In this document: piece after piece, positions 1 through 64,000 of the stretch
Layout: the number at the start of each line of letters is the position of its first letter
Position numbering within the stretch: position 1 is the stretch's first letter
Assembly (NCBI GenBank): GCA_016842085.1
Contig: JAEVEX010000073.1
Span: forward strand, 1 to 64,000
Source: Candidatus Thermoflexus tengchongensis
Lineage (GTDB): Bacteria; Chloroflexota; Anaerolineae; Thermoflexales; Thermoflexaceae
Direction: 5' to 3'
DNA: 64,000 bases
Translations under genes and position numbers: made by a program
Notes under the pieces: generated by a model
Databases searched by the model: none
Told to the model about the DNA's origin: nothing
Seen by the model: only the letters and a program-made list of their open reading frames with translations

Positions 1-2
1 CG

Positions 3-122
3 TGGCTGAACCGCTTCCGGCGGCTGTTGATCCGCTGGGAAAAGAAGATCGAGAACTACTTGGCTATGCTCCATTTCGCTTGTGCCTGGATTGCCTTCCG
101 TGCTGCTGGACTTTTCGGATAG
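3..122 (+). CDS. IS5-family transposase, C-terminal end (partial)
   Basis: The frame is open from the left edge of the window to a TAG. It encodes about 39 residues starting WLNRFRRLLIRWEKK and ending in AFRAAGLFG. A basic RRLLIRWEKK stretch followed by an ENYLAMLHFA-like helix is typical of the end of IS5-family DDE transposases. The rest of the element lies outside the window, so its integrity cannot be judged. The right terminal inverted repeat should lie within the next 50-60 bases, but I cannot define it without the left end. Confidence 0.7.
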   Translation, partial: WLNRFRRLLIRWEKKIENYLAMLHFACAWIAFRAAGLFG

Positions 123-180
123 GCACTAAGTAATAAAAGCAGTGGGAGACTTACGCAGCTGATCCCTTCCCGGAGGCTTT

Positions 181-217
181 CAGGGTCGCGGGGCGTCCCT
201 GGCGCCCTGCGACCCTG
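181..217. terminator. GC-rich hairpin
   Basis: Two 15-base arms (181-195 and 203-217) pair with a single G-T position around a 7-base loop. The hairpin lies between the transposase tail and the beta-helix gene. No T-run follows on either strand, so it may be a terminator or part of the IS end. Confidence 0.4.
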
Positions 218-252
218 ATGTGCGATCCCGATTCCCAGCCGGAGAAGCCGCC

Positions 253-1617
253 ATGCTTCGGTCTCTGGCCTCGATCACGATCCTGGCCTTCGCAGTGCTT
301 ATCCTCTTTCATCTTGGAACCAGAGGATCGAACCCTAACCCCCAGCAACTCTGGGTGGATGATGACGGAACGGTGGGAGCGGCCAGTCGTTCCTGCGATG
401 GCGCGGATACCGCTTACTTGCGCATTCAAGCGGCGATCGAGGCCGCGCGGGATGGGGACGAGATCATTGTTTGCCCCGGGATCTATGTCGAACAGATCGA
501 CATCCATCGGAACCGGCTCTCGATCCATTCCTTCGATCGGTCGGCCTTAGATCCAAGCCCGGATACCCTCCTGCGGCCGGCGGAGCTGGTCCCTGCGGGG
601 GTATGGATCCTCGGCGATGGGAATACCTTTGAAGGCTTTGTGATCGAGGATAAAGTCCCGGATCCCCCGGCGCATCCCCATCCCCACACCCTCATTCTCG
701 TCCAGGGGGATCGCAATATCATCCGCGCCAACCGCCTGATCGGCCGCGGGAACGCCGGCCTGCCTGATACGGGCATCATGGTGCATGGGGCCGATGTGGG
801 CAACGGCGTTGCAGAGAGCAATCAGGTGGCCGAAAACGAGATCCTGAACCTCGCCGGCCATGGGGTCCTGGTTCTCAGCCTCGCGCCAGGCCGGGCGGCT
901 TACTGGACCACCGTAGCCCGCAACCAGGTGCATGATAACCCCGGCAGCGGCATTACCATCGACCGCTCGCCCTACACACAGGTGGAGGGCAACCGCCTGA
1001 CCCGCAACGGCATCGCCCTGTCCTTCCACAGCGACGCTTCCTTCCCCGGGACAGGAACTGTCTTCCGGTGCAATGAGATCACCGGGAACGCCGCGGGGGC
1101 ACGGAACACCGCGACCGATGGGGTGGTGATGGCGGCGGCGTTCAACTGGTGGGGGGACGCCGCAGGACCCTTCCACGATCTGCGAAATCCGTCCGGCAGA
1201 GGGGATAGGGCAGGTGATCACATCGATTTCGAGCCGTGGCTGACCGGGCCGCCGGGGCCAGTTTGCCCGCTGCTCCAGATCCGCATCGATATCCAGCCAG
1301 GCGTTGCCCCCAATCGCATTCCCCTCAATCACTCCGTGCTCATCCCGGTCGCCATCCTGTCGAATCCCAGCTTTATGGCCATTGTGGATCTGGACCGAAC
1401 CCGTATGACCTTCGGCCCCACGGGGACTGAGGCTCCTGTAGTGGGCTGTCAGACGACCGCAGGGGACCTGAACGGGGACGGGCTGGCGGATCTCCTTTGT
1501 TATTTCCGGGCTGATCAGATGGGCTTCCGCCTGGAGCACACCGAAGGAGTGCTCCGGGGGCAAACGCGGGGAGGCGTGCCAGTCGAGGGGCGGGACACGG
1601 TTCAAATTGTTCCCTGA
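253..1617 (+). CDS. Secreted right-handed beta-helix protein
   Basis: Predicted to be an exported protein of 454 residues. The N-terminus has a hydrophobic signal segment (residues about 3-20), followed by a mature start resembling NosD/pectate-lyase-like proteins. Residues about 40-310 carry repeated short strands with N and G turns (VAENEI, VARNQV, VEGNRL) of the kind that form parallel beta-helix coils, and NWWG-type motifs near residue 300. The last 100 residues, including a DLNGDG calcium-loop-like motif, form a separate beta domain often found at the end of secreted proteins. The start at 253 is preferred to an in-frame ATG at 220 because GGAG lies about 8 bases upstream and the signal peptide then begins at once. 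Substrate unknown; a carbohydrate-related or surface role is possible. Confidence 0.75.
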   Translation: MLRSLASITILAFAVLILFHLGTRGSNPNPQQLWVDDDGTVGAASRSCDGADTAYLRIQAAIEAARDGDEIIVCPGIYVEQIDIHRNRLSIHSFDRSALDPSPDTLLRPAELVPAGVWILGDGNTFEGFVIEDKVPDPPAHPHPHTLILVQGDRNIIRANRLIGRGNAGLPDTGIMVHGADVGNGVAESNQVAENEILNLAGHGVLVLSLAPGRAAYWTTVARNQVHDNPGSGITIDRSPYTQVEGNRLTRNGIALSFHSDASFPGTGTVFRCNEITGNAAGARNTATDGVVMAAAFNWWGDAAGPFHDLRNPSGRGDRAGDHIDFEPWLTGPPGPVCPLLQIRIDIQPGVAPNRIPLNHSVLIPVAILSNPSFMAIVDLDRTRMTFGPTGTEAPVVGCQTTAGDLNGDGLADLLCYFRADQMGFRLEHTEGVLRGQTRGGVPVEGRDTVQIVP

Positions 1618-1622
1618 GAAAG

Positions 1623-1653
1623 AGGGCAAGGCCACCAGAGGCAGCCTTGCCCT
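1623..1653 (+). terminator. Hairpin after the beta-helix gene
   Basis: Perfect 10-base arms AGGGCAAGGC and GCCTTGCCCT around an 11-base loop, beginning 6 bases after the stop codon. There is no strong T-run, but position and stem suit a terminator. Confidence 0.6.
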
Positions 1654-1881
1654 ATCTCCTGCTCCAGATCAGCTCATGAGGGACCCGGAGTGCTTGCCGG
1701 GATCGCCCGGCCGCTGCGGGCATCCATCCACCGGATCGCTCCCGCGGGGAAGGATAACCAGAGGACCTGACCGGGTGCAACCGGATGGCCTGGGGGAAGG
1801 GTCAGCTTTCCCAAACGTCTTTCGCACCCCCTCCAGGCGTACTCCAGCCATCGCCCTTCCTCCGGGACGTTCTTTGCCCGC

Positions 1882-2067
1882 TTAGCGGCCGCTCACCCCC
1901 CACAGGTGGAAGAGATAGCGGCGAATGATGAGAAGGATCACCAGTGCAGGGGCGACCATGAAGAACCCTCCGGCGAACCGGAAGTAAAGCGGCGACTCGT
2001 TGAGGACTGTGATCACCAGCGCTGGCAACGTCCGCTGCTCATGGATGGGGATCCCGCTCCCTGTCAA
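1882..2067 (-). pseudogene. C-terminal remnant of a carbohydrate-type ABC permease
   Basis: About 61 residues with one strong membrane segment (FAGGFFMVAPALVILLIIRRYLF) and a final GVSGR. This resembles the last membrane helix and tail of MalG/UgpE-type binding-protein-dependent permeases, which end in a similar RYxxxGxxxG pattern. The frame is closed by a stop about 20 bases upstream of the fragment, and no other part of a permease or its ABC partners is nearby. I read it as a gene remnant. The family call rests on one short segment. Confidence 0.4.
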
Positions 2068-2162
2068 GAGCCAGCATAGGGAGGCATCTTACCCTTCTCG
2101 ATTCAAGCTCTGCAGTGGGGCAGGTAGATTTGCCGCTGATCCCCTCATCCTTACCCCACTAA

Positions 2163-2197
2163 GATGGAGAAGGGCGATGAAACGGCCCTTCTCCATC
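2163..2197 (-). terminator. Hairpin after the HEAT-repeat gene
   Basis: Perfect 13-base arms (2163-2175 and 2185-2197) with a 9-base loop, 90 bases downstream of the HEAT-repeat stop. On the minus strand only a short TT follows. The 2068-2286 gap otherwise shows nothing I can identify. Confidence 0.55.
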
Positions 2198-2286
2198 CGC
2201 ACAGGGGGAAGACGAAACGGCAGGAGCTGTCGGAGGCTGCACTTCGGGAGGATAAGCGTTGTTTCTCTCGGGCCTAGCGTAGCGCC

Positions 2287-2799
2287 TCAGCGAAGCAAAC
2301 CCAGGCTCATCAGAGCCTGTTGAGCAGCCAGGGGAACCTGCAGGACAGGCTCCATGCTCTCCAGGGCTTGCAGAACCAGGCGGAGCGGTGATTCGCGGGG
2401 CCCTGCCGCCAGGGCTTTCAATACGTGATGGGCGCCCTGGCGAAGCCACGCGGAGTCGGAATGATGAACCAGCGCCTCCAGCAGCGGACGCAGGCTGGCT
2501 TCCCCCAGGCTCACCAGCCCCTCCGCGGCCATCCATCGAATGCCCGGGTCCGGGTCATCGATCATGATCTGGACCAGGCGGTCTGCCACCTGCGGATCCC
2601 GGATTTCCACCAGCGTCCGGGTGATTTCCCAGCGCAGGAGATCATCCGCATGATCCCTGGCGGCCCAGAGCGCCTCCACCACCTGAGCGCCCCTGGCAAC
2701 CAGCGCCCGGCGGGCCGCCTGCACGGCTGCATAATCCGGGCTGTTCAGCGCCTGGATATATTCCGCGATTTCGGAGCTGGAGTCTTTCATTCCGGCCAT
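2287..2799 (-). CDS. HEAT-repeat protein
   Basis: A 170-residue, all-helical protein made of HEAT/PBS-lyase-type repeats. Recognisable units include AVQAARRALVARG, LLRWEITRTLVEI, GIRWMAAEGLVSLG and WLRQGAHHVLKALA, each a helix pair of about 30 residues. Such proteins act as binding scaffolds and no catalytic residues are visible. The frame is open upstream to a TTG at 2910, but that extension would include a strong terminator hairpin. The ATG at 2799, with GAGGTG eight bases ahead, is therefore the better start. It lies downstream of a RelE-like toxin gene on the same strand, separated by the terminator. Confidence 0.7.
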   Translation of the reverse strand: MAGMKDSSSEIAEYIQALNSPDYAAVQAARRALVARGAQVVEALWAARDHADDLLRWEITRTLVEIRDPQVADRLVQIMIDDPDPGIRWMAAEGLVSLGEASLRPLLEALVHHSDSAWLRQGAHHVLKALAAGPRESPLRLVLQALESMEPVLQVPLAAQQALMSLGLLR

Positions 2800-2856
2800 T
2801 GCGCACCTCGCCTCGATTTTTTGGAGAAGCTGCGAAGCCTTTTCCAGAAAAGACTC

Positions 2857-2881
2857 GGGGCCGGGCGGGCTGCCCGGCCCC
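2857..2881 (-). terminator. Terminator between toxin and HEAT-repeat genes
   Basis: Perfect 10-base arms GGGGCCGGGC and GCCCGGCCCC with a 5-base loop. On the minus strand the stem is followed by GAGTCTTTT. It ends the RelE-like transcript and argues against translation starting at 2910. Confidence 0.8.
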
Positions 2882-2928
2882 CAACTTCCAGGGGATTCCT
2901 GGTTTTGCAACAGGGCCCGGCACCCTCC

Positions 2929-3177
2929 TCAGCGATATGCATCGTTTCGCTTTCGAATCTCCAGGATCTGAAGCAGGCCAGGACCCCGTTGCACGTAGAG
3001 ACGATATTCCCCTGCCCGGTGGCTCAGGAGGACCCCCCGGTCATGCCGGATCTTCGTCAGACGAGGGTTCGCCTCCTCCGCCAGCAGGGCGATATGCTCC
3101 AGGATTTGCTGGCGGTGCTTGACCGGCAACCGTTCCAGATCTTTGAGCGCCTTCCTGGAGAACCGAACCGCAAGCAT
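2929..3177 (-). CDS. RelE/ParE-family toxin-like protein
   Basis: An 82-residue basic protein of the RelE/ParE fold, starting MLAVRFSRKALKDLERLP and ending in LQILEIRKRNDAYR. The DLERLP helix, the central YRLYVQ strand and the final I-RKRNDAY strand match RelE-type toxins, which are mRNA interferases or gyrase poisons. The ATG at 3177 follows GGAG and AAGGGA and starts the family core directly; an in-frame ATG at 3207 is possible. No antitoxin-like gene is adjacent: the next genes are a HEAT-repeat protein behind a terminator and, upstream, a small membrane protein. It may be an orphan or a cytoplasmic RelE homologue without toxicity. Confidence 0.75.
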   Translation of the reverse strand: MLAVRFSRKALKDLERLPVKHRQQILEHIALLAEEANPRLTKIRHDRGVLLSHRAGEYRLYVQRGPGLLQILEIRKRNDAYR

Positions 3178-3402
3178 CTTTCCCTTACTCCGGATGGGAA
3201 ACCTCATCACGCTTGCGCATGGTCCCTCCCCGCGATTCTTCAGGCCGCCGGAGAGGGAGAGAAAAAACCCTTTGAGGGCAGGGGCCACCTTTCGGCGGCC
3301 CCCACTCTTAAGGATCCGGCCAGGATGTAATCGGGCGAAGCCCTGCTCCTCAGCGCGATTACAGGCCTGCGAAACCTCTCCGGTTTTTCGCCGGAGGCGG
3401 AA

Positions 3403-3615
3403 TCAGCCCCAGGCGAACACGATCAAAAAGAAAAGCCCCAGCAAGGCCAGGCCCAGCCCCCCGATGAGGATCCAGCCCTCGATCCGCCAGAGCTCCGCGG
3501 GTCGGGTGCGGCGACGCAAAAGGAACCAGCCAGCGCTCAACAGGCTGATGGAAAGCGCCAGCCAGGCCCTGGACAACCAGAAAACGGACACCCGCCATGA
3601 TCCAAGCCGCACCAT
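3403..3615 (-). CDS. Small two-helix membrane protein
   Basis: A 70-residue frame with two hydrophobic stretches (about residues 11-33 and 45-69) separated by a basic RRRTRPAE loop. It begins 30 bases after the tatA stop on the same strand, so it may be cotranscribed with tatA. There is no recognisable family and the ribosome site is weak. The two clean membrane segments are the main support. Confidence 0.45.
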   Translation of the reverse strand: MVRLGSWRVSVFWLSRAWLALSISLLSAGWFLLRRRTRPAELWRIEGWILIGGLGLALLGLFFLIVFAWG

Positions 3616-3645
3616 CGCTGACCCGACAGAGGAAGAACATGGCGG

Positions 3646-3912
3646 TCAGGGGGCCGATGCAGGAGGTCCTGGAGGCTCGGGGCCTTGAACGTGGACCTCT
3701 CCTTTCCCCTCCCCGCTCCCCGCGATCCCATGTCCCGGAGGCTCACGGCCTGGAGAGCGGGGCGCCTCAGGAGGCTCTTCCACCAAGCCGCGCCGGAACT
3801 CCCGAACGCTCTGGCCCAGCTCCCGGGCGATCGCCGACAGCCGGCCCGGGCCGAAGAGAAGCAGGGCCAATAGGAAGATCAGCAACAGTTCTTCTGCACC
3901 GATACGGATCAT
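3646..3912 (-). CDS. tatA: Twin-arginine translocase subunit TatA/TatE
   Basis: An 88-residue protein with the TatA layout: an N-terminal membrane helix (residues 8-22, ELLLIFLLALLLFGPGRL), the FGPGRL hinge, then an amphipathic helix (IARELGQSVREFRRGL) and a proline/glycine-rich polar tail. TatA oligomers form the channel element through which folded twin-arginine substrates leave the cytoplasm. TatC is not in the window. The short helix and intact hinge make the assignment firm; TatA versus TatB cannot be settled without its partners, but the short tail favours TatA. Confidence 0.88.
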   Translation of the reverse strand: MIRIGAEELLLIFLLALLLFGPGRLSAIARELGQSVREFRRGLVEEPPEAPRSPGREPPGHGIAGSGEGKGEVHVQGPEPPGPPASAP

Positions 3913-3942
3913 CGGATAGCTTCCCCCTTTCCCTCAAAATCC

Positions 3943-3983
3943 GCGCGGGGGGCGGCCGTCGAAGCTCGCCGCGCCCCCCGCGC
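3943..3983 (-). terminator. Terminator between the DUF5666 gene and tatA
   Basis: GCGCGGGGGGCGGC pairs with a nearly complementary GC-rich arm ending at 3983. On the minus strand it is followed by GATTTTGAG. It separates the DUF5666 gene from tatA. Confidence 0.65.
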
Positions 3984-4041
3984 CCTTCGCACCCTTATTG
4001 TACCCTCCCCGCACCCCAGGGGAAGAATCCCGGGGGATCGC

Positions 4042-4632
4042 TTACCGAGCCCGGCGGACCAGGCTCATGAGCGTGACATACCAGGTGTCATCGAAGTGAC
4101 CCACCCCCAGAACATTCACCCGATCCCCTACTTTGAAATCTTTCAAAGTGGGGCTTTTCACCCGAGGGATCCGGAAGCGGGTTCGGTCATCGGTGAGCAG
4201 GTTCACCTTCCCTTTCGCTGTCTCGAGAACCAGGCGGTTCTCTTTGATTTCCGCAATGGTGCCGTGGAAGGTCTGGACCGGCGGCCGAACGCCGATCCGC
4301 AGGGCCTCCACCTTGCCGTCCGTCCGCGTCCCCACGATCAGCACGCGCTCATCCGGATGGAGATCGGCCCAGGTTGGCTTGCGGATCCCGATCACGAGCA
4401 GGACCGTCTTATCCGTTCCGGAGACCTCCACCATATCCCCTTTCGCCGTCTTCACGGTCAGCGTTTTCGCCGCCGGATCCACTTTGGCGATCGTCCCGCG
4501 CACAATGACGCGGGCGGGAGCACGGGTCTGAAGCGCCGCCTGGGGCCATGCCATCCCGGTTCCCCAGCTCAGGAGAAGCAGGCTCCCCAGCACCGCGCCG
4601 ATGAACTTCTTCCACCCCTGTAACACGCGCAT
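4042..4632 (-). CDS. Exported DUF5666-type protein
   Basis: A 196-residue protein with a signal sequence (basic MRVLQGWKK, hydrophobic residues about 10-28, AWPQA cleavage region). The mature part contains repeated small beta units such as VRGTIAKVDPAAKTLTVKT and FHGTIAEIKENRLVLET, which match the DUF5666 pattern: a G-x-I-x-x-I element followed by a strand and a D-x-x-T turn. These OB-like units are usually extracytoplasmic and of unknown function. The ATG follows AGGAG and a GGGGG tract. It is transcribed alone, between two hairpins. Confidence 0.7.
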   Translation of the reverse strand: MRVLQGWKKFIGAVLGSLLLLSWGTGMAWPQAALQTRAPARVIVRGTIAKVDPAAKTLTVKTAKGDMVEVSGTDKTVLLVIGIRKPTWADLHPDERVLIVGTRTDGKVEALRIGVRPPVQTFHGTIAEIKENRLVLETAKGKVNLLTDDRTRFRIPRVKSPTLKDFKVGDRVNVLGVGHFDDTWYVTLMSLVRRAR

Positions 4633-4701
4633 GGTTTCCCCCTTTCTCCTCAGGACCTGCGCCGCTGGATTTGAATTCAGAGTGGTCCGATGTCCTTTTC
4701 T

Positions 4702-4742
4702 TCATCCCCCTCCGTGACCGGGAGAGTCACGGAGGGGGATGA
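4702..4742 (-). terminator. Strong hairpin after the lipoprotein gene
   Basis: Perfect 17-base arms (4702-4718 and 4726-4742) with a 7-base loop, 18 bases downstream of the lipoprotein stop. It is A-rich rather than T-rich on the minus-strand side, but the stem is among the strongest in the window. Confidence 0.65.
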
Positions 4743-4759
4743 ATGCGCTCCTGGAAGTC

Positions 4760-5359
4760 TTACTTCTGGATTGGCATCCCATCCGGGCCGATCACATACC
4801 AGAGCTTGTTGAATCCCTGGCCGTTGGTATCGCCGGGCTTCGTGTCACCCGAGAAGTAATAGAGAGGGTGGCCATTGTAGGTGACCTGGATGGTGCCATC
4901 CTTGCGTCGGATGGTGCCCAGCAGGGCCGCGTTCACCCCGGGGCCAGCGATCGGCTTGCCCGCGGTAAGGAACGGCGGCCAGCGCTGCGCGCAATCCGCC
5001 TCACAGGTGCTGGTGTTCTTCGGGTCGTTCATAAACACATAGAGGGTGAACCCCTGCTCATCGGTGAGGAACTTCCCCAGGGCCGTGCTCTGGCCCACCT
5101 TCACCGTGGCCGGCTTGCTCGGCGTGGGCCGGGGCGTGGCCGTCGGGGTCGGCGCCGGCGTCGGAGTGGGAGTGGGCACCTTCGTTGGCGTAGGGGTCGG
5201 CGCCCGGGTCGGCGTCGGGCTGGGCGGCACCTTTGTGGGGGTGGCGGGCGGCCGGGTGGGCGCCGGCGTCGGCGAAGGCGTGGCCCGGGCGCAAGCCGTC
5301 AGGGCCAGCCACGCAGCGAACCCGATTCCACTCAGCCAGCGTAGGGCTCGATGGCGCAT
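4760..5359 (-). CDS. Lipoprotein with COG4315-type repeat domain
   Basis: A 199-residue lipoprotein. The signal peptide ends in a lipobox (LALTAC), so lipidation is expected at Cys23. Residues about 25-85 are a low-complexity linker of TP, AP and KVP units that would hold the domain away from the membrane. The C-terminal domain (about 88-199) has the features of the secreted repeat family COG4315: a G-x-TLYVFxxD strand, a C-xxx-C pair (STCEADC) followed by RWPPF, and a second unit with [12 protein letters not shown] and [11 protein letters not shown]. Function unknown. AAAGGAGGAGAG precedes the ATG. Confidence 0.8.
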
Positions 5360-5529
5360 CGCCTCTCCTCCTTTCAGCCAGATTCTCCAGCGAAAGATCT
5401 TAAGCGGGAGAGGCGCGGCTGTCCTGAAGGAAAGCCAAAGGGGAGCTTAAGAAAACCTTAAGGGGAAGAGAGCTCAGGGGATCATGAGGTCTCGGCTTCG
5501 CCGCCCGCTCCTCTATGAATGGCTCCAGG

Positions 5530-6273
5530 TTACTCGCGTTCCTGTTGCAGCAACCGATACGTCTCCCCCACGGCCAGGGCCATCCACACGGCCAGCCGGA
5601 GGCCGTGCAGGCCATCGATATAGCCCCGCAGCCGTATAAAGCGACGCCAGAACTCCCGCGCCATCATCGTCCACGGCGTATACCAGTGGGGCCGCACCCC
5701 GGCCTCCCGCAGGGCCTGCGCCTCCAGCCGCGCATAGGCGCGCTGCTTGGCTCGAAATTCGGCCGGGGAATCATAGTTGTAATGGATCAGCGGGTTCCGC
5801 AGATATCCCGCCGCTCCCTGCAGCACCACGATCTCATGGACCGGACGTTCATATCGGGCATAGCCCCGACGCAGAACCCGCAGCTGGTAATCCGGCCACC
5901 ACCCCCCGCCCCGCGTCAGCCGCCCGAACAGGTAGTTGCGCCGGGGCACCCACCAGCCCACGTAATGGGGATCCCGGATGGCCGCCCGGATCTCCTCTGC
6001 CAGCTCCGGCGTGGCCCGCTCATCGGCGTCCACGAAGAAAATCCAGTCGGCCTCCACCCGCTCCAGAGCCGCATTGCGCTGGGCCGCGTAGTTCTCGAAG
6101 GGATGCTGGATGACCTCGGCTCCCCAGGCGCGAGCCCGCTCCACCGTGTCATCATCGCTATACGAGTCGAAGACCACCACCCGATCCGCCCAGCGCACGC
6201 TCTCCATGCACGCTTCGATGAAGGCCGACTCGTTCCGGGTGAGGATCACCACCGCCAGCATAAGCTCTCCCAT
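5530..6273 (-). CDS. Family 2 glycosyltransferase
   Basis: A 247-residue GT-A glycosyltransferase. Residues 5-100 carry the nucleotide-sugar domain: AVVILTRNESAFI at the start, a DSYSDDDT segment and the metal-binding FFVDADE motif near residue 83. The later YLFGR and VHE segments resemble the WaaE/LgtF-like subfamily of lipopolysaccharide or glycoprotein heptose/glucose transferases. No transmembrane segment is obvious, so it is probably cytoplasmic at the membrane. It ends the HAD / baseplate-J / GT2 operon, 52 bases after the preceding stop. Confidence 0.85.
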   Translation of the reverse strand: MGELMLAVVILTRNESAFIEACMESVRWADRVVVFDSYSDDDTVERARAWGAEVIQHPFENYAAQRNAALERVEADWIFFVDADERATPELAEEIRAAIRDPHYVGWWVPRRNYLFGRLTRGGGWWPDYQLRVLRRGYARYERPVHEIVVLQGAAGYLRNPLIHYNYDSPAEFRAKQRAYARLEAQALREAGVRPHWYTPWTMMAREFWRRFIRLRGYIDGLHGLRLAVWMALAVGETYRLLQQERE

Positions 6274-6325
6274 CGATGGAACGGATCTTCCTGATCCCGG
6301 CGGAGCAAATGGTTTTGCGGAGCTC

Positions 6326-7279
6326 CTAATCCTGAAGGTTCTCCATCCGAAGCGCCATGTGCTTCACCGCCTCATAGGCCGCCCGCAGGGCGGCGCTCTC
6401 AGGATCGACGGCCCGGGCCAGGGCCCGGGCGCGCACACCGGCGCCAAAGGCGACCAGGTAACAGGCTGCCCGGAACTTCCATCGCGGATAATGCCGGCGG
6501 TAGAGCCGCAGGCGGCTGGCCCAGAGCGCCCGGATCATGTCGGGGCGCACCTGCCGGGCGCTCTCCCCACCGGCGTGCACCACGACCGCTTCCGGCACGC
6601 AGTAGCGTTCCCAGCCGGCCCGAGCCATCCGCCAGCACCAGTCCACCTCCTCCGCATAGATCCAGTAGCCCTCATCCAGCAACCCCACCGATCGGATCGC
6701 TTCCCCCCGGACCATCATCGCCGCCCCGAGGGGATGCCCGATCCGAAACGGTTTTCCCCCCATATACCAGGCCCGAGGGTAACGTCCGTTCAGGCGGGTC
6801 TCCAGCAGGCGGGGATGAAGGGGGAACAGATCGAGGAAGAGCTGGGCCAGCCCCGGGAAATCGAAGGCGCTGTGCTGAAATCGGCCATCCGGGTAAATCA
6901 GCCGCGGGCCGCACACCCCGGCGCGGGGGGTGGATTCCATGAAACGAAGCAGAATCCGGGGGGCTTCGTCCAGGACCTCGGTATCCGGATTGAGCAGCCA
7001 GACGTAACGCGGCGCAGCGGGGCGATCCGGGAACCCCATGGCCTTCAGCGCCTGGTTGTTCGCAGCGGCAAACCCTCGATTGCTGGGATTCACGATCAGG
7101 CGGACGGCGGGGAAGGCCGAACGGATCGCCTCCACGGTGCCATCGCTGGAGGCGTTATCCACCACCCACACGGAGGCGGTCAGGGCCGATCGTTCCAGGG
7201 CGACGAAGAGCGAGCGCAACGCCCGCAGGGCCCAATCCCGCACGTTCCAGGTCACCATCACCACGGCCAGATCATCCAT
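6326..7279 (-). CDS. Family 2 glycosyltransferase (rhamnosyltransferase-like)
   Basis: A 317-residue GT2 enzyme. It opens with VVMVTWNVRDW, has the VVDNASSDGT nucleotide-binding segment and NPSNRGFAAANNQ, and a DXD-equivalent in LLNPDTE. These are hallmarks of the RfbF/WbbL rhamnosyltransferase group. The later EEVDWCWRM motif is the usual acceptor-side element of this subfamily. It lies 15 bases downstream of the baseplate-J-like gene in the same operon. The exact sugar cannot be told from sequence. Confidence 0.87.
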   Translation of the reverse strand: MDDLAVVMVTWNVRDWALRALRSLFVALERSALTASVWVVDNASSDGTVEAIRSAFPAVRLIVNPSNRGFAAANNQALKAMGFPDRPAAPRYVWLLNPDTEVLDEAPRILLRFMESTPRAGVCGPRLIYPDGRFQHSAFDFPGLAQLFLDLFPLHPRLLETRLNGRYPRAWYMGGKPFRIGHPLGAAMMVRGEAIRSVGLLDEGYWIYAEEVDWCWRMARAGWERYCVPEAVVVHAGGESARQVRPDMIRALWASRLRLYRRHYPRWKFRAACYLVAFGAGVRARALARAVDPESAALRAAYEAVKHMALRMENLQD

Positions 7280-7294
7280 CCGAAGGGGGCGCCT

Positions 7295-8848
7295 CTACCG
7301 GATCCGCACCCGGATTCGGGACTCCAGCAACGGGAGCCATGGCCAGCCGCGGGGGGCAATGCGGATCTCCGGCGGCTGGGCGAGGGGGAAGTCCTGGAGC
7401 TGACGGAGGGCCTCGCCGGGAGATCGCCCGCGGATTTTTTGACGGATCTGCGCGACGGAAAGGCGAGGAATCGCCTTCCCCTGAGCCTGAAGGGTCATCC
7501 GGATGCGCGGATTGCCCTCCTCATCCGTCTCCATCACCGCTTCCAGATCCTCACAGCCGGTGAAGGCGAATCCCTCAGCGGCGAGCTCATACCCTGGAGG
7601 GGCCTGACGGGTGAGGGCGACCAGGGCGATCGCCCCGATATCGCTCCGCGCCACCTTGTATCCCACAACCCGGGCTCGCATTTCCGCCCGCAGGGTTTCG
7701 GCGGGCTCTCCAACCAGCCGATCGTATCCTTCCAGCAGCACCTGGACCTGCAGGGTTTGCGGCAGCACGCAATCCTGAGGATCCAGCCCGGCCAGCATCT
7801 GCGCGTAACCCTGCTGGCGCAGCTGAGCCATCAGGGCTTCGCGCACCCGATCCCGATCGGCGGCGGTGACCACCGGAATGATCTCCACCCGGCCTCCGGT
7901 CAGGGGCTCCGGGTTGCTCACGCGCAACGCGAACGCCAGGGGCCCTTCCACCAGGTTGATTTGATTCGGCCCCACATTGCCCGCTGGTCCGGGCTCCAGC
8001 GCCCGTACCCGGGCGATCGCGGTGGCCCCAAAGCCCGCCGGCACGGTGACGGAAGGGCTGATCACAAAGCGAACCGCGATGTTGCCGCTGGCCGCTCGAA
8101 CAATGGTGCCGGAAGGGACTTCCACCGGGCGGGCGGTCTGGTTCACCAGCACGACCTGGCCTTCCGCGTAGCCCGCGGGCTGCTCCTGGCGTCCGGTCGC
8201 CTGGGTCTCCGCCCGACCCTCTACAATGACCGCTACCGGGTAGGCCGGGATAGCCCCCTGGCGGAGATCCCGGGCCGCCAGACGGGGATCCGCGATCAGA
8301 GTCTCCTGGACGGCCACCGGTTGCCCCTGGGGATGGAGGGTGACTTCCGCCGAAGGGACGAGAAAGATCACCAGGAACAGCACCGCGAGAAGCCCCAGGC
8401 CTCCGATCGCCAGACTCAGCCCATAGGCCCATCGGGGAAGCGGCCGGCGCCGGGCCTCCGCCCATGCCTGCATGGTTGGGGTGAGCCCCAGGACGATCCC
8501 AGGCTCCCCGGAATCTTCATGGTCCGGCCACGGGGCACGCAGGGCGGCTTCCCGACGGGGAAAAGCGGGAATCCCCAGCTCTCGGGCGATCCGGCGCCAT
8601 TCAGCGGAGGGGGTGACCAGAGCGATCGCCTTCCCGATCCCCTCGGCGAAATGTTGAAGACGGCGCAGGAGGATCGGCCCCATGGCGGGATGATCCGCCG
8701 GGACCTCCAGGATTACCCGGGAAGCCCGGGCGGTGGCGATCCGAAACCGCAAGGAGGCCCAGTCATCATCCGGCCACACCGTAAGGATCTCCGGCGATGG
8801 CTCCATTTCCGCCGTCCGGAATTCCGGCTTCTCATCCGGGATTCCCAT
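7295..8848 (-). CDS. Baseplate-J/gp47-like membrane protein
   Basis: A 517-residue protein often annotated as baseplate J/gp47 family in Chloroflexota. A cytoplasmic N-terminal region (about 1-130, including VILEVPADHPAMGPILLRRL) is followed by one membrane helix (about 143-168) and a long extracytoplasmic beta-rich part. That part contains a baseplate-J-like core: VEVPSGTIVRAASGNIAVRF, then PGPAGNVGPNQIN, followed by a TAADRDRVREALMAQL helix. These elements match the gp47 wedge fold. No other phage-tail genes are nearby and the downstream genes are glycosyltransferases, so an envelope role is likelier than a phage one. That role is inference. Confidence 0.7.
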   Translation of the reverse strand: MGIPDEKPEFRTAEMEPSPEILTVWPDDDWASLRFRIATARASRVILEVPADHPAMGPILLRRLQHFAEGIGKAIALVTPSAEWRRIARELGIPAFPRREAALRAPWPDHEDSGEPGIVLGLTPTMQAWAEARRRPLPRWAYGLSLAIGGLGLLAVLFLVIFLVPSAEVTLHPQGQPVAVQETLIADPRLAARDLRQGAIPAYPVAVIVEGRAETQATGRQEQPAGYAEGQVVLVNQTARPVEVPSGTIVRAASGNIAVRFVISPSVTVPAGFGATAIARVRALEPGPAGNVGPNQINLVEGPLAFALRVSNPEPLTGGRVEIIPVVTAADRDRVREALMAQLRQQGYAQMLAGLDPQDCVLPQTLQVQVLLEGYDRLVGEPAETLRAEMRARVVGYKVARSDIGAIALVALTRQAPPGYELAAEGFAFTGCEDLEAVMETDEEGNPRIRMTLQAQGKAIPRLSVAQIRQKIRGRSPGEALRQLQDFPLAQPPEIRIAPRGWPWLPLLESRIRVRIR

Positions 8849-8861
8849 CTATTTGCCCTCC

Positions 8862-10070
8862 TCACCCGTTTCGACAGAGACGGACGATTTCCTCAATGGC
8901 ATCGTTCACGGAAGGCACCAGGCGGTCGGCATAAGCTTCCAGAACCTCCGCCTTGGGACCCGGGTGCGGAGCCACCCCGAACACCGTCAGGCGGACGGAC
9001 ATCCCCCGTTCATACAGCTGGCGGACGGCCCGAAAGATCCCCTGGATGCCCTTTACGGAATCCTCGACCAGCACGACGTGCCAGGAGAATTCCGCCCATT
9101 CCGCCAGCGGACCGATCAGGGTTCCGGCCTGGAGGGTCTCATAGGCGGCCTGGAGGGCCTGCGGTTCCGGGATCCCATCGACCGAGGCGATCGCCGCGGC
9201 GAAGGCGGCCATCCCGTGGATCGGATGCGGCTTGGTCGGGTTTTCCCGCAGCCCGACAGTATCGGCCAGCCAGAACAGGCGGCCGAGGCCCACCGGCGTC
9301 CAGTCCTCCAGCCGGATCCGCTGAGCGGCCAGTTCCGCCTCCGGGGAATAAACCGGGAGAGGCGGTGGCGGTTCTTTCCACGGCGGGCGGGAGGGTCGCG
9401 AAGTGTAGAACGCTGGGGCCAGACGGCCCTCATACCAGACATGGGTTAACGCCCGGGATCCCTCGTAGGCCAGCAACGGCTGATCCTCCTCCAGCAATCC
9501 GCGAGGGACCTCGATGGGCGCCGGCCGGCCATAGGCCTCGCGGTAGGCCCGGCTTCCGACCATCCAGGCCTGAAAGACCGCGGTGGTTGGGCAGGACAGG
9601 CTGTGGGTATCGGCCAGGAGAATATTCAGCAACGCCTCCAGCGCATCCGAACGGGGGAGCTGCGGCAGGAGCTCCTGACGCCAGAGACGCAGGGCTGCCT
9701 GGGAAGGGCGTTCGCCGGGCTGAGCCGCTTCGCCCGCCGCCTTCACCCATGCGACATAGTTCGGGCGGATCTGCGCGCCATCCAGCGCCCGGGCGGCCAG
9801 GCGGGCCATGGCCTCCTCGAAATCCGGGACGATCCAGCGGTCATCGAGGCGTGCGGCCTCCAGCAATAGCCCGGCCAGACAGATGGCCGTGGAATCCCAT
9901 TCGCTGGTCACCCCAGAGGCCTCAAACCACTCAATGTCCACTTCGGTTGGCAAAGGGATCTCCCATCCCAGGCGTCGGGTGAAGGTCCCCAGCGTGGCCG
10001 GGATCCCTCGCTTATACCCCACCGGTAGAACCAGGACGTCATCGATGTCCAGCAGGAGGACCACGGGCAT
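8862..10070 (-). CDS. HAD-superfamily hydrolase-like protein with long insert
   Basis: A 402-residue protein with the four HAD motifs in order: motif I LLLDIDDVL (nucleophile and acid Asp) at residues 5-13, motif II FYTSRPS near 220, a motif III lysine in NPTKPHPIHG near 280, and motif IV VLVEDSVKGI near 335. About 190 residues lie between motifs I and II, far more than in small HAD phosphatases, suggesting a large cap. The end (VFGVAPHPGPK) matches a C-terminal HAD strand. The substrate is unknown. It starts the operon that continues through the baseplate-J-like and glycosyltransferase genes, with only a 13-base gap. Confidence 0.65.
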   Translation of the reverse strand: MPVVLLLDIDDVLVLPVGYKRGIPATLGTFTRRLGWEIPLPTEVDIEWFEASGVTSEWDSTAICLAGLLLEAARLDDRWIVPDFEEAMARLAARALDGAQIRPNYVAWVKAAGEAAQPGERPSQAALRLWRQELLPQLPRSDALEALLNILLADTHSLSCPTTAVFQAWMVGSRAYREAYGRPAPIEVPRGLLEEDQPLLAYEGSRALTHVWYEGRLAPAFYTSRPSRPPWKEPPPPLPVYSPEAELAAQRIRLEDWTPVGLGRLFWLADTVGLRENPTKPHPIHGMAAFAAAIASVDGIPEPQALQAAYETLQAGTLIGPLAEWAEFSWHVVLVEDSVKGIQGIFRAVRQLYERGMSVRLTVFGVAPHPGPKAEVLEAYADRLVPSVNDAIEEIVRLCRNG

Positions 10071-10324
10071 CCGATCTCCCCTCCAAGCGGGTCGCAGGGC
10101 TCTAAACCCGAGATGATTCTATCCTCACACCGTCGGGATACACAAAGGGGGGCTTTCAGGGGCCGGGCGGGGCACCTTTGGCAACCCGCTCGACGGCCCA
10201 CGCCGCCCGGTGGCACGGGAAGGAGGAAAAGGGGAGAGGAAGCCAGCCTCCTGGACCACATCGCGCTGTCTCCGCCCGGAGCCCCGCATGCCCTTTTGAG
10301 GCCGGAGGTGGGAAGACAGCAAGG

Positions 10325-10330
10325 TATAAT
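10325..10330 (+). promoter_or_regulatory. -10 box of the tRNA-Leu gene
   Basis: A perfect TATAAT lies 9 bases before the first base of the tRNA. No good -35 hexamer is seen at 16-18 bases; TTGAGG at 10296 is 23 bases away. Confidence 0.6.
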
Positions 10331-10339
10331 AAAATGGCG

Positions 10340-10422
10340 GGGCCGGTGGCGGAACAGGCAGACGCGCGTGGCTTAGGACCACGTGGGGAAGACCCGTGCG
10401 GGTTCGAATCCCGCCCGGCCCA
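10340..10422 (+). tRNA. tRNA-Leu (anticodon UAG)
   Basis: An 83-base class II tRNA. The acceptor arms GGGCCGG and CCGGCCC pair fully, with discriminator A at 10422. The anticodon stem CGTGG/CCACG encloses loop CTTAGGA with anticodon TAG, reading CUA leucine codons. A variable arm precedes the T arm GCGGG-TTCGAAT-CCCGC. CCA is not encoded. Confidence 0.95.
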
Positions 10423-10432
10423 TCACTCTGAT

Positions 10433-10480
10433 CTCTGGAAGTCGGGGGGGCATCGAAGACGCCTCGCTCGACTTCCAGAG
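10433..10480 (+). terminator. Inverted repeat after the tRNA
   Basis: CTCTGGAAGTCG and CGACTTCCAGAG form a perfect 12-base stem with a 24-base loop, starting 10 bases after the tRNA. No T-run follows. It could terminate the tRNA transcript or the converging DUF1858 gene. Confidence 0.5.
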
Positions 10481-10526
10481 CCCCTCCGAGGAACGGAATA
10501 CGTCGCCTCGAAAACGCGAGGCCCGG

Positions 10527-10727
10527 CTACGATGACGCCTGGGCTTTGCTTTCGATCTCTTGAATCAGCCGCTCGATCTCTACCCCATACACACGGGCCG
10601 CATCGGCCAGCGTCTCCAGGCCGGACAGCGTGCACACCGGACACCACATCCCGTAACGCACCAGAATCTCACGGGATGCCGGATAGCGCTCCATCAGTTC
10701 CTCAATAGACCATTCCGGGTCGATCAT
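10527..10727 (-). CDS. DUF1858 redox-disulfide domain protein
   Basis: A 66-residue protein that is a single DUF1858 (TIGR03980-like) domain. It contains IEELMERYPASREILVRYGMWCPVC followed by TLADAARVYGVE. The WCPVC motif supplies the paired cysteines. The family occurs with hybrid-cluster and nitric-oxide proteins and is thought to act in redox or NO/iron chemistry; the exact role is unknown. It lies beside a Crp/Fnr regulator in the accessory region. No FNR-type box is seen just upstream. Confidence 0.85.
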   Translation of the reverse strand: MIDPEWSIEELMERYPASREILVRYGMWCPVCTLSGLETLADAARVYGVEIERLIQEIESKAQASS

Positions 10728-10838
10728 ACGGGCCTCCGGAGATCGGATCCCCGGGACAATGGTTACAGGGCTGGGGATGGACTCTTTTACCTACCCTCTA
10801 AGCATAATGACTCGCGGGGTCCGGAACGTTGCGCGAGC

Positions 10839-11579
10839 TCAACTTCCCAGACCTCGCGGGCCCTCCAGCTCCTCGGCCAGGGCGACCAGGGCGTGAGGCT
10901 GACGCAGGACGATCCGCCGGCGCCCCAGGCGCACCCAGCCCGCCCGCTGCCAGCGGTTCAACAGCCGGCTCACGGTATGCAGACGGGTTCCACAGAGCTC
11001 CGCCAGCTCCTCCCGGCTCAAGGGTAAGGCCAGCTCGATCCCCTCCGCCGTTCGCCGCCCCAGCCGGCCCGCCAGCCGCACCAGCACCCGCGCGAGCCGA
11101 CGCTCCACCCGGAGGACGCTCACCTCCAGCAGCCGGCGATGCGCCTCGTGGAGTCGTTCAGCCAGAAGATGTAGAATCCGCAGGGCCACCGCCGGATGCT
11201 GGAGGAGAAATTCCCGAAAGACCGCCCCGGGGATCCACAGGGTCCGGCATGGGGCCATGGTCTGGGCGGAAGCTGGATAGGGCTGATCCGCGAAGAGCGC
11301 GATCAGGCCCAGGGGCTCCCCGGGGCCTGCCATCTGGACGACCGCCTCCTGCCCCGCCGCATCGGTCTGGATGACCTTTACATATCCCTCCAGCAACACG
11401 TAGAGGCCTTCCGCCGAATCGCCCTCCAGGAAGAGAAAGTGCCCCGCAGGCCATGTCCGCCATGTCCCGGCGCGGATCAACTCCATCAGGTCCTCCAGCG
11501 GAACCCCCCGGAAGAGCGGATGCGCGCGGAGCGTCTCTACGATCTGAGATTCCCCGATCCCCGACCTCCTTCCGCCCAT
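10839..11579 (-). CDS. Crp/Fnr-family transcriptional regulator
   Basis: A 246-residue regulator. An N-terminal cyclic-nucleotide-binding-like beta-roll (residues about 10-125, HPLFRGVPLEDL then LEGDSAEGLYVLLEGYVKV) is followed by the dimer helix and a C-terminal winged helix (LSREELAELCGTRLHTVSRLL). It lacks the N-terminal cysteine cluster of FNR, so it is more like Dnr/NnrR or other cluster-free members. In the recognition helix the usual E-xx-SR is H-T-V-S-R here, so its DNA site may differ from TTGAT-N4-ATCAA. The ATG at 11579 is chosen because GGGGAGGGG lies just ahead; the frame is open to 11654. Its neighbours suggest a role in NO or oxygen response (inference). Confidence 0.88.
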   Translation of the reverse strand: MGGRRSGIGESQIVETLRAHPLFRGVPLEDLMELIRAGTWRTWPAGHFLFLEGDSAEGLYVLLEGYVKVIQTDAAGQEAVVQMAGPGEPLGLIALFADQPYPASAQTMAPCRTLWIPGAVFREFLLQHPAVALRILHLLAERLHEAHRRLLEVSVLRVERRLARVLVRLAGRLGRRTAEGIELALPLSREELAELCGTRLHTVSRLLNRWQRAGWVRLGRRRIVLRQPHALVALAEELEGPRGLGS

Positions 11580-11691
11580 CGCGATGCCCCTCCCCCCGCA
11601 TTGTCCATCCGGGCCATTCGCCCTCCGAAGCGCCGGGGTGCCGGCTTTCTTCAAAGGCAGTTTCCCCGCCCCTCCAGTTTAATGGAAAAAG

Positions 11692-11718
11692 CAAGGGGCG
11701 CGGAAGACGCGCCCCTTG
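11692..11718 (-). terminator. Terminator of the NnrS-like / nirK-remnant transcript
   Basis: Perfect 11-base arms CAAGGGGCGCG and CGCGCCCCTTG with loop GAAGA. On the minus strand the stem is followed by CTTTTTCC, a good intrinsic terminator 25 bases past the remnant's stop. Confidence 0.85.
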
Positions 11719-11742
11719 TTCTCAAAATGCCTCCCCAATGGG

Positions 11743-12048
11743 TCAATGGCCGGATCCCGTCGATGGCACGCCCTGGAACAGATCGGGACGCCCTGGGCCC
11801 TCTACCTCCAGGTAACCCGCCAGCCCCCGCATCATCCGCCACAGCGCGTGATCGACCAGCACATAGCGGCCGGGGACTTCGGTCACGAACTCAAAGATGG
11901 CCGCCGAACCGGGTGGCACATAAACGGTCTCCTCGTTGGCGACGAAGGTGTCCGGCGACCCCGTATACACCCGATCGAAAATCTCCCCGATGATGAGGTT
12001 CCTGATGGCAGGTGGACCACCTCTGGCGTCCCGCTGCTCCCTCCACCC
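11743..12048 (-). pseudogene. nirK C-terminal remnant (copper nitrite reductase)
   Basis: About 101 residues in frame, beginning directly after the NnrS-like stop codon. The core IRNLIIGEIFDRVY, then ETVYVPPGSAAIFEF and VPGRYVLVDHAL matches the last cupredoxin domain of copper nitrite reductases and related multicopper oxidases, including the VDHAL copper-site histidine and the GLAGYLEVEG end. The remaining roughly 250-350 residues of the enzyme are absent. It has no start codon with a ribosome site of its own, so I read it as the leftover of a deleted nirK-like gene. It could be expressed only by readthrough. Confidence 0.75.
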
Positions 12049-13140
12049 CTAAAGCTCTCCCCCCATACCCTGAGCCGGGGTCCTTCGCCCTTCCCGGATC
12101 GCGCGGGCCATCAGGAGCAGGAACAGCAGGATCGCCACCCCGTTCAGCAAACCGCCCCACCGTCGAACCTCGAAGATCCCTCCCAGATCTCCGATCAGAC
12201 GGATCGCCAGGGAAAGATGAAGGAGCGCAAGGGGGAAATAAAGCGAGCGATAGAAAGGAAGGCGGATCCGGAGGACAGCGGGGAAAATGATCAGGGCATG
12301 GCCGAAAATCATCGAGAATACGAACCCGATCAGCACCGCGTGCAACCGGGCATCGTAGAGCGGCCCGGCGAGGGCCGCGCCGGGGAGCCATTCCAGCACG
12401 CCGCCGATTCCCAGCCAGACGTAACCCGCGAGCATGCAGATCGCGATATAACGCACCAGCCCATGCTGACGCACGGTGCGGCGGGCGACGTCATACCGGG
12501 CAAGCCAGGCCGCCAGGGCCAGCCAGCCGGATCCCAGGATCCGCTGACCCCATACCGGAAAGATCAACCCCAGAGCCAGCCCCAGAAGGACCAGCGCTAC
12601 GCCTCCCCAGAATGGCCCCGCGATCCCCCGCCCCCGGGGGATCACCCGCGCGAGCTCCAGCCGTTCCCCCACGATGGTCAGCACCAGAAAGGCTGCCCAC
12701 CACGGCACCGCTTTCGGCAGTGAACCGCTTCCCAGCCAGATCAGCTGGCCGAGCCCCCACGCAGTGGTGCCCAGCCCCAGGACCCCAATGGATGGATCCG
12801 GATGATGTCGGGCGGCGTGGGTGAAGAAAGCCGTCAGCACCGCTGCGCTGCCCAGGAACAGGCCGGCGCTCAGATCCGTCGGCGGCATCAGGAGCAACGT
12901 GAGGCTTCCCAGGGCCGCCAGGATCGGCGCGGCCCAGGACCAGCGAGGGCCGACAACCGCCCGCTCCAGGGTGATCAGGGTCCCCAGGAAACCGGAGATC
13001 ATCAGCGCGCCGTGAGCCCCGGGCCATGCCGGATTCGGCCGGGGAAGCCCCCACCCGATCCGAATCCAGCCCGCCCACAGCCCCACGAGCAACGTCAGGA
13101 TCCCGACCAGCATGAGCGGAAACCGCATCCGCAAAGGCAT
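12049..13140 (-). CDS. NnrS-like polytopic membrane protein
   Basis: A 363-residue integral membrane protein with about ten to twelve hydrophobic segments. Histidines in membrane context (GAHGALMISGF near residue 45; ARLHAVLIGFVFSMIFGHALIIFP near 275) recall NnrS and heme-copper-related proteins that act in nitric-oxide metabolism. I cannot confirm family membership without an alignment. ATG at 13140 is chosen because AGGAGG lies 6 bases ahead; the frame is open to 13305. An FNR-type box lies 94 bases upstream and a nirK remnant follows, supporting a denitrification or NO role. Confidence 0.6.
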   Translation of the reverse strand: MPLRMRFPLMLVGILTLLVGLWAGWIRIGWGLPRPNPAWPGAHGALMISGFLGTLITLERAVVGPRWSWAAPILAALGSLTLLLMPPTDLSAGLFLGSAAVLTAFFTHAARHHPDPSIGVLGLGTTAWGLGQLIWLGSGSLPKAVPWWAAFLVLTIVGERLELARVIPRGRGIAGPFWGGVALVLLGLALGLIFPVWGQRILGSGWLALAAWLARYDVARRTVRQHGLVRYIAICMLAGYVWLGIGGVLEWLPGAALAGPLYDARLHAVLIGFVFSMIFGHALIIFPAVLRIRLPFYRSLYFPLALLHLSLAIRLIGDLGGIFEVRRWGGLLNGVAILLFLLLMARAIREGRRTPAQGMGGEL

Positions 13141-13227
13141 AGGGGCCTCCTGTCTTCCGTGGATCCTGAGCGCTTCCCCACCGGCTGATCCCTCATCGAT
13201 TCTGCAACGATCCGCCCTCGCCCATCT

Positions 13228-13241
13228 TTGATTCAGAACAA
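13228..13241. promoter_or_regulatory. FNR/DNR-type box upstream of the NnrS-like gene
   Basis: TTGATTCAGAACAA matches 9 of the 10 fixed positions of TTGAT-N4-ATCAA. It lies in the divergent intergenic region between the NnrS-like gene (94 bases upstream of its start) and ndh. A candidate site for anaerobic or NO control. Confidence 0.5.
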
Positions 13242-13419
13242 ACAGAGGAGGCGCTTCCGGGCTAAGATACAGAAGGCTTATCCGGGCACCCTCTGCAATC
13301 CACAAATTTCTGAGCCCCAGGCCTATGGCTTGTGGCGCGCTGCCCGTTCATATTCTGGCTCTGTCCACCCGGGGGCTTTCGGCAATTCGCAGATGGCGCG
13401 ATGAAAAGGAGGAGGGACA

Positions 13420-14682
13420 ATGCCCAGGCGGGATCGACCGCGAGTGGTCGTGGTGGGCGCCGGATTCGGCGGGCTGTGGGCCGTGCGGACCCTGGCCTTC
13501 GAGCCGGTCGAGGTGCTGCTGGTGGATCGGCGAAACCACCACACCTTTTTCCCTTTGCTTTATCAGGTCGCCGCCGCGGAGATCGAGCCGGAAGCGATCG
13601 CCTTCCCCATTCGGGGGCTCTTACGCCGCTTCCCCAACGTGGGGTTCGAGATGGCCGAGATCCGGGGGATCGATCCGGAGGCCCGCCGCCTGGAGACCGA
13701 CGGCCCGCCGATCTCTTACGATTTCCTGATCCTGGCTCCCGGCAGCGTCGAACATACCTTTGGGGTGCCAGGGGTCGCCGAGCATGCGTTTTTCCTCAAA
13801 ACCCTGGATCAGGCCATGGATTTACGCAACCATATCCTGGCCTCCTTCGAACGGGCTGCTCGGGAGCCCGATCCGTTCCTGCGGCGCCGGATGCTCACCT
13901 TCACCATCGTCGGCGGCGGGCCGACCGGAGTGGAGTTCGCCGGCGCCCTGGCGGAACTCATCGCCCGTCCCCTCCGACGGGATTTCCCGGCCCTGGACTT
14001 CCGGGAGGTCCGGGTGATCCTGCTGGAGGCGATGGAAGGATTACTGCCCGGCCTTCCCAACCGGTTGCGCGCCTATGCGGCCGCCCGCCTCCGCCGGCTG
14101 GGCGTGGAAGTCCGCCTCCGGGCGATGGTGGAAGCCGTGGAACCCGGTTGCGTCCGCCTGAAGGATGGCACCCGCATAGAGACCGGGACCATCGTATGGA
14201 CGGCAGGCGTGCGGGGGAATCCCCTGGGGGAAGCGCTGGGGCTTCCCACCGGGCCCGGAGGACGCGTTCCGGTCGCATCCACCTTGCAGGTTCCCCGGCA
14301 TCCGGAGATCTATGTGATCGGGGATCTGGCCCTTCCGGAGGGATCGGGAAAGCTTCCCATGGTCGCCCCGGTGGCCATCCAGCAGGGGGCGCTCGCCGCG
14401 CGGAACATCCTGCGCACCCTGGCGGGCCGTCCGCCGCAGCCCTTCCGGTATCGGGATCCGGGAACCCTGGTCACCATCGGGCGGAACGCCGCCGTCGCCC
14501 ATGTCTTCGGGCGTTCCTTCACCGGCTTCCCTGCGTGGCTGCTCTGGCTGGGGGTTCACCTCGTTCGCCTCATCGGGATGCGGAACCGGCTGGTGGTGCT
14601 CTCCGGCTGGGCCTGGGACTATCTGTTCTACGAGCGGGTGGTGCGCCTGATCCTCCCATCGCGACCACGAGGGGAAGAATAG
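13420..14682 (+). CDS. ndh: Type II NADH:quinone oxidoreductase (NDH-2)
   Basis: A 420-residue FAD flavoprotein that passes electrons from NADH to quinone without proton pumping, bound to the inner face of the membrane. The FAD-binding GxGxxG is [12 protein letters not shown] at residues 9-20, and the NADH-binding loop is [15 protein letters not shown] near 165-180. The second FAD contact is YVIGDLA near 305, followed by VAPVAIQQG, the quinone-site signature of NDH-2. The C-terminal helix ([19 protein letters not shown]) suits membrane attachment. AGGAGG precedes the ATG. It is divergent from the NnrS-like gene, sharing a 280-base region with an FNR-type box. Confidence 0.9.
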
Positions 14683-14746
14683 GCGGGAGCTTCCCTTTTC
14701 ACCCGAAGGCTTCCAGTTTAAAATCTCCTTACAGGAGGAGACCTCT

Positions 14747-15826
14747 ATGGCCTTCGTTGTAGAGGATCTGCGTGATCTCATCGAATTGTTACGCCTTCAT
14801 CCAGAGTGGCGTCAGCAGCTGTGGTCGCTGCTGGCTACAGAAGAGCTTTTGCGTCTGCCAGCGGAATTTCAGAACTTCCGCGATCAGACGTTCGAATCCT
14901 TCCGAAAGACAGTAGAAAAGGGCTTCCAGCGGGTGGATGAGCAGATCGTCGCCCTGGTGGAGACCCAGCGGCGGACAGAGGAGAGCCTCCAGCGTCTGAA
15001 TGAGACCTTCAGCGCTCACCGCAAGGAGTTTCTGGAGCTTCGGGAGGAGTTCCTGGCCTATCGGGTGGAGACGGACCGTCGCTTCGCCGAACTGGCAGAA
15101 GCCCAGCGGCGGACGGAAGAAGGCCTGGCCGCGCTGCGCCAGGAGTTCCTGGAACATCGATCGGAAACCGAACGCCGCTTCGCCGAGCTGGCAGAAACAG
15201 TGCGGCGCCTGAGCGAGGCCTTCACCGCCCATCGGGAGGAGTTCCTGGCCTATCGGGCGGAGACGGACCGTCGCTTCTCCGAACTGGCAGAAGCCCAGCG
15301 ACGACATTACGAAGAATTCGTCGCCTACCGGGCGGAGACAGAGCACAACTTCGCCGAGCTCTGGAAAGCAGTCCACGCGCTGACCCGGGATGTATCGGTT
15401 TTGAAGCGGAACGATCTGGAACGCCAGTATCGTGAGCGGGCCGCCTCTTATTTCGGACGTCCCGATTTCCGGAAAGTCCAGGCGCTCTCCGCCCAGGAGC
15501 TGACGGACGCCCTGGCAGACGCCCTGGATGCAGGGGTGATCACGCCTGAGGATTACGCAGAAGCCCGGCGGGTTGATCTGGTGATCCGTGGTCAGTGGAA
15601 GGATCGCCCGCTGCATCTGGCCCTGGAGGTTTCCTGGGTTCTGGATCGGCGGGATATCGAGCGGGCGGTTCGTCGAGCCCGGATCCTTCAAAACGTGCTG
15701 GGCGAGACTTGGCCGGCGGTGGCGGGCCGACAACTCACCCGGGGGGCCCGGGAAGAGATCCGTCGGCTACGTCAGGAGGGTCAGCCGGTGGTAGTCGCTT
15801 CGAACGGCGTGGTGGATTGGCCCTGA
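14747..15826 (+). CDS. Coiled-coil protein with nuclease-like C-terminal domain
   Basis: A 359-residue protein. After an N-terminal stretch with LLRLPAEFQNFR, residues about 45-215 are a long coiled coil built from degenerate repeats such as EEFLAYRxETDRRFAELAEAQRR. The C-terminal part (about 220-359) contains VDLVIRGQ and ALEVSW, which resemble the D-xx-ExK core of PD-(D/E)XK-like domains in the DUF3782/COG5493 group common in thermophiles. Function unknown. AGGAGGAGA precedes the ATG. Two related genes occur in the window (37455 and the right edge). Confidence 0.65.
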   Translation: MAFVVEDLRDLIELLRLHPEWRQQLWSLLATEELLRLPAEFQNFRDQTFESFRKTVEKGFQRVDEQIVALVETQRRTEESLQRLNETFSAHRKEFLELREEFLAYRVETDRRFAELAEAQRRTEEGLAALRQEFLEHRSETERRFAELAETVRRLSEAFTAHREEFLAYRAETDRRFSELAEAQRRHYEEFVAYRAETEHNFAELWKAVHALTRDVSVLKRNDLERQYRERAASYFGRPDFRKVQALSAQELTDALADALDAGVITPEDYAEARRVDLVIRGQWKDRPLHLALEVSWVLDRRDIERAVRRARILQNVLGETWPAVAGRQLTRGAREEIRRLRQEGQPVVVASNGVVDWP

Positions 15827-15896
15827 AGCCTAATGCATCAGGATGCGGGCCTCCATATCCCCTTATCCCCTGACATCCGAATCGGGCTCGAAGCCC

Positions 15897-16253
15897 TTAT
15901 CGTCCCCGCAGCTTGGCCTCGAGGAACTCCCGCAGGGCCACCGCATTGTTATGGTGGGGATCCCGGGCGCTGAAGAGCAGGGTGACATGGCCAGCGCGGG
16001 CAGCCTCCAGCAACGGCCGCCAGGCCTCGGGATGGGCTTCGAGCTCCGCGAAGTAGCGTCGCCGGAACTCCTCCCATTTCTTCGGATCATGGCCGAACCA
16101 TCGCCGCAACCCATCGCTGGGGGCCACGTCCTTCAGCCAGCCATCCATTTGCAGCGCTTCCTTGCGGATGCCCCGCGGCCACAGCCGCTCGACCAGGAAC
16201 CGTTTCCCATCATCGGGCTCCACGGGATCGTAAACGCGCTTCACTTTGATCAT
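15897..16253 (-). CDS. DUF488 (YeaO-type) protein
   Basis: A 118-residue DUF488/YeaO family protein. It begins MIKVKRVYDPVEPDDGKRF and has the family motif LVERLWPRGI at residues about 22-31, with LKDVAPSDGLRRWFGHDP and the CxR-like LLFSARDPHHNNA end. The biochemical role is unknown; homologues are linked to heme and nitric-oxide genes. The ATG overlaps the stop of the upstream DNA glycosylase by four bases, and GGGGAGGGG lies ahead, so it is translationally coupled. The frame is open further upstream to 16409, inside the glycosylase gene. Confidence 0.85.
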   Translation of the reverse strand: MIKVKRVYDPVEPDDGKRFLVERLWPRGIRKEALQMDGWLKDVAPSDGLRRWFGHDPKKWEEFRRRYFAELEAHPEAWRPLLEAARAGHVTLLFSARDPHHNNAVALREFLEAKLRGR

Positions 16254-17203
16254 GACCCCTCCCCTCGACAGGCGATTTTCCGAAGGAATCCCTGCTCCTC
16301 CAGTTTCTTCAGCAACAGATGAAAATACACCAGACCAGCGTAAGGCTGCCATGGGGCGAGGGCCCGCTGCACCCCCGCATAATCGAGCGGCTGTCGCCGT
16401 CCCAGCCATCGCTGAAGATGATTGCGCGCTCCCACATCATCTCCCGGGAAGATGTGCAATCGACCCATCCCCCGCAGCAGGGCATACTCCGCGCTCCACC
16501 GCCCGATGCCACGCAACGCCCGCAGCCGCGCGATCGCTTCCGTGTCCTCCAGACCCTCCCACGCCTCCAGATCCACCGCTCCGGAAACAACTCCCTCCGC
16601 CAGGTTGAGGATCGCCTGCGCCTTCTGCCAGCTGAAGCCCAGCGACCGCAGGGCTTCCGGATCCCGCCCAGCCAGATCCTCCGGTTTGGGAAACGCGGGA
16701 GGGGCCTGTGGGTTGTCTTCCATCCGGCGGCCGAAGGCCTGCGCCAGGCGGTTCAGCAGATGGATCCCCTGCGGGAGGGTGATCTGCTGACAGGCGATCG
16801 CGTTGACCAGAGTTTCGAAAAGATCGGGGAAGCGGGGAGGCTTTAACCCTTTGAAGCGAACGATGAGCGGGCCCAATCGGGGATCTCCCTCCAGCTGCCG
16901 GTAGAAGGGCCGCAGATCCACCCGGAGCCCCAGCAGCCGCTCCAGAATCTGAGGAACCCTCTCCTCCGCCTGAGCCGGGAGGATCGGCGCCCTTATGGTC
17001 ACCCGGAGGCGGGGTGCCCCGGGCGTCCCCTCTTCGGCCACCGCAATCCAGACCGGATGTCCGGCGATCACCAGCGTGCGACAGTAAGTCCGACCGTCCC
17101 ACCGATCGATCCCGTTCTCCGGGCGTCGTCGGAGCGCCCAGACCGTGAGATCGAGACGGAAGGGCGGGAGAGGCTTCAAGATCAGCGATCGTTCCGACAT
17201 CAT
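16250..17203 (-). CDS. HhH-GPD DNA glycosylase (AlkA-like)
   Basis: A 317-residue base-excision enzyme of the AlkA/DNA-3-methyladenine glycosylase II type. An N-terminal beta domain (about 1-120) is followed by helices containing LVNAIACQQITL. The helix-hairpin-helix LRALRGIGRWSAEYALLRG lies near residues 225-243, and the catalytic aspartate is expected in IFPGDDVGARN just after it. It removes alkylated bases from DNA. It is the next-to-last gene of a minus-strand run and overlaps the DUF488 start by four bases. Confidence 0.85.
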   Translation of the reverse strand: MMSERSLILKPLPPFRLDLTVWALRRRPENGIDRWDGRTYCRTLVIAGHPVWIAVAEEGTPGAPRLRVTIRAPILPAQAEERVPQILERLLGLRVDLRPFYRQLEGDPRLGPLIVRFKGLKPPRFPDLFETLVNAIACQQITLPQGIHLLNRLAQAFGRRMEDNPQAPPAFPKPEDLAGRDPEALRSLGFSWQKAQAILNLAEGVVSGAVDLEAWEGLEDTEAIARLRALRGIGRWSAEYALLRGMGRLHIFPGDDVGARNHLQRWLGRRQPLDYAGVQRALAPWQPYAGLVYFHLLLKKLEEQGFLRKIACRGEGS

Positions 17204-17245
17204 CCCCGCCTATTCCATGCGATGGGGGCAGCAAGCCCCTTCACG

Positions 17246-17524
17246 TCATGCGACAGGTTGCTGAATCACGGAGCCCTGGGGTGACTCCTGACCGGCTTCC
17301 CGCTCCATCCAGCGGGCGACCAGCCGATCCAGCGCCTCCTCCAGATCGAACCCGCAGATCGCCGCGGCATCCTCCAGCGTCTCCTCCAGCTCCTTCGTGC
17401 AGGTCACCTCCATCTCGTAGATCCCCAGCTCCTCGAAGACCCCCACCGCCTCCGGATCCTGATCCAGGATCTCCTGCACCGTCATGGATCGGAACATCTC
17501 CCGGAGCTCTTCGTCTGTTTTCAT
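17246..17524 (-). CDS. ScdA N-terminal (DUF542)-like small protein
   Basis: A 92-residue acidic protein. MTVQEILDQDPEAVGVFEELGI, then LEETLEDAAAICGFDLEEALDRL follow the pattern of the ScdA/RIC N-terminal domain (TVxEIVxxxPxxxxVFxxxGI, CxxCGxxxLxEAC). The usual CCxGG segment is replaced by EMEVTCTKE, leaving two cysteines in all. Full-length RIC proteins repair iron-sulfur clusters after NO damage and end in a hemerythrin domain. Here the hemerythrin is a separate upstream gene of the same run (19608 to 18859). Confidence 0.6.
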   Translation of the reverse strand: MKTDEELREMFRSMTVQEILDQDPEAVGVFEELGIYEMEVTCTKELEETLEDAAAICGFDLEEALDRLVARWMEREAGQESPQGSVIQQPVA

Positions 17525-17605
17525 GGCATGCCTCCATTCGGATACAGGTTAGATGCCTTCATCGGCCTCAAAACCCGCAACGGACAGTCAGAGAGCTGGC
17601 TGCTT

Positions 17606-18862
17606 TCATGGGGCCGCTTCCCGTTGAGGCGATGGAAGAGCCCCGCTCGTCCGGACCATAAGTCCCTGGAGGATCCGCCCCAGCATCCCCATGGCGATGG
17701 CGGCGGGAAGCAGTGCGCCGATGAAGGCCACCTGAAGCGTCCACCGCCCGCCCCAGGCCGGCGGCCAGAGGCCCGTGAGGGGGATCAGGGAGAGCAGCAG
17801 GAAATCGATCGCGAGGGACATCGCCCGGAACCAGGGGGCCGCGCGATCTCCCCAACTCGAGCGAGCGCTGGCCATCAATCCCAGCGTGACAAACCCCAGA
17901 AGCAGCAGATGCAGGTAAAGGATGCGAAGCCCGGCTCCCAGTGCCCAGGAGGCGATGGCCGGCACGCTCAACCCCAGCTCAGCCAGGGCCCGCAACCCCA
18001 GAAAAACCAGCGGGATCCGCCATTCCTCCGGGGCCACCTGAAACAGGCTGCGCACGGCCGCCAGCAGGGCGAGGGCCACCACCCCCCCACTGATCCCGGC
18101 AACCGCCCGCAACCCGAGCGGCGTCCCGGCCGGCGGCATAGTCAGCAGGAACAACCCGGGCGTCCCCACAGCCAGCGCCCACCATATCCATCGGGGGAAT
18201 GAGCGGAACCCATTTGGACTCCCCGCCCCAGCCAGGCCGATCAGGACGGGAGTGAGCCATCCATCCGCAAAAAGATTGAGGAAAAAGTGAACGGCAGCGT
18301 CTGTCCAGAAGGGATCCTCCACCCGTCGGAAGGCCAGGGCCGCCCGTCCCCACGCCCCCAGGGAGGATAGAACCAGGAAGAACACCCCCAGATCCCACCA
18401 CGGACGGGCAGGGTGACGAACCCTCCGGCCCAGGTAGAAATAGGCACCTCCATAGGCATACCACGCCAGAATGTTCAGGCCGGCCGCGATGGTGGCCAGC
18501 GGAAGCCGCTTCCCAGCCCATTCCACGGGCTGATATCCATAAAGCAGGAAAGGAACATAAGCCGCCAGGCCTGCCAGAAGGGTGATCCGGAGGATCCAGG
18601 CCATCCCCGCCGGGATCCGATCTCCGAGGAGATGCCAGGCGATCATGGCCATCAGCGCCGGCGTAACCCACCCGAAATACATCAGATGGGAATGGGCATG
18701 TCGCAGGTTTCCCAGCGTCAGGCCGATCGGGAGCCCCGCCAGCATCCCATAGCGGAACAGCGCACCCGTAGCCCCCGCCAGGATGAAACACCCCAGCGCG
18801 CCGATCCAGATCTCCCTTAAAGCCATGGAAGGCGGGATCCACCCTACATCCTCCCGCCTCAT
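17606..18862 (-). CDS. Heme-copper-like polytopic membrane protein
   Basis: A 418-residue integral membrane protein with about twelve hydrophobic helices. The segment LRHAHSHLMYFGWVTPALM (residues about 47-65) has the HAHxHL-FGW pattern seen in NorB/CcoN-related and NnrS-like proteins, and LYLHLLLLGFVTLGLM near 315 adds another membrane histidine. A NO- or oxygen-linked role is inferred. The ATG at 18862 overlaps the stop of the upstream hemerythrin gene (ATGA) and follows GGAGGAGGGGAG, so the two are coupled. An alternative ATG is at 18826. Confidence 0.6.
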   Translation of the reverse strand: MRREDVGWIPPSMALREIWIGALGCFILAGATGALFRYGMLAGLPIGLTLGNLRHAHSHLMYFGWVTPALMAMIAWHLLGDRIPAGMAWILRITLLAGLAAYVPFLLYGYQPVEWAGKRLPLATIAAGLNILAWYAYGGAYFYLGRRVRHPARPWWDLGVFFLVLSSLGAWGRAALAFRRVEDPFWTDAAVHFFLNLFADGWLTPVLIGLAGAGSPNGFRSFPRWIWWALAVGTPGLFLLTMPPAGTPLGLRAVAGISGGVVALALLAAVRSLFQVAPEEWRIPLVFLGLRALAELGLSVPAIASWALGAGLRILYLHLLLLGFVTLGLMASARSSWGDRAAPWFRAMSLAIDFLLLSLIPLTGLWPPAWGGRWTLQVAFIGALLPAAIAMGMLGRILQGLMVRTSGALPSPQREAAP

Positions 18863-19608
18863 GGCTCCCCTCCTCCCCGCCGATCATGGGCCGGTGCCGG
18901 CATACCGACGCGCCCGATGCGCACCCGCCAGACCTCCGGCCCCTGCTCCAGATAGATCCAGTCGAACTGCCCTGGGCGCTCATACTGAAACTGGTAATAC
19001 AGCGGCTTCGGATCGTGGTCGTTGATCAGGATGAAGGCCTCCCCCGGCCGCAGCGCCTCAAAGGTCTGGAAAATCAGAGGATGTCGCTGGGGTGGCGGCA
19101 CCGATCGCACATCCAGTTCCCGAACGACCACAAACCCGGACTCTTCCCTCTTCTCGTGCATGGCTTCGAACACCCGCTGCTGCTCCTCGGGGGAAAGATG
19201 GGCCTCGAAGAGCGGGAGATAAACTCGCTCTTCTTTGGCCATGTGGACCCGAAGGAGGGCGTAAAGCTCGATCAGCAGCCGCCGGAGCGTCCGCTCCGCA
19301 CTCGCCCGGTCCTCCGGCCCGGCCTGCTGGATCCGACCGATCATCTCGTCGATCTGCCGGACATATCCTTCGATGAACTCATGGTCCACCTGCATAGTGG
19401 CCGTCGCCCGGCCGTAGCGCCGGATCAGAGGCTCCACCGCTGGATACAGCGCTCGCTCCTCCCCCTGCGCATGGGGCAACAGATCATGCAGGAGGAAGTC
19501 CCGCAGGCTCTGGAGTTCCGCCGGGGAGAGAGATGGTCCTTCCCGATAGGCATCCAGATATTCCAGCAACACACGATGATGTTCACGGAACGCTTCCGCC
19601 ACGCCCAT
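18859..19608 (-). CDS. Hemerythrin domain plus DUF2249 protein
   Basis: A 249-residue protein. Residues about 1-145 form a hemerythrin four-helix bundle; the di-iron ligands are expected among EHHRVL, PHAQGEE, DHEFIEGY and RVHMAKEERVYLP. Residues about 165-240 are a DUF2249 domain (LDVRSVPPPQRHPLIFQTFEAL, then INDHDPKPLYYQFQ and WRVRIG). This combination occurs with NO- and oxygen-response genes. It likely binds O2 or NO through the di-iron site. It starts the minus-strand run that continues through 17246, and an FNR-type box lies about 70 bases upstream. Confidence 0.88.
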   Translation of the reverse strand: MGVAEAFREHHRVLLEYLDAYREGPSLSPAELQSLRDFLLHDLLPHAQGEERALYPAVEPLIRRYGRATATMQVDHEFIEGYVRQIDEMIGRIQQAGPEDRASAERTLRRLLIELYALLRVHMAKEERVYLPLFEAHLSPEEQQRVFEAMHEKREESGFVVVRELDVRSVPPPQRHPLIFQTFEALRPGEAFILINDHDPKPLYYQFQYERPGQFDWIYLEQGPEVWRVRIGRVGMPAPAHDRRGGGEP

Positions 19609-19675
19609 GCTTGCCTCCAGGGTGGAGTTTTCATTCGCTTCGCTTCAGATATACCGTGAGGGGTGCGATCTGACT

Positions 19676-19689
19676 TTGATCCGTAGCAA
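19676..19689. promoter_or_regulatory. FNR/DNR-type box upstream of the hemerythrin operon
   Basis: TTGATCCGTAGCAA matches 9 of the 10 fixed positions of TTGAT-N4-ATCAA, centred 74 bases upstream of the hemerythrin start. It is the second such box in the nitric-oxide region. The rest of the 19609-19840 gap shows nothing I can name. Confidence 0.5.
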
Positions 19690-19840
19690 ACTTCCCCGGG
19701 AACCGGAGTTGTTATCCGATCCCGCCTTCCATTTGCTCCAGCGCAAAGTTCTGTTTGCCGACATGAACCAGCATCTTTATGGGAGATAGGGAACAGCCGA
19801 AGCCGGCCAGAGGCGAAACCCGAGACAGGGAGCGGCATGG

Positions 19841-20371
19841 ATGTTGCAGCGGGGAAGGGATGGCCACCGGTCTTCAACCGGTCGAAGGGGAGCTTCCTCG
19901 AAAGCCCGCAGGGAGCCCGCAAGGGTCCTCCCCATCCTGAAGATCTCCCCACGGGTCGACTATGCGATCCGCATCCTGATCGACCTGGCCACGCAGCCCA
20001 CCGGATGGAGGGCCCAGGCCCGAGGTATCGCCTGTCGCCAGAACATCCCTTCCGCCTTCCTCTACAAAGTCCTGAAAAGGCTCCAGGCCTCTGGATACGT
20101 CGACGTCCGCCGCGGCCGGAAGGGCGGGGTCCGACTGATCCGCCCCGCCGACCGGATCACCCTCCTGGACGTGGCGCAAAGCCTGGAAGGGCCTCTCGGG
20201 CTCCATCCATGCCCGCACCCGGAGGCGTGTGCGTTGCACGAACTGTGGTCCCGGATCGAGGCAGATCTCTGCGCGTGGATGGCCTGCCAGACCATCGCCG
20301 ACCTGGCGATGCGGGAACGAAAACGCGGTGACCTGTCGCACGGATCCCGAGGAGGGATCGATAGGCCCTGA
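19841..20371 (+). CDS. Rrf2-family transcriptional regulator
   Basis: An Rrf2 (IscR/NsrR type) regulator. The conserved part starts near residue 34 with LKISPRVDYAIRILIDLA, followed by the recognition helix region ACRQNIPSAFLYKVLKRL and the wing RRGRKGGVRLIRP. A CPHPEAC pair (C-x5-C), then L-x-x-LW, matches the cluster-binding loop of this family, so an iron-sulfur cluster is likely. About 33 poorly conserved residues precede the core if ATG 19841 is used; no better ATG or GTG with a ribosome site is visible, so the start is uncertain. Next to hemerythrin and ferredoxin genes, an NsrR-like NO sensor is the natural guess. Confidence 0.82.
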   Translation: MLQRGRDGHRSSTGRRGASSKARREPARVLPILKISPRVDYAIRILIDLATQPTGWRAQARGIACRQNIPSAFLYKVLKRLQASGYVDVRRGRKGGVRLIRPADRITLLDVAQSLEGPLGLHPCPHPEACALHELWSRIEADLCAWMACQTIADLAMRERKRGDLSHGSRGGIDRP

Positions 20372-20423
20372 AGTCGCTCAGGTGCCCTCTGGAATTCCCC
20401 CAATGAACCGGAAGGAGTAAGCC

Positions 20424-20858
20424 ATGCAACTGAACGGATCGCTTCCAGCCATCGCGGCGGCCCTGCGAGCAGAACATCGCCTGCTCCGTCAGATGATCAC
20501 TCGCATGGCCGACTGGCTGACAGAGGACGTGCCTCCGGAAGCCCTGAAGGAGCGCGGGCGAATGCTGTTCGAAGCACTGGAAGATCACGCGCGCTACGAG
20601 GAGGAGGAGCTGTTTGTGCATCTCCGGAAGCGTTCTCCCCACGCCCGCCGCCTCGTGGAGATGATGGAGCTCGTCCATGAGGAAGTCCGAGAGACGCTGC
20701 GGGCGGCGCTCGGGAGCCCAGATCCGCGGGAAGACCTCTGGACGCTCCTGCAGCTCTCCCAGGAACACTTCGATGTGGAGGAAAAAGAGGTATTCCCGCT
20801 GGCCGAGGAACCATCCGAAATGCCCCACCCTCAGGAGGGATCCCCATGCCTCACGTGA
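20424..20858 (+). CDS. Hemerythrin-domain protein
   Basis: A 144-residue protein with one hemerythrin HHE domain. The iron ligands are expected in RAEHRLLRQM, DHARYEEEELF, VHEEV and SQEHFDVEEKEVFPL, in the usual order. It probably binds a non-heme di-iron centre for O2 or NO sensing or storage. GGAAGGAG precedes the ATG. It follows the Rrf2 regulator gene and overlaps the ferredoxin gene by 13 bases. Confidence 0.87.
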   Translation: MQLNGSLPAIAAALRAEHRLLRQMITRMADWLTEDVPPEALKERGRMLFEALEDHARYEEEELFVHLRKRSPHARRLVEMMELVHEEVRETLRAALGSPDPREDLWTLLQLSQEHFDVEEKEVFPLAEEPSEMPHPQEGSPCLT

Positions 20859-21151
20859 TCACCAGCCTCTGCATCCGGGATGGGGCCTGCGTCGAGGTCT
20901 GCCCGGTCAGCTGCATCGTCCCCGGCCCGAAGGGCGATCCGAACTGGCCCTATTTCTACATCGATCCGGACACCTGCATCGACTGCGGGGCGTGCGTGCC
21001 CGTGTGCCCGGCCCAGGCGATCTTCCCTGAGGACGAGGTTCCAGAAGCCTATCGCAAGGACATCGAAGAAAACCGCCGCTTCTTCACGGAAGGACCTGGC
21101 TACTGGGACTTCAACCTGGAGCACGAGCGGGTCCGCGAAACCGCCCGCTGA
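20846..21151 (+). CDS. 7Fe- or 8Fe-type ferredoxin
   Basis: A 101-residue ferredoxin. The first cysteine group CIRDGACVEVCPVSC and the second CIDCGACVPVCPAQA each supply cluster ligands. The first group has the spacing typical of FdxA-like seven-iron ferredoxins, followed by an acidic C-terminal helix. It carries electrons in the cytoplasm, here probably serving the neighbouring di-iron proteins (inference). The start overlaps the hemerythrin gene by 13 bases, with AGGAGGGAT just ahead. Confidence 0.9.
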   Translation: MPHVITSLCIRDGACVEVCPVSCIVPGPKGDPNWPYFYIDPDTCIDCGACVPVCPAQAIFPEDEVPEAYRKDIEENRRFFTEGPGYWDFNLEHERVRETAR

Positions 21152-21157
21152 TCCCCT

Positions 21158-21189
21158 CCTGCTGGGGGCCCGGCCGGGCCCCCAGCAGG
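21158..21189 (+). terminator. Terminator after the ferredoxin gene
   Basis: A near-perfect palindrome with 15-base arms (21158-21172 and 21175-21189) begins 7 bases after the ferredoxin stop. It is very GC-rich and lacks a T-run. Confidence 0.65.
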
Positions 21190-21225
21190 CCCTCCCCCCA
21201 ACGGCGTCCCTGGCCTCCCCTCGAT

Positions 21226-21254
21226 TTGACAGCGTTGCCTGTTCCGCCTACAAT
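21226..21254 (+). promoter_or_regulatory. Sigma-70-type promoter
   Basis: TTGACA at 21226-21231 and TACAAT at 21249-21254 are separated by exactly 17 bases. It serves the small cysteine-rich gene at 21291 and probably DUF2231 and the TrmB regulator after it. It is the clearest promoter in the window. Confidence 0.85.
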
Positions 21255-21277
21255 AGTAGTTGCTTGTATAACTCCTA
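21254..21277. promoter_or_regulatory. Palindromic operator candidate
   Basis: TAGTAGTT and AACTCCTA are inverted with one mismatch around 8 bases. The site overlaps the last base of the -10 box and the expected transcription start, a typical repressor position. The binding protein is unknown; the Rrf2 or TrmB regulators nearby are candidates. Confidence 0.35.
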
Positions 21278-21290
21278 AAGGAGGTTCGCC

Positions 21291-21494
21291 ATGTGTCTCT
21301 CGTGCGGTTGCATGGAGCCGGATGCCGGGCACGGGGATCCGCGCCACATCACGATGCAGCACCTGGTGGAGGCGGCGAAGGCCGAGGGCCTCTCCGTCGA
21401 GCAGGTCTGGCGAAATATGACGGAGACCATGGAAAAGGTCCTGCGCGGGGAGGTCCGCAGTCGTGTCTGGACCCCGGGCGCCCAGGGGCGTTAA
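21291..21494 (+). CDS. Small cysteine-rich protein
   Basis: A 67-residue protein. The N-terminus MCLSCGCMEPDAGHGDPRHIT has three cysteines and two histidines that could bind a metal. The rest is a helix-rich region (LVEAAKAEGLSVEQVWRNM). Similar short proteins occur in Chloroflexota without known function. AAAGGAGG lies 6 bases ahead of the ATG and a strong promoter lies upstream, so expression is very likely. Confidence 0.7.
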   Translation: MCLSCGCMEPDAGHGDPRHITMQHLVEAAKAEGLSVEQVWRNMTETMEKVLRGEVRSRVWTPGAQGR

Positions 21495-21506
21495 GGGGTA
21501 TAGAGG

Positions 21507-22004
21507 ATGGACGTGGGGCAGATCCGGCAGTTCATCGGAGGCGGCTGGACGCTGCGGGAGGTGCTTCAGGGCAAGCCCATCGGGCACCCCACCCATGCCC
21601 TTGTGATTCACTTCCCCGCGGGGTTATGGCCGGCCGCCCTCCTGTTCGATCTCCTCTCCTGGATCCGGCCGGATCCCACGCTGGTCCGCGCCGCCTTCTA
21701 TGACATCCTGCTGGGGCTGGGGATGGCGGGCGTGGCCATTCTCACAGGTCTCCTGGACTTCCTGCCCACCGTCCACGGCTCCCGGAAACGCCGGCTGGGA
21801 TGGCAGCATCTGCTCGCCCAGCTCGGAGCGACCACAAGCTTTGCGGTGAGCGCCGGGTTACGGGCCCTCGATCCGGGGTCCGCGCGCACGCCCATCCTTC
21901 CCCTCGCCCTCGCCGTTCTGGGCGTCGGGCTCCTGCTCCTCGGCAATTTCCTGGGCGGGGAGCTGGTCTACCGGCACGGGATGCGGGTGGGCGCTTCTCA
22001 GTGA
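21507..22004 (+). CDS. DUF2231 membrane protein
   Basis: A 165-residue integral membrane protein with four hydrophobic segments. It carries the DUF2231 signature GHPTHALVIHFPAGLWPAALLFD near residues 26-48 and the closing LLGNFLGGELVYRHG near 145-158. The conserved histidines in the first motif could bind metal or heme. The function of the family is unknown. It starts 12 bases after the small cysteine-rich gene, so the two are cotranscribed. Confidence 0.85.
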   Translation: MDVGQIRQFIGGGWTLREVLQGKPIGHPTHALVIHFPAGLWPAALLFDLLSWIRPDPTLVRAAFYDILLGLGMAGVAILTGLLDFLPTVHGSRKRRLGWQHLLAQLGATTSFAVSAGLRALDPGSARTPILPLALAVLGVGLLLLGNFLGGELVYRHGMRVGASQ

Positions 22005-22036
22005 AAAGCGAGAATCCCCCTCTGGAAGGAAGCGGC

Positions 22037-22852
22037 ATGGCCGACGCGATCGAGTTGCTGCAGCAGCTGGGGTTCAGCGAATATGAAGCCCGGGCCTATG
22101 TGACTCTTCTGCAGGCATATCCCCTGACCGGCTACGAGCTGGCCAAACGCTCGGGCATCCCGCGGCCGAATATCTATCCGGTGCTCCAGCGCCTGGAGGA
22201 GCGAGGGGCGGTGATGCGGGTGGAGACGCCGGAGGGTACTCGCTACGCCCCGGCGCCGCCGGAGGAATTCCTCAAGCGACTGGATCGCCGCTTTGAGGAG
22301 ACCCTTGCCGCGGCGCGGAAGGCGCTGGAGGCCCTCGGCCCCGCGCCGGAGCCGGAGCCGGTGTGGAATCTCTCCGGATATCTCGCGCTCCTGGATCATG
22401 CCCGGGCGCTTCTGGATCGGGCCACGCGCACGATCTGGATCGCCCTGTGGCCGCCGGAGGCGAGCGCCCTCGCGATGCCGCTGGCCCGCGCGGAAGCCCG
22501 AGGGGTGCGGATCACCACGCTGTGCCTGGCAGCATGCGCCTCAGCCTGCGAGGGGTGCCGGGGGGAGCTCCATCGCTACCGGATCGCCCCGGCCTCCGCC
22601 GCCCGATGGTTGATCCTGGTAGCCGATGAGGAGGAGGTCGTGGCGGGGGAACTCCGGGGGGAAACCGAGGCCCGGGGACTCCGAACCCGGCAGCGGATGC
22701 TGGTAGATCTGATGCAGGACTACATCCGGCACAGCATCGCCCTGGCCGCCACCGTCCAGGAGCTGGGCGATGAGGTCCGGCGGCTCCGCCCGCCGGCCCG
22801 CAGGCTGCTCACGACGGTGCGCCGACGGCTCGCCCGAAAAAGCACGTCATAA
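22037..22852 (+). CDS. TrmB-family transcriptional regulator
   Basis: A 271-residue protein. The N-terminal winged helix (LQQLGFSEYEARAYVTLLQ, then TGYELAKRSGIPRPNIYPVLQRLEERG) is the TrmB type, followed by a coiled dimer helix and a C-terminal PLD-like effector region (residues about 110-240). TrmB proteins are common in archaea and also occur in Chloroflexota as sugar or redox regulators. Cysteines in ACASACEGC near residue 165 could make it redox-responsive (inference). ATG 22037 is chosen because GGAAGGA lies ahead and it begins the HTH; the frame is open upstream inside DUF2231. Confidence 0.8.
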   Translation: MADAIELLQQLGFSEYEARAYVTLLQAYPLTGYELAKRSGIPRPNIYPVLQRLEERGAVMRVETPEGTRYAPAPPEEFLKRLDRRFEETLAAARKALEALGPAPEPEPVWNLSGYLALLDHARALLDRATRTIWIALWPPEASALAMPLARAEARGVRITTLCLAACASACEGCRGELHRYRIAPASAARWLILVADEEEVVAGELRGETEARGLRTRQRMLVDLMQDYIRHSIALAATVQELGDEVRRLRPPARRLLTTVRRRLARKSTS

Positions 22853-23072
22853 GCATCGCCCGGCAATTCGCGATCGCTTTCCGCGGATCCTCCGGGAGAA
22901 GGGAGGTGCCGCGGCCCGCATATAAGACCGGATATGGGCCCATTCCACCCACGGGGTGCAGGAGGCCTGCCTCCGGGCCCGGCCGCGCGGAGGAAAGGCC
23001 TGGCAGATCCCCTCAGCGGCCACGCGGGCCGGCGCGTGGCCGATCCGTGGATCTCAGCGAAAGGAGGATGCC

Positions 23073-23204
23073 ATGCCGTTCGGAGGGTTTATCAACGCGC
23101 TGCCGCCAGGGGTCTTCATCCTGGTTCATCTGGTGGCCTTCCTGATCGGCGCCTACTTCGCCTATCAGAGCTTCCGCGCAGGTGCCGCCACCTTCGGCTG
23201 GGGG
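23073..23204 (+). pseudogene. Small membrane protein, 5' half (split by a TnpB element)
   Basis: Codes for MPFGGFINALPPGVFIL and a continuing hydrophobic stretch up to ATFGWG, about 44 residues with one membrane helix. AAGGAGG precedes the ATG. After TGG GGG the frame runs into transposon sequence and stops at 23231. The rest of the protein is found in a compatible frame at 24655-24822, so this is one gene cut in two. Together the halves give about 100 residues with two to three membrane helices. No family recognised. Confidence 0.75.
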
Positions 23205-23299
23205 GTTGCCAGCAGCTGCCGTTTTTGTTAACATCCACTTCAGCTATGAGGCTCTACGACTGGGCCTGCCAGCAAGGAGCGGGCTCTGGAGGCGATGGA

Positions 23300-24598
23300 A
23301 TGCGGGTAGTCCAGGCCTTTCGCTTCGAGCTTGACCCCAACGCCGCGCAGCGCATCGCCCTGGCAAAGCATGTCGGGGCCGCCCGCTTCGCCTACAACTG
23401 GGGCCTCGCTCGTTGTATGGAGGCGCTGAAGAAGGAAGAGCGCATCCCTTCCGCTGTGGAACTCCACAAGGCGTGGAACCGCTGGAAGCGGGAGAACGCC
23501 CCCTGGTGGGTGGAGGTGTCCAAGTGCGCCCCCCAGGAGGCCTTTCGGGACCTGGAGCGGGCTTTCCGCAACTGGAGAGAAGGCCGATCTGGATTTCCTC
23601 GCCTCAAGCGCAAGAAGGCGCTTGACGACAACAAGGCCCGCCTGACCGGATCCATCCGCGTGACGCCCCGGCACGTGCAGCTGCCCCGCATCGGAAGGGT
23701 TCGCGTCCAGGAGCGGACGGACAGGCTCCTGAATCTCCTGCGGGCGAAGAAAGCGCGGGTTCTTTCCGCCACCATTTCCCGCGAGGCGGACCGGTGGTTC
23801 GTGAGCCTGACCTGCGAGGTGGAGATCCCCGATCCCGACCCCCTGCCCCCCGACGCCCCGGTGGTGGGTGTGGACATGGACCTGGAGGATTTCGCCGTTC
23901 TCGCGGATGGGGAAAAGATCGAACGCATTGGCTTTGGGGAAGTCCGAGATAAGATTCGGAAGCTGGACAAGCGGCTGCGCCGGGAGCAGCGCCGCCTGTC
24001 CCGGCGACAAAAAGCGCTCCACCCGGATCCCAAGGATCCCCAGCGCAAGCATCCCTCCCGGCGCTACCTCAAGCAACTCGTGAAAGTTCAGCGCCTCCAC
24101 CGCCGCATCCGCAACCTGCGAACGGATTTTCTGCATAAAGTCTCCACCTGGCTTGCGAAAGCCAAGCGGGTCTATGGGGTGGAGGACCTTAATCTCCGCG
24201 GGATGATGCGGCGGCGGAGGCAGGGGCCTCATCTTTCCCGATCCCTGGCCGAGCAGGCCTGGGGGACGTTTTTGCGGATGCTGAAATACAAATCCGAGCG
24301 GTATGGGTCGAAGGTGATCGTGGCGGATCGCTTCTTTCCGTCCTCCAAAACCTGCTCGGCCTGCGGCGCGGTGAACCGGAGCCTGAGGCGGTCGGATCGG
24401 GTGTTCTGGTGCCCAGAGTGTAGCTTGGCGATGGATCGGGATGAGAACGCGGCCCTGAACCTCCGAAACTATGGGCTGGCCGTCCTGAACGGCCCTACCG
24501 GGAGTTCCCCGGGAAGTGACGCCCGTGGAGATCGGCGCTGCGGCGGAACGGGCGCGAGGCCCGGTCTACGAGCATCCGGTCGGCGAAGCGGGAAGTGA
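23300..24598 (+). CDS. tnpB: TnpB RNA-guided endonuclease (transposon-encoded)
   Basis: A 432-residue TnpB, the ancestor-type of Cas12 nucleases. The N-terminal wedge region (FRFELDPNAAQRIAL, FAYNWGL) is followed by a helical part. A split RuvC domain follows: first Asp in VVGVDMDLEDFAVL near residue 192, Glu in YGVEDLNLRGMM near 295, and the final Asp in AMDRDENAALNL near 380. The zinc finger CSACGAVNRS...CPEC lies between the last two. All three catalytic acids are present, so it should be active. GGAGG precedes the ATG. The tail GPTGSSPGSDARGD and the downstream region typically encode the omega RNA. No TnpA is present. Confidence 0.9.
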   Translation: MRVVQAFRFELDPNAAQRIALAKHVGAARFAYNWGLARCMEALKKEERIPSAVELHKAWNRWKRENAPWWVEVSKCAPQEAFRDLERAFRNWREGRSGFPRLKRKKALDDNKARLTGSIRVTPRHVQLPRIGRVRVQERTDRLLNLLRAKKARVLSATISREADRWFVSLTCEVEIPDPDPLPPDAPVVGVDMDLEDFAVLADGEKIERIGFGEVRDKIRKLDKRLRREQRRLSRRQKALHPDPKDPQRKHPSRRYLKQLVKVQRLHRRIRNLRTDFLHKVSTWLAKAKRVYGVEDLNLRGMMRRRRQGPHLSRSLAEQAWGTFLRMLKYKSERYGSKVIVADRFFPSSKTCSACGAVNRSLRRSDRVFWCPECSLAMDRDENAALNLRNYGLAVLNGPTGSSPGSDARGDRRCGGTGARPGLRASGRRSGK

Positions 24599-24601
24599 CC
24601 G

Positions 24602-24637
24602 GTCATCTATGAAGCCCTTCTGGGTGAAATAGATGAC
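24602..24637 (+). ncRNA. Right-end hairpin, probable 3' part of the TnpB omega RNA
   Basis: GTCATCTAT and ATAGATGAC form a perfect 9-base stem, with an inner GCCC/GGGT pairing. It begins 3 bases after the tnpB stop and ends about 17 bases before the inferred right border. Omega RNAs of TnpB end here, and their guide is the flanking host sequence starting near 24655. Confidence 0.55.
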
Positions 24638-24654
24638 AATGCGTCACAGAACGG

Positions 24655-24822
24655 TTCACGCTCTACGCGCTGGCCGAGATCTTCTACATCACCTATCACC
24701 TCGATCTCACGGTCGTCCTCTTCGCCCACACCCTGGCCGAGGTCCTGGATCTGCTGGCCTTCATCGTGTTGTTCGTCGGGATCTCCCAGACGGCCCTGGC
24801 CGCACGCCGGGTGCGCGCGTGA
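24655..24822 (+). pseudogene. Small membrane protein, 3' half
   Basis: In the frame TTC ACG CTC TAC this codes for FTLYALAEIFYITYHLDL, then membrane segments through VLFVGISQTALAARRVRA and a TGA at 24822. It lacks a start codon and ribosome site, and continues the protein begun at 23073. Histidines in TYHLDL and FAHTLAE lie in or near membrane segments. Confidence 0.75.
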
Positions 24823-24845
24823 GGGGCCTGCAGCGAAGCGACCAG

Positions 24846-24876
24846 CCCCGGGGCGGGCTGTGAGCTCGCCCCGGGG
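24846..24876 (+). terminator. Terminator after the split membrane-protein gene
   Basis: CCCCGGGGCG and CGCCCCGGGG pair over 10 bases with an 11-base loop, 23 bases after the stop. A short TTGTT follows 10 bases on. Confidence 0.55.
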
Positions 24877-24946
24877 TGAGGCGGTTGTTCCCCCATCTTC
24901 CAGGTCGAGTTTCCCAGCGTTCATCCTGTTCCTGGAGCAATCGGTG

Positions 24947-25291
24947 ATGCAACGGTGGATGGTTGTGCTGGCCCTTATCGGATGGATCGGGGCGGGATGC
25001 ATGGCCTCATCCTCTAGGGTCCCGCAGACAGCAGGTCCGGTGATCCGGATGCCGAAGTCGTATCGTTTCGATCCCCCCACGCTCCAGGTGAAGGTGGGGA
25101 CCACGGTCATATGGGTCAATGAGGACAACTTCACCCACAATGTGCACTTCCTCAGCGGGGCGGACTGGCAGAGCCCACCCCTGCGGCCCGGCCAGCAGAT
25201 CTCCTTCACATTCACCCGTCCCGGCGAGTATCGCTATCAGTGCGATTTCCATGCCCAGATGATGAAAGGGACCGTCATGGTGACCCCATGA
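24947..25291 (+). CDS. Plastocyanin-like cupredoxin lipoprotein
   Basis: A 114-residue exported copper protein. The signal peptide ends in a lipobox-like GWIGAGC (Cys18). The mature domain carries type 1 copper ligands: His in NFTHNVHF near residue 63 and the C-terminal YQCDFHAQMMKG with Cys, His and Met. It probably passes electrons outside the membrane, a partner role that would fit a copper nitrite reductase; only a nirK remnant is left in this window. ATG 24947 follows GGAG; an open frame to 24860 lacks a good site. Confidence 0.85.
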   Translation: MQRWMVVLALIGWIGAGCMASSSRVPQTAGPVIRMPKSYRFDPPTLQVKVGTTVIWVNEDNFTHNVHFLSGADWQSPPLRPGQQISFTFTRPGEYRYQCDFHAQMMKGTVMVTP

Positions 25292-25308
25292 GCTGAAGGG
25301 GCCCAGAA

Positions 25309-26487
25309 TCAAAGCGGCAGGCTGGAATAAACGCCCTCCAGCTGCTCCACCAAAACCTCCCAGCGGTGATGGGCCTCCACATAGGCTCGCCCTGCAGCCC
25401 CCAGGGCCGCTCGTTCCATTGGGCTGTCCAGGAGGCTCAATACGGCTTCCGCAAAGGCCTCGCCGCTGTCGGCCACCATCAGATCCCGCCCCGGAACGGC
25501 CTGGAGGCCTCCCAGCACCGGCGGAGTAGCGACGACCGGTGTCCCCATGGCCATCGCCTCCAGAACCTTGTTCTGGATCCCCACCGCATACCGCATCGGG
25601 CACACGGCCAGCGTGGCTCGCGCCAGATATGGGCGGATATCCGGAACGGTCCCGAGGATCTCCACCCGCGGATCCCGCGCCGCCTGGCGCAGGCGCGGTG
25701 GGGGATTCCGCCCGACAATCCATAGCCGAACCTCCGGCTGTCGCGTCCAGATCCGCGGCATAATTTCCCGAATCAGATCCAGGGCCGCCGCCACGTTGGC
25801 GTGGTAGCTCATCTTCCCCGTAAAGATCAAAGTGGCCGGGGCGCGGGGAACGGGTTGGGGCCGAAAGAACTCCAGATCCACCCCGTTCGGGATCACGGTC
25901 AGCGAGGTACGGCCATCAGGAGCCAGCCGGCGCAGGGCCGCCGCATCTTCCCTCGAGGTCACCACAATACGGGGGAACGTCGAGAGCCACCGGGCCTCCA
26001 ACCGCCGGGTTCGGGCCAGCTCCAGCCGCGCCAGCCACCGGGTCAGGCGCCCCGGCGCCAGCGCCTGCGCCTGCTCGAAGAGTCGAGCGATGCTGTCCAC
26101 CGCATCGAACACCAGGCGGTCAGGCGGGATCTCCCGGGCGAACCCGGCGCCTCGAAGGTGTTCGACATGCACCACATCCCACGACCCCTGGAGGCACTGC
26201 CGCATGGTCTTCCGCAGCCCTGGGTGATCGGCGTAGCCGGCCTGGAGGGGATCGCCGCGCATCCAGGCCCGCCCCGCATTCCAGAGGGTTCTTCCCCGCG
26301 AAAGAGGGAAACCGTGGATCTCCACCCCCAGGCGGCGCAGCGGCTCCAGGTCCGCATCGCGATCTTCTGGAGGTTGCACCGCCAGCACGCAGATCCGATG
26401 GCCCCTTCGGGCCAGCGCCTGCAGGAACCCGAAGGGCCGGATCCGGATGCGAGAGGGCGGATAAGGTAGCACCATCAGGATGTTCAT
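25309..26487 (-). CDS. Family 4 glycosyltransferase
   Basis: A 392-residue GT-B glycosyltransferase. The N-terminal domain begins ILMVLPYPPSRIRIRPFGFLQALARRGH, the usual acceptor-side start. The C-terminal donor domain has VIPNGVDLEFF, then LIFTGKMSYHANVAA, and the nucleotide-binding GIQNKVLEAMAMGTPVVAT with the conserved E-x7-E-like pattern. It resembles enzymes that build exopolysaccharide or glycolipid from nucleotide sugars. It is convergent with the cupredoxin gene (17-base gap) and lies at the left edge of the polysaccharide cluster. Confidence 0.85.
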   Translation of the reverse strand: MNILMVLPYPPSRIRIRPFGFLQALARRGHRICVLAVQPPEDRDADLEPLRRLGVEIHGFPLSRGRTLWNAGRAWMRGDPLQAGYADHPGLRKTMRQCLQGSWDVVHVEHLRGAGFAREIPPDRLVFDAVDSIARLFEQAQALAPGRLTRWLARLELARTRRLEARWLSTFPRIVVTSREDAAALRRLAPDGRTSLTVIPNGVDLEFFRPQPVPRAPATLIFTGKMSYHANVAAALDLIREIMPRIWTRQPEVRLWIVGRNPPPRLRQAARDPRVEILGTVPDIRPYLARATLAVCPMRYAVGIQNKVLEAMAMGTPVVATPPVLGGLQAVPGRDLMVADSGEAFAEAVLSLLDSPMERAALGAAGRAYVEAHHRWEVLVEQLEGVYSSLPL

Positions 26488-26811
26488 CCTCCTTCCTCCG
26501 TTTCGACACTACCCTGCCATGGTTAGATATACGAGGGGAACGGGTTAGAAATCGGGAACGCGCATGGCAGGATCTCAGAGAACACGCCTTCATGGAGGCA
26601 GGGCGGCCCGAACGGCCCCGGTTGTCCCTTCCCCATACCCGGCTCTATCCCCGACGAAACCCGTGGACTACCGCCTTCTAACCCCCTGCTTACAGCCTCC
26701 CAACTCCCACCGATTACAGTGAAGGCCAGAAACGCAAGGCCCAGGAGCGAAACGGCCGTGTTATCTGTCAGGCTTGCCGATCGAATCATCCCTACCTCAC
26801 CGAGCGCAACC
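26488..26811. other. Divergent intergenic region
   Basis: About 324 bases between the GT4 gene (minus) and the DegT-type aminotransferase (plus). I see a 9-base inverted repeat CCTGCCATG (26513) / CATGGCAGG (26563) around a 41-base spacer containing two GGTTAGA copies, which could be an operator. No clear promoter hexamers or RNA structure. Confidence 0.3.
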
Positions 26812-27903
26812 GTGAAAATCCCGATGGCTCGCCCGATGTTTGACGAAGCGACCCGACAGGCCCTCCTGGAGGTGCTGGACTCCGGGCAGCTGGCTCAGGG
26901 ATTGCGGGTGCTGGAATTCGAGGAGCGATTCGCCGAGTGGGTGGAAGTTCCCTTTGCGATCGCTGTATCAAACGGGACCGCGGCCCTGCTCCTGGCCTTG
27001 ATGGCCCTGGGGATCGGCCCCGGGGATGAGGTGATCACCACGCCTTTCACTTTCGCCGCCACCTCCAACACGATCCTGTTCCTGGGCGCCCGGCCGGTCT
27101 TCGCCGATATCCAGCCCTCCACCCTGAATCTGGACCCCGAGGAGGTGGAGCGGCGGGTCACGCCCCGGACCCGGGCGATCGTCCTGGTGCATCTTTACGG
27201 GAACCCGTGCGATATGGAGGTCTTCACCGAGCTGGCGGCGCGCCACGGCCTCGCCCTGATCGAAGACGCAGCCCACGCGCCCGGCGCGCTGTATCGGGGG
27301 CGGCCGGTGGGCTCCTTCGGCATCGGATGCTTCTCTTTCTATGCCACCAAAAATATCACCACGGGCGAAGGCGGGATGATCACCACCCATGACCCCCAGC
27401 TGGCCCGTCGCCTCCGTATGCTGCGAGACCATGGCCAGTCGGCCAAGTATGTGCACGAGATCCTGGGCCTGAACTTCCGGATGACGGAGCTCCAGGCCGT
27501 TCTGGGGATCGGCCAGCTGGAGCATATTGAGGCCTGGAACGCCCGCCGCCGCGCTATCGCCGCCTACTATAATCAGCACCTCCGTGGGGCGAATCCGGTA
27601 GAGACCACCCCGAACAGCACGCCCGTCTATCACCTCTACACGGTCCGTCTCCCCCAGGGGCTGCGGGATGCGGTCCGCGATCGCCTGAAGGAGGCCGGGA
27701 TCGAGACCGGGATCCATTACCCGACCCCAGTTTATCGTCAGCCGCTTTACCAGCGCCTGGGTTACAACAATTCCCTTCCAGTAGCGGAAGCCGCCGCACG
27801 CGAGGTTCTCTCCCTTCCCATTCACCCTGCCCTTCAGGATGAGGAAGTCCGTTATGTGGTCGAGGCTGTGAACGCCGCCATCGAGGACCTGTCAGGGGGA
27901 TGA
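26812..27903 (+). CDS. DegT/DnrJ/EryC1 sugar aminotransferase (WbpE-like)
   Basis: A 363-residue PLP enzyme that aminates a keto-sugar nucleotide. It has VSNGTAALLLALMALGIGPGDEVITTPFTF near the N-terminus, IEDAAHAPGALYRG with the PLP-ring Asp, and the Schiff-base lysine in SFYATKNITTGEGGM. The C-terminal half has NFRMTELQA and the GIETGIHYPTPVY segment of the sugar subgroup. GTG 26812 is chosen because the family core KIPMARP starts there; the frame is open upstream to 26719. With the next two genes it suggests a UDP-2,3-diamino-uronic acid route (WbpE step). Confidence 0.85.
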   Translation: MKIPMARPMFDEATRQALLEVLDSGQLAQGLRVLEFEERFAEWVEVPFAIAVSNGTAALLLALMALGIGPGDEVITTPFTFAATSNTILFLGARPVFADIQPSTLNLDPEEVERRVTPRTRAIVLVHLYGNPCDMEVFTELAARHGLALIEDAAHAPGALYRGRPVGSFGIGCFSFYATKNITTGEGGMITTHDPQLARRLRMLRDHGQSAKYVHEILGLNFRMTELQAVLGIGQLEHIEAWNARRRAIAAYYNQHLRGANPVETTPNSTPVYHLYTVRLPQGLRDAVRDRLKEAGIETGIHYPTPVYRQPLYQRLGYNNSLPVAEAAAREVLSLPIHPALQDEEVRYVVEAVNAAIEDLSGG

Positions 27904-27904
27904 G

Positions 27905-28921
27905 ATGAAAGCTGTGCGAGTCGGTGTCGTGGGCGTTGGTTCCATGGGGGAACGCCATTGCCGGGTGCTCCAGTCCCTGCGAGGCGCCGAGCTGGTGGGC
28001 ATCTATGATCGATGCCTGGAACGGGCGCTGGAGGTCGCCGCCCGCTATGAGACCACCGCCTTTCCCACCCTGCAGGATCTGGCCGCCCATGTGGAGGCCG
28101 CCATCATTGCCACCCCAACCCCCACCCATGCAGAGATCGCTCTGGAGCTCATTGAACGGGGTGTGGCGGTCCTGATCGAGAAGCCGATGGCAACCTCCAC
28201 CGTGGAAGCGATGGCCATCTGTGAAGCCGCTCGACGTCGGGGCGTCCTGGTTCAGGTGGGCCATATCGAGCGATTCAACCCAGTCTACATCGAGCTCAAG
28301 GCCATCCTCGAAACCATGCACCCCATCAGCATGATCTTTCGCCGCCTGAGCCCCTACGCGGTCAGCAACCAGGACGCCGATGTGATCCTGGATCTCATGA
28401 TCCACGATCTGGACCTGGCGATCGACCTGGTCGGCGCAACGCCAGCTCGAATCTACCCGGTCGGACGCCCTGTCTTCTCCGATGCGGTGGATTACGCGGT
28501 GCTGACGATGGAGTTCCCGGGGGGAGAGGTTGCCACCCTGTTCGCCTCCCGCGTCACCGAACAGAAGATCCGCGCCATCGAGATCACGGCCGCCGAGGCC
28601 TACATCGAGGCAGACCTTCTGAACAAGGGGATTACCGTTTACCGCTACACGATCCCCAGCTTCACCAACGACGGCCAGCCGGTGAAATATCGCCAGGAAG
28701 GCTGGATGGAGCGGATCGGGATCCCGATGGCCGAGCCCCTCGCGCTGGAGCTCCAGCATTTTGTGGATTGCGTCCGAAGCGGCCAGGCTCCCGCGGTTTC
28801 CGCCCTGGACGGCCTTCAGGCGATCCAGCTGGCGGAACGCATCCGCCTGCTGCTTTACAGCGGCCCGGTTCCCGCCCTTCGCCTGGACCGGATCCCCGTC
28901 TCTGCGGGAGCGAACCCGTGA
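27905..28921 (+). CDS. Gfo/Idh/MocA-family oxidoreductase (WbpB-like)
   Basis: A 338-residue NAD(P)-dependent dehydrogenase. The N-terminal Rossmann fold begins VGVVGVGSMGERHCRVL, and the catalytic-domain entry EKPMATSTVEAM carries the conserved EKP lysine near residue 95. The following domain has VGHIERFNPVY and DLMIHDLDLAIDL, which recall UDP-GlcNAcA 3-dehydrogenase (WbpB/WlbA). It starts one base after the aminotransferase stop and overlaps the epimerase start by four bases, so the three are one operon. Confidence 0.85.
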   Translation: MKAVRVGVVGVGSMGERHCRVLQSLRGAELVGIYDRCLERALEVAARYETTAFPTLQDLAAHVEAAIIATPTPTHAEIALELIERGVAVLIEKPMATSTVEAMAICEAARRRGVLVQVGHIERFNPVYIELKAILETMHPISMIFRRLSPYAVSNQDADVILDLMIHDLDLAIDLVGATPARIYPVGRPVFSDAVDYAVLTMEFPGGEVATLFASRVTEQKIRAIEITAAEAYIEADLLNKGITVYRYTIPSFTNDGQPVKYRQEGWMERIGIPMAEPLALELQHFVDCVRSGQAPAVSALDGLQAIQLAERIRLLLYSGPVPALRLDRIPVSAGANP

Positions 28922-30060
28922 AGATCGTGTCTGTCGTCGGCGCTCGTCCCGAATTCATTCAGGCCGCGCCGGTCAGCTTCGCCCTGCGGCGAGACCACCG
29001 CGAGGTGCTGGTCCATACGGGCCAGCACTATGACGACGCGATGTCCCGCGTTTTTTTCGAGGACCTGGATCTGCCCGCTCCGGATTACCACCTGGGGGTG
29101 GGCTCTGGCCCCCATGGGCGTCAGACCGGCGAGATGATGGCCCGTCTGGAGGAAGTCCTGCTCCGGGAACGGCCCGATCTGGTGATTGTGCGTGGGGATA
29201 CCAACTCGACCATGGCCGGGGCGCTGGCGGCAGCCAAACTGCACATCCCGCTGGTTCACATCGAGGCCGGCGAACGCAGTTTCAATAAATTTATGCCCGA
29301 GGAGATCAACCGGCTGGTGGCCGACCGGCTGGCGGATCTCCATTTCTGTATCACCCGCCGCGCCGTGAAGCATCTGGCCCGTGAGGGGATCACAGAGGGG
29401 GTTTTCTTTGTGGGCGATGTCATGCTGGACGCCGTGCGCATCTATCTTCCCCGGGCTCTGGAGCGTGCCCCGGATCTGCTGGGGCGATTGCAGGTGGAGC
29501 CGCAGGGCTATCTGCTGGTCACCGTCCATCGAGCCGGCAACACGGATGATCCGCAACGCCTGGCCGGGATCCTCGCCGGATTAAATGCGATCCCGGAGCC
29601 CATCCTCTTCCCCGTCCATCCCCGAACCCGTCAGGCTATCGCCCGTTACGGCCTGCAAACCGGGCCGCATATCCGAATACTCGAACCGGTGGGCTACCTG
29701 GATATGCTGGCCCTGGAGGCCCACGCCCGGATGATCCTCACCGATTCGGGAGGGGTTCAGCGGGAGGCCTATTTCCTGGGGATCCCCTGCCTCACCCTGC
29801 GGGAGGAAACCGAGCTCATGGAAACCGTGGAGGTGGGGTGGAACCGCTTGGTCGGCACAGATCCTCGCCGGATCCTGGAGGGGTGGCGGTTCTTCCGACC
29901 GGCCGGGCCACGGCCACCCCTGTTCGGGGACGGCCACGCAGCGGAGCGAATCGCCGCGATCCTGGGGCAATCGCCGCCCCGTTTCGGACAGCATTATCGA
30001 AGGTCGGAAGCCATCGCTCTGCCTGTGCATGAAGCCCTGGAGCGAATCCCCCTGCCATAG
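28918..30060 (+). CDS. UDP-N-acetylglucosamine 2-epimerase (non-hydrolysing, WecB/WbpI type)
   Basis: A 380-residue epimerase that inverts C2 of a UDP-HexNAc to give the manno form. It starts KIVSVVGARPEFIQAAP and contains HTGQHYDDAMS, VRGDTNSTMAG, HIEAGERSFNKFMPEEINR and ILTDSGGVQREAYFLGIPCLTLR ETE, all core motifs of the family. The GTG at 28918 overlaps the previous stop (GTGA). With WbpE- and WbpB-like genes it may act as WbpI on UDP-GlcNAc3NAcA; no WbpD-type acetyltransferase is in the cluster, so plain WecB activity is equally possible. Confidence 0.9.
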   Translation: MKIVSVVGARPEFIQAAPVSFALRRDHREVLVHTGQHYDDAMSRVFFEDLDLPAPDYHLGVGSGPHGRQTGEMMARLEEVLLRERPDLVIVRGDTNSTMAGALAAAKLHIPLVHIEAGERSFNKFMPEEINRLVADRLADLHFCITRRAVKHLAREGITEGVFFVGDVMLDAVRIYLPRALERAPDLLGRLQVEPQGYLLVTVHRAGNTDDPQRLAGILAGLNAIPEPILFPVHPRTRQAIARYGLQTGPHIRILEPVGYLDMLALEAHARMILTDSGGVQREAYFLGIPCLTLREETELMETVEVGWNRLVGTDPRRILEGWRFFRPAGPRPPLFGDGHAAERIAAILGQSPPRFGQHYRRSEAIALPVHEALERIPLP

Positions 30061-30239
30061 GGTGCGTCCTAAAAAACCACTCGGAGGCCGGACGTGCACC
30101 AGAGATGCCCTACCCGGCTCTCCGGGATCTTCCTCCCCTCCCGGCCCGAAGAGCTATGGGGAGGGGACATCCCGCCTTCCCGGTTCGAGCTTAATGACGA
30201 AAATCCTGCCTGAAAAGAAAAGATCAGGGAGCAGATCTC

Positions 30240-31853
30240 ATGAACGGAGCGGCCCTTCTGGTCGAAAGTCTGCAGCAACAGGGTGTCTCGGTGATTTTCG
30301 GCCTGCCTGGAGATGAGGTGGCGTTCTTTGAAGCGTTGCGGGGAAGTTCGATCCGTTTCATCACGGTGCGCCACGAACAGGCTGCGGCATTTATGGCCGA
30401 TGCCTACGGTCGGTTAACACGCCGACCGGGCGTCTGCTTCTCTACCCTGGGCCCTGGAGCGACCAACCTCGCCACCGGCCTGGCCAACGCGATGCTGGAC
30501 CGCTCACCCGTGGTGGCGCTTTCCGATCAGGTTCCCACAGACCAGATGCGGCCAGGTGTTCATCAATATGTGGATCTCACCGCCTTTTTCCAGCCGATCA
30601 CGAAGTGGAGTGCGGTGATCCGCGATCCGGAGCTCATCCCCGCAGCGCTGCAGTATGCGGTCCAGGTCGCCCGATCCGAGCGGCCCGGGCCTGTCCATCT
30701 CAGCCTCCCGGTGAACGTTCTGGAGCGGGAATGTTTCCTTTTCAATCTGGGCGGGGAACTCCCCGGACGTCCCTCCGCGCTGCATACCCGTCCCGATCCG
30801 CGGGCTCTGCAACAGGTCGCTATATGGCTGCAGGAAGCCCAGGCCCCTGTCCTGCTGGTTGGCAATCTCCCGATACGCACCCGGGCGCTGGATTCTCTGC
30901 GTCGCTTTGTAGAGGCCTATCAGATCCCCACCCTGACCACTTACATGGGCAAGGGGGCATTGCCGGAGGATCATCCCCTCTGCCTGGGCGTGATCAGCCG
31001 GCATGCCCGGGGGGAGTTGATGGGGCTGTTCACGGCCTGCGATCTGATTCTCACGATCGGCTACGATGAAGTGGAAGGCGTGAAGCCCAGTCTCTGGATG
31101 GTGGGGAATCACAAGCGAGTGGTATGTGTGGATAGCGTCTTCGAATCCGAGAGCAATCTCCTGCATGCGGATCTCACCCTTGCGGGAGACGTGGCCACGA
31201 TCCTGGAGGACCTGACGGCAATGGCCCCCTCCGGGCGCCAGCCCTGGCTGGAGGTTTCAGCGGTTCGAAAGGCGATGCAACGCCCTCTCCAGCAACCCCA
31301 GATAGAATCCGCGCCGCTTTCTCCGGCCGCCATCACCCGGACGATGGCTCAGATCCTTCCGGACCACGCCGTGCTCACGGTCGACGTGGGGTTGAACAAA
31401 TACGCCATGGGTCTCACCTACCCGATCCGGGGTCGCCAGCAGATCCTGTTCTCCAACGGGCTCTCCGCGATGGGGTTCGCCCTCCCGGCGGCCCTGGGGG
31501 CCCGGCTGGCCCGACCGGAAGATCCGGTGGTGGCGGTGAGCGGCGATGGCGGCTTTCTGATGAACGTCCAGGAACTGGAGACCAGCGTGCGCCATGGCCT
31601 CCCGGTGGTGGCCCTGGTTCTTCGGGACAACGCGCTCGGGCTGATCCGCCGGATGCAGGTTGCTCGTTTCGGAGAAGCGGTGGGGACCACACTGGGGAAC
31701 CCGGACCTTCCCGCCCTTGCCGCTGCCTTTGGAGCGCGCGGGATCACCGTTGACACCGCCGATATGCTGGCCGATGTGCTGGTCGAAGCGATCGCCTCTC
31801 ATCAGACCTGGGTGATCGATATCCCCACTTCCTACGAAGGATGGCTCCAATGA
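30240..31853 (+). CDS. ThDP-dependent acetolactate-synthase-like enzyme
   Basis: A 537-residue member of the acetolactate synthase / pyruvate oxidase family. The N-terminal PYR domain has FGLPGDEVAFFEAL and the activating glutamate in VRHEQAAAFMADAYGR. The central domain is present, and the C-terminal PP domain has VSGDGGFLMNVQELETSVRHGLPV with the GDG...N cofactor motif. Biosynthetic AHAS is usually paired with a small regulatory subunit; none is adjacent. The gene sits in a polysaccharide cluster and nearly abuts an ATP-grasp gene, so a role in making an unusual sugar or side group is inferred. GGGAG precedes the ATG. Confidence 0.8.
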   Translation: MNGAALLVESLQQQGVSVIFGLPGDEVAFFEALRGSSIRFITVRHEQAAAFMADAYGRLTRRPGVCFSTLGPGATNLATGLANAMLDRSPVVALSDQVPTDQMRPGVHQYVDLTAFFQPITKWSAVIRDPELIPAALQYAVQVARSERPGPVHLSLPVNVLERECFLFNLGGELPGRPSALHTRPDPRALQQVAIWLQEAQAPVLLVGNLPIRTRALDSLRRFVEAYQIPTLTTYMGKGALPEDHPLCLGVISRHARGELMGLFTACDLILTIGYDEVEGVKPSLWMVGNHKRVVCVDSVFESESNLLHADLTLAGDVATILEDLTAMAPSGRQPWLEVSAVRKAMQRPLQQPQIESAPLSPAAITRTMAQILPDHAVLTVDVGLNKYAMGLTYPIRGRQQILFSNGLSAMGFALPAALGARLARPEDPVVAVSGDGGFLMNVQELETSVRHGLPVVALVLRDNALGLIRRMQVARFGEAVGTTLGNPDLPALAAAFGARGITVDTADMLADVLVEAIASHQTWVIDIPTSYEGWLQ

Positions 31854-31867
31854 ACAGGAAGCCCGCC

Positions 31868-32981
31868 ATGAAACGCATCCTGATCCTGGGCGCAGGTGGC
31901 CCGCCGGGCATCAACGTGATCCGCTCCTGGCGTGAGGCCCCGGAGCCGTTTTACATCGTCGGGACCGATATGAACCCCTTCCATCTGGAGTGGGTGCCAG
32001 CGGACCGCGTCTATCTGGTGCCGCCGGTTGATCATCCGGAGTATCTGGATGTCGTCGCCGAGATCGTGGAACGGGAGAGAATCGATCTCATTCACGCTCA
32101 GCCCGATGTGGAGGTTCGGGTTCTGTCGGAAAACCGGGAACGATTTCCAGCCCGCGTGTTCCTCCCTCGAAAGGAAACGATCCGGCTGCTGCAGGACAAA
32201 CAGGCTTCAGCGGAGCGATGGCGGGAAGCCGGGATTCACACATTCCCCACCGTGCCCATCGAGACCCCTGAGGATCTGGAGCGGGCCGTGGAGATCATCG
32301 GGCTCCCCCTCTGGCTCCGGGCGCGGGAAGGCGCGGGGGCTCGAGGGGCCACCCTGGTGGAGCGGATCGAGACCGGGATCCACTGGATCGCCTACTGGCG
32401 ATCCCGCGGGGTGAACTGGGCGTTTATCGCCCAGCCCTATTTCCGGTCGGGAGTTCGCCTGGCAATCCCTCTGGAAAGATGGAAAGCTCATCGTCTCGCA
32501 GGGCCGCCAGCGGATCGAATACATCTACCCGCATCTGGCGCCTTCCGGCCGCACTGGAACCAGCGCGGTGACGGTGACGGTGCACGACGAGCGGGTGAAC
32601 GAAGTGGCCACCCGATGCGTGCGGGCCGTGGATCCGCAGGCCACAGGGGTGTTCAGCGTGGACCTGATGGAAGATGAGCATGGGAATCTTTTCCCAACGG
32701 AGATCAACGCGGGACGCTTCTTCACCACCACGTATTTCTACACACGGGCGGGCTGTAACATGCCGTATTATATGATCCGGCTGGCCTTCGACGAGCCTCT
32801 CCCCGACCTCCCACCTTACAACGCCCTTCCCGCCGGCCTTTACTGGATCCGCCACATCGACTGCCCGGCCGTCCTGGTGCCTCACGGCGCCCTGCGCGTT
32901 CAGCGCGAGCCGGGCCTGGGCCGATCCGATGGCCTGGAACGGCTCCGCGAAATCGAAGCGATGTGGAGGGCCATGGTTTAG
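31868..32981 (+). pseudogene. ATP-grasp protein, frameshifted
   Basis: Two overlapping frames together encode one ATP-grasp enzyme of the carbamoyl-phosphate-synthase-like type. The first (from ATG 31868) has LILGAGGPPGINVIRSWR, then LPRKETIRLLQDKQAS and a central ATP-binding region up to WAFIAQPYF. The second frame resumes at REFAWQSLWKDGK and continues through GVFSVDLMEDEHGNLFPTEINAGRF, the metal-binding end of the fold. The shift of +1 lies at about 32441-32450. A one-base insertion in the genome, a sequencing error and programmed shifting are all possible; no slippery motif is evident. AGGAAG precedes the ATG. Such enzymes ligate carboxylates to amines. Confidence 0.75.
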
Positions 32982-33052
32982 CAGATCCCGAAGAGGCCAG
33001 GAAACCTTACGGGCACCCTCGGTTACTCCACTAAAGAAGATGGAGGTCTCGA

Positions 33053-33241
33053 ATGGATCGTCAATGGATTGAGGATAGACTGCAGACCCTTCGCATGGAA
33101 ATCGCCCGTCTCATAAAAGAGGGCGAGGATGAAGAGGGGCTCCGCCTGCGATCCTTACTGGCCGAGCTGGAACGATGGGAGTCCATGCGTCGCGAAACCA
33201 TGGGGATTTCCCGGCCACCCGATCTTTCCCGCCATCCATAA
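33053..33241 (+). CDS. Small helical protein
   Basis: A 62-residue charged helical protein (IEDRLQTLRMEIARLIKEGEDEEGLRLRSLLAELERWESMRRE). It has coiled-coil character, no membrane segment and no recognised family. GGAGGT lies 8 bases ahead of the ATG. It stands between the ATP-grasp gene and a glycosyltransferase, on the same strand. Confidence 0.5.
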   Translation: MDRQWIEDRLQTLRMEIARLIKEGEDEEGLRLRSLLAELERWESMRRETMGISRPPDLSRHP

Positions 33242-33303
33242 GTCGCTGATCTCTCCCGGAGATGTTTTCCTCCCCTCTTATCCGAATACGGAGGAATGCG
33301 CTC

Positions 33304-34059
33304 TTGTCCGGTTTGATCCGATACACGTTGATTATCCCCTGTTATAACGAAGCGGAAGGCATCCCCCAGCTGCGGGAGGCCCTCCAGCCCGTCATCGAGC
33401 AGCTGATGGCGGACGGTGGGGTGGAGGTCATCTTCGTTGACGATGGCAGCACGGATGGCACCGGCGCTCTCCTGCAGGCGGCCTTCGCGGATTCACCCTT
33501 CGTTCGCATCCTGGCTCACCCCCACAACCTTGGCCTCGGGGCAGCCCTGCGAACTGGCTTCCACGCCGCCCGCGGGGAGATCATTATCACCACAGACAGC
33601 GATGGGACCTATCCCTTCGCGGAGATCCCTCGCCTTCTTCATCACCTGGGAGAGGATGTGGATCTGGTCACTGCCTCACCCTATCATCCGGGCGGCAGCA
33701 TCGAGGGGGTGCCCCCATGGCGGCAGGTTTTCAGCTTCGGAGCTTCCTTCCTTTACCGGCTCATCCTCCGTTCACCGGTCCGCACCTATACGGCATTGTT
33801 CCGCGCCTACCGGCGCCGGGTCGTGGAAACGATATCTATTGAAGCGAATGGTTATGTCGCCGTGGCTGAGATCATGGCCAGGGCGATCCGCGCGGGGTTC
33901 CGTGTGGCTGAATATCCCACTACCCTGCGTGTCCGCCGCTTCGGTCATTCCAAGATGAAAATCCTGCGCACCATCCTGGACCATCTGCGGTTGATGGCTC
34001 GTCTGATCCGCCCGGGCCAGCCCTCCACACCGATCCCGTCCCGCTCTCCTTCTGGATGA
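33304..34059 (+). CDS. Family 2 glycosyltransferase (DPM1-like)
   Basis: A 251-residue GT2 enzyme of the dolichol-phosphate mannosyltransferase type. It has LIIPCYNEAEGIPQL, the VIFVDDGSTDGTG nucleotide-binding segment, HPHNLGLGAALRTGF, and the DSDGTYP metal motif near residue 100. The C-terminal part has the R-x-FGxSKM segment of this group. Such enzymes attach sugars to polyprenyl phosphate at the membrane. TTG 33304 is preferred since GGAGG lies 10 bases ahead; ATG 33262 is the alternative. Confidence 0.85.
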   Translation: MSGLIRYTLIIPCYNEAEGIPQLREALQPVIEQLMADGGVEVIFVDDGSTDGTGALLQAAFADSPFVRILAHPHNLGLGAALRTGFHAARGEIIITTDSDGTYPFAEIPRLLHHLGEDVDLVTASPYHPGGSIEGVPPWRQVFSFGASFLYRLILRSPVRTYTALFRAYRRRVVETISIEANGYVAVAEIMARAIRAGFRVAEYPTTLRVRRFGHSKMKILRTILDHLRLMARLIRPGQPSTPIPSRSPSG

Positions 34060-34161
34060 AAAGTTGATGAAGATCCTGACCACTCCGGGCACACAGAGGA
34101 ATTCATCCTCCAGGCAGGTGCGAGCACCAATGTGGATTTCTTCCTCATCGGAGGCTTCCGT

Positions 34162-34533
34162 ATGAAAGGCGCGCTGGTTTATCTGCTGGTCAGCATCGCC
34201 TGCGCGGTTGTGGGCCAGATCCTTCTGAAACAGGGAATGCGGGTAACAGGGCCAGTGACCCTGAGCCTGTATGGGCTCCCCCATCTGATCATGCAGCTGG
34301 CCACCAACCCGTGGGTGGTGGTCGGGATGAGCCTGTATCTGGGTGGAAGTCTGTTCTGGCTGACCGCGCTATCGCGGCTGGATCTGAGCCTGGCCTATCC
34401 CTTCGCCGGGCTGAACTACGTGCTGATCCTCCTCGCCTCTTATCTCGTGTTTGGCGAGGCCCTGAATCCGATTCGAATTGCCGGAGCGCTGTTGATCGCC
34501 CTGGGGGTCAGCCTGATCGCCCGGAGCATGTGA
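34162..34533 (+). CDS. EmrE/SMR-like membrane protein (ArnE/F type)
   Basis: A 123-residue protein with four membrane helices. SIACAVVGQILLKQGM in the first helix and LDLSLAYPFAGLNYVLILLASYLVFGE in the third are typical of the small multidrug resistance / EamA half-size group. Members in polysaccharide clusters (ArnE/ArnF-like) are thought to flip lipid-linked sugars. The preceding DPM1-like transferase makes that role attractive (inference). ATG 34162 follows GGAGG. Confidence 0.8.
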   Translation: MKGALVYLLVSIACAVVGQILLKQGMRVTGPVTLSLYGLPHLIMQLATNPWVVVGMSLYLGGSLFWLTALSRLDLSLAYPFAGLNYVLILLASYLVFGEALNPIRIAGALLIALGVSLIARSM

Positions 34534-34618
34534 GAGATGAAGATGGCAGGCAGGTGCACCGTATAAGCACCCACCTACCAGTCGGACAGGAACACAATCG
34601 GAGGAAGAAGAGGATGCC

Positions 34619-35923
34619 ATGCGTATTGCGGTGATCGGCGGCGGGATTGTCGGTGTGAGCCTGGCGTATTTTTTGAGCCGGGCCGCGCATCAGGTGGTCC
34701 TGTATGAAGCCAGTGATCAGATCGGCGGCCTGGCAGGGACCATCCGCCTGGGCGATGTGGAGGTTGATCGCTTTTATCACACGATCCTCTCCAGCGATAC
34801 CCACATGCAGGAGCTGGCCGCGGAGCTGGGGATCGCCGATCGGCTTCGCTTCCGGGCTACGGGCTCCGCGTTTTTCCATGAAGGGCGCCTGTATCCCATG
34901 ACGACGCTGCGGGATTTCATGGCCTTCCCGCTCCTGCGAACGGTGGATCGCGCGCGTCTGGGCCTGACGATCCTTGCCGCTTATTTCCATCGCAACTGGC
35001 ATCGCCTGGAGGAGATCAGCGTCGAGGAGTGGCTGATCCGCTGGGGGGGACGACATGCATTTCATCATCTCTGGCGGCCGATGCTGCGAGCCAAGTTCGA
35101 TGGCCGCTTCGAAGACCTTCCCGCCACTTATATCTGGGCACGCCTGATCCGAACTCGCTCCACCCGTCGCGGGGTCTCGCAGCGGGAGATGGCCGGATAT
35201 CTGGTCGGGGGTCATATGACGATGATTCGGGCGATGGCCCGGGCGATTGAGGCTGCGGGAGGTGAGATCCGGCTCCGCACCCCGGCTCAGGAAGTCGTGG
35301 TCTCGAATCGCCGCGTGGTGGGAATCCGGGTAGATGGGGTCACGGAGCCTTGCGAGGCCGCTGTGATCACCCTGCATCCCCCGCTGGTCCCGCGCCTGCT
35401 TCCTGGAATCGAGGAACCATGGGTAGAAGACCTCCGCTCATGGCGATACCTGGGTGTGGTGTGCGTCCTCCTGGCCCTGGATCGGCCGCTGACCGATTAC
35501 TGGACCATCTACATCACCGATGAGTCGGTGCCCTTCACCGGTGTGATCGAAACCACCCATTACATTGATCCGGCTGATGTAGGCGGCCATCACCTGGTCT
35601 ACCTGCCCAAATACGTGGCCTGGGATTCCCCGTGGCTTCAACGGAGCGACTCGGAGATCCTGGAGGCATGGCTGGAACATCTTCAGCGGATGTTCCCTGA
35701 GTTCCGGCCGGAATGGATCCGCCATGCGCGGGTGCATCGGGAGCGCTATGTGGAGCCACTGTTCCATCGAGGCCAGTGGCGACGCATTCCACCACTGGCC
35801 CCGCCGATCAGGGGCCTCTTCCTGGTCAACCTGACCCAGATCTACCCGGCCCTGACCAACGGGGAATCCCTCACCCGCCATGCCCGCCGGGCAGCAGAGG
35901 AGATTCAGACTCGCATGACATGA
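34619..35923 (+). CDS. FAD-dependent amine-oxidase-fold oxidoreductase
   Basis: A 434-residue flavoprotein. The FAD-binding start IAVIGGGIVGVSLAYFLSRAAHQVVLYEASDQIGGLAGT has the GxGxxG and GG-A motifs of the protoporphyrinogen-oxidase / amine-oxidase family. VGGHMTMIRAMARAI and the C-terminal FLVNLTQIYPALTNGES end fit the same fold. Homologues in polysaccharide clusters are annotated only as NAD(P)/FAD oxidoreductases. The acceptor substrate is unknown. AGGAAGAAGAGG precedes the ATG. Confidence 0.8.
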   Translation: MRIAVIGGGIVGVSLAYFLSRAAHQVVLYEASDQIGGLAGTIRLGDVEVDRFYHTILSSDTHMQELAAELGIADRLRFRATGSAFFHEGRLYPMTTLRDFMAFPLLRTVDRARLGLTILAAYFHRNWHRLEEISVEEWLIRWGGRHAFHHLWRPMLRAKFDGRFEDLPATYIWARLIRTRSTRRGVSQREMAGYLVGGHMTMIRAMARAIEAAGGEIRLRTPAQEVVVSNRRVVGIRVDGVTEPCEAAVITLHPPLVPRLLPGIEEPWVEDLRSWRYLGVVCVLLALDRPLTDYWTIYITDESVPFTGVIETTHYIDPADVGGHHLVYLPKYVAWDSPWLQRSDSEILEAWLEHLQRMFPEFRPEWIRHARVHRERYVEPLFHRGQWRRIPPLAPPIRGLFLVNLTQIYPALTNGESLTRHARRAAEEIQTRMT

Positions 35924-35979
35924 GAAGGCGTAAGCCTTGCCTGATTTTTTACTTTGGGCAAAGAGGAGGAGCTGTCGAC

Positions 35980-37461
35980 ATGCGAAATGAAGCGTTGCCC
36001 TCCGAATGGATCCGTCTGGAATCCATAGCGCGGGCGCAGGAAGCCGAATGGCTTACCCTCCGTGTGGGGCTGATCGTGGTCGACGCCCTCGCGTTGCTGA
36101 TCGCGTTTTCCTTGTCCTATCTGGTTCGATTTGAGTCCCGCCTGCCTGTCTTTTATCAGCCCGAGAGCCCGCCGGTTCGCTACTATGGCCTGCTGATGGC
36201 GGCCCTTATCCCGGTGTGGTTGCTGATCTTTGCCGCCCACCGGCTCTATGCGCCGGATCATCTCTTCCACGGAACCTCGGAATACATGCGGGTGATCCAG
36301 GCAGCCAGCATGGGGATGATGGCGGCGATCATCGCCAGCTTCATGGAGCCCGCCCTGGTGATCGCGCGGGGATGGCTGTTGCTATCCTGGATCCTCGCCA
36401 TCGGAATGGTAGGGCTCGCCCGTTTCCTGACCCGTCGGGCCGTCTATGCCCTCCGGGCCCGGGGAAAGTTCATGGTGCCTGCCCTGATCGTGGGCGCGGA
36501 TGAGGAAGCCCGTATGGTGGCGGAACAAATCCGCTCCTCTCCGATCTCCGGGATGATCCTCCTGGGCGTCCTGGACCCCCACCTCCCCCGCGGGAAGGAG
36601 ATGCTGCCTGGCCTGCCCGTGTTGGGCAACCTGACGGATCTTCCCCGTCTCATCGAGCAATTCGGGGTTCGGGAAGTCATCATCTCGGCCAGCGCCCTTC
36701 CCCGGGAAGTTCTGGTCGAACTCTTCCGCACTTTTGCCTTCCACCCGCAGGTGAATCTGCGGCTTTCCTCTGGACTCTATGAGCTTCTGGCCACTGGAAC
36801 GGAGGTTCGGGAGGTGATGGGAGTTCCCCTGCTCTACTGGAGACGGCTCCGGCTCTCGCCGCTGGAACGGTTCCTCAAAGCGGTGATGGATTACACCCTG
36901 GCGACCGTTGCGTTGATCCTTCTCGCACCGCTCCTTGTGCTGATCGCGCTGGTCATCAGGCTGGATTCGCCCGGACCTGTGCTTTACCGACGGCGTGTGG
37001 TCGGATTGGGGGGCAAACTCTTCGACGCATTTAAATTTCGCACCATGGTGATCAATGCGGAGGATATTCTGAAGCAGAATCCTGCCCTCAAAGAAGCCTT
37101 CGAACAAAACTATAAACTGCGGGATGATCCGCGGGTGACCCGGGTGGGGCGGTTCCTGCGGCGCTGGAGCCTGGACGAACTTCCACAATTATTTAACGTC
37201 CTGCGGGGCGAGATGAGCCTGGTAGGGCCGCGGATGCTGACACCGGAGGAGATCTCCCGCTATGGGCGCTGGGCATTAAATCTGCTCACGGTGAAGCCGG
37301 GCATCACCGGGCTCTGGCAGGTCTCCGGGCGAGCGGATCTCCCCTACAGCGAACGGGTGAGGCTGGATCTCTTTTACATTCGCAACTACAGCCTGTGGCT
37401 GGATCTCGCCATCCTGGCCCAGACCATCCCGGCGGTGATCCGAAAGCGAGGGGCCTATTGA
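35980..37461 (+). CDS. Polyprenyl-phosphate glycosyl-1-phosphate transferase (WcaJ/WbaP type)
   Basis: A 493-residue enzyme that starts lipid-linked sugar assembly by moving a sugar-1-phosphate onto undecaprenyl phosphate. Four N-terminal membrane helices (about 30-150) precede a CoA-binding-like Rossmann region ([19 protein letters not shown]). A membrane helix near 310-335 leads into the bacterial sugar-transferase domain: [60 protein letters not shown] and [12 protein letters not shown]. All core motifs are intact. AGAGGAGG lies about 12 bases ahead. Its last seven bases overlap the convergent nuclease-like gene. Confidence 0.92.
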
Positions 37462-38228
37462 ATATGCTCGGCAGAAGTCGTTCGGGGTGGAACCACCTCT
37501 CCTCGTCGGGCCTCATACAGACCCACCCCCAGATCCCCAGCGATCGTGTCTGCCCCGGCGTAAACCGCCAGTCCGAAAACAGCGGGAACTACCGGCTCCG
37601 GGAATCCCTGCCGTTGCAGCCAGCTCCGAAAGCCTGGATCCCTGATCCTCTCCAGTGCCTGCTCAAAGGGCCGACGACCCCACACCCGTCCCTTCACCTC
37701 CACAATCAGAGTGAACCGATGGCCCTCCGCTTCCTCCACCTCCAGGACCAGATCGGCCTCCCCATCGAATTGCACCATAGCGCTCCGCCGCACCTGACGG
37801 CCTGTCAGGGCCAGAAACCGGGGCATGAGATCCTCAGCCATGTTTTCGTGCACCAGCCCCCATCGCTCCTCTATCCGACCCACCACCCGCCGTAGCTCTC
37901 GCATCTCTTCCGTCAATGCCGCGATCTGCGCTTCCACCTTCTCTATCCGCTCCGTCAATGCCGCGATCTGCGCCTCCACCTTCTCCATCCGCTCCGTCAG
38001 CGCCGCGATCTGCCGGCTGTTCTCCCCAAGGACCTCCCAGACTCGCTCGAACTCCTCATGGATCTCCAGCCGAAGGCGCTCCACCTGCGCGGGGAGAGCC
38101 AGAAGGTCCTCCGTCAACAACTTGCGGCGCACCTCCTCCCGGAACGCCGGATCGCGATCCAGAAGCTCTAAAAACTTCATACGAAACACAGGATCCTGAA
38201 GCAGCTCCTCGATCATCTGAGGGGTCAT
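37455..38228 (-). CDS. Coiled-coil protein with PD-(D/E)XK-like domain
   Basis: A 257-residue protein related in layout to the gene at 14747. The N-terminal helices are followed by a coiled coil (about 45-125) made of 14-residue units ALTERIEKVEAQIA. The C-terminal domain has GEADLVLEVEE and FTLIVEVKGRVWG, the D-x(n)-ExK pattern of restriction-nuclease-like folds. Cellular role unknown. It has its own promoter and converges on the wcaJ-type gene with a seven-base overlap. Confidence 0.65.
   Translation of the reverse strand: MTPQMIEELLQDPVFRMKFLELLDRDPAFREEVRRKLLTEDLLALPAQVERLRLEIHEEFERVWEVLGENSRQIAALTERMEKVEAQIAALTERIEKVEAQIAALTEEMRELRRVVGRIEERWGLVHENMAEDLMPRFLALTGRQVRRSAMVQFDGEADLVLEVEEAEGHRFTLIVEVKGRVWGRRPFEQALERIRDPGFRSWLQRQGFPEPVVPAVFGLAVYAGADTIAGDLGVGLYEARRGEVVPPRTTSAEHIQ
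37909..38012. repeat. 42-base tandem repeat inside the coiled-coil gene
   Basis: Two full 42-base copies (37909-37950 and 37951-37992) and a partial third. Each encodes one 14-residue heptad pair of the coiled coil. This is in-gene expansion, not a CRISPR array. Confidence 0.85.
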
Positions 38229-38261
38229 GGGCCGGCCCTCCCGCTCTATCGGTCTTTTCTC

Positions 38262-38291
38262 AAGTTAACATGGGTCACGAGAGACTGTCAA
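38262..38291 (-). promoter_or_regulatory. Promoter of the coiled-coil nuclease-like gene
   Basis: On the minus strand, TTGACA and TAACTT are separated by 18 bases, about 35 bases upstream of the start codon at 38228. Confidence 0.6.
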
Positions 38292-38377
38292 CCCGCCCTG
38301 TCGCTTCCCAGGGGCGTTGCAAGCTTCATTTCAGACCAATGCCATCCGCATCGACTTCACGAGGCGGGATGTATTGT

Positions 38378-38407
38378 TCGACAAAAGATTCCCTTCCGCG
38401 TTAGAAT
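38378..38407 (+). promoter_or_regulatory. Promoter of the ttuA-like gene
   Basis: TCGACA and TAGAAT are spaced by 18 bases, ending 44 bases before the ATG at 38451. This is a reasonable but not perfect sigma-70 match. Confidence 0.5.
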
Positions 38408-38450
38408 GACACTGATTACGGGAGAACCAGCAAAGGAGGGACGCCTCACC

Positions 38451-39425
38451 ATGGCGATTCGCTGTCGGAAATGCGGCCGCGAGGCGGCCATCATGATGCG
38501 CCAGCACCGGCTGGCTCTGTGCGATGAGCACTATCTGGAATGGTTTGTGGAGCAGACCGAGCGGACCATCCGGATGTTCCGGATGTTCGATCGCTCGGAG
38601 CGGGTACTGGTGGCCGTCTCGGGAGGGAAGGACTCTCTGAGCCTGTGGGATGTATTGTTGCGTCTGGGCTATCAGGCGGATGGGCTTTACATCGGTCTGG
38701 GCATCGACGGCGGCATCCGCTACTCCGATCAGTCCTATGAAAAATGCCGACGCTTTGTGGAGGAACGCTGGCCGGACGCCCGGCTCATTGTGGTGGACGT
38801 CAAAGAGGTTTACGGGGAGACGATCCCGGAGGTCGCTGCCCGAACCCTGCGAGGTCGGGATAAGCCGTGCGCCGTATGCGGACTGATCAAGCGCTACATT
38901 ATGAACCGCGTCGCATATGATGGCGGCTACGCGGCCCTGGCGACAGGACACAATCTGGATGATGAGGTCGCTGTGCTCTTTGGCAATGTGATGAACTGGC
39001 AGGTCGGCTACATGGCCCGCCAGGGGCCTGTGCTGCCCGCCTCCCGCCCGGGCTTCGCCCGCAAGGTAAAACCCTTCTGCCGCTTTTACGAGCGGGAAAC
39101 CGCCGCCTATGCCCTGCTCCGGGGCATCGATTATATTTACGATGAATGTCCATACGCGGAGGGCTCCACCAGCATTGCCTATAAGGAGTGGCTGGCGAAA
39201 CTCGAGGAGGAACGCCCGGGCACCAAGCTTCGCTTCTATCTGGGCTTCCTGAAGGCAAAGGAGGAGGGCCTGATCGCCTTCCGGACTGATGAGGCAGAGC
39301 TGCACGCCTGTGAGAAGTGCGGGCAGCCCACCTCGGCGCCGGGGATCTGCGCATTCTGCCGGCTCTGGGAACGTCGACGGCCTGCCCGCACGCTCGCCGC
39401 GCCAGTTCTGTCTGTGGGGGAATAA
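38451..39425 (+). CDS. ttuA: tRNA 2-thiouridine synthetase of the TtuA/TtcA group
   Basis: A 324-residue tRNA-thiolating enzyme. The N-terminal zinc finger (CRKCGREAAIMM...LCDEHYL) is the mark of the TtuA side of the family. VAVSGGKDSLSL is the PP-loop for ATP. CAVCG and the later CPYAEG supply cysteines for the [4Fe-4S] cluster, ATGHNLDDEVAVLF is the second ATP motif, and a C-terminal zinc finger (CEKCGQPTSAPGICAFC) closes the protein. TtuA makes the 2-thio group of ribothymidine-54, which stabilises tRNA in thermophiles. AAAGGAGGG precedes the ATG, and it is followed by a BtuF-like gene after 3 bases. Confidence 0.85.
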   Translation: MAIRCRKCGREAAIMMRQHRLALCDEHYLEWFVEQTERTIRMFRMFDRSERVLVAVSGGKDSLSLWDVLLRLGYQADGLYIGLGIDGGIRYSDQSYEKCRRFVEERWPDARLIVVDVKEVYGETIPEVAARTLRGRDKPCAVCGLIKRYIMNRVAYDGGYAALATGHNLDDEVAVLFGNVMNWQVGYMARQGPVLPASRPGFARKVKPFCRFYERETAAYALLRGIDYIYDECPYAEGSTSIAYKEWLAKLEEERPGTKLRFYLGFLKAKEEGLIAFRTDEAELHACEKCGQPTSAPGICAFCRLWERRRPARTLAAPVLSVGE

Positions 39426-39428
39426 AGC

Positions 39429-40367
39429 ATGCGCATTGTCTCCCTTCTTCCCGGAGCCACCGAGCTGGTCTGTGCCCTGGGGCTGGAGGAGCAGCTGGTG
39501 GGCATCTCTCACGAATGCGATTTCCCGCCCGAGGTGGTCGCCCACCTGCCCCGCTTGACACGCAGCACCCTTCCTGAAGGTCTCTCCGACCCTGCCGCGA
39601 TCGATGCAGCGGTTCGGGAGAAGGCTCAAAAGGGCGAGCCGCTTTACATAATCGACGAGGAGCAGCTCGCCGCCCTGGAACCCGATCTGATCCTCACCCA
39701 GGCCCTGTGCGAGGTCTGCGCTGTCCCTCAGGGCCAGGCCGCCCGGGCTTCCGTTCGGCTCCGCCGCCCACCCCGCACGATCGCTGTGAACACCTACCGT
39801 CTGGAGGATCTCTTCGAAAGTCTGCGGCAGATCGCGGAGGCCGCAGGGGTTCCCGAGCGGGCGGAATCTCGAATCCGGGAATGGCGCCATCGCCTGGCTC
39901 GGGTGGAAGGGGCTGTGGCCGGGGCCCCCCGGCCACGAGTCCTGATGCTCGAGTGGCTGGATCCCCCTTTCAGCTGCGGCCACTGGATTCCAGAGATGGT
40001 AACGATCGCGGGAGGGACTGAGGTGATCGGGCAGGCCGGGGAGCCCTCCCGCCGGATTCGCTGGGAGGAAGTGGACAGGGCGAAACCGGAGGTGATCGCC
40101 CTCATCCCATGCGGGTATCGCCTGAACGAGGTCATCGCGGCTCAGCCCCTCCTGGAGCGCCTGCCTTTCTGGGATCGGATCCCAGCGGTGCAGAGGGGCC
40201 AGGTCTATGCCTTAGACGCCTCAGCGTATTTCAGCCGGCCCGGTCCTCGCACCATCGATGGCATTGAACTGCTTGCCGCCCTGTTCCATCCGGATCGCTT
40301 TCATACCCCCCTGGTGAAACAGGCAGCTCAACGCCTATCGCACCCCACCCTTTCCCCCATCGGGTAA
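39429..40367 (+). CDS. BtuF-like cobalamin/iron-complex binding protein
   Basis: A 312-residue periplasmic-binding-protein type III fold. It opens MRIVSLLPGATELVCALGLEEQLVGISHECD, the typical first lobe of BtuF-like proteins, and has DLILTQALCEVCAVPQ and the C-terminal ISxPGPRTIDGIELLA-like segment. It lacks a signal peptide, so it is probably cytoplasmic, unlike transporter-linked BtuF. Cysteines in CEVC and the SCGHW motif are typical of this no-signal subgroup, whose role is unknown. It follows ttuA after 3 bases. Confidence 0.8.
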   Translation: MRIVSLLPGATELVCALGLEEQLVGISHECDFPPEVVAHLPRLTRSTLPEGLSDPAAIDAAVREKAQKGEPLYIIDEEQLAALEPDLILTQALCEVCAVPQGQAARASVRLRRPPRTIAVNTYRLEDLFESLRQIAEAAGVPERAESRIREWRHRLARVEGAVAGAPRPRVLMLEWLDPPFSCGHWIPEMVTIAGGTEVIGQAGEPSRRIRWEEVDRAKPEVIALIPCGYRLNEVIAAQPLLERLPFWDRIPAVQRGQVYALDASAYFSRPGPRTIDGIELLAALFHPDRFHTPLVKQAAQRLSHPTLSPIG

Positions 40368-40381
40368 AGAGGAGGTCGGGG

Positions 40382-40495
40382 ATGCAGTTCTGGCAGGACC
40401 TGATGATTTTCGCCGGAATCTATGCGCTGGTCTTCACATGGATCTGGCGGCGGCTCCAGCGCCGGCGGCCTTCTGGATCCTCGCATGACACCTGA
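40382..40495 (+). CDS. Single-helix membrane micropeptide (37 residues)
   Basis: MQFWQDLMIFAGIYALVFTW and then a strongly basic RRLQRRRP tail: one membrane helix with a positive cytoplasmic end. A GAGGAGGT ribosome site lies about 6 bases ahead of the ATG and the gene sits 14 bases after the BtuF-like stop, so translation is likely. No family is recognised. Confidence 0.55.
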   Translation: MQFWQDLMIFAGIYALVFTWIWRRLQRRRPSGSSHDT

Positions 40496-40627
40496 TCCTG
40501 CGTGAACAGCTCCTTCGAGTCTGTGGATCGACCCTTGCCCCTCATGCAGATTTATGGGTGGGCGCGCTGGAGACATGCTCTCCATGCAGATGCGTCATCT
40601 CTGGAAACACCAGGAGGGATCACACCC

Positions 40628-41155
40628 TTGCTGGAAGAACGTGCGCCACGCCTGCGAGAGCCGCTTATCGTCCTGGCCGTGCTGGCCATAGGGCTGGTCT
40701 GGGGCGTGAACGCCCTGACCAATCGGGATCCCCTCTGGTTCTGGCCCTGGTTCAACGGGAGGGCTGCGGAGATCCGGATCACCGCCGCGGGCCGCGAATA
40801 TGTATTCACGCCCGGGATGCCTGGCTATGAGCGGCTCAACGAGGCACTGAATCGGATTCTTTCCGGCCCCAACATCGAGGGATATGAACCCCACATTGGG
40901 CTCTCCGAAACCACTCTTTCGGAATACCGGCAGGGGATGGACGCGCTGACCGTGTGGGCTCACTATGATCCCCCCGCTCAGATCCATACAGCCTATTTCT
41001 TTCCGAAAGCCGATTTGCTGATCATTCCCTTGAAGGGGCCTCATGCGGAATTGCGTCCGGTCTTCGGTGCGTTTCGGGGCGTGATCCGTCTGGGCGCGCT
41101 ACGCCTGCGAGATCGTCAGATGCTGGAGAAGGCCATCCAGGAGGTGCTCCCGTGA
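40628..41155 (+). CDS. Membrane-anchored hypothetical protein
   Basis: A 175-residue protein with one N-terminal membrane helix (LIVLAVLAIGLVWGV) and an extracytoplasmic domain of mixed strands (EIRITAAGREYVFTPG, then a DALTVWAHYDPP segment). No family recognised. TTG 40628 is chosen since AGGAGGGA lies 9 bases ahead; upstream in-frame codons GTG 40502 and ATG 40544 lack such a site. The stop overlaps the GTG of the Nudix gene by four bases. Confidence 0.65.
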   Translation: MLEERAPRLREPLIVLAVLAIGLVWGVNALTNRDPLWFWPWFNGRAAEIRITAAGREYVFTPGMPGYERLNEALNRILSGPNIEGYEPHIGLSETTLSEYRQGMDALTVWAHYDPPAQIHTAYFFPKADLLIIPLKGPHAELRPVFGAFRGVIRLGALRLRDRQMLEKAIQEVLP

Positions 41156-41754
41156 ATCGCCCGCTGATTGCGCCCTCCGAACTGGAAACCCTCACCGCCC
41201 AGTTCGGACCACAGCCGCATCAGCATGCAACGGTCATTGCAGATGGATGGTGGGAAGAGGTGCGCCAGAGCCTGAGCCGGCGCCGGGGAGAGGTTCTCAT
41301 GGTCATCCAGCGGCCGGGGGGTGAAATTCTGGTTCATACGAAAGCGTTTTATCCCCCGAAAGCCTACCGGTTGCTAACAGGGGGTATCGGATGGGAGGAG
41401 ACCGCATGGGCTGCTCTTTATCGGGAGATCAACGAGGAGACTGGCCTGCCTGTGCACTCGGCAATGTGGTGGGGTCTGATCACTTACACCCTCTACCCCT
41501 CAGAGGCGGGCCGGGACCAGGGCATCCCCTTTGTTTCATTCGTCTTCCATGTCCATACGGAAGGAGAGCCCCGGGCAGCGGATCGGGCCGAGCAGATCAC
41601 CGCCTTCCGCTGGATCCCCCCGGAAGCCCTTCCCGAGATCGCCCGTCGTCTGGAGTCCCTGGATGCCCCATGGCGGGGCTGGGGCATCTTTCGCGCCATT
41701 GGCCATCGTTTCGTCTGGGAGCATCACCGTGACCGATTGCTCCTTGGGCCGTAA
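41152..41754 (+). CDS. Nudix hydrolase
   Basis: A 200-residue Nudix-fold pyrophosphohydrolase. The Nudix box GIGWEETAWAALYREINEETGL (G-x5-E-x7-REVxEExGL) lies at about residues 77-98 and is complete. These enzymes cleave nucleoside diphosphates linked to another group; the substrate cannot be told. GTG start, overlapping the previous stop. It may serve a nucleotide-sugar or tRNA-related metabolite. Confidence 0.87.
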   Translation: MNRPLIAPSELETLTAQFGPQPHQHATVIADGWWEEVRQSLSRRRGEVLMVIQRPGGEILVHTKAFYPPKAYRLLTGGIGWEETAWAALYREINEETGLPVHSAMWWGLITYTLYPSEAGRDQGIPFVSFVFHVHTEGEPRAADRAEQITAFRWIPPEALPEIARRLESLDAPWRGWGIFRAIGHRFVWEHHRDRLLLGP

Positions 41755-41898
41755 CGATTCTCCACAGGGCGTTTAAGGGGCCGTGTGGAACGCACGCTGC
41801 CTGCCCCCAAACGCCATGGATCCTCCATTCTCGGAAGTCGCTCCAAGAGGGAGTCATGATCGCTTCGCCGGATAGGGGGATAGGGGGAGATATTTTTC

Positions 41899-41935
41899 GC
41901 GGGGTGTGGGCTGCCGAAGGTAGCCCGCACCCCGC
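41899..41935. terminator. Shared hairpin between Nudix and mreB genes
   Basis: 14-base arms (41899-41912 and 41922-41935) pair with a single G-T position around a 9-base loop, between two converging genes. The hairpin is preceded by TATTTTT on the plus strand. Confidence 0.6.
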
Positions 41936-41956
41936 AACAATTCCGTCAGCGGTGAG

Positions 41957-42979
41957 CTATATCGAAGACCAGAGCGTGGTTAGTGTGCGCTGGAACAGAT
42001 GGATGTGCTCGAGGGCCTTCCCGGCTCCCATCGCCACGCAGGCCATAGGAGCATCCGCCACATAAGCGGGAACTCCTGTTTGCTGAGTCAGAAACTCATC
42101 GATCCGCCGGAGCATCGCTCCTCCGCCCACCAGGGCCATCCCTCGGTCGATGATATCTGCGGCCAGCTCCGGCGGCGTCCGTTCCAGAACAGCCCGAACC
42201 ACCCCGATGACGGCCTGGAGAGGCTCCTGGATCGCTTCCAGCACCTCATCCGAACTCAGGGTGATGGTGCGCGGCAGGCCCGTAACCAGATCCCTCCCCT
42301 GCACCTCCATCGTCAGGGGAGGATCCAGCGGAAGGGCTGTTCCGATCTGGATCTTCACCTGCTCCGCCGTTGGCTCTCCAATCGCCATATTATATTTCCG
42401 GCGCACATAACCGATAATGGCCTCATCCATCCGGATGCCGCCCACCCGAACCGAGTGGGCGGTTACAATCCCCAGCATGGAGATCACAGCCGCCTCCGTC
42501 GTGCCGCCACCCAGATCAACCACCATATTGCCCGTAGGGGTATCCACCGGCAGCCCCGCTCCCAGGGCGGCAGCCAGGGGCTCGGGGATCAGATAAACAT
42601 GGCCAGGATGGGCGCCTGCGGCCACAGCCGCCTCATGTACCGCGCGGCTCTCCACGCTGGTCACCCCGTAGGGGACTGAAATCATTACATGGGGGCGAAA
42701 AAGGCGGATCGGTCCGCAAACCTTAGCGATGAAATACCGGAGCATCCGCTCCGTCACATAATAATCCGCGATCACCCCATCCCGAAGAGGCCGGATGACC
42801 TCAATAATCTCCGGGGTGCGGCCATACATCGCCCGGGCCTCTTCCCCAACCGCCAGGATCTCATCCCCATCCACAGGCATGGCCACCACAGAGGGTTCCT
42901 GAAGGACAATCCCCCGGCCGACCTCATAGACCAGCACATTCGCAGTTCCCAGATCGATCCCTAAACGCTTGGTTAGCAT
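41957..42979 (-). CDS. mreB: Rod-shape-determining protein MreB
   Basis: A 340-residue actin-like protein that forms filaments under the membrane to guide wall growth and cell shape. It has [12 protein letters not shown] (phosphate 1), [14 protein letters not shown] (phosphate 2) and [13 protein letters not shown] (adenosine) motifs, and AQVKIQIG-like [10 protein letters not shown] typical of MreB. The length is normal. mreC/mreD do not follow: the next genes on either side are Nudix and atpC. The ATG start is preceded by a short AT-rich region. Confidence 0.9.
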
Positions 42980-43054
42980 CGTAAAGTCCCTGTCGTCTCG
43001 TTTTCTCTTAAGGATTTACGCCATTTTGCTCCAATTAGACAGATATGATGAGCT

Positions 43055-43479
43055 TTATCCGCTGGATCCCTCTCGACGGATTCGGCGGCGGCGGGCCACT
43101 TCGAGGCGAACCCGGGAGCGGCGCAGAGCAGCCAGAGCGGCGTTCAGATCGACGCCAGGCGGTCGCTCTTTCAGGACCTGCTCCGCCCGCTGACGGGCTT
43201 CCTCGGCCCGCGCGATATCGATCTCCTCTGCCCGCTCCGCCACATCCGCCAGGACGATCACCTTTTCCGGGGTCACCTCCATGAACCCCCCGTGGATCGC
43301 AAACCAGAGCTCCTCACTGCCCCTCCGGGCCAGCAACGGCCCAACACCCAGAGCGGTCAGCAACGGCGCATGTCCGGGCAGGATCCCCAGTTCCCCTTCT
43401 ACTCCGGGGGCCACCACCATATCCACATCCCCACTGAACAGGGCGCGCTCCTGGGTCACGATCTCCAGGCGCATCGGGC

Positions 43480-43483
<4 letters not shown>
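43055..43483 (-). CDS. atpC: F1-ATPase epsilon subunit
   Basis: A 142-residue epsilon subunit of the rotary ATP synthase, part of the central stalk. The N-terminal beta-barrel has MRLEIVTQERALFSGDVDMVVAPGVEGELGILPGHAPLLTAL, followed by IHGGFMEVTPEKVIVLADVAE, and a C-terminal helical hairpin (IDIARAEEARQRAEQVL). The ATG overlaps the stop of an inserted nucleotidyltransferase remnant (ATGA), and its AAGGAGGAG ribosome site lies inside that remnant. It is the last atp gene of the run. Confidence 0.95.
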
Positions 43484-46259
<2,776 letters not shown>

Positions 46260-46263
46260 GGCT

Positions 46264-46896
46264 TTAACCTCCCGACTCGGTTTGCCGAATCATGTCCCAG
46301 CATTCGACGACGGAAGGAAGGGGGTCCTGCCATAACCACTCCGCCCGGATTCGAAATCCCGGCACGGCCTCCGACACCACCCAGCCCTCATGGATCCTCT
46401 CAGGAACATAGCCTTCACCCTGTCGTTCCACCATCACCACCCGCGCCTCCGCATCCACCCACCAGATCTCCCGGACCCCCGCCTCCCGATACGCGGCCCG
46501 CTTCTCCCCCAGATCGTAATCCCGGGTGGATTCCGAAAGGATCTCCACCACCAGGAGAGGAGGCCCCATCACCTTTTTCTGCACAATGGGGGCTCCGGAT
46601 GAGAGCGCCATGATGTCCGGCGCGAACTGGCGAGATCCTGCCTGGAACAGAGCGTTGCCCCCAACCGCACGGCCAATTCCTCGAGCCTCCACATAAAGGC
46701 GCAGCAGGGTCAGCAGAAAGGCCTGGCGATCCTCATGGGAGAAGCTGGCCGGGGAATGCACGATCACCACCCCATCGATGTATTCGGCTTTGAGATCCTC
46801 GTTCACCAGCGCATCGAACTCCGCCTCACTCACCCCATACAGGCGGAGAAGATAAGGATGGTCGCTATGCACCTCCAGGGTGCGAAGAACGCGCAT
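46264..46896 (-). CDS. Uma2-family putative endonuclease (second copy)
   Basis: A 210-residue protein of the Uma2 family (formerly DUF820), a PD-(D/E)XK restriction-endonuclease fold. Key elements are EYIDGVVIVHSPAS, FAPDIMAL and VVEILSESTRDYDLGEKRAAYREAGVREIWWVD, holding the catalytic D, E and K positions. The family is greatly expanded in Cyanobacteria and Chloroflexota; its role is unproven. It lies three bases after the first Uma2 copy and four bases before atpG, and its end carries the atpG ribosome site. The last 80 residues are nearly identical to the first copy. Confidence 0.88.
   Translation of the reverse strand: MRVLRTLEVHSDHPYLLRLYGVSEAEFDALVNEDLKAEYIDGVVIVHSPASFSHEDRQAFLLTLLRLYVEARGIGRAVGGNALFQAGSRQFAPDIMALSSGAPIVQKKVMGPPLLVVEILSESTRDYDLGEKRAAYREAGVREIWWVDAEARVVMVERQGEGYVPERIHEGWVVSEAVPGFRIRAEWLWQDPLPSVVECWDMIRQTESGG
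46313..46541. repeat. 229-base near-identical direct repeat, copy 1
   Basis: Matches 46937-47165 at about 224 of 229 bases by eye (five differences). It covers the C-terminal coding halves of the two Uma2 genes; upstream parts differ much more. Confidence 0.85.
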
Positions 46897-46899
46897 GGG

Positions 46900-47532
46900 T
46901 CACACTCCGTGTATCACTTCCCAGCATCGGATAACCGAAGGAAGGGGGTCCTGCCATAACCACTCCGCCCGGATTCGAAACCCAGGCACAGCCTCCGACA
47001 CCACCCAGCCCTCGTGGATCCTCTCAGGGACATAGCCTTCACCCTGTCGTTCCACCATCACCACCCGCGCCTCCGCATCCACCCACCAGATCTCCCGGAC
47101 CCCCGCCTCCCGATACGCGGCCCGCTTCTCCCCCAGATCGTAATCCCGGGTGGATTCCGAAAGGACTTCAATCGCGAGCTCTGGGGGGCCCTCGATTTCT
47201 TTTGAGGTTGCCCTCGTCGTGTCTCCCACCACCATGATATCCGGCGCGAACCGACGGGAGCCGACGCGGAACAGGGCGTTACCGCCGAGGACGATCCCCC
47301 TGCCCTGCTCACTTACATAGAGGTTCAACAATGTCAGCAGAAAAGCTACCCGCCATTCGTGACTTACGGAAGCTGGCGAATGCACAATCATCACCCCATC
47401 CATGTATTCGGCTTTAAGATCCTCATCGCCCAGCGCGTCGAATTCGGCTTCGCTGATCTCATATAGGCGAAGCAGATAAGGATGGAAGGGCTGAACTTTC
47501 ACCTGAACCCGTGTCTCCGGAACGGTCGCCAT
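46900..47532 (-). CDS. Uma2-family putative endonuclease (first copy)
   Basis: A 210-residue Uma2 protein with EYMDGVMIVHSPAS, FAPDIMVVGD and AIEVLSESTRDYDLGEKRAAYREAGVREIWWVD, all nuclease-core motifs present. It lies 15 bases after the atpA stop and 3 bases before the second copy. ATG 47532 is preferred because AGAGGTGAGGGG lies just ahead; a GTG at 47541 is also in frame. Both Uma2 genes interrupt the otherwise universal atpA-atpG adjacency. Confidence 0.88.
   Translation of the reverse strand: MATVPETRVQVKVQPFHPYLLRLYEISEAEFDALGDEDLKAEYMDGVMIVHSPASVSHEWRVAFLLTLLNLYVSEQGRGIVLGGNALFRVGSRRFAPDIMVVGDTTRATSKEIEGPPELAIEVLSESTRDYDLGEKRAAYREAGVREIWWVDAEARVVMVERQGEGYVPERIHEGWVVSEAVPGFRIRAEWLWQDPLPSVIRCWEVIHGV
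46937..47165. repeat. 229-base near-identical direct repeat, copy 2
   Basis: Partner of 46313-46541, offset by 624 bases. The differences appear to be synonymous in the two Uma2 genes. Confidence 0.85.
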
Positions 47533-47547
47533 GCCCCTCACCTCTGA

Positions 47548-49239
47548 TCATCCCACCAGCCAGCTGCGGTTGAACTCCTCAATCGCCCGGCGCAGCTTTT
47601 CTTCTGTCTCCTTTGTGATCTCCTTCCGCTCGGCGATATCCCGGCCGACCTCGGGGTAATTCGTGGCCATGAAGCGCAGGAACTCCTTCTCCCACTGACG
47701 CACCTTCTCCACCGGGATCGGATCCAGATATCCGTTGGTCCCGGCGAAGATCACCATCACCTGCTCTTCCAGAGGCATCGGCTCATACTGGGGCTGCTTC
47801 AGAACCTCCGTCAGCCGTTTGCCCCGCTCGATGATGGCCAGGGTGGTCTTATCGAGGTCCGACCCGAACTGCACGAAGGCAGCCAGCTCCCGGAACTGGG
47901 CCATCTCCAGGCGCAACCGCCCGGCCACCTGCTTCATGGCCTTCGTCTGGGCAGCACCTCCCACCCGCGAGACGGAGATCCCCACGTTGATCGCCGGGCG
48001 GATGCCCGCGTTGAAGAGATCGGTCTCCAGGTAAATCTGGCCGTCCGTAATGGAGATCACGTTGGTCGGGATGTATGCCGAAACATCCCCCAGCTGCGTC
48101 TCCACGATCGGTAGCGCCGTGAGACTTCCACCCGACCCCTTGACCTTCAGGATCTTCAGGTTCTCTTTATCCGGGCGCGCCTCCAGCGCTTTCAGGGCCT
48201 CCTTGTAACCCAGGGGGCCGGTATAAACCTTCCCATCGATCCCCTCTTTGGTGTCCTCCGGCGCGTCCTTGGGGACAATGATGTATTTGTTCGCCAGACG
48301 GGCTGCGCGCTCCAGCAGGCGGGAGTGAAGATAGAAGATATCGCCCGGGTAAGCTTCCCGGCCCGGCGGACGCCGAAGCAACAGAGAGACCTGGCGATAG
48401 GCCCAGGCATGTTTGGTGAGATCGTCGTAGACGATGAGGGCATCATTGACCAGCTGGCCATCGACGATCACCCCATTCTCCATCACCTCCTCGCCCATCG
48501 CACAGCCCGCGTAGGGGGCGATGTATTGCAGCGCTGCGGGGTCGGAGGCGGTAGCGGCTACCACAATGGTGTAATCCATCGCCCCGTAGCGCTCCAGAGT
48601 GGCCACCAGACGGGCGACCTGGGCGCGCTTCTGGCCAATCGCCACGTAGATGCAAACCATCCCCTTCCCTTTCTGGTTGATAATCGTGTCCACCGCAATA
48701 GCGGTCTTCCCGGTCTGGCGGTCCCCGATAATCAGCTCCCGCTGGCCACGGCCGATGGGGATCATGGCGTCGATCGCTTTGATGCCCGTCTGCACGGGCG
48801 TGTCCACATCCTGGCGCTTGGTCACCCCGGGGGCGATCCGCTCGATGGGGCGGTAACGATCCGTCACGATCGGCCCCTTGCCATCCAGCGGGCGCCCCAG
48901 GGGATCGACCACACGGCCCAGCAGGGCCTGGCCCACCGGCACAGAGGCGATCCGGCCGGTTCCGCGGACCTTCATCCCCTGACGGATCCCGCTGAAATCC
49001 CCCAGGATGATCACACCGACATTGTCCCGCTCCAGGTTGAAGGCGATCCCCATCACCCCATTTTCGAATTCCACCAGCTCACTGGCCATCACATTGCGGA
49101 GACCCGAGCACCGGGCGATCCCATCCCCGGCTTCGATCACCTCGCCGATTTCGGCGACCTCCACTTCAGGGGTATAGGCCTCGATTCGCTGCTGCAACGA
49201 AGCGATCAATTCCTGCCAGGCGTCTGTTCGATCAGCCAT
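47548..49239 (-). CDS. atpA: F1-ATPase alpha subunit
   Basis: A 563-residue non-catalytic nucleotide-binding subunit; slightly longer than the usual 500-515 residues because of a longer C-terminal end ([43 protein letters not shown]). The P-loop is [15 protein letters not shown] near residue 175, and [30 protein letters not shown] and [15 protein letters not shown] are conserved. ATG 49239 follows GAGGTG; an ATG at 49257 lacks a site. It starts the operon: no atpH, atpF, atpE or atpB lies upstream. Confidence 0.96.
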
Positions 49240-49309
49240 CGCCCACCTCGCATCCATTGGGATACAGGAACTTAAACCCGGCTTGTTATGTGAAAGGGGT
49301 CACGAAGAT

Positions 49310-49337
49310 ATTATAACCCAGACGATCGATCTGTGAA
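49310..49337 (-). promoter_or_regulatory. Promoter of the atpA operon
   Basis: On the minus strand, TTCACA and a perfect TATAAT are separated by 16 bases, with the -10 box about 70 bases upstream of atpA. Confidence 0.75.
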
Positions 49338-49420
49338 GGGACAGCCGTCTACGAATCAGGCTTTTCAATGTTCTCAGACATCCGCCGTTCGGCTCCCGTC
49401 CGGATGATGGGATAGCCTTT

Positions 49421-49445
49421 CCCTGTGGCCCGAAGGGCCACAGGG
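49421..49445 (-). terminator. Hairpin after the M42 peptidase gene
   Basis: CCCTGTGGCC and GGCCACAGGG pair over 10 bases with a 5-base loop, 38 bases downstream of the peptidase stop and ahead of the atp promoter. No T-run. Confidence 0.6.
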
Positions 49446-49482
49446 AGGGGGAGACCTCCTTCGATTGTAGACGCCCCCTCTC

Positions 49483-50547
49483 TCATGGCCTCAGACGGGC
49501 GACTGTCTCTGCGTCCAGGCGCTGCACCAGCGCAGTCACCAGCGCGATGGCCCGCTCGACGTCATCTCGATGGACAATGGCGCCATGGCTATGGATATGT
49601 CGCGCCGGGACGCCGATAACCAGGGTCGGAACCCCACCTTTATGAAGGTGGATCACGCCGCCGTCGGTGGCTCCACCCTCAATGACCGAGAACTGAATGG
49701 GGATCCCCATGGATTGAGCGGTCTCCACGGCGAGATCTCGCAACCGGAGGTTCGGGATCATTCGTGCGTCATAGACGACAATCGTGGGTCCTCCGCCGAG
49801 CTTCACCGGCGATTCCTCCGGCTTGATCCCGGGCACATCCCCCGCAATGTCCGATTCCAGGATCAGAGCGACCTCCGGGTTGACCTTTTCGACGCTGGTA
49901 GCCGCCCCCCGCAGGCCCACCTCTTCCTGAACGGTCGCCACCCCATACACTGTGTTGGGATGACCCTCCCGGGCCAGACGCCGCAGGACCTCCACCAGCA
50001 CAGCGCAGCCCACCCGATCATCAAAGGCCTTCGCCAGATAAGTCCGTCCATTGGCCAGCACCTGGAAGGGCGCGAGGGGAACGATGGGATCGCCCACCCG
50101 CACGCCTGCCTCTTCCACTTCCTTCGCGGAGGTCGCGCCGATATCGATATACATATCCTTCTTCTCAACAACTTTCTTCCGCTCGTCCGGAGGAAGCAGA
50201 TGAGGCGGCTTGGCGCCGATCACCCCGATCACATCTCCTTTGTGGGTTTTAATGACCACACGCTGGCCCAGAAGAACCTGGTCGAACCAACCTCCCAGGG
50301 GGGTGAAACGAATGAAGCCTTCGGGGGTGATGTGCTTGACCATAAAGCCGATCTCATCCATGTGCGCAGCCAGCATCACCCGGGGCCCGTTCTCACCCCG
50401 CCGGCAGATCAGACTGCCGATATTGTCCTGCTCCACCTCTCCCAGGCCCTCCAGAAGCCTGCGCATCACCTCCCGGATTTCGATTTCATAGCCAGGAACG
50501 CCGTGTGCTTCCGTCAGGGTTTTGAGCAGCATGGCAAGTTCATCCAT
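49483..50547 (-). CDS. M42-family metallo-aminopeptidase (TET/glutamyl type)
   Basis: A 354-residue cytoplasmic dinuclear zinc or cobalt aminopeptidase that forms large oligomers and trims peptides. Metal ligands are expected in AAHMDEIGFMV, FDDRVGCAVLVEVL, QEEVGLRGA and ESDIAGD, and in the C-terminal ARHIHSHGAIVHRDD. ATG 50547 follows GGGGAGGTC and begins the family core MDELAMLLKTLTEAHGVPGYE; the frame is open upstream to 50859 within the ABC gene. Lies between the atp and wzt-like genes. Confidence 0.9.
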   Translation of the reverse strand: MDELAMLLKTLTEAHGVPGYEIEIREVMRRLLEGLGEVEQDNIGSLICRRGENGPRVMLAAHMDEIGFMVKHITPEGFIRFTPLGGWFDQVLLGQRVVIKTHKGDVIGVIGAKPPHLLPPDERKKVVEKKDMYIDIGATSAKEVEEAGVRVGDPIVPLAPFQVLANGRTYLAKAFDDRVGCAVLVEVLRRLAREGHPNTVYGVATVQEEVGLRGAATSVEKVNPEVALILESDIAGDVPGIKPEESPVKLGGGPTIVVYDARMIPNLRLRDLAVETAQSMGIPIQFSVIEGGATDGGVIHLHKGGVPTLVIGVPARHIHSHGAIVHRDDVERAIALVTALVQRLDAETVARLRP

Positions 50548-50615
50548 GGATTCGACCTCCCCAAAAGGGCTTTTGAGGCTGGTCCAGACCCAGAAAGTGC
50601 GGAAGTCCAGAGAAT

Positions 50616-51857
50616 TTAACGGGCAAGCGCCGCATGGGAAATGGATCGCTGCTCGTGAGCCCATCGCCCGTTTATGGCCATCAGCCCGTAACGCTCCGGA
50701 TGTCGCCCTCGAACCACCCGGAACACGTAAGCGCGATCGTGGTAGTCGAAGACCTCCATCTCCCGCTCGTCCGTTGCGGATACGGAGACCAGATAAGTGC
50801 CTTCCAGAAGGGGAAGAGAGGGAATGGTGTAGATGACCTCTCCTTCTCCGTCCACCCATGGGATCTCCAGGCCGGAGAACGCCGTATTGGGGCCGCAGAC
50901 GTGAATCCCATCGTGGCGATGAATGGCCAGACCGAAAACCGGTCTCTCGACGCGTTCTAAAGCTCGATAACGCAGATGGATGCGGACCATCTCCCCCGTC
51001 TCAAACTGATAACGTTCCATCCCGGCCACATCCGTGAGGTAAACGCGCTCAATCTGCAGACGACCGCTCCCCCAGCGAGGGAAGGTGGCCTCCTGATTCT
51101 GCACGGCCAGGGTCTGCTCATCGCGACGGTGCACATAATCCAGATAGGCCTGCACAACCCCGGCGGGTGTCCCCTCCATCCGAATCCGGCCGTGATCGAA
51201 CCATAGCGCCCGATGGCACAGGCGCTGAATCGCATTCAGATCATGAGAGACCAGAAGGATCGTCACCCCCGAACGTTGAAGGGCAAGCATATGATCCAGA
51301 CACTTCTGCTGGAAGGCGGCATCGCCAACGGCCAGCACTTCATCCACCAGCAGGATCTCCGCATCCAGATACACCGATACGGCAAAGGCCAGGCGAACAT
51401 ACATCCCGGACGAATAGTGCTTCACCGGGACATCGATGTAATCCTCCAGCTCGGCGAAGGCCACAATGGCATCCAGGCGGCGGGCCATCTCCCGACGAGG
51501 GATGCCCAGAAAGGCCCCGCTCAGGAAGACGTTCTCCCGACCGGTCAGCTCGGGATGAAAGCCGACCCCCAGTTCGAGCAGAGCGGCCACACGACCCCGG
51601 ACCATCACCCGCCCGGATGTGGGCTCCAGGACGCGGGCAGCCAGTTTGAGGACCGTGCTCTTGCCTGCCCCGTTCGGCCCGATGAGGCCTACCGTTTCCC
51701 CAGGCTGAACTTCGAAGGAAACATCCCGCAGTGCCCAGAAGGTCTCGGCCGGCCGGCGCCGCCAGAGTTTCCAGCCTTCAACGAAGAGCTCATGGAAAGA
51801 ACGAGGGCGCTGACGATGCGTGTGGAAACGTTTAGAAACCCGATCGAAACGGATCAT
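50616..51857 (-). CDS. Polysaccharide ABC transporter ATPase (Wzt-like)
   Basis: A 413-residue ATPase of the O-antigen/teichoic-acid export type. The nucleotide-binding domain has the Walker A GLIGPNGAGKSTVLKLA, the signature HYSSGMYVRLAFAV (degenerate Q-loop typical of Wzt), Walker B ILLVDEVLAVGD and the H-loop SHD. The C-terminal domain (about 270-413) is the carbohydrate-binding Wzt-C type (ETGEMVRIHLRYRALERVERPVFGLAIHRHDG). The permease partner Wzm is not adjacent. It may serve the polysaccharide made by the 25-37 kb cluster. Confidence 0.88.
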   Translation of the reverse strand: MIRFDRVSKRFHTHRQRPRSFHELFVEGWKLWRRRPAETFWALRDVSFEVQPGETVGLIGPNGAGKSTVLKLAARVLEPTSGRVMVRGRVAALLELGVGFHPELTGRENVFLSGAFLGIPRREMARRLDAIVAFAELEDYIDVPVKHYSSGMYVRLAFAVSVYLDAEILLVDEVLAVGDAAFQQKCLDHMLALQRSGVTILLVSHDLNAIQRLCHRALWFDHGRIRMEGTPAGVVQAYLDYVHRRDEQTLAVQNQEATFPRWGSGRLQIERVYLTDVAGMERYQFETGEMVRIHLRYRALERVERPVFGLAIHRHDGIHVCGPNTAFSGLEIPWVDGEGEVIYTIPSLPLLEGTYLVSVSATDEREMEVFDYHDRAYVFRVVRGRHPERYGLMAINGRWAHEQRSISHAALAR

Positions 51858-52051
51858 TTTTTACGGGTCCTCAGGTTTTTATAAGCAGGAGATACGCCGC
51901 TGGGCTCCCGTTCAGGGAGGTGGGGTAGCTCCTCCCCATGATCCCTTGATTCTGGGGGATCGCAGGTTTTGGGATTGCAGGAGCATGGAAGATCCCCCGC
52001 AGCCCTATAAGCCCTCAGGAAGCGGCCAACCCCATAACTCCCATCAAGATC

Positions 52052-52930
52052 TCACGCTCGCACGCCCAGGCGGGCAGCAACGATCTCGGCGATCTCCTCG
52101 GGATGACGGGCGACCGGGACGCCCACGCTTTCCAGTTTGGCGATCTTCTCTGCTGCAGACCCGGTTCCTCCTTCGATGATTGCACCTGCATGTCCCATCC
52201 GCTTGCCCGGTGGGGCCGTTCGCCCCGCGATGAAAGCCGTCACCGGCTTGCTCATCCGCGTGGCGATGAAATCGGCCGCCCGTTCTTCCTCAGCGCCGCC
52301 GATCTCGCCGATCAGCACCACGTGCTCGGTCTGCGGATCCTCTTCAAACATCGCCAGGACTTCGACGAAGTTGGTCCCAGGGATGGGATCGCCTCCGATC
52401 CCCACGCAGGTGCTCTGGCCGATCCCGCGCTGGCTCAGCGCCGCGATCACCTCATAGGTCAGGGTCCCTGATCGAGAGACGATCCCGACCGGCCCGGGTC
52501 GGGTGATATGACCTGGGATAATGCCTACCTTGCTCTCTCCAGGGGTGATCAGGCCCGGACCGTTCGGGCCGATGAGCCGAACCCCCTTGCGATCCAGATA
52601 GGCCCGCACCCGGATCATATCCTGAACCGGGATGCCCTCAGTGATGCATACGATCAGCGGGATCCCGGCATCAGCGGCCTCGAGAATGGCGTCCGGGGCG
52701 AACCGAGCAGGGACAAAGATAACCGAGCAATTCGCCCCGGTGGCCTCCACAGCCTCATGGACGGTGTCGAAGACCGGCACCCCAAGGATCCATTGCCCTC
52801 CCTTGCCCGGGGTTACCCCGGCCACGACCTGGGTACCGTATTCCAGCATCTGTCGGGTATGGAACTGGCCCTCCCGACCGGTGATCCCCTGCACCACCAC
52901 GCGGGTGTTCCGGTTGATCAGAATGCTCAT
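52052..52930 (-). CDS. sucD: Succinyl-CoA synthetase alpha subunit
   Basis: A 292-residue subunit of the TCA-cycle enzyme that makes ATP or GTP from succinyl-CoA. It has [15 protein letters not shown] (CoA binding), [31 protein letters not shown] and the phosphorylated histidine in [16 protein letters not shown] 52930 follows GGAGGAGCG; the frame is open upstream to 53074. It is separated from sucC by an inserted HEPN/MNT pair, 91 bases from the MNT stop. Confidence 0.95.
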
Positions 52931-53021
52931 GGGGCTCGCTCCTCCAGTGGAGTGGAAAGGATCTGTTGCCGCTCTCCCCTTCTCCATGCCTGAAGCACCC
53001 TGAGAAGGGAGGCGGGTTCGA

Positions 53022-53390
53022 TCAGGAATCCCTCCCGGAAAGGCCCGAACGTTCCCAGATCTTCCGGCCTTCACGCATTACGATCCAGACGATCGAACCG
53101 GGTTGCTGAGAGAGCTCCTGGGCTTCTTCCTCTGTGTAAACAAATATCTCCAGAGGCAGGCCAATGCGGAGAGGAGTATATCGCATGGCCCGATCGATGA
53201 AAGGTTCGCAGGTCTCCCGCACAATCACCAGCAGGTCTATATCGCTCCCGGGCCACTCCTCGCCCCGCGCATAAGAGCCGAAGAGCCATACCTCCTGCAC
53301 TTCCGGGGCAGGCTCGATCACCTCCTGAAGCCATCGCTTCAGGCCAGCCCAGACCTGCTCCCGATCAACCTTCCATATCTGGACGGACAT
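53022..53390 (-). CDS. MNT-type nucleotidyltransferase antitoxin (pair 1)
   Basis: A 122-residue minimal nucleotidyltransferase. [24 protein letters not shown] carries the GSxAxG and DxD catalytic motifs near residues 37-55. MNT antitoxins silence their HEPN partners by adding AMP or oligo-A to a tyrosine. It overlaps the end of the HEPN gene by 26 bases and is the last inserted gene before sucD. Confidence 0.9.
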
Positions 53391-53748
53391 AATTTAAAAT
53401 CTCCTCTGCGAGCCGGATGGCCTCGAGAGCCTCTCGCCGGGTATAAAGTTCAAAAGGAGCGCCAGCGGGATGGGCGTTTGGATAGCGAGGGCCGATGTAA
53501 TACTTGTCGAGAATACGGGCTGCTTGCAGAAGATCCTCCGGAACCGCTTCGCCGATTTGCTCGAGCAACAATCGAATGGAATGGCCCCAGGCGATCTGAT
53601 TCCGCTTCAGATACAGGGCCTTGAGGGCTTTCTCCGCCGCCTGATGAGCGGCAAAGCATGTCCATTCGTAATCTTCAAGCCGTAAGCTTTCCTGAGCATG
53701 CCGCAGGTCTGCCTGGGCCTGCTTCCACCAGTCCCGCCAGCGATTCAT
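53365..53748 (-). CDS. HEPN-domain RNase toxin (pair 1)
   Basis: A 127-residue HEPN protein: WWKQAQADLRHAQESL, FAAHQAAEKALKALYLKRN and the C-terminal RYPNAHPAGAPFELYTRREALEAIRLAEEIL match the classic stand-alone HEPN form. HEPN toxins are usually RNases. AAAGGGA precedes the ATG, 19 bases after the sucC stop. The open frame upstream to 53994 is inside sucC. Confidence 0.88.
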   Translation of the reverse strand: MNRWRDWWKQAQADLRHAQESLRLEDYEWTCFAAHQAAEKALKALYLKRNQIAWGHSIRLLLEQIGEAVPEDLLQAARILDKYYIGPRYPNAHPAGAPFELYTRREALEAIRLAEEILNYVRPDMEG

Positions 53749-53767
53749 CTCGGATTCCCTTTCCGGG

Positions 53768-54925
53768 TCACTCCGCGCGATGCCCATCCCCAGCCAGGCG
53801 CACAACCAGCTGGGCGGCCTCCACCAGTGTGGTCGCCGTATGGAGAGCCACCCCCTGAGCTCCCTGGAGGATCGCCCGCCCTTCTTCTTCATTGGTACCC
53901 ACCAGCCGGACGACGACGGGCACACGGGGGCGGACCATCTCAAAGGCGGTGAGCATTCCCCGTGCCACCTCATCGCAACGGGTGATGCCGCCAAAGATGT
54001 TGATCAGCACCGCTTTCACATTGGGGTCGGAAAGAATCAGGCGCATCGCCGCGGCCACCCGCTCTGCGCTCGCCCCGCCTCCGATGTCCAGAAAGTTGGC
54101 CGGACGACCACCGTAGAGCTGGATGATGTCCATCGTGGCCATGGCCAGGCCGGCCCCGTTGACCATACACCCGATGTTCCCATCCAGCTGCACATAGCTG
54201 ATGCCATATTTGCGGGCTTCCCGCTCCGTTGGGGTTTCCTCGTCCTCATCCCGCATGGCCGCCAGATCCGGATGCCGGAACAGCGCGTTGTCATCGATGA
54301 TCACCTTGCCGTCCAGAGCCAGCAACGCGGGCCCGGGCACCACCGCCAGCGGATTGATCTCTGCCAGCGTCGCATCGTTCTCTTCGAAACAGCGATAGAG
54401 GCCCAGGGCGATCTGAGCAAAGGAAGTCCAGAGGGCGCGATCCAGCCCGATCCCCGCTGCCAGAGCCCGGGCCTGGTATTCCCGCAGGCCGAGCTCCGGC
54501 TCGATCAGCACCCGCACGATCTTCTCCGGCGTCTCCCGGGCCACCTCCTCAATGTCCACGCCACCAGCCGCTGAGGCCATGGCCACCACCCGGCGCCGGG
54601 CTCGATCGATGGTCAGGCCCAGATATAGCTCCGCCTGGATCTCTGCTGCCTCATCCACGAGGACCCGGCGCACCGGCAGGCCCTTCAGCGTCATGCTGAG
54701 GATCTGCTCGGCGACCTGCTCCGCCTCCTCCGGGGTGCGGGCCAGGCGGATCCCACCCGCCTTCCCCCGTCCGCCCACAAGGACCTGCGCCTTCACCACC
54801 ACGGGTTTGCCCAGCTCCTTCGCGATGGCGCGGGCTTCCTCCGGGCTGGTCGCTACTTTGCCCCGTGGGATAGGGATCCCATACCGTGCGAAGAGCTGCT
54901 TAGACTGGAACTCGTGGAGCTTCAT
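53768..54925 (-). CDS. sucC: Succinyl-CoA synthetase beta subunit
   Basis: A 385-residue ATP-grasp subunit. The start [20 protein letters not shown] and the motifs [78 protein letters not shown] and [13 protein letters not shown] are typical. The ATG overlaps the stop of the upstream HEPN gene (ATGA) and follows GGAGGGGG. Flanked on both sides by HEPN/MNT pairs. Confidence 0.96.
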
Positions 54926-55431
54926 CGTTCCTCCCCCTCCGTTAAGCTGTGGGCCCCTCGATCCAGGCGACCCAGGAACTCCTGAAAGGCGCGAAGGTCC
55001 CGGGAAACCTCCTCGAAGCAATCCGGAAGGCTCTGCGCCAGCTCCCTCAGACGAGCCCGATCGAACACAAAGGTGTAGACGTTACGAACCACATGGCGAA
55101 ACCGACGGTATTCATCAAGACAGTCCCGCGTGCTTCGCCGGAGCACCGCCGGCCGAATGAATGGGATCTCCACACTCACCTGGCGAAGAAGATCCTCATG
55201 CCAGTGAGGCCCACCCGGCACCGCCTGATCGATTGCCCGAGCGATATCATAGAGGATACGTTCCACGCCAGAATAGAATCCATGCAGGTTGAGGGCGATT
55301 GCATCCCAGAAAGCCTCCTCATCAGAGCGAAGGGCCTGCTCCAGAAAGCGGGTCGTCCGCTCCACGACCCGACGCAGATCCTCGAGCTCTCCCTCGATCC
55401 GGCCGATCAGCAGCTGCACCTCGGGCCTCAC
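54922..55431 (-). CDS. HepT-like HEPN toxin (pair 2)
   Basis: A 169-residue HepT-like protein: [40 protein letters not shown] and the RNase motif region [18 protein letters not shown]. The R-x4-H motif is the HEPN active site. GTG start, overlapping the MNT stop (GTGA). Its own stop overlaps the sucC ATG by four bases, so translation of this toxin and sucC is coupled. Confidence 0.85.
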
Positions 55432-55814
55432 AGATCCACCCCCTCCTCTTCGATCCGGCGAAGCAGACGGGGCGCGTCCTGGATCTCCTCGATGGGAACC
55501 AGGTCCACACGGAAATCGGGGGCCAGCTCTGCCAGTGCTGCCTCCGCTTCGCCCAGGCGCTCGGGCGGGATGCCCTCCACCGCCAGGTCGATATCCGAGC
55601 CCTCCTGGAACCATGGGGTAGGAAGCGATCCGAAGACACGGACCCGGCGGGCACCAAAACGTTCTTTCAGCAGCCGGGCAGCCGCATGGGCCACTGCCCA
55701 GGCCCGCTCCTGACGCTGGGCCCGCCGGGCTTCCTCCTCCGCCCAGCGCCGTCGCCAGGCCTCCCGATAGGCCTCGATCTCCTCTGGGGTGAGATCCGCT
55801 GCGGTTTTCGGCAT
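55428..55814 (-). CDS. MNT-type nucleotidyltransferase antitoxin (pair 2)
   Basis: A 128-residue MNT: an N-terminal charged helix (LTPEEIEAYREAWRRRWAEEE), then VRVFGSLPTPWFQEGSDIDLAVEGI with GS and DxD motifs, and FRVDLVPIEEI. It begins the suc-operon run and overlaps the HepT gene by four bases. Pairs 1 and 2 differ in order (HEPN-MNT versus MNT-HEPN) and in sequence, so they are separate insertions. Confidence 0.87.
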   Translation of the reverse strand: MPKTAADLTPEEIEAYREAWRRRWAEEEARRAQRQERAWAVAHAAARLLKERFGARRVRVFGSLPTPWFQEGSDIDLAVEGIPPERLGEAEAALAELAPDFRVDLVPIEEIQDAPRLLRRIEEEGVDL

Positions 55815-55890
55815 CCGCTGACCTCTGGAAGAAGCATCCGAACCCGATTATAGCACGTGCCTCCTTTCACGAGCGGTGTTCTCGATGCCT

Positions 55891-58800
55891 CTATGGAACC
55901 TGGAAAGCCATCACCCGGTTCCCTCCGGAATCCACCACCCAGACGCGTCCATCGGGCCCCACCGCGATCCCCTGGGGGAGCACAAACGAGGAGGCATCCT
56001 CTCCATACTGTCCGAAGGCCAGGAGCGGCCGGCCGCTGCGATCGAACACCAGAACGCGGAAGCCCGTGGGATCGGTGGCGAAGATCCGCCCGCGGGCGTC
56101 AACGGCCACATCGGGCTTGGTGGTGGGAAGCTGGTCCAGCCATCCGGCGATCTCCCAGGCATGGATCGGGGTGCCGGAGGGGGTCAGGATCTGGATCCGC
56201 CGGTTCCATGTGTCCGCGATCACCAGGTTTCCGCCGGGCAGCGCGGCGATGCCCACCGGCTCATCCAGGCGTCCGGGCTCAACCCCGGGCCCGCCCCAGG
56301 CGTCCAGGAAGCGACCCTCACGGTCGAAGACCTGGACGCGTTTGTTGCCGGTGTCTGTGACGTAGATGCGATTCCCCTGGATCAGGATGCCCCGGGGGCC
56401 GAAGAAGCGACCGGGTTGCTCCTGGGGATCCAGAACCTGGGCGTAGCCGCCCCATGCCCGGAGGAACCTTCCCTCAGCGGTGAACTGCTGGATCCGATGG
56501 TTCCACAGATCGGCCACATACACGGTGCCATCCGGCGCCACCGCAATCCCCCAGGGCTCGTTAAACTGCCCGGTGCCCAGGGGCATCGGCCCGGGGCCAT
56601 CCGGATCCACACAACCGGGTTCTCCCTGCTCATAGAGGGCGCAGAAGGAACCCCAGGACCGGAGGAGCTGGCCCTCGGGGGAGAAGACCTGCACCCGATG
56701 GTTGCCCCCATCCGTGACATAGAGGGCGCCGTCCGGCCCGATGGCGACGCCGTGGGGATTCTGGAAACGCCCGGGCTCGCTCCCAGGCCCTCCGATGATC
56801 TGGACGGCCGCCAGATCCCGGTGCACCGCCGCATAAGGATCCGGCGGTGGGGTGGGCATGGCCAGGGCCTGTTGCGGGCGCAGGGGCCAGGCCTTCGCCG
56901 CTACATCCTTCCGGATGAAAAGCTTGAAATCGTGGGCCAGGGGCCAGGTATCGATCTGATGCCGCTTGCCGGTGATCCGATCATAACGCGTGTAATCCCG
57001 GCTCCAGAAGATATCCCAGAGGGCCGCCCGGCGCTCCGGATCCCGAAGCCAGCGCCACAGACGCTCCCAGGTGAGCTCCCGATAATCCTCCATCGGCCAC
57101 CAGATCAGGTGATAAGAATAAACCTCATGGGTGGCCCGGAGGGCGTTTTCCACTTTATACCAGTTGGCGCTGCCCACAATAACGATGGGCGACTCCAGAT
57201 CCTCGCGGTTGGGATTTTCTCCAAAATAGCGCTGCCGCCAGTCGCGGAGATACCAGGAGAACGGCCAGGAGCTATCGTTATCGTAGGCCACCACCACCTG
57301 ATCCCGACCGATCGCCCGGGCGATCTCCTCGATCTGCTGCATCGCAATCTTCACCCCTGGACCGCCATGGGCGTAGACGCCGTGCTCAAGGGCCAGATCG
57401 TAATTGATGAAGCTGAACCGCCAGGCAACCCGCAGGGTGGCGAAAGCCAGGACCACCAGGGCCGCCAGCGCAAAGGATTGCAGGAGGCCGGAGAAGCCCA
57501 GACGGGGATGCAAATAGATCCAGACGCCCAGGATGATCCCCATGCCCAGCGCGGCCGCGATCATCTGGTTGGCCGCCACCAGAGATTGCAGGATCGCGGT
57601 CTGGAGCGCGAGGCGGGCCTGAGGCCAGGCAGCGAGCATGCCCAGGAAGGCGGCTACAAAAGGGAACACCAGCAGGGCAGCGATCGCACCTCCACCCCGC
57701 CACCACCGCCGCCAGTCCACGGCGCCCAGGGTATCCTGAAGGAAGACGGCCGAGAGGAGGATCATGGGCACCGTCAGATGGACCGTCAGCCAGGGCATCT
57801 TCTCCCCGGCCAGCGTATATGCGATCCACGAGAGGATCACCCAGGCGCTCAGGAAACCGCGGAACGCCCATCCCAGGCGGTCCGGGATCGGAGCATCCGC
57901 AACCCATCGCCCCAGGTAATACCCCAGAGCCAGAAGGGAAAGCAGCATGGGCATGAATTCATACATCGGGGCGATGACGAAATAGTAAAAAAGCGGCTGG
58001 CTCCCCCGCTGGACGCACTGCTGGGCCAGCCAGTAGCCCAGGGAACCGAGATAACCGGTGGCGATGCCCGCGCCGTTGGTGAAGAACGTAGTGAACAGGG
58101 GAAGAGAGATCCCGAAGAAGATCCCCAGCAGGATGGGCCAGCGGCCTGGATCCCAGGCCATTCCAAGCCCGGTGCTCAGAGCTCCGAAGAACAGGAACAG
58201 CACCAGAACGCGGATCATCTCATCGGTGATGCCACTGAACCCCCCGCTTTCAAACAGCGACATGGAAGCGAAAGGCTGCCGGAACAGCAGAAGGGAAACG
58301 GGATTGAGCCAGACCAGGCCCGCCGCCGGGAGCATCCAAAGGCTGAGTCCTCCAATGACCATCATCAGATCGAAAGTTGGCTGCTCGCGCAATCGAACAC
58401 GCCCCCAGCGCCCGGCCAGCACCCAGGCCAGGATGCCGATCCCGGCTAAGGCAATCAGCCCCCCGGCCAGGGTGATCCACCGGCCGTGCTCCGGGATATT
58501 CTCCGGCCGACACACGAAAGCCCCCGGGATCGGCTCCCGCCCGGATTCGAGCCCGAACAGCATGGCCCCGCCGCCGGAAAGGAGCAACCCGGTTCCCAGC
58601 CCCAGCCATTGCCGATCCTCCCGGGAGCATCGCGGATCCCGCAGCACCGTCACGCTCCAGGCGAGGAAGAGCAGGAATCCATAGATCGCCAGGTAGATAA
58701 AGGCAGCTTCCATCGTGGTGTAAAACAATGCGATCACCGCCGCCAGGCCATACAGCCAGCGGTCCTCCCGTGTCTCGAGATAAGCGAAGATCATCCACAC

Positions 58801-59271
58801 CGTGAGGACCGCCCACAGCGCCATCAGGCCCTCATCCCGGATATACCGGCTGTGATAGAGGATCATCGGGGAGATCAGGAGAAAGAGGGAGGCCAGGAGG
58901 CTTCCCCAGCGCCCCAGCCAGCGGCGCATGAACAGGGGGAGCATCACCAGAGCGATCCCTGCCAGGGCCACCGGAAGCCGGCCGGAGAAATCATCGGCAC
59001 CCAACAGGAGATAGGCCAGCGCATCCAGATGGAACTTCAGAGGGCCATGCATGAGGGGGGTGTGCTGGAAACCGTTGCCCCGAAACAGCTGCCAGGCGTA
59101 ATAAACGTGCAGGCTCTCGTCATGGCTCATCACCCGATCGCCCAGACGCCACAGGCGGGTGAAGATCGCGGCGGCGAACAGCGCCAGATAAACCCCGCGC
59201 TCCAGCGGCGAAAGATCCGCCCACAGCCTCCGCCATCGGGATGGCGAAGGAGCTATCGCTATCCCTTCCAT
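55891..59271 (-). CDS. Agl23-like GT39 membrane protein fused to NHL repeats
   Basis: A 1126-residue protein. Residues about 20-660 are a polytopic GT39-like region (TIGR03663, Agl23-associated type) with the catalytic-loop motif SHDESLHVYYAWQLFRG and about a dozen membrane helices. After a soluble part, residues about 830-1126 carry six NHL-type beta-propeller repeats (PHGVAIGPDGALYVTDGGNHRVQVFSPEGQ and similar). The fusion puts an extracytoplasmic six-bladed propeller on a lipid-linked-sugar transferase, probably for substrate or partner binding. Function inferred. Confidence 0.82.
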   Translation of the reverse strand: MEGIAIAPSPSRWRRLWADLSPLERGVYLALFAAAIFTRLWRLGDRVMSHDESLHVYYAWQLFRGNGFQHTPLMHGPLKFHLDALAYLLLGADDFSGRLPVALAGIALVMLPLFMRRWLGRWGSLLASLFLLISPMILYHSRYIRDEGLMALWAVLTVWMIFAYLETREDRWLYGLAAVIALFYTTMEAAFIYLAIYGFLLFLAWSVTVLRDPRCSREDRQWLGLGTGLLLSGGGAMLFGLESGREPIPGAFVCRPENIPEHGRWITLAGGLIALAGIGILAWVLAGRWGRVRLREQPTFDLMMVIGGLSLWMLPAAGLVWLNPVSLLLFRQPFASMSLFESGGFSGITDEMIRVLVLFLFFGALSTGLGMAWDPGRWPILLGIFFGISLPLFTTFFTNGAGIATGYLGSLGYWLAQQCVQRGSQPLFYYFVIAPMYEFMPMLLSLLALGYYLGRWVADAPIPDRLGWAFRGFLSAWVILSWIAYTLAGEKMPWLTVHLTVPMILLSAVFLQDTLGAVDWRRWWRGGGAIAALLVFPFVAAFLGMLAAWPQARLALQTAILQSLVAANQMIAAALGMGIILGVWIYLHPRLGFSGLLQSFALAALVVLAFATLRVAWRFSFINYDLALEHGVYAHGGPGVKIAMQQIEEIARAIGRDQVVVAYDNDSSWPFSWYLRDWRQRYFGENPNREDLESPIVIVGSANWYKVENALRATHEVYSYHLIWWPMEDYRELTWERLWRWLRDPERRAALWDIFWSRDYTRYDRITGKRHQIDTWPLAHDFKLFIRKDVAAKAWPLRPQQALAMPTPPPDPYAAVHRDLAAVQIIGGPGSEPGRFQNPHGVAIGPDGALYVTDGGNHRVQVFSPEGQLLRSWGSFCALYEQGEPGCVDPDGPGPMPLGTGQFNEPWGIAVAPDGTVYVADLWNHRIQQFTAEGRFLRAWGGYAQVLDPQEQPGRFFGPRGILIQGNRIYVTDTGNKRVQVFDREGRFLDAWGGPGVEPGRLDEPVGIAALPGGNLVIADTWNRRIQILTPSGTPIHAWEIAGWLDQLPTTKPDVAVDARGRIFATDPTGFRVLVFDRSGRPLLAFGQYGEDASSFVLPQGIAVGPDGRVWVVDSGGNRVMAFQVP

Positions 59272-59388
59272 GCCTCGTGGCGCTCCATAGAAGATCCAGA
59301 ACCGGATGCAGATTATAACACTGTTCGAGAGGGTGCAGCCTGCCTTTTCGATCGGAACCCGACTGCGCAGGCCCTGACACGGTGAATC

Positions 59389-61077
59389 CTACCGCGTGTT
59401 CTGCTCCCCGACGCGAACCCACAACACCATCCGACGCTCCATCAGCTCCACCCCCCTTTGATCTATGATAACCGGGAAGGAGCGACCCACCCATCGATCC
59501 GGCTCCAGGGGAACCGGCGTGCCCTCCGGGGCAAACCACACGTCTCCCATCCCTGAAGCGGGTGGCCGACGATAAACAGCGATCCCAAATTCCCGGAGGG
59601 TCCACCGCCAGAACGCTTCCTCTTCTTCGGCGACCACAACCACAGAGAGCCCACCGGGCCATTCGTGGCGGCGCATGGCTTCCCTCCGCAGCGCTTCCAC
59701 AACCTCCCGCACTGCTGGCGCGGTCATCTCCGGCAGGGAGAACCCAGGGACCGGATCGGCCCGCCGCGCCAGGGCGGCGGCTCCCGTTAGCTGGCCCAGG
59801 CCCAGGGCAAGGCCCATGGCCCCCACGACCCCGAGCGCCATCGGGTTCCGAATCCAGGACCCTATGAAGAGCCTGCCCAGAGCGGAGCCGGGCTTCCCGC
59901 CCATCTCCTCACGACCCAGGGAATCTTCTCCTCCCTCTGTCCCCAGCAGGCCGCTTAGGATCCAGATGCCGAACCCCAGAAGCCCCAGCACGCCGATGAG
60001 GACCAGCCAGCGCGCCTCTTCCGCTCCCCTTCGAAGATTCATAAAAGCAGCCACCGTGCCCAGCCCGATCCCACCGATCCCAACCCCCCCGAGAACTGCG
60101 GGGCGCTGCAGCCGCCCGACCGGCTCCACCGCTTCCCAGATCCATTGCACGGTGAGCCCAGCCAGCACGATCCACGGAATCAGGACCACAGCGTATTCCG
60201 TGAATGGGGCACCCAATCGGACGAGCTGCAACCCGGTCCCGATCCCCGCGGCCATGATCAGCGCCGTTCCGAAACGATCCCGATGGCGAATGGCCAGAAT
60301 TCCCCCACCCAGTCCCAGCGTCAGGATCAGTGCTTCTCCATAAAGGAAAGCTCGGAGCGCTTCCCACCATACCGGAAGGCCCTCCGGCGTGAAGCTGGCG
60401 AGCCATGCCGGGAGGCCTTCCACGGTCTCCCGTATCCCGCTTCCCCGCCATCCTCCCCAGGCACCGGCCAGCAACGCCGCCACCCCGAAAACCCCGAGGG
60501 CCTTCCAGCGAGGGAAAGCCGGCTCCGGCGGATCCAGCCAGAAAACGGGAAGGAGGATCAGGAGTCCGGTCCAGAAGGCGGGCCCGGCCGCGGCCCCCAT
60601 CCCCAGAGCGATCCCCAAACCGATCCAGCGGGAAGGAAACGAGGCGCGCCACATGGCCAGGGCCGTGGCCAGCGCCGCCGCGACCACGACGCCGCCGTCC
60701 AGGAACCGCGCCGCCATCAAGGCGCTGGGGGAGATGGCCCAGAGCCATGTCGCCCCGATCGCCGCGGCCCGGCCGATGGGGCGCAGAACGGCCCACAGGG
60801 CCAGGACGGTGAGGGCGCCCGCCAGCACCGCGCCAGAGCGCATCCATCCTTCATCCGGCCCGAAGATCCCAAACACCATCGCGTTCCAGCCTGCGAGCAA
60901 CGGGCTTCCCCCACGGGGCAGCGTCCCACCCCGCCACGCCGCCCAGGCCTGGACGGCCTCCTCCGGCGCGGCCGGCCGGAGGCCCACATCCCATCCCCGG
61001 ATCAGGAGGGCCAGGGCGAAGAGTCCACCCAGGATCAGCGCCTCCTCCCATCGGCGTCGATTGAGCCCTTCCCTCAT
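59389..61077 (-). CDS. GT39-like polytopic membrane protein
   Basis: A 562-residue protein with about eleven membrane helices. The first extracytoplasmic loop RGWDVGLRPAAPEEAVQAWAAWRGG resembles the GT39 catalytic loop, but the usual DE is replaced by PEE. A C-terminal soluble part has a YRRPPASGMGDVWFAP segment. It overlaps the end of the DUF2298 gene by four bases, so it is coupled to it. Role probably in lipid-linked sugar transfer (inference). Confidence 0.65.
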   Translation of the reverse strand: MREGLNRRRWEEALILGGLFALALLIRGWDVGLRPAAPEEAVQAWAAWRGGTLPRGGSPLLAGWNAMVFGIFGPDEGWMRSGAVLAGALTVLALWAVLRPIGRAAAIGATWLWAISPSALMAARFLDGGVVVAAALATALAMWRASFPSRWIGLGIALGMGAAAGPAFWTGLLILLPVFWLDPPEPAFPRWKALGVFGVAALLAGAWGGWRGSGIRETVEGLPAWLASFTPEGLPVWWEALRAFLYGEALILTLGLGGGILAIRHRDRFGTALIMAAGIGTGLQLVRLGAPFTEYAVVLIPWIVLAGLTVQWIWEAVEPVGRLQRPAVLGGVGIGGIGLGTVAAFMNLRRGAEEARWLVLIGVLGLLGFGIWILSGLLGTEGGEDSLGREEMGGKPGSALGRLFIGSWIRNPMALGVVGAMGLALGLGQLTGAAALARRADPVPGFSLPEMTAPAVREVVEALRREAMRRHEWPGGLSVVVVAEEEEAFWRWTLREFGIAVYRRPPASGMGDVWFAPEGTPVPLEPDRWVGRSFPVIIDQRGVELMERRMVLWVRVGEQNTR

Positions 61078-63530
61078 TCACGCCTCCGGTAAATCACGGT
61101 TTCCCCGCTCCGAAAGACCGGATCCATCAGCTGTTCAAACTTCCGCAGCGCTTCCGCGGGGAACTCCTGTCGCTCCGTGCGGCCGACGATCACATAGACG
61201 ATCTGATACTTCTCCAGCAACGCGCGGGTTTTCTCCAGATCCGGGGATTCCCACAGGATCTGCAAATCCGGCTCCCGACGGCCGATCTCCTCGTAAGAGC
61301 CCCGCCACTGATGTTCGTGGCCGGCCCATCCCAGCACCGTGGGCAGGCCGGTGTGGGCCGCGAAGCGCCCGAATTCCGGCTGGAAGGAGATCCCACGCCA
61401 GCCCGGGGCTTCCAGGATCACGGGCGTGCCCGGCACGTGCTGATTCAACCACTCGATCGCGGCCAGGTCATCGGGTGCCCATCGCGCCAGATGGGCATAT
61501 CCGTCCAGGGTGGGTGCGTGAGCGAAGAACTCCGCCTTAATGGGGATCATCAGGACCGGATAGAGCGCCGCCAGCGCGATCATGCTGCCGAACAACCCGG
61601 CCAGCAGCAAGCGCGCGCCCCTTCCCCATTCCCACAACGCACCCATCCCCCATGCCAGGGCCAGGCTCCAGAGCACCCACGTCTGATAGTAAAATTTAAA
61701 TACCGTGTTCATGCGGGTGCCGAAGAAATCCTTAAGGAAAACGAACTCCACGGCCCAGGCCAGCGCGGCGCCGAAAACCACCAGCAGGCTCACAAACGCC
61801 TTCACACTTCCCTGCCGCCTCCAGAGCGCAACCGCACTCATCCCCATTCCAGCCAGCAGCACCGGCACCCAGGGCCCGCTTCCCGGGAACAGCCTTCCCT
61901 TCACCACCACTTCACCGTCCAGCAACCGCCCATACACCCAGGGCCTCAGCGCCTCCAGCGGAATCGGCGCTCCGGGCATGGGCAACCGGATCGCCTGCGC
62001 CAGCTCGTAGAGCCCCACCAGCAGCGCCACCGGCGCCAGCCCCAGGCCCAGCGCGCCCAGCAAGATCCATCCTCCCCAGCGTCGCAGGTCGAGCATCCCC
62101 CGGCGATGCGCGCGGAGGGCCTCCGCTCCCAGCAGAAGAATCAGCCCGCCAACCTGAAAGCCGAACATCACCAGAAACTGCGGCAGGCGGGTCCCGTTAT
62201 AAAGATTGGGAAGGAATCCGCCGGCCTGAGAGCGAAACCCCAGGTAGAATGGCAGATACAGCAACACCCCAGGCCCCAGAATGCCCCCTGCCAGTCCGAA
62301 GACCTCCCGCTGTAAGGAGGCCCGAGCGCGCCCGGCCATCCAGGCTCCCAGCGCCCAGGCTGCCAGCAGAAGGCCGGTGTAAATGGGGAAATCCCATGTG
62401 TTCAGGAAAGCCAGCCCCCCGAAAACGATCGGCAGGAACCAGAACGGCGGGCCCTGGCCCTGAAGGAAGCGCAGAAGGGCACGCCATTCCCGAAGAGAAG
62501 AAAGCCCGGGGAACTGCTGGGCTGTCTGGAAGGCAGCCAGGGCTAATCCGATGGCCATCAATGTGAAGGGCAATGCCAGCACATGGGGATGCAGGTCCCC
62601 CAGCAGGAAGCTGAACTGAGGGAACTCATCGATGACTTCCTGATGCTGGCCGTCAGGGGTGTAGTCTCGCACCACCCGGGAAGCCCGCCACCATGCCCAT
62701 ATCCGGTTTGAAGGAGGCCAGCATGAGGGCCATGGTCGAAGCGAAGGGGGTTCGTTTAACTCCGGGATATCCAGCCAGGCCCAGAAGGCCGGATCCCGGA
62801 TCCAGCCACATGAGTGGGCCAGGTCCAGAATCGCCTCGCCGTTTCCAGCCAGGCCGACCCAGAACGCGCTGAGCAATGCAACAGCCCGGGCCGCGCGCAG
62901 GCGCTCCGGACGATAGAGGGCCCAGAGATTCCATCCAAGGCCAGCGGCCGCCAGCAGGGTGAGGGCAAACCAGGAGGAAACACCGAGGTTGAATGTAAAG
63001 CGGGTCGGAAGGCCGGAAAGCTCCGTGAGGAAGCCCAGAATAACATAACCGAAGTAATAATAGCTGATCGCGAAGCCGGACAGCCAGGGATCGTGCGGGG
63101 GGAAGCGCTCCGCCCGGACCACCGCATTGAGAAAGGCCAGCTCCATCGGCTTCTCGGTGTAGGTGATCTCAGGGTTATAGGCACGGAAAAGCGTCCAGCC
63201 AAAGAAGGAGAGGGCGAACAATGACTCATAGAAAAGCACGAGGCCTCGCCGGATCTGGAGCCAGCGCCATGGAAATTCGCCGGATCGTCGGGCCAGCCAG
63301 AGCCCAAGGCCCAGGACCAGCCCACAGGCCGCCATGGCTCCTCCCTGGGAGGCCGGGAGAACCCCCAGACTCCCTCCCCACCACCAGAGAAACCCCATCA
63401 GCATAAGCCCCACGGGACGAGCGAAGGCCAGCCCTCGATCCGGCAGGGGACGGAACACGAGGAACGTCATGGGCCAGGCCGCGAGGGCGATCAGGGTCAG
63501 CAGGAGCCACCAGAGAATCGCGGGACCCAT
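61074..63530 (-). CDS. DUF2298 (TIGR03662-like) polytopic membrane protein
   Basis: An 818-residue membrane protein with about fifteen helices and a final soluble part. Segments YNPEITYTEKPMELAFLNAVVR, PPHDPWLSGFAISYYYFGYVILG and FLLGDLHPHVLALPF, and LVFLKDFFGTRMNTVFKFYYQTWVLW, are the hallmarks of DUF2298/Chlor_Arch proteins. The family is related to GT39-like mannosyl/oligosaccharyl transferases. It starts a three-gene operon with the two following GT39-like genes. Confidence 0.87.
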   Translation of the reverse strand: MGPAILWWLLLTLIALAAWPMTFLVFRPLPDRGLAFARPVGLMLMGFLWWWGGSLGVLPASQGGAMAACGLVLGLGLWLARRSGEFPWRWLQIRRGLVLFYESLFALSFFGWTLFRAYNPEITYTEKPMELAFLNAVVRAERFPPHDPWLSGFAISYYYFGYVILGFLTELSGLPTRFTFNLGVSSWFALTLLAAAGLGWNLWALYRPERLRAARAVALLSAFWVGLAGNGEAILDLAHSCGWIRDPAFWAWLDIPELNEPPSLRPWPSCWPPSNRIWAWWRASRVVRDYTPDGQHQEVIDEFPQFSFLLGDLHPHVLALPFTLMAIGLALAAFQTAQQFPGLSSLREWRALLRFLQGQGPPFWFLPIVFGGLAFLNTWDFPIYTGLLLAAWALGAWMAGRARASLQREVFGLAGGILGPGVLLYLPFYLGFRSQAGGFLPNLYNGTRLPQFLVMFGFQVGGLILLLGAEALRAHRRGMLDLRRWGGWILLGALGLGLAPVALLVGLYELAQAIRLPMPGAPIPLEALRPWVYGRLLDGEVVVKGRLFPGSGPWVPVLLAGMGMSAVALWRRQGSVKAFVSLLVVFGAALAWAVEFVFLKDFFGTRMNTVFKFYYQTWVLWSLALAWGMGALWEWGRGARLLLAGLFGSMIALAALYPVLMIPIKAEFFAHAPTLDGYAHLARWAPDDLAAIEWLNQHVPGTPVILEAPGWRGISFQPEFGRFAAHTGLPTVLGWAGHEHQWRGSYEEIGRREPDLQILWESPDLEKTRALLEKYQIVYVIVGRTERQEFPAEALRKFEQLMDPVFRSGETVIYRRRE

Positions 63531-63564
63531 GAAAGCTCATCCGAATCTTGAGGAGATCACAGAT

Positions 63565-64000
63565 CTAAAGCTTAAAGGAACAGGTTCCGTGAGGTGCCGA
63601 TTCGGAGGGCACATCTTCTGGATATGTGTAGACCTCCATACCCATCCGCTGGGCCAGGTCCTGAGCGCGGGGATCCACCATCGGAGAGATGAGGATCCGA
63701 CGCGCCACCGGGATACCCGTATGGCGGGTGTAAAACTCGATCTTACGCTGGAAGATCGCCACATCTCCCCGGCTCACTGAGGAGCGGATCTCGATGAGAA
63801 TCGCCTCTCCATCCCGGATGACCACGTCAATCTCCACCTGATCCGGCCGGCCGAAGACATAGCCCTCAGAATCCATGGCCAGGAACCGCTCGACCTTCCA
63901 TCCAGCCTCCCGCAGCAGCGCGGCCATCCCGTCCCGGAAGGCCGCCTCGCTGCTCAATCCCCATCGGGCACCCAGGGCCCCGATGGTCGCGCTCAGCCTC
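63565..64000 (-). CDS. Coiled-coil/PD-(D/E)XK-like protein, C-terminal part (partial)
   Basis: Open from the right window edge. RLSATIGALGARWGLSSEAAFRDGMAALL leads into VFGRPDQVEIDVVIRDGEAILIEIRSSVSRGDVAIF, with the D and E-x-R/K-like core of restriction-nuclease-like folds, then KIEFYTRHTGIPVARRILIS. Matches the DUF3782/COG5493 group of the genes at 14747 and 37455. The N-terminus lies outside the window. Confidence 0.6.
   Translation of the reverse strand, partial: RLSATIGALGARWGLSSEAAFRDGMAALLREAGWKVERFLAMDSEGYVFGRPDQVEIDVVIRDGEAILIEIRSSVSRGDVAIFQRKIEFYTRHTGIPVARRILISPMVDPRAQDLAQRMGMEVYTYPEDVPSESAPHGTCSFKL

What the first reader, a model, noticed from the sequence alone, without database searches (positions are those of the whole stretch)
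23073..24822. TnpB-only element splits a small membrane-protein gene
The halves at 23073-23204 and 24655-24822 rejoin in frame (GWG + FTLYALAE) to a roughly 100-residue membrane protein next to the TrmB gene and a terminator. The insert carries an apparently catalytic TnpB and no TnpA, so mobility needs a transposase supplied elsewhere. The clean rejoining allows the precise target site to be worked out.
Basis: partly seen in the sequence, partly recalled or inferred. Interest (0 to 1): 0.6.

Follow-up and report, generated by a model that had tools for sequence, protein, structure and literature searches.

The report
Transposase-less IS607 TnpB element in gene
A 1.45-kb jumping DNA element that kept its RNA-guided DNA-cutting gene (tnpB) but lost its own transposase has landed in a small membrane-protein gene of a hot-spring bacterium (genus Thermoflexus); relatives with the empty site show exactly how it sits, and shared deletions suggest that such stripped-down copies keep moving on borrowed transposase.

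Summary
In the nearest congener, Candidatus Thermoflexus japonica HRbin22, the gene is intact (99% aa) and the site empty, CTGGGGG|TTCACGC. The insert adds 1450 bp, with GG at both borders and no other duplication. "TnpB-only" is right for gene content. The missing TnpA, however, is not the IS200/IS605 tyrosine enzyme that "TnpA" usually suggests: sister copies carry an IS607 serine recombinase (189 bits, cut-off 110), and the ends meet host DNA at GG. The window copy is an internal-deletion derivative. It keeps the left end, a promoter-like site and about 11 codons of tnpA, in frame with tnpB. The same deletion lies at a different site in HRbin22, and each genome has the other's site empty, so the transposase-less form probably moves in trans. 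The catalytic and zinc residues are present. The right end encodes a covarying omega RNA whose guide matches the empty allele behind GGG. TnpB is lopsided: its N-half is 72-84% identical to the family, its RuvC half 48-53%, where ordinary members keep 69-75% across three phyla. A swapped nuclease half is likelier than fast drift, but unproven. Congeners also carry 295-bp forms holding only ends plus omega RNA. Nothing was tested experimentally.

The parts
23073..23204 (+). 5' half of the split small membrane-protein gene (MPFGGFINALPPG...FGWG)
   Evidence: Full-length uninterrupted homologues in G008, G004 and G000:C2
23204..23205 (+). Left GG core (crossover dinucleotide) inside a six-G run; exact position uncertain by 1-2 bases
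   Evidence: GG at the left border of 16 of 18 family copies aligned here (two have a single G or a poor left end); empty-site comparisons
23206..24652 (+). Element body between the two GG cores (left end may equally be 23205)
   Evidence: Comparison with the empty site in G008 and with 17 other copies
23205..23278 (+). Left end (LE): 74 bp shared with tnpA-bearing copies (75-85% nt)
23206..23234 (+). Promoter-like TTGCCA-17-TAACAT in the LE (TTGACA-17-TATCAT in other copies); the old tnpA start lies 11 nt after the -10, which would suit a leaderless mRNA (inference)
   Evidence: 1 found against 0.2 expected
23246..23278 (+). Remnant of tnpA: start codon and about 11 codons (MRLYDWACQQG; intact tnpA begins MKLSDWARQQG), in frame with tnpB
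23300..24598 (+). tnpB, 432 aa, IS607-type. By alignment the RuvC residues are D192, E295, D379; zinc ribbon CSAC at 352 and CPEC at 371
23843..24487 (+). RuvC/TNB half of tnpB (aa about 182-396): 48-53% identical to all relatives found except its HRbin22 sister (84%)
24485..24654 (+). Right end / omega RNA (reRNA) scaffold, overlapping the 3' end of tnpB and ending ..CAGAACGG
   Evidence: 41-pair consensus, 98% of cells paired, 7 pairs with changes on both sides in 17 copies; covariance-model hit 188.6 bits
24653..24654 (+). Right GG core
   Evidence: Every right end recovered ends ..AC|GG
24655..24674 (+). Predicted guide (TTCACGCTCTACGCGCTGGC): flanking host sequence, first bases of the 3' gene half
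   Evidence: Exact GG+20-nt match in 9 congener genomes only here and at the empty allele G008:C2:97119
24653..24822 (+). 3' half of the split membrane-protein gene, to its stop

Best explanation
This is a non-autonomous, TnpB-only derivative of an IS607-family transposon that inserted by GG/GG serine-recombinase crossover into a small membrane-protein gene of a Thermoflexus species. Shown by sequence: the empty site, the GG borders, homologous ends in tnpA-bearing copies, the internal deletion that removed all but about 11 codons of tnpA, the conserved catalytic residues, the covarying omega RNA, and the same deletion at a different site in a second species. Inferred: an IS607 TnpA made by another copy acts on the retained ends in trans, excising the element as a circle and inserting it at GG. 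TnpB is expressed from the former tnpA promoter and start. TnpB loaded with the right-end RNA cuts any allele that lost or lacks the element (GGG motif plus the 20-nt flank), so that repair copies the element back. The transposase-less form thus persists by guided cutting plus borrowed transposase.
For: Empty site with exact join. IS607 TnpA between homologous LE and tnpB in sister copies: NF033518 189 bits (cut-off 110), PDB IS1535 TnpA E=2.7e-41. TnpB scores best on IS607_TnpB, 331 against 275 bits for IS200_TnpB. GG borders and conserved ends across 18 copies; further empty sites for a 295-bp form, for G003_C29 and for G008_C3. Same LE-to-tnpB spacing (107 bp) and deletion joint in the window and G008_C3 at different, reciprocally empty sites. 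Pairs G003_C29/C10 (129 bp) and the two 295-bp forms likewise share deletions at different sites. Omega RNA. Guide and target. Literature: IS607 needs only TnpA, leaves no duplication and prefers (G)GG (PMC6188088, PMC4058570); IS607 TnpB ISXfa1 has TAM GGG (PMC10711439).
Against: No intact family TnpA was found in the window's own assembly: the C81 copy has a stop at codon 6 and a palindrome insertion near its end. The source of transposase is therefore unidentified (95% complete assembly). The sister copies are only 84% identical, so the deletion is old and recent movement rests on the empty sites alone. The guide matches the empty allele by construction, so that match is not independent proof of cutting. 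No expression or cleavage data exist.
Confidence: 0.8

Rival explanations
1. The element is an IS200/IS605 (or IS1341-type) TnpB-only element moved by a Y1 tyrosine TnpA as single-stranded DNA.
For: TnpB-only architecture; the Pfam domains bear IS605 names; two Y1_Tnp hits exist in the genome.
Against: Sister copies with the same ends carry a serine recombinase. Borders are GG on both sides. TnpB is IS607-type. Of the two weak Y1 hits, the one on C97 is flanked by REP-like palindromes and looks like a RAYT.
Confidence: 0.03
2. The copy arrived as a complete IS607 and lost tnpA in place afterwards; it never moved without its own transposase.
For: Deletion derivatives of many kinds exist, including the partial tnpA in G000_C88.
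Against: The window and G008_C3 share the same deletion joint and spacing at different sites, each empty in the other's genome. Two further deletion types (G003 129-bp, 295-bp forms) also occur at more than one site.
Confidence: 0.15
3. The odd RuvC half of TnpB arose by fast divergence in place, not by exchange with another TnpB.
For: In trees of both halves the pair window + G008_C3 falls at the same place, at the base of the family, so topology does not show a donor. No closer donor was found in 298 class genomes, plasmids or viral contigs.
Against: Branch leading to the pair: 0.78 changes per site in the C-half, against end branches of 0.07-0.09 in the N-half. dN 0.44-0.48 against 0.10-0.12, while the two sisters keep dN/dS about 0.16 in the C-half. 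Identity falls abruptly near aa 182-210 and returns to 93-98% nt at the omega RNA.
Confidence: 0.35
4. The TnpB here is an exapted host regulator (TldR-like) rather than a transposon nuclease.
For: No tnpA, long-lived lineage under purifying selection.
Against: RuvC residues D192, E295, D379 and zinc cysteines are retained by alignment; ends and omega RNA are intact and mobile; the insertion disrupts a gene rather than sitting beside a conserved target.
Confidence: 0.03

Closest known systems
IS607-family elements with tnpA-tnpB, e.g. on Thermus thermophilus HB8 pVV8 (WP_014677632/WP_014677633) and Rhodothermus marinus pRHOM17201
   Same: TnpB N-half 72-79% identical; an IS607 transposase gene sits immediately upstream of tnpB in both records
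   Different: They keep tnpA and an ordinary RuvC half (about 70% to other Thermoflexus copies); the window copy lacks tnpA and its RuvC half is only 49-51% identical to theirs
IS1341 group (TnpB-only elements with LE and RE)
   Same: Only tnpB between element ends (definition in PMC9956272)
   Different: The origin of IS1341 elements is stated there as unclear; here derivation from IS607 by deletion is visible, so by that paper's rule (over 20 bp of transposase sequence) it counts as an IS607 derivative
ISXfa1 TnpB (Xylella) and ISFba1 TnpB, experimentally tested IS607 TnpBs
   Same: G-rich TAM (GGG; AGGAG or GAGGG), right-end guide RNA (PMC10711439, PMC11061315)
   Different: No RAGATH-18 or other significant Rfam match here; activity untested
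ISDra2 TnpB (PDB 8bf8) and the solved TnpB 8iaz
   Same: Full-length alignment, E about 1e-53 to 1e-55, catalytic and zinc residues aligned
   Different: ISDra2 has an AT-rich TAM and a Y1 partner (background knowledge; AT-rich preference noted in PMC11061315)

Membership tests
IS607 family | Serine recombinase TnpA associated with the same ends | tested here: met
   Not in this copy, but in sister copies with homologous LE and RE: NF033518 189 bits, PDB IS1535 TnpA E=2.7e-41. The window copy keeps about 11 codons
IS607 family | Insertion at GG with no target duplication beyond the dinucleotide | tested here: met
   position ambiguous by 1-2 G
IS607 family | IS607-type TnpB | tested here: inconclusive
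   Best NCBIfam hit is IS607_TnpB with 331 bits, below its strict cut-off of 350; IS200_TnpB 275 (cut-off 425). Consistent with the divergent RuvC half
IS607 family | Circular double-stranded intermediate | not testable with these tools
   Needs PCR or sequencing reads
IS200/IS605 family | Y1 HUH transposase acting on the ends | tested here: not met
   No Y1 gene in any copy; the genome's two Y1 hits are weak (25 bits) and lie elsewhere
IS1341 group (TnpB-only) | Only tnpB between element ends | tested here: met
IS1341 group (TnpB-only) | No transposase-derived sequence over 20 bp (rule of PMC9956272) | tested here: not met
   About 33 bp of tnpA start retained
TnpB/OMEGA nucleases | RuvC triad and zinc ribbon | tested here: met
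   D192, E295, D379 and the CxxC pairs align with solved TnpBs
TnpB/OMEGA nucleases | Right-end guide RNA | tested here: met
   Covarying structure in 17 copies, controls far lower
TnpB/OMEGA nucleases | RNA-guided cleavage | not testable with these tools
   Needs expression or biochemistry

The most novel reading that the evidence does not exclude
IS607 in Thermoflexus has split into three layers living off one transposase: full elements; long-lived TnpB-only elements whose TnpB has received a foreign RuvC half while keeping the family's N-half (target-motif and RNA recognition) and right-end RNA; and 295-bp elements that carry only the ends plus a guide RNA and would borrow both transposase and nuclease.
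Probability: 0.35. Interest if true: 0.6.

Novelty: new variant of a known kind. Interest (0 to 1): 0.42.

Why it matters
Whether TnpB-only elements are autonomous or decayed copies of IS605 or IS607 is stated to be unclear (PMC9956272). Here the parent, the deletion joint, several target sites and their empty alleles can all be read, so trans-mobilisation of TnpB-only and guide-RNA-only forms becomes directly testable in a defined thermophile family. A TnpB with a conventional recognition half and an outlying nuclease half would also be a natural experiment in how freely the two halves can be exchanged.

Tried and rejected
IS200/IS605 origin, rejected by the serine recombinase in sister copies and the GG borders. 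Rfam match for the omega RNA (RAGATH-18 was the lead): none. A donor for the RuvC half: none found in 298 class genomes, plasmids or IMG/VR; the genome's own two other TnpBs (C64, C81:1325) are only about 35% identical. Topological conflict between N- and C-half trees as proof of exchange: not seen, only branch-length conflict. AU tests of one Thermoflexus clade: p 0.085 (N) and 0.059 (C), not decisive. Empty sites for G000_C88, C97 and C1 were only partial or imprecise. An approximate-pattern script timed out. The genome-contig scan gave only the HRbin22 sister.

Full report
WHAT IS THERE. The window lies in a Thermoflexus assembly (its nearest named relative by this element is Candidatus Thermoflexus japonica HRbin22; the assembly is G000, 3.89 Mb, 95% complete). 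The two halves of a 99-aa membrane protein at 23073-23204 and 24653-24822 rejoin to a protein that is uninterrupted in G008 (99% aa), G004 (90%) and on a short contig of the same assembly, G000:C2 (89%). Flanks align to G008 at 97% and 92% nt and stop at the same base pair. The empty site reads CTTCGGCTGGGGG|TTCACGCTC; in the window it reads CTTCGGCTGGGGGG-TTGCC...CAGAACGG-TTCACGCTC. The insert adds 1450 bp. Because G008, G004 and G000:C2 all lack it, insertion in the window lineage is the simpler reading, rather than loss in the others.

FAMILY. The insert matches six other full or partial places in the genome. In the copy on contig C81 an ORF with the serine-recombinase signature YARVSSADRKDDLQRQ lies between the same left end and tnpB. 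The best-preserved TnpA of the genus (G004:C1:2772049-2772558) scores 189 bits on NF033518 transpos_IS607 (cut-off 110) and matches the solved IS1535 TnpA at 2.7e-41. The window TnpB scores best on IS607_TnpB (331 bits; strict cut-off 350), ahead of IS200_TnpB (275). In 18 aligned copies from five genomes the left ends follow GG and read GTTG[AC]CA..CAGCTGCC..TATCAT or close variants (one copy has a single G and one left end is poorly matched), and the right ends read ..AC|GG. Published work describes just this for IS607: crossover at GG, (G)GG preference, no duplication, TnpA alone required (PMC6188088, PMC4058570). Y1 transposases are not part of any copy; the genome has two weak Y1 hits elsewhere.

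BORDERS AND TARGET MOTIF. Three further empty sites were read: the 295-bp G006_C72 copy (empty in G004 and G003, 99%), G003_C29 (empty in G004, 95%) and G008_C3 (empty in the window's own genome, G000:C1). In those three the empty site has one G more than a join at GTTG predicts, so the element most likely starts at TTG (23206) with core GG at 23204-23205; the window against G008 fits a start one base earlier, and a change in G-run length in either lineage would explain this. All four empty sites show GGG directly before the guide-matching side. This agrees with the TAM GGG measured for ISXfa1 TnpB (PMC10711439) and GAGGG or AGGAG for other IS607 TnpBs (PMC11061315).

HOW TNPA WAS LOST. The window copy keeps 74 bp of left end, including the start codon and about 11 codons of tnpA (MRLYDWACQQG against MKLSDWARQQG), then joins in frame to tnpB (MRLYDWACQQGAGSGGDG-MRVVQAF...). 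A promoter-like TTGCCA-17-TAACAT lies in the left end, 11 nt before the old tnpA start; expression of tnpB from there is an inference. G008_C3 in HRbin22 has the same spacing (107 bp) and joint, at another site, and each of the two sites is empty in the other genome. G003_C29 and C10 share a second deletion type (129 bp), and G006_C72 and G004_2351 share a 295-296-bp type with neither gene. Repeated occurrence of one deletion type at several sites is best explained by movement after the deletion, hence in trans. In the window's own genome no intact family TnpA was found: the C81 copy has a stop at codon 6 and a palindrome near its end.

TNPB. By alignment to solved TnpBs the RuvC residues D192, E295 and D379 and both zinc CxxC pairs are present. 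Residues 1-181 are 80-86% identical to other Thermoflexus copies and 72-79% to Thermus and Rhodothermus plasmid TnpBs. Residues 182-396 are only 48-53% identical to any of these except the HRbin22 sister (84%), although ordinary members keep 69-75% in that half across three phyla. dN in the RuvC half is 0.44-0.48 against 0.10-0.12 in the N-half, yet window and G008_C3 show dN/dS about 0.16 there, so the half is under purifying selection. Nucleotide identity returns to 93-98% where the omega RNA begins. Trees of the two halves do not conflict in topology, only in branch length (0.78 against below 0.1), and no donor was found. Exchange of the nuclease half is the likelier reading, at about 65%; fast divergence is not excluded.

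OMEGA RNA AND GUIDE. The right end 24485-24654 is the most conserved part of the family. A 41-pair consensus keeps 98% of cells paired in 17 copies, with 30 double-change cells (shuffle mean 9.4; slid controls at most 46% paired). A covariance model finds 22 places in the nine genomes, some with neither tnpB nor tnpA beside them. The guide (24655-24674) with GG matches exactly only the window and the empty allele in G008; the second gene copy on G000:C2 has three mismatches at guide positions 3-5. The match to the empty allele follows from the geometry and is not independent evidence.

MECHANISM. Most likely the element moves on IS607 TnpA from another copy, as a circle, into GG, and the TnpB-RNA complex cuts alleles lacking the element so that repair restores it. 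The first part is inferred from shared deletions, the second from published IS607 TnpBs; neither was tested here.

VERDICT. It is a new variant of a known kind, of moderate interest, chiefly because parent, derivative and empty sites are all readable.

Noticed in passing
G000 and G008 genome-wide; e.g. L079 2012 and 2845, L078 (reverse strand), L080 (reverse strand), L064 2854: A palindrome of about 30 bp (TTGGAGTGCGGTGCCTAGGCACCGCACTCCA) occurs dozens of times in the window's genome and in G008, but in none of seven other congeners; it interrupts tnpA, tnpB and omega-RNA loops of IS607 copies, sometimes replacing element bases. Variants flank one of the two Y1 transposase genes (G000:C97 around 14797-15066), so it looks like a REP/RAYT pair.
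   Followed up: partly
L074 (G006_C72) and L077 (G004_2351): 295-296-bp elements with IS607 left end and full omega RNA but no tnpA or tnpB; the G006 insertion is absent at the same site in five other Thermoflexus genomes.
   Followed up: yes
L079 (G000:C81): The only near-complete family TnpA of the window's genome has a TGA at codon 6 and a palindrome near its end; its tnpB is broken by another palindrome.
   Followed up: partly
L016 (G000:C2:1-3000): A second copy of the split gene and its TrmB-type neighbour region, 75-87% nt, on a 7.5-kb contig: a paralogue or another strain in the assembly.
   Followed up: partly
G000:C61:9970-10533: A different IS607-like serine recombinase (46 bits, below cut-off, open frame); not shown to act on these ends.
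   Followed up: no
L064 left of 1562; G000:C56:23552-23643 and G000:C74:86759-86851: About 93 bp beside the G008_C3 insertion are repeated elsewhere in G000 (93-96%) but missing at the matching empty site, so another repeat may have inserted next to it.
   Followed up: no
L083 (G000_C18), L076 (G008_C131), L190: Omega RNA copies with extra hairpins inserted in loop regions of the structure, which leave the paired core intact.
   Followed up: no
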